Below the pieces are notes generated by a model. It saw only the letters and a list, made by a program, of their open reading frames with translations. It had not been told where the DNA came from and made no database searches. From contig NC_065536.1 in assembly GCF_932294415.1 (NCBI RefSeq), forward strand, positions 18,597,974 through 18,661,973: a DNA stretch of 64,000 nucleotides, in the 5' to 3' direction. The DNA is from Quercus robur (taxonomy: Eukaryota; Streptophyta; Magnoliopsida; Fagales; Fagaceae). Below, piece after piece: positions 1-64,000 of the stretch (position 1 is the first letter of the stretch; each line of letters opens with the position of its first letter). A program made the position numbers and the translations under genes.

Positions 1-199
1 TAGGGCTTGGGGAATCACCTCTAGTGACTCTCTCCCTATGTTCCTTAGCTCTCTCCTTTGCATTTAGTGTCTTTCCCCTTTCTTTTTTTCTCTTTTCTTA
101 ATATGCTCTATCTGTATTGTTCTCTCTGCCTTATGTTTTTTTCCATAAGGCAGTGTTCTTGAATATATATCCTTATTACTTATAAAAAAAAAAAAAAAA
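1..199 (+). mobile_element. LINE 3' tail (cut by window edge)
   Basis: No coding sequence. A T-rich 3'-UTR-like stretch ends in a motif reading 'ccttattacttat' followed by an 18-A run at about 183-200. A non-coding tail ending in a TTACTTAT-type motif and poly(A) is typical of plant L1-type LINE insertions. The body would lie upstream of the window. It could instead be the 3' end of an expressed gene. Confidence 0.4.
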
Positions 200-426
200 A
201 TTTTATGAGTGAAATAATTATTCGCGATTTCAATGAGTTATATTATAGGATTTTCTTGATTTCTTTTGAAATTAGCCAATAAAGATGAAGTTATTATTCC
301 ATCCTCAAAATGCTTTACATCTTTATGGATTTTTGTTTGCATATTGTTCCTTACTATACACGTGAACTTGGGCATGAATGAATCTAAAAATGTTGATTTG
401 TTTTTGTTTCCTTTTTTTTGGTGTTT

Positions 427-446
427 GGGGGGGGGGGGGGGGGGGG
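427..446. repeat. G20 homopolymer
   Basis: Uninterrupted run of 20 G on the plus strand. Similar runs occur at 4402-4423 (C22), 10232-10251 (G20) and 11054-11070 (G17). Such runs are hard to sequence, so their length is uncertain. Confidence 0.9.
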
Positions 447-904
447 TTTGTTTAAGAGAAAATTGGACTGTTAGCATGTTAGATACAAAGAACACTGATC
501 TGATATGTTCTTGAACAGTAACATGGCGATTGCAGGTTCTTCAGTGGCCACTGGTTGGTACCTAACATTTTTGTTGCGACTTCATTATTTAACAACTTGT
601 AAAAATGACACAGGAAACCCTTACATTCCTTCAGGATTCAGCTGTCAGAAACTCTGGTTTTCATTAGTGTCTCTGTAAATTGCAACTTTGGTAAGGGCAT
701 CAGATATTCTTTCAACTTTTGACTAATTGTTTACATTTTGCAGTCAGGAATACTAGGTATTATGGGCACAGTCAATGGCAACTAGTGAAGAAGCAGTGTA
801 GTTATGTTTTTTTGATAAGTGAAGAAAGTGTAGTATGTGCAATGGAGATTTTAATAAATGTGATTTAAGATAGTTTAGGCCATTTTCTGTAAAATGCCTT
901 CTGC

Positions 905-908
<4 letters not shown>

Positions 909-940
<32 letters not shown>
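909..940. repeat. (TC)16 microsatellite
   Basis: Perfect dinucleotide repeat of 32 bp in non-coding DNA. Confidence 0.95.
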
Positions 941-943
<3 letters not shown>

Positions 944-1364
944 TGTGAATCAAGAGTAATATTAATACAGATATAAACTTGCACCACCACCTCTTATCTT
1001 TCACTAGCCTGTTTTACTCACTCTAGGAGCTTTTCTCATAATATCCTTTCAAATTTCTTCACGTCACATGGCTGTTTTAAGATCTACTGTTCTGGCATTT
1101 TAATGTCACATATCTTTATCATTTTCTGGTTCATTGCATTTACTATATTTTTTTAGTCAGTTTGCTTGTTTTGAGTTGAAACATTTTCAGATGCCGAGCT
1201 AACATTATAGCATTTGCGGATTTTAGTTATCAGATTTTTCTCTCAGTTTGGACCTTTAGTTCTGATTCTAATGAGCTGAAAGTCATCTCTATGGTTTTAA
1301 CATACTATTATCCTCTCCCAAAGAAGAAAAAGAATGAAATAAATAAAATGCCAGAACAGTAGAT

Positions 1365-1455
1365 CTTTTTTTTTAAAATTATTTATTATTGGTAAGTTAC
1401 ATATGCACCCAATGGGTCTTGAACCCAAAATGTCTCCAACCAATTACTATGGGTG
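1365..1455 (-). mobile_element. SINE-like fragment
   Basis: Read on the minus strand, the piece carries GGTTCAAGACC, a good match to a Pol III B box (GGTTCRANNCC). It then runs through an A/T-rich tail to an A-run (T-run at about 1366-1373 on the plus strand). No convincing A box is seen, so it is probably truncated. tRNA-derived SINEs of plants have this layout. Confidence 0.35.
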
Positions 1456-3559
1456 AAGAAAGTGCCAATGGATGGAATTCCTGCTTGAAAATTTTAAGAT
1501 GTCATTAAGACGTCTGCTTCAGTTACCATGATTAAAAGCATCTGAAGAGAAGATTTAGTATATGTTGAACTCCATCTCTTATTGAAATTTCTTCTCATTC
1601 ATGGTGACATCCACAACGTGATGTTTTGTGTTTTTTCTTTACAATAATGGCAGGCACTTGATACCCATAAGTATGTTGTCTTGTAACCTTCTCTTATCTT
1701 GGTTATTTAGTTCATAATTGCACTGATACAAATATATGTGTGCTGTAACTTTGTGTCTTCATTTGCTTATTTTACCATCTTTGCTCGCATACTCTGAATT
1801 TCCTTACAAGCATAATAGTCTAGAATGCTGATATTGATGGCTTAACTGAACCATTAGAATTGCAATGGTGGTGCTTCTGTTATGTTTTTTCCCCTTTGCT
1901 TTCAAGATTTCACTTTGTTAACCATACATGCATGTCTCTCTATGCTTTTCAGTCATTGCGCATGACACTGGTCCTTCTGATATATTGCTCAGGAATATAT
2001 TGTCATTTCTAAACACATAAAGAAGGAATATGTTGTTTTTCAGTCTGCCTTTTATATGTTCGAAATATTTTTTATTTTCTGAACTTGAAGACTATATATG
2101 TTCTGAACTGCTGTGCTATGTTGTGAACTTTTGTAATTGTTCATGCTCGGGTGACTCCCCATCTTTAAGGTTGGCCTCAGCTGTGGTTCTACTTTAACTA
2201 ACAATGATCATAACTAAAAGTTGTAGTGTTAACTGTTGTCCAGTTCATTAGTTGGGGTTCTCATTCATGCAATATAGTCAACATGACTTATATCCTTGCC
2301 TGGAAATTCTAAGCAAATATCAGTAAATGTAGTCTAGATCAGGGGCAGATGGAAATAGTAGTCTTCTTAAATACAGCTGCTATTTAATAATTCACATAAC
2401 TCTAGTTGTAGCTTGTAAGTCCCTGACTAGTGTTGCCCGGAGTGGATGTTCTGGGATATTGGTTAAGCGCCTTTGTTCATCAAGAGTCAACTTTCAGGTG
2501 AAAATGGAGTGAGTAGGCTGATGTCAAATAAAGAGTCTTGTGAGGCTTTTAGATATGCCATAATTAACATTGGAAGACCTTTGTTGTCAGTGCTTAGGAT
2601 GGTTGATACTTGATAGTTAAATTGAATTGTGGCTCAGTCTTTTAGTTAAAAAATTTTTAGTGTTTGTGCGTTCACAATCGCTTTCACTTGGGCCTTCTGC
2701 AATCTGCATATGCTATTGTTAAATTACATCTTATTTTTTTGTTTTCAGTGAAGATAAATTTCAAAGTTGACAATGGAGGAAGTACCTGCTATAAAGTTCC
2801 CTTATAATAATGCCAATCAAAATGGAAACTGAGAAACCCAAAGTAAGAGAAACTCAGCTACTTCTACCCAAGTCATTGCCATTTCAACTGCATCTAATTT
2901 AGCCTACTGATTGCAGAAACATCAACTTCACATAAATCCACCAAAATGCACATTTTAGGTCACCTATGGTAGTCCTATGCCCCTCTCAAATTGATGACAA
3001 TACTACCTATGTTACAGAGGTGAAAGCACAGACTTTTACAAGAATAATACTGAGAATGACAAGAAACATCTCAACAAGAAAATCTGCTGGAAATTTTGAC
3101 TTTCTATTAGACAAAAGCATTGATGTTCAAAAAGAAAAAGAAAAAATCGAAGTTGCAGGTCACTCCAACAATATTCCAGGACTCTACAGTATATGATACA
3201 GTCAGCAATCGGCAGTGAGGGATAATATCATAGTTTCCTTTATTTCTTTTTAGTATTACTCATTAATCAAGCATTTATCGTATTTCAGTGTTGGCCAAAT
3301 AATGAGAAAAACAAACAGTATAATCATCTAACATACACACCTAAGACCACAGGGCTTAGATCTTCTACAAGACTTTGCAAATTGTGGACGAAATGAAAGT
3401 AATGATTACAACCAATCAGAAGAACATTTTCATGCTTCATTAACTTCCCTTGGAGTTTTCCTTACTTTCCAATGAGGTGATCATAAAAGCAATGCATCAT
3501 CCAATCGAGAAAGATATAAAAAATCATCCAACTGGGATACCAAATTCCAGTCTATCAAA

Positions 3560-6500
3560 TTAACTGCCTTTTGCATATAGGTCAATGCTACCGAGTTGGA
3601 GCCGTGAATTCTCTTTAACATCTCGAACCGCCAAAAACCTAAACCTGTTAAACAAGCCAATAATTCAAGGACGGACCAGATGATGAACATGTTTGAACAG
3701 ATTTTGAGAAAATATTTTTACCTGAAAACATTGAATTGAAGCCCTACTGGTGTAATCTTAAATGTTCTACGCTGGAAACGGTCTTCAAACATCTGAGAAG
3801 TTTGTTTATCCAGAAGGTGCCAGCTGGATCTACCATCATTGCTTCCCTCAACAACCCTAAATAAGAAAAAAAAAAAGATTTAGATGATTGACAAAATCTG
3901 GATGGAAATAGTGGGTAAAGACTAAAGACCTTCAAGGAAATTTATAGTTGAAGATGGAGTTGACAAAATTAAAGAAGAACAGCAATTTAAAATATCTTAA
4001 GGAAAGTTCAGAAGGAAGCCGTTTTTTCTCTTTCATACTGCTATTCATAATAGCTTCACTATACTCATTTGAAATACAAAATGAAAACAATAGAAAACAA
4101 AACAAAGGCTAGGGCACAAAGATATGCCCCGTGTTGCACGCACTGAGACAGATGTAAGCCAGTAATTATGCATCAGACATCAATTAGTGATTGGATATTC
4201 TAAGAGAACATACCAATCCCTTGGATCCCTTTCTGGTACATCATTGGCTGACATTAACTCATATGCCACAAGTTCGTGCATCTTATCATCTGCTACTTCA
4301 TACATAATCCAACAACCTACAAGATCAAATAATTTGCTATACACCATTAATCAGGTAAACACAATAATTTGTTCATATTCTCTGCAATAAAAAAAGCCCC
4401 ACCCCCCCCCCCCCCCCCCCCCCGGCGCGTACAACGCATCACTAGAATTATACGTTGGCCAAGGTCAGTCAATCATTAATCAACCTTTGAACCCTACTAA
4501 TGTTACCAGTATAGCTTCAATCCAAAATCTATATTGCTGCTAGCAACTTTTGATCACTTTGCAGTGGCATAAACCAATTATCACCTTTTAAGTCATGTAT
4601 CTAAAACATAGAAATAAGGCCTCTTTAAGTCCTTAGAATTACATAAACTCATCTCAAGATTTAGAGACATGTAGACACCTTAGTGATGGTCAGTTATCCT
4701 TGGGGACTATGACAGTGCCAGATACGGTAACTTGATGGATGGCAGAACAAAAATGATGGAACATAAGTAGTAAGAAGCATTAAGCATTCCTTCTCAAAAT
4801 CATGAAAGAAATTATTTACATAATCCTATACTTCCTTTTTTTCACTTTGCTTGTGTTTATCTCAGTTCCAATGCAACAATGGGGTGAAATATTTATTTGT
4901 TATGTAGTACCTTTTGCACCATTAGGTTCTTCCCATTTAAAATTGCGAGTTCCATCAAATGCTGATGTGGCCTGAAATATGTGAAGATGGGGGGAGTCAC
5001 ATGGAGATTCATTTGAGGTGCACATGCAGTATATTCTAAAACTAGTGAACAGATGAAACACAAAAGCAAGGGAAAAAAGAACTCACAATTCCCACAGGAA
5101 GCTCCTCACCACTTGCACGGACAAAACCGGAATGTATTCTGTTTAATTTCAGAAGTGGCAATGATAGAGAATCTTCAACAAAGTTGTCAATTTTTTTAAG
5201 GTTCTGGATCATGTCATCCAAAGCATCCAACACAACAGGCAATCCCAAAGAGGTTTTAACAGGATCACCAGCCAGACAAATGTCAACCCTCCCATCAGGG
5301 TCTGCCTTACTCTTCAGAGAGAGAGCATTAAGTAACTCAGCAAAAGAAGGCAGCAACTGATGCACGATAGCTTGTATAGTATTTGATGCTGAATCTATGG
5401 AGGCCTTCCTCATTTTAAAAGGGGTATTCTTGAGATCCATGAGAATTTTTTTAAAAAACTCGAGTGCTTTAATGGCTTTAATCTTAGGATTTTCTTCCTT
5501 AACAAACTGAGAAAGTACTGGACAAAATGCATTGTAAATCCTTGTAACATGCTCATCTACGCATTTACGAACCGGGCAAGAAGAAGAACTTAGAGAATCA
5601 GAGCCAAGTTCTAGTCTAGACTTGCGCCATTCTTTGTCTCCACTTTGTCTTCCAGGTAATGAGATTGATGCATCATCTGTAGAATGTAAATCTCTCTCGA
5701 GTGCTTCTCTTTCCATCTGGTCACGCTTGTCAAGCTCAGAAAGCACCTGAGAACTAATGCCTCTTCTACATTCTTGTGTTATAGTAGCAAGGAGAGCAGA
5801 CAAGGCAGGCTCTGTAATGATGTTTCGTCGGGGCAGAACCTGTGAATTTAGACAACTCATCCTCATCAACAATTCAATCTAATAGTGTGTGTCTCTTTCT
5901 AAAAGAAGATCTTTTATTTTTATATTTTATTAAAAAAAATGTTAATGAAAATCTTGATGATGAAAAATGCCACAATACTATTTTTAGTATTACCTCATGC
6001 CACTTCTTCCTTGTGTAGCGTTTTGTAACATCACAGACCCCATCTTTTGAAATGGCTATTGCATAATTTAATTTCTTATTCCACCTACAAGAAAGGCATG
6101 GGTTCTGATGTAATATGAATGAAGAATGGACATAAGAGCTTGTCTGGTATGAAAACACAGCAAAGAAGTAAGTTTGGGTTGGCAAAACTTAGAAGTACCC
6201 CTTTTCATATAACAATGGTTTGTCATATACTCCTTCACAAGGATCAAGATGCATCCATCTGCACAATAATGGTTGTTAGAAAACATCCACTAGCACAATA
6301 GTGAATATTTTCTGAATGCTCCAAAAGAAGAAACTGAAAAGCAGCAATTGGTAAATGAAGCCTACCTTCCTAAAAGCTGTGAGAAGCACTCTGTCCAAAC
6401 ATGATCACCAAAATCCAATATCTGAAAAATGAAGTGTTATAGTACCAAGAAAACTTCTATTCTCTCAAGCCTCAAGTACTTCCACATAACTAATAACTAA

Positions 6501-9500
6501 AAATTCCATTAAAGGTCATAATGCTTAGAAACACCAGCCTAAATACTTTGAAAATTATATGGTACCAACATGATCTATATTCAAAAAATTAAGAGCAGAG
6601 AACTTCTTATATCCCAAGCTTGATTTAACAAATGAGATGCTAAGCGAAAATTATTGTACAAGTATCCATATTATTGTTACCATATTATGGTATGAATCTA
6701 TTGGACAACATTGTTAGATAAGTGTTTGATGTGAAAGACAATGCTTTATCACTTATAGGATTATAGCCATGTCATTTCAGCACAACACGTAATTCGAGGA
6801 TTTTAAGGTGTCCATATAGCATAGGTCCTAAGGTGCAGAACTTTGTGATTTTCCATCCCATTTTATTAAGGGCCATCCTATATCCTATTGTTTGGATATA
6901 ATTCATTATTCCAAAAAACCTAGGCTCTGATACAGATTTGCTCAACGCAAAAGGAAGTGTGAATTTTAGTGTGAATAATTATAAGATGTTTGGTAGTTTA
7001 TTAACAAGCTGAGAACTGACTAACCAGACGTGATTCATAGCCAAAAGCTCGACAATAAAACGTAAAGCAATTGGCCCACTCCCCGCAACGCCCCCTTCTT
7101 GTTTCCAAAAGCTGCAAATAGGATGGGAGAAAATGAAAATTCTATGAAATAAAGCATAAACTTCTTCCCCAAGTCAGGAAACTAATAAGTACCTTTAAAG
7201 GATCATTATAGCGTGGGAAACGAGTAATTCCTGAGCAAATTTTGCACCTGGGAAAAAAGTGACAGATAATGGAGTGGACCAACAGGTAAGACATTGGCAA
7301 AGAGCATAAAATTAAGTAAAGACATAACAGAAATCCATTTCTGATAGACCCAACTATTTGCCACTGAACTTAGAAGGCTTTTCATAAGCAGAAAAGTAGA
7401 AGATGGCCAACATCAATCAGGTCAATCTATGAAATGCTTGTCACAAGTTCTCCAATTGACAATCAGACAAGGTATAGAAACACTTAACTTGATTATATAC
7501 CAATACATAGATTACAGACTAAGAAACTGGCTTTAAAGAACTTCAAGAAAAGGAATATTACAATTTATATGCAGAATTTTTAAGGAAATAGAAGCAGGAA
7601 ATTGATCCTAACATGAGATCTTTAGTCAAACATTGGTCACAAACAATAAGTGACACAATTAGCAAAGATACATGAAAAATCTCTAATGAAAAGTAGAGAC
7701 TCAGGCCTTGGCCAAGAAGTTTGCTCATTCTTGACCATGCAAGGATGGTTTAAAGGATGGTTTAAACTCATCTTAAAAATGATTATGTACAAACAAGATG
7801 GTTAACTGTAGTAACAGTAACATATATGTGCCAGTCAGTTGAACTACACAATACAGAAAGTTACATCATAGACTTTCCATAGCAAGTAGCCCAGTAGAAA
7901 GACTGGACATGGTATCCCTTCCCCCTCTCCCCATTGAGGAAAAAAATCAATAATTACCGATTCTATATTAGAAATGCATTAATTATTTGCTTATTGGTAT
8001 GTCCTAGGAAATAGATTAAAAAGAAACATAGCTTACATATAATGTGGGTTCCAATGAAAGTCATTAAACCACATATGACAAAAACTAAAATTGAAATCTA
8101 GAACAGAACAATCATATTAGGAAAAAGTAGATTAATATTCATACCGATATAGCTCAACTCGAGATGCTCCATATTGACTTTCTGAATCATCTGGAGGCCC
8201 CATGCCTTGATTTATGGTTTCACTACCACAAACATCACAAGGAGGCACATTGACCCACCTACGATTCCAAAGCATATGGAAAACATACAAAAGCAAGATT
8301 CAGCCTGTCAGCATTGCAAAAGAAAAAAAAAAAAAAAAGTGATAAACATAACACATGACAATGAAATATTATCTATAGGTCTTCAAGTTTCCAAAAGCAA
8401 AGTTTGCACATATTACTTGATTATAAACTTCCATAAATGTATTTTAAGGAACTACTTATCAAAAATAAATAAATGTATTCTAAGGAACTCTACAATTCCA
8501 CTTCTAAAGCAACTAAAACCTCTCAAATTTAAAAACCCATGTCATACTGACGTTTTTTCGATTTAAACTTCAACAAACTGATCCTGTGACCAAACTGGCA
8601 AAATTTGACACTAAAAAAATCTTTTAAGAGTATTCCATAACTCTGTCAGGCAATGCACCACTTTCCCTAAGATTCAGGAGCTTTAAATTGATTTCAACAA
8701 CCTCCACATAAAACTTGATATTCAAAATGAAACCACCATACCAACTCAGGTAAGTTCATCAAGCATCAAAAATGTCTGAACTGTTCAAACAATCCTCACT
8801 AACAACCAGGCCCTAAAACTGGATAATAAGGGGGTATTTGGTTTAGCCATTTTCATCACTCAATTCTAAAATTTTGTGGGTCCCACCTCAGGTTCTCTTG
8901 TTTGGTTTCATTTTTGTTTTCAATTCTTATATCTTATAACTCAAAAGATTGAGTTATAGCAATGGAAACTGAAAACAAGTTTTGTTAGTTTTCAAGTTAT
9001 AAGAAATAAGTTAAGTTCGTAAAAAAATTCAAGTTGCTGGGACCCACACAACTGACCAATCACTATCAAGTCAGATGGCACTAAACTCATTTCATCTCTA
9101 TCTAATATGCAGTAGAAGAAAACACACACACACCATTCACCTCACAGAAAATTTTCTCCTGATCTCATCTCTGATCTCTCGGTCTCTCTTTTGATCTCAG
9201 TCCAACAGTTGTTTAGTTGATCTCATCTCAGGAGAACGCAAATCTCTCTCTCTCTCAAATTTCACTTTCTCCATCTTTCTCATTCTCTCATCTCTCTCGG
9301 CCTCTCATCTCTCTCAATCCTACAAAATCTATTTGATTCAGATGTTTATGTTGAGAAATTGGGCTTTGATTTAGATGAAAAACCATGTGGGAACATGAGT
9401 GATGTACGTAAGTTGTTTGATGAAAGTCCTGTTTTGGAATTGGTTTCACGGAATTTGATTTTTGGCAGGTTATGTTCAGGTAGGGAATGTGGAATGTGGA

Positions 9501-10185
9501 GAATGCCAAGTCTATATATGAGCTTGGTAAGAAAATCATACTGAAAAAAATACAAAGAAAAAAAACTTGCAGTGAGTTTTGAAACTTGGCAGGAAAATCA
9601 TTGACAAAATGATTTGGTTTTAAAATCCCATGCCTAATGGATGGCTGTGGCTTTCACTTCTTCCCTTTTGTTGCTCTTTGCTGGGTTCTGAGATGTAATG
9701 AAGTACAGGAACAGTCACATGGGTGAGTTAGAGTAGAGGACAACATTACCGTCCTGACTAAACAGTAGAGGACGGTGAGTTAAATTAGCTTTTTTAAGAG
9801 AGAAAGCCAACTGTATTTGGGATGCCAAACACGGTGAGAATGAGTTATGAGGAAATAGCAAAATGAATATGAGTTCTGACTTATAAGATGTGAGTTATGA
9901 ATTGTGGGTTGTGAGTTTTGAGGGGATTTTTGCAAATGGATTTTACTTGATGGGATTTTCCCCTATCTAAAACTACTTACAAGAGAACCAGTTTTTGGAA
10001 GAAAAACACGCACTTCTATCAAAAGTAAAAAAGATATACATTTGACTGAAAACTTTGATTAACTTCCCATTGAGTTAGAAATTACCATATAAAAATGAGT
10101 GACTACTTCATGTTTAGATGACAACACCAAGGGGTTCAAATTAACCAAATTGGGCACTATTTTTCTTCTTCTTCTTCTTCTTTTT

Positions 10186-10218
<33 letters not shown>

Positions 10219-13200
10219 TGGGGTGGGGGTTGGGGGGGGGGGGGGGGGGGGTTACAAATCAATATATAAACATTCAAAATCCAATGGGCTGGATCAAGAA
10301 TTTAACAAAACTAAGGACATGATAGCAGCTTCATATTCAGTTCTCTCTAAAAGGTCAATTATTTTGGCATTAAATTTTTGTTGCTAATCAAGGTTTAAGA
10401 GTTGTGGGTGTGTTTTTAGTTCATCACCTTTTCACCAAACTAGAAATACATCATTGAAGTTTATTGGAGGAAACATTTTCATAATATACCAGAAGTATGA
10501 CATTAAAATCAAGCCAAAGAAAAAGTCGGTAGATATTCAACTGCTAATGAGAAATTGATCCCTTCACCCGACCCTTTTCCCCTTGTTCAGTTCTAGTGAA
10601 ACCTTCCTGTATCTGACTTCTGCTTGTTTCTAACATACTGTACTCTTTTCCTTCTCCACTTTTCCTATTGGAGAACTACTAAGCTCTAGATTCTTCTCAT
10701 CACCAAATTTTGTTCACTAATATTAACATAATTCTTGTGCAAAATCTATGATCCCACATAATTCATTAATTACATCAAAATGGAAAAGACTAATGACATT
10801 TCTTTTTCTTTTTCGTATTTTATTCCCTCCCGATTGAAGATAAATTAACAAAGAAAATTACTTGTGTAGGATAGAGTTCCCAAAGCTACCCAAATTACCC
10901 TGGTGTGATGTCACACCATTGTAATATGTAGTTCTATGCAATCCTGAAGTTATAGAAGAAGTATATTTGTAAGAAAAGAAAAACATGATTCGCACTATCA
11001 ACTACTTGTTATTGCCATGTTGAGAGATGTGCAGATTTTTTTCTTGGGTGGGAGGGGGGGGGGGGGGGGGTGGGGGGTGTTTGTCTGCACTATGATATGC
11101 AATTGCAGTATTCAATATGTTTGTGTGGAAGTACAAGAGCAAAAATAGAAAAGTAAGAGAAAACACCTAAAGGATTTTTTGAACCAGAAAAGCAGCTGCA
11201 GCAGGAAAGCATGATCTTGTTCCACTTTTGATGGTTCAAAGTTCCCCTCCTAAAAACATATCCAAATTACCAATTACATTAAAAAAAAAAAATTTTGCTC
11301 ATGATCAATACAGTATTTGCAAAAGAATCATTTGTTATTGAGTCCTCAATAATAATGTAATTTCAACAACATCACAAATACAAACATCCAAGAAAAGCCT
11401 AGCCAGATAAATTAATAATAACAAAAAAAAAAAAAAAAGGCAGAGAACAGAAATTTCTATTGGAAACTACTTCTTGTTAGAAAGTAGTGAAATTCACAGA
11501 AATCAGAATTGCTCCAGTGCCAAATAATTATACTGCTATTCTGACACAGACTGGAAACGTGAAAGGGGTAGATCTCATTCTAGCTTAACGAAACCTTTAA
11601 ATCCATAAGGGGCCCTTGAATCCACAAGGAAAACTTGGAATCCACCAGTAAATAAACAAATAAAACCTCTCTGGAAAATATTATTGAATTTTCGTTTTAC
11701 ATAGTGCAGGTAAGTTCCAAAAAAACACCTAAAATCAAGGAAATAATATCACTAAACCTAAAATAATGAAAATTACATAAAAAATCAATATTAATGCCAT
11801 AGTTTTTCCTACATCATATATTTTTCAGGAAGTGTGTAGGGTCAAAAGTAAATTTCCATAACACATTACATATTCATTTAATGTTTCTAATGCATACTTG
11901 GTAATTTGCCAGGTAAACCCTAGTAATGGCTCCACAAATACATTCTTTCTCATAACATATACTAGGCCAAAGGGTCTGCAAAATGCAAACAACAAGCCCA
12001 GAATAGTCCAAGGCTCAAGAAACACAACATACAACAAGTTCTGATTGAAATAATACACTGACAGAGTTGGCAAAAAAAGAGTCAAAAGACCTACTCCAAC
12101 GTTTTTAGTAAAGTACACCTTAGAAGAAAACCTTTGTACTGCTACTTCTACCTCTCAGACATTTAACTACTGTTTTTTTTTTTTTTTTAGAATACTAAGT
12201 ATTTTTAACACACACACGGGGAGAGGGGAGAAGGTTTTTTAAAGAAACTTACAGTGGTGTATATCCAAAAGGGCCTAACTCTTGGATACACAACACAGGC
12301 TTTAAACCTCTTTAAAGCACACTCATTTTCCAATATGGGATTAACCCACTGTTTTTTCTTTTGAGAATACTAAGTATTTTTAACACACATTTAACTACTT
12401 CAAAGCATCAATTGAGGCAAGGTTCGCTGCCTAAGTAAGGCCGTTACAAATCAAAAGGAGTAATTTTTGCTAGGCAAAGGATTTGAAGGGATTCTACCCC
12501 CGGCATGCCACACCAGTAGGTGAAGATTCATATAGACAAGTTTTATGTTCACGGCCCCCCCAAAACCCCCCTCCACCCTCCATTTTTAATCAGACAACTG
12601 ACAAAATATATTACAAGTTCTAGGATTCGTAAGCAACTCACTCACACACCAGTTGAGGTCCAAGGACTTGAACCAATGACCTCACCAAGTTATTATCTTA
12701 CAAAGGTGTGACATACCAATGTGCCTAAGAATAGACTCATCCATTTAAATCTCAAAAATAAGAGATAGCTAATCTTACCCTGGCCAGAGCAACTAATGCT
12801 TTCTCCTCAAGCTCATCAACAGGGGCTGTTTTCCGAGCAGCCTGCTGGTACACTGGGTCCTCATACTACACCAAAAAAAGTTATAAATATCCAATAAAAA
12901 ATTGATTTTTCAAAAACACCGCTGGTTGCAAAAAATAAATAAATAAATAAATAAAACTCAAACAAAAACAATACACTTCAGTCCTATCAGAATTGGTTAA
13001 GTAGAACTTTAGGCATATTGGTTTTGGAATAATTAGTTTCAAAATGTCAAAATTCTCATTGGCTCACAAAAAAATTGCCACAAATCACAAAATACAAAGC
13101 AAACCCCAAAAAATAATTATAATAATATTAATAAACAACATGTTTAAGTGGCCCTTTGGAAGGGCAGTTTAAAAATGCATTTTTTTAAGTAAAGTTTTCT

Positions 13201-14649
13201 AAAAAGGTAAAAAACCACTTTTTTTTTCTAGATACAATTTTTTCAAATAGCCCATTTTCATAAAAACTGGAAAATAATGGCACCAACACTGTCTTTTATT
13301 TTTTGTTGTACCAATTATCAAACAATGAGATTATCAATATTGAAGACTTCAAATTCTTTTTATTTTCTCCCCCTACATTTTTTCTTGGCAGCCAAACAAG
13401 CTGATGATGAAAATAAGAAAAAATCTGTAAATTGAAGTGATCATATCATACACTGATAAAGAAAGAGTTTAACTTGCAAACTTTTGGTTTCAAAACAATA
13501 AGAGTTTCAAAATGCCAGATTTCTCCTCAGTTACTAAGATTATTGAATTTTAACAAACAATGAGAGTATCAATATTTCAAAAGACTGAATTCCAACTTTT
13601 TTTTGTCTATCGCTGTCCTCCCACATTTTTTTCATGGCAGCCAAACAAGCTGATAAAGAACACAAAAATTGAAAATTAAAGTGATCATCATCATCATCAT
13701 ACATTGATAAAGAAAGCCCTTAACTTGCAAACTTTTCGTTTCAAAACAATGAGGGTTCCAAAATGTCAGAATTATCCTTGGCTACCAAGAAAGTTGAATT
13801 TTAACAAACAATGAGAGTGTTTCAATATTTCAAAACACTGAATTACTACTTTTTTTTCTTTATTGTTGTCCTACATTTTTTCTTAGCAACCAAACAAGCT
13901 AATAAAGAACACAAAAATTGAAAATTGAAGTGATCGTCATCATCATACTTTGATAAAGAAAGCATTTACCATGCGAACTTTTGGTTTCAAAACAATGAGA
14001 GTTTCAAAATGTCAGAATTCTCCTTAGTAAACAATGAGAGTGTATCAGAATTTCAAAACACTAAATTACTACTTTTTTTTTTCTTTATTGTTGTCCTCCT
14101 ACATTTTTTTCTTAGCAACCAAACAAGCTGATAAAGAACACAAAAAATTGAAAATTGAAGTGATCATCATACATTGATAAAGAAAGCAACATACCATGCG
14201 AACTTTATCAACATAAGGCCTTATTTGCTTCTCGAAATCTTCAGTACTCCCCCCGGCAAAATGCAGCTGCAACATAAGCGCTTCCTCCTCCGCCTATAAA
14301 CCACCAAAATCAAAAGCATTTTCAAGAAAAACCACTTCCAAAACCAAAAAAAAAAAAAAAAGAGTGGAATTTCGATCAAGATTTTTGAATTAGAGGACGA
14401 ACCTGCAAAATTCTAGCTAATTCCTCATCGGACATTACCAATGCGGCGGCGTTTCCCGCAATGTGACTTGACGATTGCGGTTGTGGCTGCTCGTTGGCTT
14501 CATCGTTGACCGACACAAGTCGGAGTCTCTCGGCAACCGAAATGAGATCGGAGTCGTCCGATAAGACTCGATTTTCATCGACGGCGATGATCTGTAAAAG
14601 CACAATTTACCACAAATTCTTGAATATATATACACACACACAAACACGT

Positions 14650-14680
<31 letters not shown>

Positions 14681-14897
14681 CTTTTGGTCGTCAGGGACGA
14701 CTGAAGTGAGAGAGAAGAGCTGGAACTTGAGAGTCTGTTAAAAAAAACCAACAATTTACAATTTTAGAGAGAGAAACTGAGAGCCTTTTTAGAGAGAGAG
14801 AGAGTGAGAAATGGAGAACCTCGAAGCCGTCGTCGGTGTCGTAGTCAACGACGAAGTCAGCGTCGTTGTGGCGGACCTGGAATTTCCGAGCAACCAT
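3560..14897 (-). CDS. PNG1: Peptide:N-glycanase (cytosolic PNGase), complete, 17 exons
   Basis: Cleaves N-glycans from misfolded glycoproteins exported from the ER, in ER-associated degradation. Coding exons, 5' to 3': 14897-14820, 14734-14681, 14591-14403, 14293-14195, 12865-12779, 11249-11167, 8258-8145, 7247-7193, 7111-7025, 6421-6366, 6258-6199, 6084-5994, 5839-5087, 4971-4911, 4316-4214, 3856-3722, 3644-3560. All introns are GT-AG and phases match throughout, giving 729 aa, close to the family length in plants (about 720). The start MVARKF is typical of plant PNG1. Two CxxC pairs (C204/C207 and C236/C239) fit the zinc site of the transglutaminase-like core. The catalytic triad is C262 (in GRCGEW), H289 (in GDHVWTE) and D306 (in HLDPCEG). 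The long exon 13 and the last exons form the plant-specific C-terminal half, ending in a beta-rich domain. Introns carry several mobile-element remnants. No frame break is seen, so the gene looks functional. Confidence 0.94.
4402..4423. repeat. C22 homopolymer in PNG1 intron 14
   Basis: Uninterrupted run of 22 C on the plus strand (G on the PNG1 sense strand), about 85 bp upstream of the exon 15 acceptor. Confidence 0.9.
8828..9965. mobile_element. Candidate non-autonomous transposon in PNG1 intron 6
   Basis: The segment starts with GGGTATTTGGTTTAGCC. Near 9810-9830 the minus strand reads a similar CCGTGTTTGGCATCCC. Short motifs such as TCTTATAACTCA recur in opposite orientations near the two sides. 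The interior has CT-rich leader-like sequence (about 9150-9310) resembling a captured 5' UTR. 'TTTGG' termini are common in plant hAT-like MITEs, but I could not fix the ends or a target duplication. The rest of the 2.9-kb intron is AT-rich. Confidence 0.3.
10192..10251. repeat. Poly(T) followed by G20 in PNG1 intron 6
   Basis: A long T-run (to 10217, with CTT repeats before it from about 10161) is followed by G-rich DNA and an unbroken G20 (10232-10251). On the PNG1 sense strand this reads C-rich then A-rich. A second G-rich run lies at 11054-11070. Confidence 0.85.
12540..12725 (-). mobile_element. SINE-like fragment in PNG1 intron 5
   Basis: On the minus strand the piece contains GGTTCAAGTCC, an excellent Pol III B box, preceded by TTGGTGAGGTCAT. 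Plant tRNA-derived SINEs show this. An A box is only weakly suggested and no target duplication was found. Confidence 0.35.
13290..14195 (-). repeat. Four-copy tandem repeat in PNG1 intron 4
   Basis: About four imperfect copies of a 225-250 bp unit. The shared anchor CCAAACAAGCT recurs at about 13392, 13641, 13890 and 14119. Each copy also holds TTTCAAAACAAT and GATAAAGAAAG blocks. The proximal end overlaps the last bases of exon 4 plus its donor. One internal copy keeps an almost identical exon end and GT (13968-13970), so the array seems to have grown by tandem duplication across the exon 4/intron 4 junction. Confidence 0.8.
14651..14677. repeat. (GA)n microsatellite in PNG1 intron 2
   Basis: Perfect GA repeat just downstream of the exon 2 donor. 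Further GA-rich tracts lie in intron 1 (about 14764-14808). On the sense strand these are CT-rich. Confidence 0.9.
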
Positions 14898-15217
14898 TTT
14901 CTCTCTCTCTTTCTCGCTTTTTCTCAGTCACTCTGTGGCTGTGGAATTTGATGGAAATTTTTTTCATTCACAAGGGGAATTTGATGGAGTTTTGAGACCA
15001 AGGAAAGGAATCTGTTTTCACTGTAGTGTACTTTCTATACCTTTCTTGCTCGCAGGTGAAAATTAAATTCTCACTTTTTCTTTTTCCAAAAGAAATTCTC
15101 TATCATAGAGATTGATTTTCTTTTTATTTATTTATTTGAAGTTTTTTTTTTTTTGGCTGAATATTTATTTATTTGAAGTTAGAACTTAGGAATAGAGATA
15201 TTATAATCTTTAATCTT
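14898..15217 (-). promoter_or_regulatory. PNG1 5' flank / leader
   Basis: Region upstream of the PNG1 ATG. On the sense strand it begins (from the ATG outward) with a GA-rich leader and becomes AT-rich beyond about 15060. No clear TATA box at a fixed distance. It is bounded upstream by the hAT element at 15226. Confidence 0.4.
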
Positions 15218-15225
15218 ATTTTGGA

Positions 15226-16343
15226 CAAGGTTTTCAGACCCGGACCGTTCATTGAACCGTAAAAGAGAGAGGTTCAAGGGTTTTAAGGTCAAACCGAGGT
15301 CGAACCGGGGTCGAACCGTGATGACGTCATAATTAATTTAATAATTACTTAAAATATAAATAAATATATTAAATTAGTAAAAATTGAAAAATTACATAAA
15401 AATTTATAGGAAAAAGTTTGGTCATTTGTAAATACTATTTTCTCTTACTTAAATTGTATTAAATTAATAATATTTAATACAAAATAATTAAAATAAATGC
15501 TTAAAATTTTGTAATATTGACTAAATTAGTACTTATAGAGATTCAAATATATCTTAATTTACGATAAATATGATATTTGTTAGATTTTTTCTTGTTATTT
15601 AAAAGATTTTAAAACATTATATCTAAAAAATAATAAATAAATATAACAAAAAAAGTTTAAAAAAATATAACTAAAAAATAATAAACTTAAACCTTAATAA
15701 GTTGGCTGTGCTGTGCTGGATAAAAGGAGAAGAAAAAAAACTTATGACTCATGAGATCTCATGAGAAATCCAACCCCACTCACACATTTCCCCAAGCATC
15801 ATGATAAGAGTTACACGTTTCCTTAAGGCACACCACATGATCAGACTTCAAACCTTATGGACTTTTGTCTTCTATTCTTTTTGCTTTCCCAACAACCTCC
15901 GCCTCTCTCTACCTCTGTTATTTCTTCCACAGTTTTCAAACAAACAGCAGTCTCCTTCCACAATTTTTCAACAAATAAAGAAGAAGCAGAAGCAGATGTA
16001 GATGTAGATGTAGATGCATATGCAGAAGCCAGAAGCAGATTTGTAGCCTTTCTTCCATAGTCTTCTATTCTTTTTTTTTCTTTTTTTTTTACTTGTTTTC
16101 CTTTTTTTCTTTTTCTAGGAAGATCTGATGTTGGAGATTATTTTGAGCAATGCTTGTTTTGTGATTTTTTAGGAACCGTCAGACCCGTGTCCGGTTTTGA
16201 AAACCGGCCGGTTTGACCGCGGGTCGAAAGGTTCCCTGAAAATTTAAAATTTCCGGTTTTGGTAGTTTAAAAAACCGGAATGATGAACGGTTTCCGGTTA
16301 CTGCGGTCCAACCGGCCGGTCCGGTCCGGGTTTCAAAACCATG
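15226..16343. mobile_element. Non-autonomous hAT transposon, 1,118 bp
   Basis: The ends are inverted: the left reads CAAGGTTTTCAGACCCGG and the right, reverse-complemented, CATGGTTTTGAAACCCGG. Subterminal CCGG/AACCGG-rich blocks repeat in both orientations. An exact 8-bp target duplication, ATTTTGGA, flanks it (15218-15225 and 16344-16351). An 8-bp duplication with CA-GG termini is diagnostic of hAT. There is no transposase. The interior (about 15700-16060) looks like captured transcript-like DNA with a GATGTA-type hexamer repeat (about 15993-16015); open frames there are short and unremarkable. Confidence 0.88.
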
Positions 16344-16351
16344 ATTTTGGA

Positions 16352-16688
16352 TAATGTAGTAGTGTATACATTATTTTAACCAAAAATAATAATAATAGAA
16401 TACATTATTCTATGACAAGGGGTCGTAATAATACAACTTGTAATTTTTAGCATGGGAAAATGTGTCACATCTAGTTAATATGAACCCAATCGTAACTTGT
16501 AATTTTTTCAATCACAAATAGAAGAAAAAAAAAATGTGCATGTGTTTTTTTTGGTGTGAAACACCCATTTATTGAATAAGAGATAAAGTTTTGAAAAATA
16601 TTAGTTTAATAATATAAAATCTACTGATAAATCTATCGTTCATCTTTGAAAATTGCTATTCTTTGACAAATTTATTATTAAAATTTGG
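16352..16688. other. AT-rich spacer
   Basis: No gene, RNA or clear repeat seen between the hAT element and the next MITE. Confidence 0.6.
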
Positions 16689-16691
16689 TTA

Positions 16692-17054
16692 GAGTATTCT
16701 TATCAAGAAAGACAAATGCTATAAATACTAAAAACCATACTTCATCAATACTCTCAAATCTTATTTATTTTGCAATTCAACTACAGTGGACTGCTATGTC
16801 TAGCGGCCCACTATAGCAAGATTGTAAAAAATATATATATTATATATATTTGTTTGATGGTAGTTATTTGAAATCATAAAAAGAAAGAATAAAGAAAACA
16901 TAATGAAATAATTAAAAAATAATATTTAAATGAAGTGATAAAATAATGGAAGTTTTGATGTTTGGTGGATTGTAAAGTGGTATGTTAAAATTGATAAAGT
17001 AGGATTTTAAAATGGTAAATGCTAAAATATTTAGCATTCTTGATAAGAATACTC
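16692..17054. mobile_element. Tourist-like (PIF/Harbinger) MITE, copy 1
   Basis: Terminal inverted repeats GAGTATTCTTATCAAGAA, with 3-bp TTA duplications at 16689-16691 and 17055-17057. The TWA target and short length (363 bp) fit Tourist MITEs. Subterminal blocks (for example TTTGATGTT and GTAAAGTG) recur in the elements at 32147-33715 and 62331-62729, so these are one family. No coding capacity. Confidence 0.82.
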
Positions 17055-17057
17055 TTA

Positions 17058-18515
17058 TTGATTTGTTAAAAAAAAAAAAAAATACTACTATTTAGTTGAT
17101 TATGAGTCAAGGATAGTCATGTTCATTTGGTAATGGATATCTAATCACTTCCAATCTAAATATTCTGAGTAATACCTGATTTTTCATAAGCAAAAAATAA
17201 TTTATAGGGTTTGAATATTATTCGAATTTTTCGAATAGTATTTTGATATTATCCGAACCAGACTCGGACTAAAAAAAAAACCATTGCTTGCTCCTATTGA
17301 GACTCCACTGTGACTCTCTCTGTGCTGCTGAGCCATAGCCATAGTTTTTTTTTTTTTTTTGGTTTGGTAATTAAAAGGCTAAACACTCTTTAACTTGATA
17401 AAGTACAAAACAGTCGCGAAGTATATTGGTGAAGATAAAAGCCAAAAAATGATTGGCTGTGCATGTATGAATACAAATATACACACGTATACAGCTTTTT
17501 TTTTATCCTTCTAAAGCCTCAGCTATTGGTCGGTGATGATGTAAAAACAAACCGCTATGAAGGTAAAACGTTGGGTTCGGTTTGGATTTCCCACAGATAC
17601 AACCAAAGCTCATCGAAATAATCAGAAGTTTTGGATTTCCCACAGATAGTGGATTATCAAAAACAACAAACTTTCCTCTAATTTTTTGATGATCAAAAAC
17701 AAATTAGAACGCATGGATGGCTCAAAGTTTGGTATATAACAATGTCTTGTCAATTATTTTTGATAATTGCTATGGCTTCCACACTGGGAAATCCATAGCA
17801 ATTATCAAAAACAACAAACTTTCCTCCAAAACAAAGAAAACCCACTTGTCCCTCAAACTCACTGAGACAAAGTCTTCAATTTTTTGAGCTAAATCTCAAA
17901 GAAAAAATTCACGTCGATCATTCAGTAAACCACTTCAGACCCATCATTTCATGTGAGGCGCAGGTACAAAAAAATGCAGAGAGCTTGATGAGTCTGAAGA
18001 AGAAGAAGAAACCGATGGTAATATTAAAAAAAAAATTTGAATACATGGTAATTTTATTTAAGTACTAAAGATAATGAAAATGGCAGAAATTTGAATATAA
18101 CTCCTAAATTTTTAAAACTTTTAAAATAATTATTAAAAAAAAAAAAAAAAAAACTAATCAGTTGAGTATGAGTAAGTACGATTATATCTTATCTTTAAGT
18201 TATGTTTAGTTAGAAGCAGAGCCATAAATTTTTCTCAAGGAAGGCCAAACTAGATGAATTATTGTATTTCAGTATCCTTGATTATCTTATATAAATGCAT
18301 ATAACTTTATTTTTTGGAAACAAAAAAAAAAAAAATGCTAAAAAGAGATTTACTTATATATTTGTATAAACTTATGTTTTCTATTTCTAAAAAAGAAAAA
18401 AAAGTATAAACTTATGTTTTAAATGCTCCTAATATTAATGATTTATATATAACAAAAAAATCAATTTTAAAAGAAAAATAAATGAGACAATAATCAATTA
18501 AGAAGTATTTATACT

Positions 18516-18551
<36 letters not shown>

Positions 18552-19000
18552 GGAGGCTGTTATCAAAAAAAGAAAAGAAAAGAAAAAGGAGGTCATTACC
18601 TAAAATTTTTTCGAATTTTTTACCTTAAAATAAAGGGTGAGCTGGTGAGAGCCATTTTTACATGTCTAATCGTCTTGCACAGAGATGAATAAATTATATT
18701 ACCTATTGTATCTTCTTTTACTTGTTTAAATGCAAAGAAATCTTTTTTTTAGAAGCTAATCCTAAAATGCTGAGCTTCTCATATGAATTACACACAACTT
18801 GCTTTGTGTCTTTACCAAAATAAAAAATGAAAAAAAAACCGGAAAAAAATGATTTAAAAAAAAAAAATGCTTGCATTATCTTCAATTTGACTCAAATTAG
18901 GCCACTCATTGTTGCAAATAGCAAACTGGTGTGTTAATCTAACTAAACCCAACCGTTTACTCCATTTCAAATAGTTTCTTAAAAAGTCCTTCATATATAA
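17058..19000. other. AT-rich intergenic region
   Basis: No gene found. It contains a duplicated phrase (TTGGATTTCCCACAGATA near 17582 and 17632), many A-runs, an AT microsatellite at 18521-18548 and a stretch near 18220 resembling the end of an unidentified repeat. Confidence 0.6.
18521..18548. repeat. (AT)n microsatellite
   Basis: Perfect AT dinucleotide run. Similar runs occur at about 21449-21474, 26139-26180, 45448-45467, 48687-48711 and 49269-49294. Confidence 0.9.
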
Positions 19001-19101
19001 ACTCACTAACAATAGATAAATTCAAATTGAAAAATTATATTAAACTCAAAAAAAAAAAAAAAAGCCTTATTGCACGTGCAAAGAGCTTGTGATGAGGCTA
19101 G
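19000..19101 (+). mobile_element. Helitron-like 3' terminus, copy 1
   Basis: The segment ends in a hairpin (GCCTTATTGCACGTGCAA paired with TTGTGATGAGGC) followed directly by CTAG and then T. A 3' hairpin, a terminal CTRR and insertion before T are Helitron hallmarks. The upstream 50 bp is shared with the copy ending at 19462. The 5' end (expected TC) could not be located. Confidence 0.5.
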
Positions 19102-19362
19102 TTTGTATATATTAAGAGGATTCAGAAAGTTAGTTACGATTTCAAAAAATGTCAAAAATACCCCTAATCTAATTAGTTAATCATTATTCTTAAAAAAAAA
19201 AAAATAGGGTTAAAATTGTAATTCAACAAAATTCAAAAACAAAAAAACTATCAGATAAACTTTTTTTCTAAAATTTAGCACTCTCTATTTGAATGTATCT
19301 CCCCCACGCTTGATATATATTTTTCTAAAAACTAGCATACATTAAACCCATCATTCCTGTGT

Positions 19363-19462
19363 AATCTCACTAACAATAGATAAATTCAAATTAAAAATTA
19401 CATTAAACTCAAAAAACAAAAAGAGTTTCATCGCATGTCCAGAGCACGTGTGATAAGGCTAA
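19363..19462 (+). mobile_element. Helitron-like 3' terminus, copy 2
   Basis: Same layout as the copy 360 bp upstream. A shared block (CTCACTAACAATAGATAAAT and following) is followed by a decayed hairpin (CATCGCATGT paired with CACGTGTGATAAGG), CTAA and then T. The two are about 80 percent alike by eye. Confidence 0.5.
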
Positions 19463-20149
19463 TATATAATATGAGAGTTGAAATGTCTCTTTAAATTCAA
19501 AATACATTTTCTTTTCTGTTTTCATTCCAATTTGAGGGGTTAAAGATTGGTGGGCTTGGGTGGAAAACCCCCTGACTCTTCCTTTTCTCTCCCGTTATAT
19601 CTCTATTAACCAAATGAGTGAAAGTTGTTTCTTCTCCCCTTTTTCCCCGTTATTTTCCATTCACTCTCTTTTCCACCCAACCTAATGGACTATCAAAGAA
19701 AACCAAAGGAAAAAGCAAAGCATGCTTAATACATTCTAATCATGTGACTTCTATTCTTGGCTTAACAGTGTAAGAATACACGGAGGTTGTTTGAATTGTA
19801 CTCAATTGATATTCCTCCGTCACTAGTTTTAGCTTTTGCTTTGTCATTTAGAGAGTTATCGCACTCTTGTTTAGGTCATGCATCTCTGCATCATGATAAA
19901 ATTCAAGCCTTATACTTCGTTTAGGAGTTCATAAAAGAATGAGAATGAATGAGTAAATTATAAGGGAATGGAAAAAAATGGAACATATTAAGTAATGGAA
20001 TGGAATGGAAAAAAAAAATATTCAAATGGAATGAAGCAATTTTGTTTGGATGTTTTAAAATAAACAAATAGAAAGAAATTGAATGTAAGTGGCAATGTTT
20101 GAGAGTAATATAAAAGGAATGTAATGAAATAATTTTATAATAACATTAC

Positions 20150-23100
20150 TATAGAGGTGGTAGGCCTAGTAGTATATATCTATGTATACATTGGTCTGGG
20201 GGCCCAATTCGAGGACATTGAGTAGTCCGAGGACCGAGAAACATTGTCATAGGAGTCTGTGTTAGTGAGTGAAGAGGTGAGGTATGGTCATAAGAGTCCA
20301 AAAAAGTGATCCGAGGAGAAATGCCTCATCGGCTGATCAAAGCCGAGGTTCGAGGCTGTGATTTGCCTTCTAGGGCAACATTCTAGGAGATTCTACTGGT
20401 AAGGATACACATCCATAAGGTACAGGACAAAGGAGGACCATGAAATATCTAAGAGAAAGCTACTATCACCGCATTGAATGTTCTGCAACTAACTCTCTGG
20501 TTGTATTAATGTAGAAGTGATACGTGAACAGTAATTTTCAGCCTTACAGCTACTCCTAAAGATTTGAAAAAGGTGCTGATGGGACAATGATCAACACTAG
20601 CAATCTAATCTACATGTGGAGGGTAGAGATGAAAGAAAGAAGATAGTATAAAATAGAAAGAGGACACTGAGGGAAGGGGATCAGAGAATTGAGGGAAGAA
20701 TACTGTAGCACTAAGAACTAGTAATCAAATTCAAGAAATATATGTAGCACTAAGAACTAGTAATATTTGGATTATGTATATATACTAAGTATATACAAAA
20801 CTATATTAAGTGGTTTAAGTTATTAGATACATAGTTGGTTTTTTAATTAAGCATGATACATGAGATAATATAGTAGAAATTTCACCCACATGCAACCAAT
20901 GGGAATTCAACACATAATGCCAAAGTTTCATGCATGTTGACAAACCCAAAGACCAAGACTTGGTTGGCCATGCAATCACCAAGTTCCACCTTACTTCTTT
21001 CTTGACTTTTCTCAAGACAAACATCCAAGAAACACACTTCCTCTCATTTTCCACGGGTCCGAGCAAATGAGAAATTTTAGAACACTTTGCACTCTTTTCT
21101 CTTAAGAAAAGAACTAGGAAGCTCCCTTGAGTCTTTCTCTTGAGTCCACAGGTTCACACACACTAAAAGAAAGATAAGTCTCCATTTTATCTCTTATTTG
21201 ACTCTTTCAAAGCAACTACAACAATCAAGAACTCTTTCCCTCTTTCATTCTCATGAGTCCAACACCAAAAGAAGGAAAAGCTCTCAACTCTTTTCTCCCT
21301 TTCACACCTATGAGTCCAGCAACAAGGAAAAATGTTTCTTTCAATTCTTCTCAAGATTTTGTACCCAACTTGAAGCTAAAGTGATTCTAGCTCTATCACT
21401 CCAAGAATCCATGTCTAGGGTAAGGGGAAATATAATTCTTTTAGTCTATTGTCTATATATATATATATATATATAGTGTTTTAATAAGTTTTGAAATTGT
21501 GTTGATTGTTTATTGAAGGTAGATTAGGGTTTTTACTAATTAATGATTTTATATGATTAAGGAAGTAAGAAAAAGTTAGGATGAGTATTTTTTATGCTGC
21601 TACTGGATTTTTGTTGTGTGTATTTTTGCTCTAAATGGTTAAATAACTGTATGTAAGTGTTTTCTAGCATGTCTAATGAGTGTATAAAAATCCACATATG
21701 ATAATAAAACTATTTGCAATCATTTTATGATTTTACAAGAAAATGTTTCAGAGCTGCCTCTATAACAGATTCTGTGTTTAAGCATGATAAATTATGTATT
21801 AAATTTTATACAATTAATTTGGATGCTAGGGATATTTCCTATGAAATCTAAGACACATATGGTTGTAATGGAAGTGGTCTCACAGAATTTGGATCAATAT
21901 AAAAATAATGGTTTAATTTCCAAGTTGCATGAAATTCTATCAGGAGAGATTTGAGTATGTTTTCTTGTATGATTTTTAGTAAATCATGGTTTTATTCTTT
22001 GACTCCGAAATTTTTATGGTATATACTATACATACAGGGGAGTGATTCTGTAAAATTTCATGACATTTGGATGTGTATGGATAGCCCATTTGTATTTTAC
22101 AAATGGGGCATATGCTACTGAAATGAGCAGTGAACAACATATGCTACACCTGACTTTGAGGATTTAATTTCAAAGTTAGGGTGAATGTTTTGAGTTATTA
22201 TTTAATATGCTTATCTTTTGGTATGTCTCAATTATAGATTAATTTTGTGTAACTTGTTTTGAGATTTAGTACTCAAAGGAGGGGTTCTAAACCATGTGAC
22301 AATTGTATTTATGAAGCTGTTTTGTCCGACGTGTTGTATGTTACCATATGAATGTATATAATTACATAATCATGCTTAAAAGAGTTATGTTTATGCATGC
22401 ATTATTGCCTTAATCTCAAGCACATTTTGAAATGAAGTTGGCACTTCTGGAGATATGATATAAATATGAGAATGATGATTTTCTTTAGTTTGGTACATTA
22501 TTTGTTGATATGTGCATAATATTTTTGTGGAAACCTCGTTGAGGTGGGAATAGGATTTCCTTGATTATAAGAGATAAGTTTTGAGATGAATGTGTAAGTT
22601 TATGATAAGAAGTAATGGATAGTGATAAGTTTTGATATTTAGTTTAGGTATTACCAGTTCCCTAGGTCTAAGCTCCTTCGATTGTAGGCTCTCAGTTCCT
22701 CTGCTTTCAGGTAAGGGATAAGTTATATGGGTTTTTGGTAAGTCATGAGATTATTTAAAGTATATTATGTATTAAAAGGTTTTTGATTAGAGATATAACA
22801 TATAATCATTATTCTGACAAAGATATGTTCGTGAGCTTTTGAAACCTTATGTATATAATTTAAGCATATTGATGTCATTACTAATTTCCATGAACATGAC
22901 GTTTAAAGAAAAGAATGGAAATGCTATTATTATGAAATTTTATGCAAAATAAGAAATTTCAGTATGATATATAAGTATGAAAGGTTTTCGGGTTATGTCC
23001 TCTAATGATTTGAACTTGACCAGTAGGGGTTAATTACTGGCTTTACATAGAAAATGTTATCTGTTTGGCCATTTAAAGTAGAAGAAATGGGGCTGCTCGT

Positions 23101-24613
23101 AACTCTAGACAATTTAAAGTAAAGGAAATGAGGTTGCCTGTAACTCTAATCTGAATAAGGCCTTCTCCCTAATGTGTACGGACGGCGGGGAGGAATAAAA
23201 TCTTGAGGGGATGTGCCATCAGGCCTCTCAAAAAGAACAATATCATGCACACGGGGGCACCTAAATGTGATGAGGCCTTCTCTGTACAAACTTATCAGAT
23301 ATGGACTAATCAATATGTTATGAACAGCTATATTATTTTATTAATCATGAGAGAATGATAATGTTTAAATGCATGATGAAAAGTTAAAATCCCTCATAAA
23401 AAGAAGTTTATGATGAAAAGAAAAGTTGTTCTTTAAAGATAAGAGTTTCTGAAGTTTTGTTACGTTTAAGATGAAGCTTCTAATGAAAGTACAAGTTTAT
23501 GTTAAAAGGTTATAAGATATTTATTCTTTATGAAACGTTAAATTTTATGACTATGAAAATTATAATATTTTACGAGAAGAAGTTTAGGAAGAAAGGTTTT
23601 GTTATTCTTAAAGATGCTTCTAGTTTAAGACAAAGTTACCAATTATCTGATTTAAGTTAAAATGATTATTTTGTAATGAGAGTGCATATATATAGATTTT
23701 AAACAATCAATATTACATTTGGTGACTTTGTAAGAAATGAAAGAAATTAAATCCGAAAAATTTTGGTAATATTATTCTGATAAGAAAAGAGAAAACAATT
23801 ATTTTCCTATAAAAAGCGTATAAGTTATTATTATGAATAGTATAAAATACTATGCATGAAAAATTGTTCTCTTATTCGAATATTCATAGAATGAAATGAT
23901 CTGATTTATATGCATCCTTATTAAATTCTTATATATCTTACCTTTACTGAGCTATGTAGCTCACTCCTTCCACTCTTTCAGTTAGCAGGTTTTATTTTGG
24001 AGCAGAGGGAGTTTTAGTCGAGTTTGGAAGGAGCTAGTTTTAGTTTATATGTATAGATCCTAAATTAGTAATATGATGTTTAGATTTGTAGTATGGTGTA
24101 TTTTAGGATCTAATGAAAGTTGTGTACCTTAAAGTATTAAGAGATGTATTATGTGAAAGTGTGGAAATTGAATGACTGATGGTTTATGTTATTCTTGGAG
24201 TACAGTGTAGGTACTCTGAATGTCAAGTGAAAAGTTATATCATTTAAGTAAGGAAACAAGGATGAAAAGTAAGAGGGAAGCTTTTGTAAAAGTTTTGTAA
24301 AAATTAAGTTGGTTCTTGTTAATATCAGGTTTAGGCTTGATATTAGCATGCCGGTCATAGTCATAGATCCAGGTATCGGGTTTGGGGCGTGACAATATAT
24401 ACAAGAACTTATCTCCTCAGATTGTGCCGAGACAATTTTCTTTAAATAAAACCAGTCTATCTTTATTTTATTGTCATTGGAATCCCCTATAATTGTTATC
24501 CAACTCGTTAAAGCCTAGTTTTCCAACCTACTCTCTACAAATTCATTGTATTGGGCTCTTTGGGCCTAAATTGTTTTACCTTTTGGACTTAGGACTCAAA
24601 TTGCGTCCTTACA
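20150..24613 (+). mobile_element. Solo LTR (outer), interrupted by a second LTR
   Basis: Flanked by an exact 5-bp duplication ATTAC (20145-20149 and 24614-24618). Its right end is TTACA. The left end reads TATAG, which could be a decayed TG start. Without the nested insertion it is about 810 bp. It has no coding sequence. GAGGACCGAG/CCGAGG-type motifs in the left part and an AATAAA-like signal in the right part (about 24447) fit an LTR with U3-R-U5. A single LTR with a target duplication suggests recombination between the two LTRs of a former retrotransposon. Confidence 0.6.
20743..24394 (+). mobile_element. Long LTR (inner) nested in the outer LTR
   Basis: About 3.65 kb without usable coding sequence. 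It starts TG, ends GGGGCGTGACA, and is flanked by ATATA on both sides (20738-20742 and 24395-24399). The interior holds a GAGCTATGTAGCTCACTCC block (about 23949-23967), which I associate with LTRs of plant Ty3/gypsy elements. The first 22 bp repeat a stretch of the outer LTR 39 bp upstream (20704-20725), so the exact left end is uncertain (20743 or about 20763). It is probably a solo LTR. Confidence 0.55.
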
Positions 24614-24942
24614 ATTACTATTATATCCCTATTTTAAAATGAATAAATAGTTAGGGGTATTTGGGATTTAGTAAAAATTTCAATTAACCTAATTTCATTC
24701 CATCTGATTCCTCTCAATTTTGAGGGGAATGAAAAATTTACAATTTTGAGGAAAATGGGAGGAATGCGTGTTCTCTCTTACTTATTCCATTCCTTATTAC
24801 TTAAACTCTCAAACAAGATAATAAGTTTTTTATTCATTCCTTTAAAACTCTCAAACAAGATAATAAAAGGAATTTTTCAAAATGATTGTTTTTTTTCATT
24901 CCATTCTTTTCCCTTCTCCGAAAACAGAATGTTAGTATCTAA

Positions 24943-25600
24943 GGCCCCATTTGGTTGGGGTGATTTTAGGAGGGATGGAAAATGGGGAAGAAAATGATAT
25001 TTTTGTGTATTTGGTTAGAGAATAAAATAGGAGAAAAAATTAATAGGACCCACCAGCCTAGGTGTTTTCTCCCTAGGCCCACGAAAAGTAATCTCCCCAA
25101 GATAAAGAGAAAATGCACGGCGAAAAAACTTGCATTTTGGACAATTTTGTCCCCTTTGAAACAAAAATTTTTTTCTTTCCTTTTTTTTTTTTTTGGTCTT
25201 TTTCTTTTATCAACTTCTCAATAGTTATCATTAGATTCTTTTTTCTTTTTTTTTCAATATGTTTTGGAGGTTATTTTTCTTTATCCCTTTTTTCATTATC
25301 TTGTTTTGGGTTCTTGTACTTTTTTTTTTAATAATGAAGTACTCATATATACACAATTTTTTAATAAAAAAAACAATGTTTTTTTTTCCTTTCTAATATA
25401 TTTTTTTATCATATTGTTTTTCTACTCAATTAAATAAAAAAGTTTTTCATATCTCTACTTTTCCACCCCAACCAAATACCATGAGAGAAAATTAAGATCT
25501 TCCCTATCCTCTCAATTTTTTTATCTCCTCCCAATTTTCTATTCTTCAATTTTCTATTCTTTCCTACCTTTAATTGCATGCCATGTCAACTAGGTAAATA
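24943..25600. mobile_element. Candidate hAT-like MITE
   Basis: The left end reads GGCCCCATTTGGTTGGGGTG. An inverted match GGTATTTGGTTGGGGTGG is seen at about 25465-25480 (reverse strand). TTTGGTTGGGG-type termini are common in plant MITEs. The right boundary and target duplication are unresolved. The short open frames inside are T-rich artefacts. Confidence 0.4.
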
Positions 25601-25770
25601 ACATGTGTTGTCTTTTAATGAGAGTTAATGTATATTATTAAGTACACCTACGGACCCTAAGGTTTTGTTTTTTGATAACCACCCTAAGTTTTTGTCAGAT
25701 TTGGTTTCTTTCCTACCTTTAATTAGGCAAACAACATGTCTCGTCTTTTAATGAGAGTGAATGTATTTTA
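25561..25770 (+). repeat. Dispersed direct repeat, about 65 bp, two copies
   Basis: The stretch TTCCTACCTTTAATT through CTTTTAATGAGAGTTAATGT (25561-25633) recurs with changes at 25709-25766. Unknown origin; no gene up to the LINE at 26394. Confidence 0.65.
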
Positions 25771-26141
25771 TCAACACCTTTTTACTGCATTAATTCAAAT
25801 GTATGTGAGTCCTCTTTGTCTCCACAATAAGGGTCACGGTACTTTCATTAAAAAAAAAAAGGGTCACAGTACTTTGTTATTTTTGTGAATGATTTTCAAG
25901 ATTAACGTATATTTATTTAATTAAAAATGGTTTTAAAAAATCTCAACTATCTATTGTGACTTTGCCAAAATAAAACTCTGTTTTCTCAAGTTATTAACTC
26001 TTAATTTGACGTGGATTAGAAATTCATATAACAATCCTTTGTTGGTAATAGAGAAAGTTTATAGACAAATTTTTTTTTGAACACAAGTTTATAGACAAAA
26101 TTTTGACATATGGTGATATAATATATTGTAAGTGGTAGGTA

Positions 26142-26180
<39 letters not shown>

Positions 26181-26518
26181 TAACGCTGAGCTTAAATGAA
26201 AATTATTAAATATTTACCCACTCAAATGTTATGAAAATGTAAAATTTTGTGGGAATATTACTCTTGGCCTTTGGCAATAAAGTCTCACTCTTATGAAAAG
26301 TAGTAAATATTTAAATGCTTCTTATAACAGCACCGTTAGTGCGCAAAAGATGACATATATTAGGCAAATAAACTAAAGAGTAGTGGTGTTGTTGGAAAGG
26401 AGTCAAACTTTCTCTCTCCCCAATAGGAGCTGTTTTCTCTTGTCTGAGTTTTCTCTCCCATTCATTCGCTGTCTGGGATTTTCCTAGGGTTTCGACTCTT
26501 TTCTCTCCCATCACTGCC

Positions 26519-27804
26519 ATGGATCAAACAGTGGTGGAGGGTTTACTCAACCTGCATCTCACTAAAGAGGAAGAAAAGGAAATCTCAATAAAATCAAGAT
26601 GTAAGTCAGATTTACTTGAGGAATATTCCCTTAGTCTTTTCGGTCGGCTATTGACCGATAGGAACCAAAATCAGAGGGCATTGAAGAACACGATGAGGTT
26701 AGCGTGGAAGATGGGCTCAGATTTGCAGATTGTGGATGTGGGAAATAACGTCTTGCAATTCAAATTTGGGTCTGAGTATCAACTGAAATGGGTTGAACAA
26801 AATGGGTCGTGGAACTTTGACAACAATTTTCTATTGCTATGCAGATGGAGAAGAGGGCTTTCAGCTACAAATATCAAGTTCACCCATTCCCCTTTTTGGG
26901 TTCAAATATGGGGACTCCCTTTTGAGCTCATGTCGGAGGAGGTGGGCAGAGAGCTTGCCAATAGCATTGGGAGATTTATTGAAATGGATTGACAAGCAAG
27001 GCAGTCCGAACAAGCCAAATTCATGAGAATCAGAGTTGATCTTCAGTTGGACAAACCCTTAAGGAGAGGGGGCAGAGTGGCTAGTGTTGAAGGGAAAAAA
27101 TGTTGGGTTAGTTTCAGGTATGAAAGGCTCCCTGTCTTTTGTTTTCAGTGTGGTAAGTTGGGACACGATGAGAGGCATTGTCTGGAACTTCCAGACCAAC
27201 AAAATCCCAAACAATATGGTGATTGGCTTCAGGCTCAAGGGAATACAAGGCTGGGAATGGAAAGGTCTAAATCAACTAGTAGTGGAGAATAAGATGGTGG
27301 TAGCGAGGGTAGGATTGAAGAAAATACAAACACTACAACTAAATTCTCTGCTGGTTTAGTCTCCAACGGTGGTAAGAATCACTTCGGTGATATAGGTTAC
27401 CGGAAAATTCAAATGAAGGGAGCACGAGACAATATGACGTCAAAGTGGGTGACAGTTTTCAGGGTGCAACACGTGATTTTCTTGTTCAGATGGGATAGAA
27501 TGCTACAGGGAATTCAGAGTCACGTGAGATGGGTTTTTTCCCTTCAATTGGCATCCCACGTGACTTGGGAGAAATTAAAGGCTTTGAAGATGCACTCTCT
27601 CTAGTGGGCCGGCAAGCCCATTCTGAAAAAGAGCAAATGGAAGTGTCTAGTCCAATGAAGTGCAATGTTGGGCTTAATGAAGAAAAAAGAAGCACACCTA
27701 AGCCCACGGGCAAAGAGATAGCAAGGAAAACAAAGGCAGAGGCAAACTGGAAAAGAATTGCTAGGGAAAAAGAGAAGAATAAAAGCCTAAAGTCAGATGC
27801 CTAG
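26519..27804 (+). pseudogene. LINE ORF1 (DUF4283 / CCHC zinc knuckle), broken
   Basis: Nucleic-acid-binding ORF1 protein of plant L1 LINEs, which coats the element RNA. ATG at 26519. The first 157 codons resemble the DUF4283 N-terminal domain (WVQIWGLPFEL region). A TGA at 26990-26992 interrupts the frame. The same frame resumes and carries a zinc knuckle CFQCGKLGHDERHC (about 27138-27180), ending at 27292. The tail continues in another frame (27529-27804, lysine-rich). At least one nonsense change and one frameshift are therefore needed to explain it. Confidence 0.85.
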
Positions 27805-27959
27805 TTTTTAAGTTCTAGTTCAAAGAGGGCGGGGAAGTTAGTTTTTGAAGAAGAAGGGATAGAAGTTTCACAGAAGAAGCAATGTACAGTAACAAATACA
27901 ACTCATAATCAATTTGAGGAAGGATCAGCGGTGGCTGCAAGGCAGCACCACCAGGAGCC

Positions 27960-30900
27960 ATGAATCCCATAAGTTGGAACTGCTGGGGACTTGGGAACCC
28001 CCGGTCAGTACAAGTATTGCACGACATGGTGCGATGATGGAATCCCAAAGTAGTTTTTCTAATAGAGACAAAGGCAAAAATTCGACAAATGGAAAGAATA
28101 AAATGCAGACTTGGTCTAGCTAATGGTCTCATTGTCCCCTGTGTAGGCCGGAAAGGTGGAGTGGCTTTGCTATGGGCTAGGGAGGTAGACTTGGAGATAA
28201 AGAGCTATTCTCAGAATCATGTAGACGTAGTAATCAATGATACAGAAAAAAGTTTCAAGTGGAGACTAACAGGCTTCTATGGCCATCCGGAGACACACCA
28301 AAGATATGAGTCTTGGCACCTCATTGCTTTTCTAAATAATCAATTGTAACTTCCATGGTTATGCCTAGGAGACTTTAATGAGATATTATCTAATACAGAA
28401 AAATCGGGAAAGCTATTCGGTCCCAACAACAAATGGATGGTTTTAGAAAAGTGGTTGATTATTGTGCTTTTAAGAAATTAGGCTACTGTGGTTTTGACTT
28501 CACTTGGAGTAATATGCAAGGGGGGGATAATAGAATATATTTAAGGTTAGATAAGGCCTTTGCCAACTTAGAGTGGTTTGAAAAGTTTGGGGGTGTGCAA
28601 GTACATCATTTGCCTGATTCAACTTCTGATCATAGTGCCTTGCTTGTTTCTACTTCTATAATTCAACGACAAACCTGAGCAAAGCGTTTCCACTTCGAGG
28701 CAATGTGGGTAAAAATGCAGAGTGCAAATCTATAATTGAAAATTCTTGGGGTATGGATATTGATCTTAGCACTCCAGAGGGGGTGATGGCTAATCTCAGT
28801 AGATATGCCACGGAGTTGTCGAAGTGGAGCTCTAATGTGTTTGGGCAGATTCCAAAGAAGATCCAAGCAAAAAGAAATGAGCTGAACTCTCTGACTCTTC
28901 AAGATAAGGATGGAGCTTTAAGTACCAAAATCAACAGTTTAAGAAGAGAAATTAATGACCTTCTTGATGATGAGGAGATTTATTGGGGTCAAAGGGCCAA
29001 GGCACACTGGCTTAAGGAAGACAATAAGAACACAAAGTATTTTCACACCTAAGCCTCTAAGTGGCGTAAGCAAAACACTATAATGGGGATTTGGGATAGT
29101 CATGGCAAATGGTGTAATGAAAGAGATAGTATAGCTCAAGTTGCCATTGATTACTTTGAGAATATGTATAAAACGGCCTCCCCAACATTGATACATGAGA
29201 TAACTGCTGCTATTCCCACAAAGGTGACTGAAGAGATGAACGAAAGCCTAAACAAGAATTTCACAAGAGAGTAGGTAACCACTGCCCTCAAGCAGATTCA
29301 CCCAACAAAAGCACTCGGCCTTAATGGTATGTCTGCCATTTTTTATCATAAGTATTGGAATATTATGGGATGTAGCATTACTAATATGGTTTTAAATGTC
29401 CTAAATGGTAATATGTTTGTGGCTAGTCTTAACAGAACCAACATTGCTCTCATCCCAAAGATTAATAATCCCAAAAAGATGGTTGATTTTCGGCCTATAA
29501 GCCTCTGCAATGTAGTGTATAAGCTCATATCAAAAACCATTGCTAATAAATTTAAGGCTCTTCTTTCTCATATTATTTTAGAAAACCAAAGTGTTTTCAC
29601 TTCTGACAGGCTAATAACTAACAATGTTCTTGTGGCGTTTGAGTTAATGCACTTTCTAAATCACAAAAATGCAAGTAAGGAGGGCTATATGGCGGTCAAG
29701 CTTGATATGAGTAAGGCGTTTGACAGAGTCAAGTGGTGCTTTATTAAGGCAGTTATGGAGAAACTGGGTTTCAATTCTAAGTGGGTAAATCTTGTTATGA
29801 GATGCATCACCTCTGTGTCATATTCTATTTTAATAAATGGTGTTACTTGTGGGAATATTACCCCTACCCAAGGCCTTCAGCAAGGGGATCCTCTCTCCCC
29901 AACTCTCTTTCTCATTTGTACTAAAGGGCTTTCTGCTCTTATTCATGAAGTACCCCGTAACCAGCATTGGACCGGCATTTCTATTAGTAGGGGCTGCCCA
30001 AGAGTCACCCACCTTTTATTTGCGGATGATAGCATTCTCTTCTGTAAAGCTAGTGTTGAGGAATGTCGGGTTTTGAAGCACATCCTTCAAAAATATGAGG
30101 AAGCCTTGGATCAGAAAATTAACATGGAGAAATCCTTAATATTCTTTAGTCCCAACACATATCAAGAAGTCAAGGATGACATTTTTGCTACCCTAGGCCC
30201 TATGTAAGACTTTAGACACACGAGATACTTGGGCCTCCCATCCTTCATTGGAGGATCGAAGAAGCAAGTGTTTTCTATTCTTAAGGAGAGGATTGGGCAA
30301 AAGCTAGCTGGCTAGAAGGGTAAACTTCTCTCTATGGGGGGGAAAGAAATCCTCATAAAAGCGATAGCACAAGCAATCCCACGTACACTATGGGGTGCTT
30401 CCTTCTTCCCCAAAGTCTTTGCGAAGAAATAGAAAGCATTATGAGAAATTTCTGGTGGGGCCAAAAGCAGCAAGAAACTAAAATGAGTTGGGTAAGCTGG
30501 AAAACAATGTGTAAGTAGAAAGCAAACGGAGGAATGGGATTCAGGAATCTTCAAGCTTTTTACAAAGCAATGCTTGCTAAGCAGTCATGGAGAATTCTAC
30601 AAAACCCAAACTCTCTTGTGGCAAGGGTTCTCAAATCTAGATACTTCCCTACCGGAGATATCCTAAATGCTAAGCTTAGTAATTCCCCATCATACTCTTG
30701 GAGAAGCATCCATAGCAGCCTGGATATTATTAGAATGGGTACTCATTGGAGAGCGGGCAACGAGAAACTAATCCACATTTGGGATGACAAATGGCTACCA
30801 ACCCCTTCCACCTACAAGGTCATTTAGCCTCCAAATGACATTCCCCAATTCCCAATGGTCTCATTTCTCATTAACCCAATAACAAGGTGGTGGAATATGG

Positions 30901-32041
30901 ATTTGATAAGAGCATCCTTCATTTCCTTTGAAGCTGACACAATCTTGAAGATTCCTTTAAGTCACACCCTTCCAGAAGACAAAATAATCTGGATTGGAAA
31001 TAGACGCGGAGAATTCTTAGTTAAAAGTGCCTACCATATAGGCCACAATATGATTGAGTCAAATGATCGAGGTGAAAGTTCAAGTGGGGACTCGTGCAAA
31101 CCTTTGTGGAAAAGGCTTTGGCATCTCAACCTACCAGCAAAAATCAAGGTTTTGGCTTGGAGAGCATGTGTCAATGGTCTCCCTACTTTGGAAGCAGAGG
31201 GATTTCTCAGAATAAGGTATACCTTGTATGTGGTTATGAAGCTGAAAATATAAATCACGCTCTTATTAGTTGTGATTTTTCATCCTTAGTTTGGAACCTT
31301 TGGCTTGAAAATTCTCTTCGAATGCAAGGCTTTGGAAAGTCCTTCCTAGACTTTACATTAATTATCCTCTCTCACTTAACACCTCAAGACTTGGAGCTCT
31401 TCTTTGCCATGACTTGGGGCTTATGGTCCAATAGAAACGGAATTGTGCACAAGGATGATAGCCTTTCCCCACTTCAAGTATGGCATATGGCAAAAAATGT
31501 TGTGGATGATTATGTTTGCTCTGCCAGTTGGGATTTCGACCTAACAAGACCTGTCCCCTCTAAATGGGTTCCGCCACCCCTTGGAATTCACAAAGTGAAT
31601 GTTGATAGTGCATCTTCAGAACAAGATAATTTTTCCAGTGTGGGAGTTGCCATTAGAGACAACAATGGTCAAGTTGTGGTTGCTCTTCGCTTGCCACTCC
31701 AGTCTTATTATTCTACTAAGCTTACAAAAGTCTTTGCATTAGAGCAAGGTGTCCTTGCTCGAGAACTTCAGTTGCCTCGGGTTATCTTTGAATCAGACTC
31801 TTTAGCTGTCATTCAAGCAATCAATGATAAGGCTATGGGAAGCACCTTTGGGCACCTTATTCCGGGAATTTTTCAGGTTTGTGATTCTTTCGAGTCTTGC
31901 CATTTCAAGCACCTAAGCAAAAACCACAACACAGTGGCTCACGAGCTCGCTTAATATGCCCGAAGAACTGGAAGCCATCAAATTTGGAAAGGCGTTGCTC
32001 CTTCCTTTGTTTTGCCGTTTTTGCATTCTAATTTGGTGTAA
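27960..32041 (+). pseudogene. LINE ORF2 (endonuclease - reverse transcriptase - RNase H), broken
   Basis: Polyprotein for target-primed reverse transcription. It starts MNPISWNCWG at 27960. The endonuclease-exonuclease-phosphatase domain covers about 27960-28676 (motifs GDFNEIL and TSDHSAL). Reverse transcriptase covers about 29280-30240 (KLDMSKAFDRVKW, QGDPLSP, FADDS, then YLGLPSFIG). A zf-RVT region (WKRLWHLNLPAKIKVLAWR) lies near 31106-31165. A C-terminal RNase H domain spans about 31560-31990 (NVDSA, FESDSLAVIQAI). Stops occur at several points (for example after about 28030, 28346, 28676, 29050, 29271 and 30205), with frame changes among the three plus frames. Non-functional. Confidence 0.9.
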
Positions 32042-32146
32042 TTAGCTTGTCCTCTGTCCTGCTTAGCAGGTTTCTTTGTATGACTGTTATTTGTTTAATG
32101 AAGTTTTATTCCCTTTCAAAAAACAAAAAGAGTAGTGGTGTTGTTA

Positions 32147-33715
<1,569 letters not shown>

Positions 33716-33718
33716 TTA

Positions 33719-34692
33719 GGGTACGTTTGGTACATTGTAATGATTATTACATGGAAATAGGAATAAGTATTACAATGAATACATTAAGTTAGAATGTAAT
33801 TAGTATTAATATTCATTAGTTTTGTGACCATTTAGGAATAGAGTCTAGAATATGCATTCACAATTTAGTAAAGTATAAAAAAAATGTGTACTTAAATCAT
33901 TTTTAAGTCAAATTTCCTAAAATACACTTATTTTAGGGTGTTCAAAATATAGCTAATAATTAACAACAAGGAAAATTTATTTTATTTCCTTTTGAAGATG
34001 TGGCAACTAATGGTTTTTTAGGAAAATTTTTTAAAAAGTTAGTACATAAGGTGAAAGAATAGATATTTAGTACTTTTGATAAGGAATAGTTATTCCTCAT
34101 TTTGAAGAATAGTTATTCATAAAGAATAATTATTCATTGTAATAAAAGCATAACCAAACAACCGAATAGTTATGTTATAGGAATATTTATTACATTACAG
34201 TGTCTATTACTAGGACATGAATGGAGATTACGACATGAATTGTAATCTTTATTACTAGGAATAAAATGTGTTGTAATGTAATAACTAAACATATTCATAA
34301 GTTTGGTTGTGAGTTATAACATTAGAATAAAACTTAAAATTTATTTTAGGAAAAATCTTACTCATACAATTATATCTCCTTAAAAATTATTATTTTTTAA
34401 ATTTAAGAGAGATATATGTTATTTTTTTATGATTTTTTATTTTTATAATTGTTATATGTATATAGAAAGTTTGTTTATTTGGAAATATATTAAGTTTTGA
34501 AATTATTGCACTTACTAAGAAATAACTAATATAACCATTTTAAAGAGGAATAATTATTCCTTATTTTGAAAAATAGTTACTAATAAGGAATGACTTTTCT
34601 TGGTAATAAAAATATAACCAAATTAAAGAATAGCTAAACTATATGAATATCTATTATATTATAGTGTCTATTACAGTATACCAAACATGCCT
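33719..34692. mobile_element. MITE-like element, about 975 bp
   Basis: Inverted ends: left GGGTACGTTTGGTACATTGTAAT, right (reverse-complemented) AGGCATGTTTGGTATACTGTAAT. The interior is AT-rich and repeats GAATAGTTATTC and ATTATTCCT-type motifs. It starts immediately after the TTA duplication of the preceding element. Target duplication not resolved; no coding sequence. Confidence 0.55.
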
Positions 34693-35357
34693 TTGGAAAT
34701 TAATCTATAACACAAAAGGAATCTTGGTTTAAAAGCAATAAAACATCAATAGTAGGAAAATAGAAAAGACCCAAATCTCCCAATTATTTTGTTCCTCTCC
34801 TTGTTAAAGCACTTGATGAGCAACTAGAATACCATTCAATGTTAAAGAAATCATGTTAATCAAATATACAAAGTTAAAGACAAATACTTTTGATTGACAT
34901 GCATACCTTCTTCTTATTTTTTATTTTTTATATAGATACCTATACTCTCAATCTCCCCTACTCATCCGCTATAGCCTTAACAGTATAATAGAAATGAATG
35001 TTTGAATCAGTTTCATGTGACTAGTACCAAAAATTGATTTAGTAGCCTCATATATTAAAATTTGTACTATTATCTCTAACAATACCCATTCTTAGGGTAA
35101 TTATTTTTAAATTTTTAATCATGCATTAATAAATGAGTGCGGACTTTACATTCACTATGAGTGGTCTAGAAGATCTCAAATTATTTTATTTATTTATTTA
35201 TTTTTTTTGGGTTTGAAAAATTGGATAAGTAAAAGTCAATTTGCAAGTACCAAGCCATTTATGTATCTCAACAAACCTCAACTTCCCTCTTTAATTCCCA
35301 CCACCCCACAATTCATTCCCTGTCTCTGTCTCCACCAATCCCCATTCCCCATCTCTC
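34693..35357. other. Upstream region of the BAHD gene
   Basis: No gene. AT-rich, turning C-rich/CT-rich toward the BAHD promoter from about 35280. Confidence 0.6.
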
Positions 35358-35363
35358 TATATA
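35358..35363 (+). promoter_or_regulatory. TATA box of BAHD gene (predicted)
   Basis: TATATA in a CT-rich context about 100 bp upstream of the ATG. This is a normal position for a plant Pol II TATA box with a 5' UTR of about 65-70 nt. Confidence 0.55.
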
Positions 35364-35458
35364 CACACAAACAACCAACATACAAACATATATGTAGTAC
35401 CATATAGCTGAAATCACACATAGCATAAACTATTATACTCTCTCCTCTATTGGCAAAT

Positions 35459-38400
35459 ATGTCAAGCAAAAAGAGCAGAGTGAGTGTCCACTCAAAACTA
35501 ACAGTGGTACCCAGCAAACCATCCGGGTCGGTCAAGACCAACCCGTTATCCTCGCTGGATCATGCCATGGGGCTCCATTCTCTCCACATGGTCTTTTACT
35601 ACAAGAAAAACCCATTTGGGTCCTTTGAGTTGGACCCGTTAAGGGAGTCCCTATCGGGTGTTATTTCCCTGTACCCGAATGTTACGGGTCGGTTGACTCG
35701 ATTGGAGAATGGTAACTGGGCAGTGAAGTGCCATGATGCTGGAGTTCGGGTCATACGGGCCGAAGTGAGTGCCACACTTGATGAATGGCTCAGATCTGCT
35801 GATGGGTCTGAGGAGAGAGATCTGACGGTGTGGGAGGACATGCCCCAGGAGCCCAAGACATGGTCACCCTTTCGAGTCCAGGTTATTATTTTTATATATA
35901 CACACTTTATTTTTCCCTAAAGAGAAAAAAAAAATCAAAATTTAAAATTTTAAGGAGTTCTCTTATATAGTTTAGTATTTACATCTTGTTAAAAGTATTT
36001 TCTTTGCCAAAAAGAGAAGAAGATAGAAAGTCTTTTAATATATATGAGAAAGGATTAAATATATAACAAATATACTACCTTTTTTTTTTTTTTTTTGTTT
36101 ACTTGTAATAAAATATCACCTAATACTCACGAATTGATTTTTAATTTTCCAAATTGCTTGATGTAATATCAAATATGTATGTGTGAATCATTTATACGTT
36201 TTGTTCTTTGAAGTTAAATTCTAGGGTCGAATAAGATAATATGTTTGACATTAGAGATTAAATCTAATGGTAGGTTTCCCCGTGTCATATGTTAACTCAT
36301 TTTATTTTTTTCCTTCAAAAATGTTATTTTCTCTTGTAATTTTAGAGCAATAATAAAATATCACATAAAAATATATTTTGAAAAAAAAAATCTCACATAA
36401 AAAATTTATAAAATATTTTTATAGATATTTTTTAAGTGAGAAAAATAATTTTATAATGACAAATTTTTAACATAATTGGATGAAAGGACTGAACTAAATA
36501 AATTTAAGACTTAGAGAATTTAACAAAAGTAAAATTAGAGGACTTAAATCACCCTTAAAATGTGTAATTTGCATTTTAACCTTTATGTTTTTGACATATG
36601 ACACGATATTAAAATTAAGAATTGCATTAATCACAAAGGGTTGACATATTGATTTCTAGGTACTCATGAGATTCTTAAGATTTTAGGTTGAAATCTCTAA
36701 CCAGCCTCTTAATGTTTGTGTGTATGGGGCAGAGAGGGAACTTACTTACATCTAGGAAATATTCAGACTCTTAAAAAGCTATAAACAACCTTGCCATGGG
36801 AATACTCCTATAATTGCTTTGTGTTTATGGGATGGTGGACGGGAACTTACATGCATTTGAGAAATGGTCAAACTCTCAAAAACCTATAAACAACCTTGTT
36901 GAGAGTTGAGAGGGGAAAAAATAAACTACATTCTCTAAAATATAAATTAAAAATTAGGTCATGTTAATGGATGCCTTAAGGGCAAATGTTAATAAACCAC
37001 GTTAGGAAAATTTTGATACAACTTTTATGAGAAATATAAAAAGTTGTTAACAAAATTAATTGTTTTATATATTTCTAAAAATAGTTCTTAAACCAATATT
37101 TTTAGGACACTCGTTAATATTTTTATTAAATGTATGATAACTTGAAATCCTGTGATTCAAAATTATTAAAGCAAAATTTTGGTACATAATTAGTAGTATT
37201 AATAATTTCTAAGTACTATTGGGTAGTAGTAGTAGTAACAATCAAAGTGGGTGTAATAAATATGTGAAACTTATTAATGCTTTGGCACCTGTTTTTAATG
37301 CTACTACATCTACATGCAATGGTCCTACAACTACGAGAAAGATGGGACTTTGATTAAGTGGCTCAAGCCACTTTCGGTTGTCCTACCATCATCTAGGGTA
37401 GGTTGTCTATTTCCATTATTATTATTGCCACAGTGTAGTCAAGGTATTTATTTCCATCTTCCTCTCTCTCTCACGGTATTTTTGTTTTTGAAGCTAAAAA
37501 TGTGGATTGGCCAACACATTCTTTATGGGCCACTTTGGCATGATTTGCATGGTCCATTATTCACATTTTTAAAATAATTTTTTATATTTTTCATGAAAGT
37601 GGTTTTAAAACTTTTCTAAAATGATTCATTAATAAATACCTTAAGAGCCCTTATTAACAAAATCATTTTTTATGATAAAAAAATGAATTTTTATTAACGA
37701 ATATCTTAAGAGTCGTGGTTAGGATGTATTTAATGCTTTATTAAGAATATTTTTAATATTTTTCTATTTTTTTTAAAAATAAAGTTAAATTATACGTATG
37801 TATCCAAAAAAGCACACAGAACTCGTGCATGTAAACCAATGAATTATTAACTTTATTTTTTAAAAAGTGTGCATTACAACTTATAAATGAATATTTATTA
37901 ATTTTTAACTTATATTCTTAGGACACTTAGTAACAGGTCCCACATTCATACATCAATATAGTTTGAATGTATCCTCCAATTTTGGCCTAGAATTTGTCGA
38001 ACAACAATTTTTTGTATGGATTAAGAATTCACTAACATTGTCAGCTCTCTTTTACGAGGAAAAACCAAGATTTGAATCCTCCTCTTTATTACTATCAAAT
38101 TATCTGAAATAAATAAATGTGTACTGAAGCATGGTGGCTAACTGGCCTCTGTATTAATTTTTGCAGATAAATGACTTTGAAGGGGGTGGTGTAGCTATTG
38201 GACTAAGTTGCTCACACATGCTTGCAGACCTAACCAGTGCAACCTTGCTCTTCAAATCATGGACAGAGGTTAGCCGAAGAGAACCAATTGAGCACCCACC
38301 TTTCTTCAATTCATTAGCACTCCATGGCCAACTAGTTCCAAACAAACATACACAATTAGGCAAGTACTATGCTACCAAATCTGAAGAACAGTTTCAGGCC

Positions 38401-39126
38401 TCAGTCAAAATGGCCACAGCCACCTTCAAATTTTCCAATTCAGTGATCAAACAATGCCTCTATGAAGTCAATCAAAATTGTCCTAATGCAACTCCTTTTG
38501 AGTTGCTAGCAGGACTCTTTTGGTCACGTATCACACGTTTGAAAGGTCCTAAAAGTTACAATACACATTCCCTCTCAATTTGTATAGACTCTAGGAGGCT
38601 GTTGCAAGATCCACTCCCAATTGGGTATTTTGGCAATGCATTGCATTTTTCACAACTATCATTGAAGGGAGAAGAGATAGGCCACTGTGAGTTAGGACAT
38701 GTTGTGGAGTTGGTGCACAACCGTGTGTTGGGCATCAAGGAGGAAGAGTTTTGGTCAGTTATGAATTGGTTTGAAGCACAGAAGGGAGAGGGAGGGAAAT
38801 TTGCACCACCCTTTAAAATGTATGGCCCTGAACTAACATGTATTAGCTTGGAACACATGCTTGTACCTAGCAAGGTGGCCGGAATCATCAATATGACATC
38901 AATGATTTACGCGGCAACATTTGACAAGGATGAAAAGCCGGTTCATGTGTCGTGTCATGTAGGAAATGTGGAGGGAGAAGGTTTGATTGTGGTAATGCCT
39001 TCAATGGAAGAAGGGCTTGCAAGGACAGTGTTGGTGACTTTGCCTGAGAAGGAATTGGCTGAGCTATGTGAGGACCAAGCTATCCTGCGCCTAGAACCAA
39101 CAATGCTCCTTAGTGGGAAAAGATAG
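35459..39126 (+). CDS. BAHD acyltransferase-fold protein, ECERIFERUM 2/26-like
   Basis: Two exons, 35459-35881 and 38167-39126, with a GT-AG intron of 2,285 bp after codon 141, giving 460 aa. The first ATG in frame is at 35459 (MSSKKSRVS). HMLAD at residues 158-162 is the BAHD HxxxD motif. The other BAHD hallmark, DFGWG, is absent; its place is taken by sequence around FDKDEKPVHVSCHVGNVEGEG. Segments such as CYPNVTGRL-like (SLYPNVTGRL), CHDAGVRV and LEPTMLL resemble CER2/CER26-type proteins. By family, these help the CER6 condensing enzyme elongate very-long-chain fatty acids for cuticular wax at the ER, apparently without acyl transfer. The family placement is from memory of motifs; another BAHD clade is possible. 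A broken copy lies at 53864-54069. Confidence 0.9.
35882..38166 (+). other. Intron of the BAHD gene
   Basis: 2.3-kb AT-rich intron. The phrase GGGAACTTAC(T/A)TGCAT near 36737 and 36841 lies in an imperfect direct repeat of about 100 bp (about 36700-36800 and 36815-36905). No coding sequence or clear transposon ends seen. Confidence 0.6.
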
Positions 39127-39501
39127 TCCATGTTTCTTTGTATGGTTCAACATTCAATAATGGAGTCCAAGGATATGTTAATTTGCCTATGTTTCGGCCA
39201 AAAATTATGATAATAAAACAAAGGCCTTATATCACTAGATTAATTATTAAAAAAATAGTGAAGAACAAATTCCAAAAAATATATAATAATAAAAAAGTGA
39301 GAAACAAACTGCCAACATATTTACTAGAGCATGACAGAGAGCAACCACATTGGTGCCATTCTAAAAAAGATTACATAATAATGCTACTAATTTTGCAGTG
39401 TGAATGAAATAGCTAGTTATTAGTATATCTCTGGCCATTCATCTCACAAAAAACATAGCATTATTCAATTGAAATGGATATCATCCATGTGTAATGGAGA
39501 A
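39127..39501. other. Spacer between convergent BAHD and AKR-1 stops
   Basis: 375 bp shared by the 3' ends of two convergent genes. AT-rich, no separate feature. The part from 39335 on is kept in unit 2. Confidence 0.6.
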
Positions 39502-44937
<5,436 letters not shown>

Positions 44938-45030
44938 CTTTCAAATTGCGTGTTTTTCTGTTCAAGATTTTCAATGTGTGAATCTGTTTCTAGGATGATT
45001 TCCCTTTCCATTTCTCGTTACAGTCTTAAG

Positions 45031-45050
45031 ATATATAATTATATATATAG
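45031..45050 (-). promoter_or_regulatory. TATA region of AKR copy 1 (predicted)
   Basis: CTATATATATAAT-type sequence on the minus strand about 95-110 bp upstream of the ATG. The equivalent site in copy 2 (60701-60712) is conserved within an otherwise matching 5' flank, which supports it as the core promoter. Confidence 0.5.
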
Positions 45051-46819
45051 TAAACAGTAACAGAGTAGAGCTATAGACCACTGGAACAAGCTAGAAGCTA
45101 CTGCGTGGGATCGCTATGCATATAATAAAAGTAATGTTGGACTTTTTGAAACAGTGGCTCAAAACGTCATCGCTGATGGCAACCAGAGAATGCTAACGAC
45201 ATGAACGAACGTACAGTTCAATATTTTTTTTTTCTATTTTTGATAGAAAAACTGTAGGGGTTGAACTTGCAAAACTTTTAGGAAAGTGACAAAGTTGCAG
45301 TTCATGCTTTTCCAGGCAAAGTAGGTTTGTTTGACCAATAAAAAAAAAAAAAAAAACTAAAATAGTATTATATTTTGTGAAGAGAATTAATAATAAAAAT
45401 AAGAAATTTAAAGTATTATATATATATTTTGTCCTAAGAAAAGTTTATATATATATATATATATATTTATTATTTTTAATAATATGATAGTCGGTAGAAA
45501 GAGAATTTGAACATTAAATGTCCTTGTTGGAAGTAAGCATATGTTTTTTTTTTTTTTTTGGAATGTGGAAATAAGTATAAGTTGAACTATAAAACTGTAC
45601 ACAAGTAAACTTTTTAAAGTCTCTTATAGTTACTACCGGGTTGTCAATCCAATAAAAATCTTGTCATTGCAATAATGGGTAACAATTTGTGTTGGCATGT
45701 CTTGTTTGTGTCAAGTTAGGGATTTTTGTGTGATAAAAGCTGAGTTAGGGATATATGACTACATAAGTTGACATAAATATGATATATTTAATAATTGTGT
45801 AAAATTATTTTACCTTAAAACAAACACAATTATTAAGTGGGTATACCTGAAAAATTTAAATAATGGAAAATCAAATATTTTAAAATTGTATCTAGAATGA
45901 CCGGAAATGTAGAAATAAGGCTGGATATAATTTGATCATTATGAGCAAATCCAAAATCTTTGTAGACAAATCCAATCATTAGTGAACCCGCCGCCAGTCA
46001 TATAGAGTGCTCCGCCCACCACCGCATATGTAGAAAAAGTAGGAGTAGGGAAGGAAGAAAATGACCAGACATATCTAGTTGTGATTAGATGTAGGAGAAA
46101 AGCTTTTCTAGGAGCCACCACATACGTTTACTCTTGAATAGATTCGTGAGATTTGCGATCGCTCTTTCCCCTCGCCTTGCTGGTCCTCAAAATCTCCTTG
46201 AGTATTCAAAGAAAAGTTGTTTGATCATCAATGGATAAAGCGAGCAAGGTGCATGCTTATATTTAACAAGATCCATTTCAATTCATTTGATAAGCATATT
46301 AGTTTTCTCAAAAAAAAAAGAAAAAAGAAGAAGAAGAAAATAAACAAATTAGGATGACACAAATGCAACTCATTTTAACCTATTTAATAAAGGGAAAATC
46401 TTGTCACACACACTTTATTGCATACTCCATGAATACTTCCTTTGAAATCATGTTTTGAAAACATGATTTCACAATTTTAACTGAAATTGTATTTTAAAAC
46501 ATGATTTCAAAAGGAGTGTGTAATAGCGAATGTGAGATAATCATCACTCCTTAATAAATATGATCAAATAATTAACATTTTATTTATTTATTTTGCAAGC
46601 ACATCAATTAAAATACTAACAATACAACCTTAAAGTTTTTATACTCAATTCAATGAAATTCCATGCAATTTAAAAATTAAATACACAATCTAAAAAAAAA
46701 AAAAAATTGTAATGCAAGTTTTTTTCTTTATTTGAATAAAAGATTAAAACTGTTTAAAGTTTTACATAACAATTACCAATATAACATTACACTAACTTAT
46801 TTACACTGTTTAAGTTTTT
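45051..46819. other. AKR-1 upstream region
   Basis: No gene. Similarity to the copy-2 upstream region continues in blocks, with small insertions. It contains poly(A)/poly(T) tracts, an AT microsatellite (about 45448-45467) and a short inverted repeat at 46438-46471. Confidence 0.55.
46438..46520. repeat. Short inverted repeat (MITE remnant?)
   Basis: GAAATCATGTTTT and AAAACATGATTTC form a perfect 13-bp inverted pair around one base (46445-46471). The motif recurs as AAAACATGATTTCAAAAGG at about 46496-46514. It may be a small foldback MITE starting near the CACACACTT at 46405. No target duplication established. Confidence 0.4.
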
Positions 46820-46999
46820 TTGGACAAAATTTAGTTACAAAATTTATTCTCAAAAAAGTTTAGCTACAAAATTGGTTTTAGCCTAAGATTACAACCTTAC
46901 TCAATATCTTTTTATTGGAAATGAATTTTGACAAATCCACCTGTGGGTACCTTGGATGTATTGATTTTTAGCCTTTGACTTTTACACAGCATCCTTAGA

Positions 47000-47042
47000 G
47001 TCCCACATCAAAGAGAACTTTCCCCACTTTCTACCTTATAAT
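47000..47042 (+). promoter_or_regulatory. snRNA-type USE + TATA, element A, plus strand
   Basis: GTCCCACATCA (47000-47010) matches the plant snRNA upstream sequence element RTCCCACATCG except at the last base. A 25-nt spacer follows, then TTATAAT (47036-47042). A 25-nt spacing is that of Pol III U6-type plant promoters; Pol II snRNA genes have about ten more. By analogy, initiation is expected near 47066. Confidence 0.65.
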
Positions 47043-47102
47043 CTCTGAAGTGAAGGAGTAGTGTACTATCAGAACTTCCTCCACTACTCCTTCGCTTCAA
47101 AG

Positions 47103-47145
47103 CTTATAAGGTAGAAAGTGGGGGAAATTCTCTTCGATGTGGGAC
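47103..47145 (-). promoter_or_regulatory. snRNA-type USE + TATA, element A, minus strand
   Basis: On the minus strand, GTCCCACATCG (47145-47135) is a perfect match to the plant USE. TTATAAG (47109-47103) follows exactly 25 nt downstream. Expected start near 47079, running leftward through the other arm. No run of four T lies in the downstream arm on this strand. Confidence 0.7.
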
Positions 47146-47364
47146 TCCGAGGATGCTGTGTAAAAGCCAAAGGCTAAAAATTAGCTTCAGTGCTAGGTAC
47201 CCACACCACCATTAGATTAAATCTTCATCTTATATCCTCTATGCTTGTAAAATTTCTAGAAAATTAAAGATAAATAGCTATCTCATCAATAAATTGTTTA
47301 AATTGCAAGTTTTTTGTAATTTAAAATTATGCATAAAATATAAACTTATAGATTATATAGTAAA

Positions 47365-47682
47365 TGTTAGAGATATATATTAGACATATTAGCCCAATGT
47401 AATAGGCCTAAGCCCAGTCCTGCTTGTACTAATAGTCTAGATTTAGTCGCCTATATATACTCATGTTAGGGTTCATTGTAACATAGGTTATTGTACTATA
47501 CTCTTATACATAATAAAGATATAGCCCTTAAGGGATTCTTCCGTGGATGTAGGCTGACAAGACTGAACCACGTAACCCTCGTATTCTCAGTGTTCCTATT
47601 CTATGCTTTTCCTTCCGCATCCACTCTAGCATACACAATATGATATAACACATCGCGTTGCTAATAATAATTTTATTTAACA
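47365..47682 (+). mobile_element. Solo LTR, 318 bp (copia-like size)
   Basis: Begins TGTTAGAGATAT and ends TTTAACA, flanked by an exact 5-bp duplication GTAAA (47360-47364 and 47683-47687). Inside are TATATATACTC (about 47452) and an AATAAAGATA polyadenylation-like signal (about 47512), as in an LTR. Nothing of an internal region remains. It interrupts MITE X copy 1. Confidence 0.8.
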
Positions 47683-47843
47683 GTAAATAATATCCAATTG
47701 ATACAAAATTTTACATATGTATTAAAAATGTAAATAACATACAATTTAACGGTTAAATTTTCAAAATATGTAATAATATTTATTTTATTAGGTAAGGTTG
47801 TAGTCTTAAGCTACAACTAATTTTGTAGCTAAACTTTGTCCAA

Positions 47844-48713
47844 TTTTTTTCTATGTTTTGATTGGAACTCATTTACACTAACTTAAAAAAAAAAAAAAAA
47901 AAAATAGTGTTGTGTTGGGTCAAAGTGGCATCTTCTAAAAAAAAAACCAGACTACTAACTAGGAGTGATATCGGGTTGGGTTCACAAATACCCACAACCC
48001 ATTCAAATAAAAAATCGGTTTTGCTTAGCGGAAACCCAACTCAACCCGAAAATTTGGGTCTAGGGTCAGATCTTTTTTTAATTTAAACAAAAATATATAT
48101 TTTATTTCCTTCTTGAATATATTTCCAATAATATCAAAAATTCTAAACTAATTATTGTAATAATTATTGCTTAGATTTTTTTATTCCTCCTTTAATGAAA
48201 TTTTATTCAAACACTAGTTATAGAATTATGAGCATAATTCTTGGTAATTATTGTAATAATCATTTCTTCAGAGTGTTTGACCAATTGCACAACTATAAAA
48301 TTATCTTATTTTTTAAAGAAAAAATTAAAAAAAGAAATTAAGTTTCAAGATAAAAGTTTGTATTAAGTGTTTAATTTCCTTTTAAATTCCTCTCTTAATT
48401 TATATAAGATATAAATTTTACTCTAACCTAAATACCTAATCTAAGTGTATATGTATGTGAAGCTCCCTCCTGGAAACTTAAATCATGTCCCTTGCCCCCT
48501 ATAAGCACTTATACTTGTAGAGTGACTATTGCGCTAAGGATGCATGGTAATGTAAGTTTTAGAGTTAATGTCTTAAAGTTATGCCATTTGACTAAATTAA
48601 ATACAAATATGAAGTAAAAAAAATGCACATAAAGAAAATGTAGAAAATAATAATAAAAAAATTGCATTACTTATATAGAAGTCAAGATATATATATATAT
48701 ATATATATATATT
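47844..48713. other. Non-coding spacer before foldback element B
   Basis: No gene. Bases 47865-47960 match unit 2 (61665-61745). The rest is AT-rich and ends in an AT microsatellite (about 48687-48711) that abuts element B. Confidence 0.6.
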
Positions 48714-48811
48714 TGTGGGGGATTTTCCCGCGCACGTTTATTATCTGCTTTGGGGAGCCAAGCTCGCACGGTTTTGTCCTCGACCTCGAGTATGGGAAGA
48801 CTTTGAGTGCA

Positions 48812-48822
48812 GTCCCACATCG
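48812..48822 (+). promoter_or_regulatory. snRNA-type USE, element B, plus strand
   Basis: Perfect GTCCCACATCG. The nearest TATA-like motif on this strand (TTTATAA, 48873-48879) is 50 nt away because of a partial duplication (CCCCATATCGGTTGG) between them. This arm is probably not an active promoter in the U6-like spacing, unless the CCCCATATCG variant (27 nt from the TATA) works. Confidence 0.5.
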
Positions 48823-48872
48823 GTTGGAGAAGCACCCCATATCGGTTGGTACACCATGCCTTCCTCCAAGGG

Positions 48873-48915
48873 TTTATAAGGCATGCGTGGGGCGCTTCTC
48901 CAACCGATGTGGGAC
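48873..48915 (-). promoter_or_regulatory. snRNA-type USE + TATA, element B, minus strand
   Basis: On the minus strand, GTCCCACATCG (48915-48905), 25-nt spacer, TTATAAA (48879-48873). Exactly the geometry of element A. Expected start near 48849, leftward. No T-run of four or more occurs down to the element end at 48714. Confidence 0.7.
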
Positions 48916-49043
48916 TGCAGTCAAAGTCTTCCCATACTCGAGGCCGAGGATAAAACCGTGCGAGTTTGGCTCCGCAAAGCGGACAATGAGCGTGCGCGGG
49001 AAAATCTCCCACAATATTAATAGGCAAAGTTAAGAGAAAATCC

Positions 49044-49262
49044 AATTAAATTCTAAATTGAGTCTTATTTTGCGCCACGTGTTTCATCTAATTTTTAAAT
49101 TTGTGTGTCAAGTGAATTATTATGTGCAAAAATCAAATAGTCTAAATTCAATTAGATTCTAAATTGAAGTTCAATTTTGCGCTATGTGTCCCATTTAATT
49201 TTTAATTTTTTGGCAAATGAATTATTGGATGCAAAAATAAAAAAATCTAGATCCAATTATAT
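49044..49262 (+). repeat. Tandem repeat, about 105 bp, two copies
   Basis: The block TTAAATTCTAAATTGAG...GCGCCACGTGTTTCAT recurs from about 49150 with changes (GCGCTATGTGTCCCAT). A partial third start lies near 49250 (CAATTATATTCTAAATC). Origin unknown. Confidence 0.65.
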
Positions 49263-49489
49263 TCTAAATCATATATATATATATATATATATATAGAATT
49301 GTGATCGTTTTTAAATGTACTCGTGCATATGAATGAGATTACACATTAGTATATATTGATGAAGAAGTCAAGCTATATATTAAAACCATGCTTATATAAA
49401 AGTCAAAGCTATATATTATACCATACTTGTATAATTGACATATACAAAAGATGCATTAAAAAACAATAATTATGAGCTCTTAATTTCTT

Positions 49490-49829
49490 TGTAGATGTGT
49501 TCTAGAAAGTGAATGTAAAGTTTGTATAGATGCCATCAAAGCTGGTGGGAACTCAGTTTTAAGGAGACTTTTAAATTTTGTTGACTCAGTTAAGAATGTA
49601 ATTAGTGACTTTGACCACGTATTTTTTAATTGGGTTTATAAGGAGGCTAATCAAGCTGCCCATGTGCTAGCCAATTGGTCCCTTAACCAATTTTTGTTTG
49701 GTTCTTTTGATCTGGGATTTGGCCCACCAAGTTTTGTTAATGTTATCTCAGTTGAGGCATCCCAAGCTGTTGTATTTGGTGTGGTTTAATAAAGTCCTTT
49801 ATTCAGCAAGGGAAAAAAAAAAAAAAAAA
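49490..49829 (+). mobile_element. 5'-truncated LINE with RNase H end
   Basis: The frame reads ESECKVCIDAIKAGGNS ... FNWVYKEANQAAHVLANW, the C-terminal RNase H part of a plant L1 LINE ORF2. It ends at a stop near 49789, then a short 3' UTR with AATAAAG and poly(A) (about 49811-49829). It differs in sequence from the LINE at 26.4-32.1 kb, so it is another subfamily. Dead by truncation. Confidence 0.75.
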
Positions 49830-51060
49830 AAGCGTTTAGAAAATAATTCTAGAGAGCAAAACTTGGGAATTGCGTTAAAAGTAGTACCATCCATGCATTT
49901 TTTTGAGATAACGTTATTCATACCTTTGTTTTATCATTGAATACGTCATTGAGCTATTTCATTAACCCTTCGTTTCATCATTGATTATGTCATGGCTGTT
50001 TAGCAAAAATAAATGTTATGTCTCTTTTCTTCTACTAGACCACTGTTGTACAAGAAAGGAAAGATTTCTGAATTAAGTTACTAATAATTCTAATGAACAA
50101 TGTTTTCCATGAAAAGGCTATTTGGCATGACAAAAGCAGCTTTTAATCAATGTAATCTTGCAAAGCAGAAATGTACTGGAACTTACGTTTTGTTTGTTTC
50201 GGTAGAAAACATATTTTGGAGTTTGGTATCACGGAAAATGTTTTATTTGATCAACGGAAAACAAGCCTAAAAAAGTGGAAAATGTTTTTTCACTTTTAAA
50301 GAACAGAAAATGTTTTTTTTTTAGTATTATATACTTAACAAACCATTACAAATAAACTTCACACTAAAAAAGCTCTCCCAATGTAAAATTTTCTCTTTGC
50401 TTTCTTTCTCCATCAATTGTTGATCACCATTTTCCAACCGTTGACTCTTTTTTTTTTTTTTTTCAAACCAACCTTTTTCTTTTTGACTTAATTTTCCATG
50501 TAAATTTAGAATTTGTGGCTTGTTTTCCAATTTAAGGCTCATAAATGGCTCAAAAATGAAATCTACTTGGAGTTTGTCTTTAAGAATGAAAATTTTTGTT
50601 TATATAATTATTTAAAATTACAAAAAATATTAATGGTTTTTTTTGTGAAAGTCAAATAGCAAAAAATGTTTTGTAACTCATTTTCTGGATTACCGAACAT
50701 AAGAAAACGAGTTTTCCTCAAAAAGAAAAGAAAAGAAAAGGAGTTAATTTTTGAACGTTTTCCCTAAAAACAAAAGGATGGTATAGCAAGTGTACCCTAG
50801 TCATGGCCCTCATGACCAAAATATAAGCCTTTCTTAGTAGCTTTTTTGAAAAAAAAAAAAAAAAAAAAAAAAAACACCTGCCATTAACATGTGCAACTTT
50901 GACATTTAAATGACTAATTGTAGAGATTTGCTGCTGTGGAAACTTTATCAAGGTAAATTTGTCACTCAAAAAGGTTAAGTATCTTTCAAATACTTTGTGA
51001 TAAATCTCACCATACTCAAGTAGGATACTCAAAGGAGTTATCAATAAAATAGAAATTTTA
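49830..51060. other. End part of duplication unit 1
   Basis: No gene. Repeated motif TTTCATCATTGATTATGTCAT and TAGACCACTG blocks match unit 2 (61.8-62.0 kb). Bases 50690-50970 match the last 230 bp of the window. An A-run (about 50850-50873) sits inside the matching part. Confidence 0.6.
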
Positions 51061-51246
51061 GTGATGCTTAATACATAGGGCCGGCTCCATGTTAGAGCCA
51101 GCCAGCCAGGGGGTGGTCACAGGACCAACTTGAATTGAAAAAAAATTTATTATATATAAATTTTGAAAACTTTATGTTTTTTTTTTTCAATCCTTAAAAA
51201 TATGTGTGACCACTCTAAATTTTTTTAGGCCAAATATAATTAAACT

Positions 51247-51665
51247 TTAGACAAAGTTGGGGCCGTTTGGCAACAAACTTGGTTAAGATTACAACTCTAC
51301 TCAATATTTTTTTTATTAGATGTGAATTTTGATAAATCTACAATTGGATTATATTTTTTTTCTTATATCTTTCATGCTTGCAAAACTTCAAGAAAATCAA
51401 ATGTCAATAGCTTATGTCATCAATCAAATATTTAAATTTTGAGTTTTTGTAGTTTAAAATAATACACAAAAAAATAAGTTTATGAATCAAATAATAATTA
51501 ATATCTGATTGGAATGAAATTTGACATATGTTTTAAAAATATAAATAATATAATATTCAACGGTTAGATTTTCAAAATATATAGTTATGTTAATTTATTT
51601 AGTGAAAGTTGTAGTTTTAGACTTCAACTAAGTTGGTAATCAAACTTTATCCTCAAACTTTAGTT
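51247..51665. mobile_element. MITE family X, copy 2 (uninterrupted)
   Basis: Aligns with the element at 46820-47843 after removal of its two insertions, including the empty site of foldback A (TAAATCTACAATTGG near 51334). The ends (TTAGACAAAGTT... and ...CAAACTTTATCC) are more decayed than in copy 1. Confidence 0.55.
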
Positions 51666-51679
51666 CTCCTAACAATATA

Positions 51680-51940
51680 CTCCCTCCGTCCCACTTCGTT
51701 TGTCCTCTATTCCATTTTGGGATGTCCCAAAATATTGTCCTATTTCTAAAAATAACAGTCATTAATTTACTAATGTTCCTATTATACCCCTATTTTATTA
51801 ATAATTCAATTTTTTGATAAAGTTATTTAAGGGTAGTTTTAGAAACTTATACATTTTTAAAAGGTAGACAAGATAATAAATGATGTTCCCTTAAAAAGTT
51901 TGACTTTTCAAACAGGACAAACAAAGTGGGACGGAGAGAG
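51680..51940. mobile_element. Stowaway-like MITE, 261 bp
   Basis: Inverted ends CTCCCTCCGTCCCACTTCGT (left) and CTCTCTCCGTCCCACTTTGT (right, reverse-complemented), with TA duplications at 51678-51679 and 51941-51942. CTCCCTCCGTCCC ends are the hallmark of Stowaway (Tc1/mariner) MITEs. Confidence 0.95.
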
Positions 51941-52476
51941 TATTAGACTTTTACAAACAAAAAGAAAAATACAAAAAAAATTTATTTAACTAAAGACAAT
52001 ATATTACACACACTTTGCTACAGGCGCCACTCGCACTATTTCTCTCTTGCTTTCCCTTAAAATTTTTTTAATTTTTATTTCTATTTTTATAGGAACCCTT
52101 ACACTTGTTGAATAATACTCTTTGTAGAAACATCATTTATTGGACTACGGCACATTTCTTGGATAGCGAAAGAGCAACAGATAGAGATATCACTTCTTTC
52201 TTATTGGATACCTTTATACATTCCGTTGCTTTTCTTTCTTATTGGATGCCTTATACTGTTACACATTCCGTAGCTGACCTTACGTAGACTACAAAAGAGA
52301 CAAGAAAACAAAGCATTAAATGCTACCCCCTAAAAACAAATGAAAATAGAACTGCACTAAAAGTTAGAGAAAATAGCAACAGGAAAAGTCAAGAAATATA
52401 CTTCTCTTCGCCTAATATGTATGCAAACACATAACACATGAAAAATATTTCACTGTCCAAACTAGGGTCCGGCTTG

Positions 52477-52500
52477 TGTCCAGTGAAATTTCACTGGACA
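52477..52500. repeat. 24-bp perfect palindrome
   Basis: Centre at 52488/52489, core CCAGTGAAATTTCACTGG. Related half-sites recur at about 52540-52575, suggesting the edge of a decayed foldback element. Confidence 0.85.
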
Positions 52501-52760
52501 TGTTGGATTTTGAATACGTGTTCACTCTTGAACATGTGTCCAAATTTTACTGTGTTCAATGAAAATTTTCACTGGAGACAAGCCTTGCCCTCCAAACTAA
52601 AGCTGGTGACAATGAATCCTACACTAAATTCATTTAATTTTGTTTATTGTCATTTTATTGTGGAGGAGTTGTCCTTTTTTTTTTTTTTTAGGTGCTTAGA
52701 TTCATAGCACACTTCTTGATTTTGAGGCATTATTTTGTGATCACACAATTGTCAAGTCTC

Positions 52761-52880
52761 ACACATGGGATCTAATTATTTGTTTTGTTTTGTTTGGAAG
52801 CCTACATGGGATTTAATTGTTTTGTTTGGAAGCCAACATGGGATCTAATTGTTTTGTTTTGTTTTGTTTGGAAGCCTACT
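52761..52880 (+). repeat. Three-copy tandem repeat, about 35-45 bp
   Basis: Units contain ACATGGGAT(C/T)TAATT and GTTTGGAAGCC(T/A)AC, separated by variable TTTTG repeats. Confidence 0.8.
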
Positions 52881-53863
52881 GTAAGATAAAAATTGGTGCA
52901 TTAGATCAAGATTCTCTTTGACGAATTTGTTAAGTGTCATAGGGCCCAGCTTGTTACTAAACAGTTCTTAAGAGTATAACATTGATATGCCTACCATTGA
53001 ACACCTCTATTATGTGGCACTCTCATCTCGGTCATGCTTAATTGGTAGCTAAGGTACCGTTAGCTCGAGTCAATTCTAAATCATTTGATTGTATTTTATG
53101 TCAACAAGGAGAATAATTAAACGATTGATGAACAATGGCTTAGAGGCACGAATTGACGTTGTTCTTAGATAATATTTGCTCGTACACAAATATTGCTACA
53201 AGGTTATTGCAATTCTTTTCTCAGGATACAACTAAGAGTCATATTTTTATGTAATTGGTATATCCTATGACAAATCACATTATGCTTGTAGTCGGGTAGT
53301 TTTTAAGTGGTTTCAAGAACAACAAAACAAGTGGTATTGTTAAAGACATGAAGATTATTCAAGCTACCGTGTAGAAAGAACAAAACAAAAAGTATCATCA
53401 ATACCTATCTCAACACCTTCGATCTTCGACATTTAATAAACCTCGTTACCTCTCTTGATCTATTGAGTTGAGAGATTTCTGATATAGCCTGCAACATATT
53501 CTAATTGGCTATTTGTTTATGGGTTTGTGTAAATCTAATAGGAATAGAAGAGCCCATTTAAATGGCCAATTAAGCTCATATTTAAAAAAGGTGGTAAAGA
53601 AAAAAAACCCTAACCCTAATGCTTCATAAAGTTTTTTTTTTATTATTTTTATTGAAACCCTAGTCTCCACCTTTTGAACCTGTGAGTTCAAAAAACATAA
53701 GAAAAACATCTTGTGGTGACTCTTGTGCACCTTTACCACTTATTTATACCTTTTTATCTCTCTACTACTCTATATCTTAACTTTACAATTCTATCACCCT
53801 TTCATCTTCCTTTTATTTTGACTTTTCTTCTCCCACACAAAATGTACTTTTCTTCTCCCACAC

Positions 53864-54069
53864 AAAATGGTCACGACTACCTTCCCAATTCAATGATAAA
53901 AAATGCCTCTAAGAAGTCCATGAAATTTTTTTGTTATGCTACTCCTTTTGAATTGCTAGCAGCACTCTTTTGGTTATGCAGTACATGTTTGCAAGGTCCT
54001 AATTAACGTGTATTTTAACTTTTAGGACCTTTCAAACAATCACCTATTACGTAACCAAAAGAGTGCTGC
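53864..54069 (+). pseudogene. BAHD gene fragment with inverted piece
   Basis: Bases 53864-54004 match part of exon 2 of the intact BAHD gene (38407-38560); TPFELLA and the ALFW segment are still readable. From about 54005 to 54069 the same segment follows in inverted orientation (minus strand: CACTCTTTTGGTTACGTA). A further short direct piece (TTTGAAAGGTCCTA) lies at 54101-54114. The HxxxD region and both gene ends are missing. This is the remnant of the second BAHD copy. Confidence 0.82.
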
Positions 54070-54115
54070 TAAGAATGCTGCTAAAAGTTACGTAGTACAT
54101 GTTTGAAAGGTCCTA

Positions 54116-54670
54116 CAGGAGGGAAGGTATTTCACCTGATGTAATTCCTTTGAATGGTTGAGATTGATAGTTATAAAAAGTAACTTTCAATTTCAACCAT
54201 TGATTCAAAAAAGTTAAGAAAAATTTTAAAGAAGTAAAAAGTGAAAGTTAAAATGGTGAAAAGTGAATAAAATTTGTGAGTGAAAATGGTGAATTGCATG
54301 GTATTGCACTGGATCCTAATCCCCAATAGGAGAGTCATGAGGTACTTTGGTGCACTCATTGAAAAGATAATTAAAATATAAATAAAAAAAAGTAAGAAAC
54401 TAGATTTATTATTATAAAAAAGTGAAGAACAGACTCCAAAAATTATAAATAAATTAAAAGTGAGAAACAAACTGCCAACCTATTTATTAGTGCATGACAT
54501 ATATAGAGCAACCACATTGGTGCCATTCTAAAAACGATTACATAATAATGTTGCCTGATTTTGCAGTGTGAATGAAATAGCTAGTTATTAGAAATATATC
54601 TGGCCATTCATTTCACAAAACAAATAGCATTATTCAATTGAAGTGGACATCATCCATGTGTAAAGGATAA
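54116..54670. other. Spacer between BAHD fragment and AKR-2 stop
   Basis: No gene. The part from about 54495 matches 39335-39501, the 3' flank of AKR copy 1. Confidence 0.6.
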
Positions 54671-60608
<5,938 letters not shown>

Positions 60609-60700
60609 TTTTCAAATTGTGTGTTTTTCTTTGCAAGATTGTCAATGTCTGACTCTGTTTCTGGGATGACTTTCCTTTCCATTTCTCATTAAAGTCTCAG

Positions 60701-60712
60701 AAATATATATAG
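60701..60712 (-). promoter_or_regulatory. TATA region of AKR copy 2 (predicted)
   Basis: CTATATATATTT on the minus strand about 95-105 bp upstream of the ATG, at the same place as in copy 1. Confidence 0.5.
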
Positions 60713-62330
60713 TAACAAATCGAGTAGAGGTAAAGACCACTGGGAACTAGCTGCTGTGAGTGTGAGATGGCTATGCATATGATAAAAAATAATGTTGGAC
60801 TTTTTGAAACAGAGCTCAAAACGTCATCAGTGATGGCAACTAGAGAATTCTAACGACATGTTCGGACGTAAAGTTTTTTTTTTTTTTTTTTGGGACTATT
60901 TTAGTCCTAGTTCAAATTATAGATAATTAGTGGTTATTGGTTAAAATTTGAATCTACTACTAAGATTACTTTTTTGTTCCAACAATAACAACCAGTAATA
61001 ACCTGCCATTTAAGATTTATTGTAAAAATGTTGTGAAAATATTGTTGACATATCATTTTTCATTTAATAAAGGGAAAATCTTGTTACACACTCTCTATTT
61101 TGGGTAATTATTAGGTAATCTTGAAGTACCATAATTGCGTATTCCTTCCTCTCATATAGGATCCTACTAATTAAATTTATAGTAGGACCCACAATTCATG
61201 TAAGAGGGGGAGTATATATTTATATTACTTCTGAAATATTCAATAATTTTTCATCTATTGCATACTCTGCACACACTATCTTGTGATACTCATTACTCTT
61301 TTCTAAATATGATCAAATGATAACATGATTAACATTTTTTGTTTAAAATATTTTGTAAGCACATTGATTGTAACAGTAAGAAATAATTTTTTTTTTAATT
61401 TTTTATAAATTCCATTTCATAAAAACATCAATATAACATCAACTTTATTATAATTACTCAATTTTATATTTAAAATTTAAATCTATATTGAATTAAAAAA
61501 AAAGACTTTTATTTATATGGACTAAATAGGTTCAATTGCAAATGGGTTATCCCATCATGACACAAATAATAAACCGAATCATTTTGGGTTGATTGTAGAT
61601 AAAGGAGGTCATCACAAATTAATTAATTATCCATTATGTTTTGATGGGAAAAACTTCATTTACACTTAGACTAACTTCCAAAAATAGTGTTGTGTTGTGT
61701 CAAAGTGGCATCTTCTAAACATAAAAAAAATCAGACAACTTACCAAGCATTTTGGTCAAAGTTATTCATTGTTTCATAATTTTTTTTTTTTTTTTTTTTG
61801 CTGAAATCATTGTTTCATCATTGATTATGTCATTATGAGTTATTGTCATTAACCCATTGTTTCATCATTGACTATGTCATGACATTTTTCTTCTACTAGA
61901 CCACTGGTGGCTGGTGCTTTGACGGTCCACAATTTGAATCTTATATTCTAATATAATAGACCGTGCATATTTAATACCTTGTTGTACAAGAAAGGCCAGA
62001 TTTCTGATCTACTTATTATGAACAGGTTTCCCAGCTCGATTAAGTGAGTAATAAAAGCACCCTCAAAAAAAAAAAAAAAAGTGAGTAATAATACTAGTTA
62101 AGGTTGCGATGTGTAGTGATTGTTTTTCATGGTAAGGCAATTTGGTATTACAAAAACTAGGGACAGACCCAGGTGGGGTCCAAGAGAGCCCGGACACCCC
62201 AGGGTCCAATTTTTTTTTTTTAGTTATAATTTTTTCATTTTTGTAGTTAGGCCCCCATTTTCCACAATAAACCTAATTAGCCTCACCTAAATGACAACCA
62301 TCTAACCAAAAAATTTAACAAAAATAATAA
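60713..62330. other. AKR-2 upstream region
   Basis: No gene. Blocks match the AKR-1 upstream region of unit 1, but foldback elements A and B, the solo LTR and the truncated LINE of unit 1 are absent. Near 62160-62210 a phrase (AGGGACAGACCCAGGTGGGG) resembles the start of an unidentified element. Confidence 0.6.
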
Positions 62331-62729
62331 AAATATTCACAATGGTGATTGTATTTTAGCAAAAAAAAAAAAAAAAAAAACTATTTTACCACCAAAGAGC
62401 CAAAAAATCATGTCTTATTGGAGAAGCTAAATATAAAAATTTTGCAACTATAGTAAACTGGTATAAATACCAATAGACTGTAGCAAGTTGTTAAAAATAA
62501 AATAAAATAAAATATTTTATTAAAATTATATCTCTTCCTTCAATTAAAAAAAACTTAAATTCTCTCGCTTCTTTTATTATTTTAATGAATTGTTTATATT
62601 ATTTTAAATGACATTATAAAAAAAGAATATTTGATATTGGGTGTATAGTAAAGTGAGGTGGTAAATAGATAAAGTAACTTTTTGAGGTGCTAAATGCTAA
62701 CATTTTTAGCATCACCAACGTGAATACTC
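62331..62729. mobile_element. Tourist-like MITE, copy 3
   Basis: 399 bp. Ends AAATATTCACAATGGTGATTG (left) and GAGTATTCACGTTGGTGATGC (right, reverse-complemented). TAA duplications at 62328-62330 and 62730-62732. Subterminal GTAAAGTGAGGTG block shared with the 32.1-33.7 kb member. Confidence 0.75.
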
Positions 62730-63232
62730 TAACTTCAACAAAAAAAGAAAAATCCTAGCCAACCTAATATTAAAAAAAAGACATTATTTTTGTTTTTGTT
62801 TGTCTTTGTTAGTAAATGATTGCATCTTAATGTATTTAGAAACAATGATTTTGAGTATTTATAATTTTGGTGAAAATATACTTTTGGCCTCTACATTTTG
62901 GGCCAATTTTCATTTTGGTTCCTAAATTGATTTTGCTACTAATGTAATCCCTAAAAAAAGAAAATCGATATTATTTTTGGTCCTTGTCGTTAACCTACTA
63001 ACGAAAACCTCCTACGTGGCTAGTAAAATAATATAAAAAATAACACGTTAGCATCCACGTCAGCATTTTAATAATACAAAATGCCCTAATCAGATTCAAA
63101 ATAAACCAGCTACGTTTTCCCCCATAGAGTTGAAACTTGAGAGCAAAAGCCCACTTAGTCAGGAAACATTCTCACAATTTTGAACTTTAGGGGTGGAGAT
63201 ATGGGTACATGGGAACCTTCTCTCTCTTTCTT
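62730..63232. other. Non-coding spacer
   Basis: No gene. A phrase near 62880-63060 (GGTCCTTGTCGTTAACC, CCTCCTACGTGGC) looks like a dispersed repeat but has no visible ends. Confidence 0.5.
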
Positions 63233-63511
63233 GGATTTAGATCCTCTAGATTTCCTAGGATACTCTACCAAATAGATTTTCTTAAATCCTAACCATTCTT
63301 TATTGATTTAATGGTCTAGATTCTGCCATGTCAGCATTCCACTAACAATATTCTTAATTGTTTTGTTTGTAATATTATTTTATTATTTTAAAAATATTGT
63401 TAGTGGAATGTTGACATGGCAGAATCTAGATCATTAAATCATTAAAGAATTGTTAGGATTTAAGGAAATTTATTGGTAGAGTACCCTAGGAAATCTAGAG
63501 AATCTGAATCC
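63233..63511. mobile_element. Foldback MITE, possibly Mutator-type
   Basis: 279 bp with inverted arms of about 125 bp (GGATTTAGATCCTCTAG left, GGATTCAGATTCTCTAG right reverse-complemented) around an AT-rich centre. Flanks CTCTTTCTT and CTCTTCCTC agree at 7 of 9 positions, suggesting a decayed 9-bp duplication as in Mutator-like elements. It carries no USE or TATA pair like elements A and B. Confidence 0.6.
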
Positions 63512-64000
63512 CTCTTCCTCACAATCTCTCTCAATTTCCTCTTCTCCCTGACTGTGGGTCAAAGTTTCGGACCTGTGTACTTTTTCTGCAATTTCTTATA
63601 TTTCAGTTATGACATTTTGATTTCTCTTTTGTTAAAGCACAATTAGCCTTTTGTTCATTATACATTTGGAATTTTGGGCTTGATTCTCCACAAATAAACA
63701 TTTCTAAAGAACCCAAAGGGAGATTTGGGCTAATATCACATTTTTGGCCCTTGTCACAAAAACGTCCCTGACATCGAACATAAGAAAACGAGTTAATTTT
63801 TGATTGTTTTCCCTAAAAACAAAAGGATGGTATAGCAAGTGTACTCTAGTCATGGCCCTTATGACCAATGAATATGTTTTTTTAGTGGCTTTCTTGAAAA
63901 AGAAAACACTTGGCATCATATTAGAAGTGGCAACATGTGCAACTTTGATATTTAAAGGACTAATTGTAGAGATTTACTGCAGTAGAAACTTTATCAAAGT
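63512..64000. other. Window end, matches 50690-50970
   Basis: No gene. Bases 63770-64000 match unit 1, including AAACAAAAGGATGGTATAGC and ACATGTGCAACTTTGA, which shows that the duplicated segment goes on. Confidence 0.7.

What the first reader, a model, noticed from the sequence alone, without database searches (positions are those of the whole stretch)
46942..49013. A class of palindromic elements with TG...CA ends, 5-bp target duplications and U6-like promoters in their arms
Seen: two foldback elements 1.5 kb apart (264 and 300 bp) start TGTGGG, end CCCACA and are flanked by exact 5-bp repeats (CCACC, ATATT). Their arms are unlike each other except for the core: a plant snRNA upstream element (GTCCCACATCG) and, in three of four arms, a TATA box exactly 25 nt downstream. 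Known: RTCCCACATCG plus TATA at this spacing is the promoter of plant Pol III snRNA genes such as U6; TG/CA ends with 5-bp duplications mark retroviral-type integration. Inference: an element class that combines LTR-like integration, a foldback form and snRNA-type promoters. I do not recognise it as any named family.
Basis: partly seen in the sequence, partly recalled or inferred. Interest (0 to 1): 0.9.

Follow-up and report, generated by a model that had tools for sequence, protein, structure and literature searches.

The report
Palindromic retroelements carrying U6-type promoters
This plant genome holds many copies of a mirror-image mobile DNA whose ends and footprints look retrovirus-like and whose arms carry the switch that plants use for the U6 small RNA gene, a combination we did not find described.

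Summary
Both are near-complete palindromes with TGTGGG/CCCACA ends and exact 5-bp flanking repeats. For e1 the flanks joined without the element match 40 of 40 scored loci, 34 with no net gap, so it is an insertion that duplicated 5 bp. USE-N24..26-TTATAA occurs 489 times in the genome; the reversed pattern occurs 0 times. Of 68 merged loci, 35 had an outer inverted pair of TGTGRG ends, and 26 of those 35 an exact 5-bp repeat (1.06 expected). The target site is palindromic. In six e1 relatives chosen by homology, TTATAA follows 14 of 16 USE copies at exactly 25 nt, the phase of the host's own U6 genes. Some arms match, inverted, the LTR of a USE-bearing TRIM. Two elements carry caulimovirid pieces. 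Best reading: non-autonomous foldback retroelements related to TRIM LTRs, integrated in trans by an LTR-type integrase, with U6-type Pol III promoters firing across the centre. Insertion and promoter anatomy are shown; Pol III transcription, integrase donor and replication route are inferred. Nine answered literature searches listed no such family; no repeat library was available.

The parts
46942..47205 (.). foldback element e1, 264 bp, TGTGGG...CCCACA
   Evidence: 111 matches in the own genome, 40 of 200 candidates scored; empty site shown
46937..46941 (.). left 5-bp target duplication CCACC of e1
47206..47210 (.). right 5-bp target duplication CCACC of e1
47000..47010 (+). USE of e1 left arm, GTCCCACATCA, one mismatch to RTCCCACATCG
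47036..47041 (+). TTATAA of e1 left arm, 25 nt after the USE
47135..47145 (-). USE of e1 right arm, exact
47104..47109 (-). TTATAA of e1 right arm, 25 nt after the USE
48714..49013 (.). foldback element e2, 300 bp, TGTGGG...CCCACA, GC 0.55 in flanks of GC 0.24
48709..48713 (.). left 5-bp repeat ATATT of e2 (lies at an AT microsatellite, so weaker alone)
49014..49018 (.). right 5-bp repeat ATATT of e2
48812..48822 (+). USE of e2 left arm, exact; TATA at +25 lost
48905..48915 (-). USE of e2 right arm, exact
48874..48879 (-). TTATAA of e2 right arm, 25 nt after the USE
46820..47843 (.). older high-copy host repeat, MITE-like, into which e1 inserted (inverted ends 46820-46906 / 47786-47843)

Best explanation
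These are members of a large superfamily of non-autonomous foldback retroelements related to the LTRs of TRIM retrotransposons. Each arm (unit A) runs from the outer end TGTGRG through an outer block, which in several families is homologous to the inverted downstream part of a TRIM LTR, to a U6-type promoter (USE, 24 nt, [T/C]TTATAA) and in intact copies 43-50 nt more to the centre; the second arm is the same in reverse. Shown from sequence: they insert as units, duplicate 5 bp, prefer a palindromic target (AT-n-RTWAY-n-AT), have TG...CA ends, and hold the promoter at exactly the host U6 spacing. Inferred: an LTR-retrotransposon integrase acting in trans joins the two identical ends. RNA polymerase III starts about 30 nt after the TATA, before the centre (about 12-20 nt before it in 14 of 15 palindromes measured, about 3 in the other), and reads out through the opposite arm, giving an RNA with a hairpin at its 5' end. 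A cDNA of it would end in a self-complementary 3' end that could prime its own second strand, remaking the whole palindrome and thereby restoring the upstream promoter that ordinary retroposition loses.
For: Insertion: 26 of 35 exact 5-bp repeats against 1.06 for shuffled partners; 5 of 5 complete e1 relatives; e1 empty site in 40 of 40 scored loci. Target: A in 41 of 52 and T in 41 of 52 rows at fixed positions outside the duplication, from 26 sites each read both ways. Direct A...A pairs gave 1 repeat of 263 pairs tested with six inner-end strings, judged chance. Promoter: 489 places with spacing 24-26, reversed pattern 0; 61 places for spacings 27-45 together; 99 of 101 cores at 25 within the allowed 24-26; in six e1 relatives chosen by homology, 16 USE copies with at most 2 mismatches, 14 with TTATAA at exactly 25 and 2 without; host U6 genes in the same phase, start 30-31 nt downstream. 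TRIM link: the outer blocks of four of nine arms tested score above every one of 1000 letter shuffles against the reversed LTR part after the TATA; that TRIM has two LTRs, PBS-like and PPT-like tracts and its own USE-24-TTTATAA. Snap-back: centre 43 or 49-49.5 nt after the TATA in 14 of 15 palindromes, 33.5 in one; predicted RNAs of six of six younger copies folded begin with a hairpin; arms identical (0 of 152 differences) in four of six elements of one family; L102 arms share six private states.
Against: No autonomous partner or integrase was found. 33 of 68 loci lack an outer end pair under the rule used, and 9 of 35 with one lack an exact 5-bp repeat. Identical arms may simply be youth: L123/L172 are identical to each other over the compared stretch and L116/L150 differ by 0.7%. 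In the TGTGGGTACCTA family an asymmetric centre is kept across loci and arms of several elements cluster by side, so there the whole palindrome is copied rather than remade from one arm each time. e1 and e2 have no T4 inside on the transcribed side and would need one in the flank; T4 occurs on the transcribed side of the TGTGGGTACCTA family between TATA and USE. Two tRNA-primer motifs were sought in loci L102-L183 and found only in L182, an ordinary TRIM. e1 and L113 do not share the TRIM block, and the TRIM in L205 has no 5-bp repeat. e1 and e2 have lost the central hairpin. No transcript data.
Confidence: 0.57

Rival explanations
1. They are MITEs of an undescribed DNA-transposon superfamily with TG...CA terminal inverted repeats and 5-bp duplications, moved by cut-and-paste; the U6-type core is an internal passenger.
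For: Long inverted repeats, small size, no coding capacity seen, no tRNA-primer motif in the foldback loci for the two motifs sought; the whole palindrome is copied with its asymmetry in one family; no credible direct-repeat form with a 5-bp repeat.
Against: Several arms share blocks and the promoter core with the LTR of a TRIM that has PBS-like and PPT-like tracts. Plant DNA transposon superfamilies known to me (recalled) have 2, 3, 8 or 9-bp duplications. Within-element sharing of private states in L102.
Confidence: 0.25
2. Ordinary solo LTRs of TRIM or LTR retrotransposons that became palindromic after insertion by inverted duplication.
For: TG...CA ends, 5-bp repeat, unit size like a TRIM LTR (210-211 bp).
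Against: The same centre (CACATGTG or GTGATCAC) recurs at many loci with different 5-bp repeats, so the palindromic form itself was inserted; both outer ends are the same end.
Confidence: 0.06
3. The USE/TATA core is real by descent but not a working Pol III promoter: it is kept only because all copies descend from LTRs that had it.
For: No expression data; copies are related, so conserved spacing is not many independent events. The 17 sequence groups were picked by the exact core, so the conservation of USE and TATA there is by construction.
Against: The core stands in 17 groups that differ widely elsewhere, and most of the 17 also keep GTGTACCAC. Relatives chosen by homology alone keep 14 of 16 USE-N25-TTATAA. 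Spacing matches host U6 genes. By my reading about 42 of the 61 off-spacing places are C-run expansions or arms that lost their TATA. TTTT 190 against AAAA 29 in arm sense, so the transcribed side is poor in T4 (72 arms).
Confidence: 0.22
4. Satellites of an endogenous caulimovirid, copied by its reverse transcriptase.
For: Two elements with 5-bp repeats contain caulimovirid pieces between A units.
Against: Only two elements among the 68 loci; caulimovirids lack an integrase (recalled), and insertion of viral DNA into the palindrome centre after integration is equally possible. The control (ten loci within about 1.5 kb of a movement-protein match, no A unit) says little, because one of the ten is the match in L183 itself, whose A units lie further off.
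Confidence: 0.1

Closest known systems
TRIM retrotransposons (terminal-repeat retrotransposons in miniature)
   Same: Small, non-coding, 5-bp duplications, tandem and multi-LTR forms; arm blocks and USE core shared with a TRIM in this genome. Gao et al. 2016 (PMC4717578, passages read) describe tandem TRIMs and one maize element with two inverted TRIMs flanked by a 5-bp repeat.
   Different: The foldback elements have inverted, not direct, terminal repeats; no PBS seen; palindromic throughout. The terms 'palindrom', 'promoter' and 'polymerase III' had no hit in the main text of that paper.
TRIMp3: Cassandra, Helenus and Ajax
   Same: LTR-type miniature elements carrying a Pol III promoter (Kojima 2024, PMC10886601, passages and section 4.1 read). 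Cassandra is predicted to fold into a super-hairpin by self-complementarity of its LTRs (PMC7215508, passages read), a partial precedent for a folding element.
   Different: Those promoters come from 5S rRNA or tRNA genes; here the promoter is the upstream U6 type. 'snRNA' and 'palindrom' do not occur in the main text of PMC10886601. Direct LTRs, not a foldback.
Foldback elements and MITEs of DNA transposons
   Same: Long inverted repeats, multi-unit arms, arm-internal tandem repeats in one family.
   Different: 5-bp duplication with TG...CA ends and a palindromic target consensus; block homology of several families to an LTR.
Plant U6 snRNA genes
   Same: USE consensus RTCCCACATCG (PMC4448504, passages read); spacing and TATA phase identical to host U6 genes.
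   Different: No U6 RNA sequence; the promoter sits twice, facing inward, in a mobile palindrome.
Dada DNA transposons targeting small RNA genes
   Same: Only a link to snRNA genes (PMC3706591, search listing and start of abstract seen).
   Different: Dada inserts into such genes, with 6-7-bp duplications (recalled); here the promoter is inside the element.

Membership tests
TRIM | direct LTRs flanking a short internal region | tested here: not met
   Repeat-bearing copies were found by an inverted-end rule; a separate scan for direct A...A forms gave 1 repeat of 263 pairs, judged chance
TRIM | PBS and PPT | tested here: inconclusive
   TGGTATCAGAG / TGGTATCAAAG found only in L182, an ordinary TRIM; other tRNA primers not tested. 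A purine tract AAAAGG next to CCCACA occurs between units, PPT-like in one orientation only
TRIM | TG...CA ends and 5-bp duplication | tested here: met
   26 of 35, 5 of 5
TRIM | sequence kinship with a TRIM LTR | tested here: met
   Of nine arms tested, L116, L135, L145 and L183 reached by 0 of 1000 shuffles, L105 by 3, e2 by 5, L129 by 11; e1 (880) and L113 (516) do not match
TRIMp3 | Pol III promoter in the terminal repeat | tested here: inconclusive
   U6-phase USE/TATA present; activity not testable here
MITE of a DNA transposon | terminal inverted repeats, no coding capacity | tested here: met
   Inverted repeats; e1 and e2 are 264 and 300 bp
MITE of a DNA transposon | duplication length and ends of a known superfamily, or an autonomous transposase partner | tested here: inconclusive
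   5 bp with TG...CA fits none that I recall; no partner was met, but none was sought exhaustively
Caulimovirid | movement protein, zinc knuckle, RT and RNase H encoded | tested here: not met
   Of the 68 loci and the window, only L137 and L170/L171 (the two ends of L183) match the viral pieces; domains in L183

The most novel reading that the evidence does not exclude
A palindromic retroelement that solves the loss of an upstream promoter by symmetry: a U6-type Pol III promoter in one arm transcribes the other arm, reverse transcription gives a cDNA with a self-complementary 3' end, snap-back synthesis rebuilds both arms and both promoters, and an LTR-type integrase joins the two identical ends. 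The inter-unit spacers (AAAAGGGCCCTTTT, AAAAGCGCTTTT and similar, beside CCCACA/TGTGGG) would then be Pol III terminators whose oligo-U end can fold back and prime the first strand, so that replication works like a rolling hairpin made through RNA.
Probability: 0.2. Interest if true: 0.92.

Novelty: new variant of a known kind. Interest (0 to 1): 0.74.

Why it matters
It would add a foldback form to LTR-type non-autonomous retroelements and the first mobile families known to me built on an snRNA-type (upstream) Pol III promoter. Several hundred dispersed, often inward-facing U6-type promoters would be a natural source of hairpin and antisense RNAs, relevant to small-RNA silencing and to choosing U6 promoters in such plants. 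It also gives a clear test case for how a transposon can keep an external promoter.

Tried and rejected
Chance: rejected. Dada-type targeting of snRNA genes: rejected, because the motif is inside the element. The motif at 51688 and the third foldback at 63224-63494 are other MITE types without an exact USE. Ordinary solo LTRs: disfavoured, because the palindrome centre recurs across loci. Pure one-arm snap-back for every copy: not upheld in the TGTGGGTACCTA family. Caulimovirid satellite: only two elements, and the control is uninformative. A relaxed end scan of 40 loci gave 2 repeats of 1270 pairs, no more than chance; L160 is credible for its matching family ends, L146 is not relied on. Searches of viral contigs and genome contigs gave nothing or places judged chance. 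Rfam (gathering threshold) and ARAGORN found nothing in the window. The copy number of e2 could not be obtained. Literature: searches were answered (one search listed 30 of 154 papers, 12 of 13), on Tos17 targets, failed. No Repbase or plant repeat library was available.

Full report
1. e1 (46942-47205) and e2 (48714-49013) start TGTGGG, end CCCACA and are flanked by CCACC and ATATT. Each folds into one long hairpin. The three exact USE copies of the 64-kb window and one near copy lie in them. TTATAA follows at exactly 25 nt in three of four arms. The palindrome at 63224-63494 has no exact USE, so the motif is not a property of palindromes in general.

2. e1 is an insertion. Its flanks, joined without the element and one CCACC, match 40 of 40 scored loci (4000 candidates) at 88-93%. 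In 34 of the 40 the two aligned lengths are equal, so there is no net gap (my count from its table; 12 further rows are short partial matches). e1 therefore sits in a high-copy repeat whose unoccupied form is present elsewhere. For e2 no empty site was sought, and its ATATT lies at an AT microsatellite.

3. It is a large class. In the window's own genome (785.7 Mb), GTCCCACATCG-N24..26-TTATAA occurs 250 + 239 times; the reversed pattern occurs 0 times. I merged the listed places, which cover contig C1 and the first half of C2, into 68 loci. These are not all independent: L106 and L109 share flanks and L108 nearly so, and L170 and L171 are the two ends of one element. Ends were chosen without looking at flanks. 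35 of the 68 have an outer inverted pair of TGTGRG ends; 26 of the 35 have an exact 5-bp direct repeat (273-1030 bp long), one more has one mismatch, eight have more; shuffled partners give 1.06 on average, 6 at most. A few repeats lie in simple-sequence flanks (L143, L166, L181). Of the eight, one is an ordinary TRIM (L182) and one (L145) has an inner pair chosen by the rule, while its outer pair does bear GTAAT. A relaxed scan of 40 loci gave 2 of 1270 pairs, which chance could give. e1 itself has 111 matches (40 of 200 candidates scored). I picked six of its better relatives; five are complete within the stretch fetched and all five have exact 5-bp repeats.

4. The target site is palindromic. 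In the 26 sites, each read both ways (52 rows), A stands in 41 and T in 41 at fixed positions two and three bases outside each edge of the duplication; the duplication tends to RTWAY, with A or T at its middle in 50 of 52. That retroviral-type integrases favour palindromic targets, and that Tos17 of rice is a plant example, is recalled; the search to look it up failed.

5. The promoter is in U6 phase. Of 101 cores, 99 have spacing 25 and two 26 within the allowed 24-26. All spacings from 27 to 45 together give 61 places, of which by my reading about 42 are C-run expansions or arms that lost their TATA. As a check free of that selection, the six e1 relatives hold 16 USE copies with at most two mismatches; 14 have TTATAA at exactly 25 and two have none within 15-59. 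Ten upstream stretches of the 16 places matching a U6 pattern were fetched; eight have a USE-like element, in all eight followed by 24 nt and a TTTAT box, with the RNA start 30-31 nt from it; one has none and one is a fused pseudogene. The element core, written from the preceding T or C, is the same. Forty-three arms picked by the exact core fall into 17 sequence groups; most also share GTGTACCAC after the TATA and a block around GTCCGCTTTGGGGAGCC.

6. Architecture. The simplest copies are A-A'. Larger ones are A-A'-spacer-A', A-spacer-A-A', or contain more units. The centre is CACATGTG or GTGATCAC in most intact palindromes, 43 or 49-49.5 nt after the TATA in 14 of 15 measured, 33.5 in one (two further palindromes given to that call lacked a second core and were not measured). 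Between units stands a spacer beside the element end, AAAAGGGCCCTTTT in one family, AAAAGCGCTTTT in another, or halves of such (22 rows, a few of them unrelated). It combines self-complementarity with T4 and could be a Pol III terminator; this is inference.

7. Kinship. L205 holds a TRIM: LTRs of 211 and 210 bp, a 78-bp internal region beginning AATGGTATAAGAGCC and ending AAAGGGGGTGGAT, and in the second LTR ATCCCACATCG-24-TTTATAA; it has no 5-bp repeat, a U6 pseudogene being fused before its first LTR. The part of that LTR after the TATA, reversed, matches the outer block of foldback arms. Nine arms were tested against 1000 letter shuffles each: L116, L135, L145 and L183 were reached by none, L105 by 3, e2 by 5, L129 by 11, L113 by 516 and e1 by 880. 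So several families, not all, share LTR ancestry with this TRIM. Another USE-bearing TRIM lies in L182.

8. Mechanism. With a start about 30 nt after the TATA, each arm's promoter yields an RNA that begins just before the centre and runs out through the other arm. In six of six younger copies folded the RNA begins with a hairpin; in e1 and e2 it no longer does. Its cDNA would end in a self-priming 3' hairpin, which would remake both arms. This predicts arms more alike within elements than between. One family of six elements fits (means 0.8% within, 10-11% between), but near-identical element pairs in it mean that youth could explain this too; L102 arms share six private states. In the TGTGGGTACCTA family (nine elements with L102) an asymmetric centre is inherited across loci and arms of several elements cluster by side, so there the whole palindrome must be copied. 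Both routes may occur. The transcribed side has few T4 runs (29 against 190 on the other strand, 72 arms), but copies are related and one family has T4 between TATA and USE.

9. Cargo. L183 is 9333 bp, with CCCTT on both sides, A and A' at the ends (97.5%), a 2-kb inner inverted repeat (98%) and open pieces matching a viral movement protein, zinc knuckle, RT and RNase H; a protease match was below the cut-off and no integrase match appeared among the five pieces scanned in Pfam. L137/L194 has A, rearranged pieces of the same virus, a half spacer, A and A', with GTTTT on both sides. Capture before or after insertion cannot be told apart. (ten viral loci, no A unit within about 1.5 kb) does not help, since one of the ten belongs to L183.

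10. Known or new. TRIMs and the proposed TRIMp3 are the nearest (PMC4717578, PMC10886601; passages and one section read), with the predicted super-hairpin of Cassandra (PMC7215508, passages) as a partial precedent. An snRNA-type promoter in a foldback form is not mentioned in what I read. The nine answered searches listed no paper on such elements by title and abstract start, but many subscription papers and all repeat libraries are outside them.

11. Limits. One genome; sampling from two contigs; no autonomous partner; no expression data; host not named; e2 copy number not obtained.

Noticed in passing
L183:249-9581 (G000 C2:30018248-30027580): 9.3-kb element with CCCTT repeats, A and A' ends and a 2-kb inner inverted repeat holding caulimovirid-like open pieces (movement protein, zinc knuckle, RT, RNase H) separated by stops; described only.
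   Followed up: partly
L205, read on the minus strand: U6 snRNA pseudogene lacking about its first 16 nt, ending in TTTTTT, fused between an inverted LTR piece and the start of a TRIM LTR; suggests template switching or U6-primed copying.
   Followed up: partly
G000, movement-protein search: 154 matches to the caulimovirid movement protein piece (150 of 590 candidates scored; fragments and distant relatives included), many with stops: a large endogenous pararetrovirus family in this genome.
   Followed up: partly
window 39275-45026 and 54400-60697: Long tandem duplication (about 15.3 kb apart, mostly 86-94% in pieces) including an aldo-keto reductase fragment; e1 and e2 lie between the two copies.
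   Followed up: no
window 26384-31954: LINE-type element (type inferred): DUF4283, reverse transcriptase and RVT_3 pieces in separate frames.
   Followed up: partly
window 35429-39126: Two pieces matching Pfam Transferase, probably exons of one BAHD-type acyltransferase gene (name recalled).
   Followed up: no
window 63224-63494: Third foldback; its inverted ends (GGATTYAGATYCTCTAG) are flanked by a near 9-bp repeat, Mutator-like by recall, without an exact USE.
   Followed up: partly
window 51670-51945: Stowaway-like MITE (CTCCCTCCGTCCCACTTCG ends; name recalled), source of the fifth USE-like match.
   Followed up: no
L169:1100-1536 (read so that the TGTGGGGGAGG end is first): Heterologous palindrome (two different arm families) flanked by an 8-bp match ATGATAAT instead of a 5-bp repeat; unexplained.
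   Followed up: partly
L178: Copies of A separated by the reverse complement of the element's own right flank, with TTTAG beside each: an unexplained local rearrangement.
   Followed up: no
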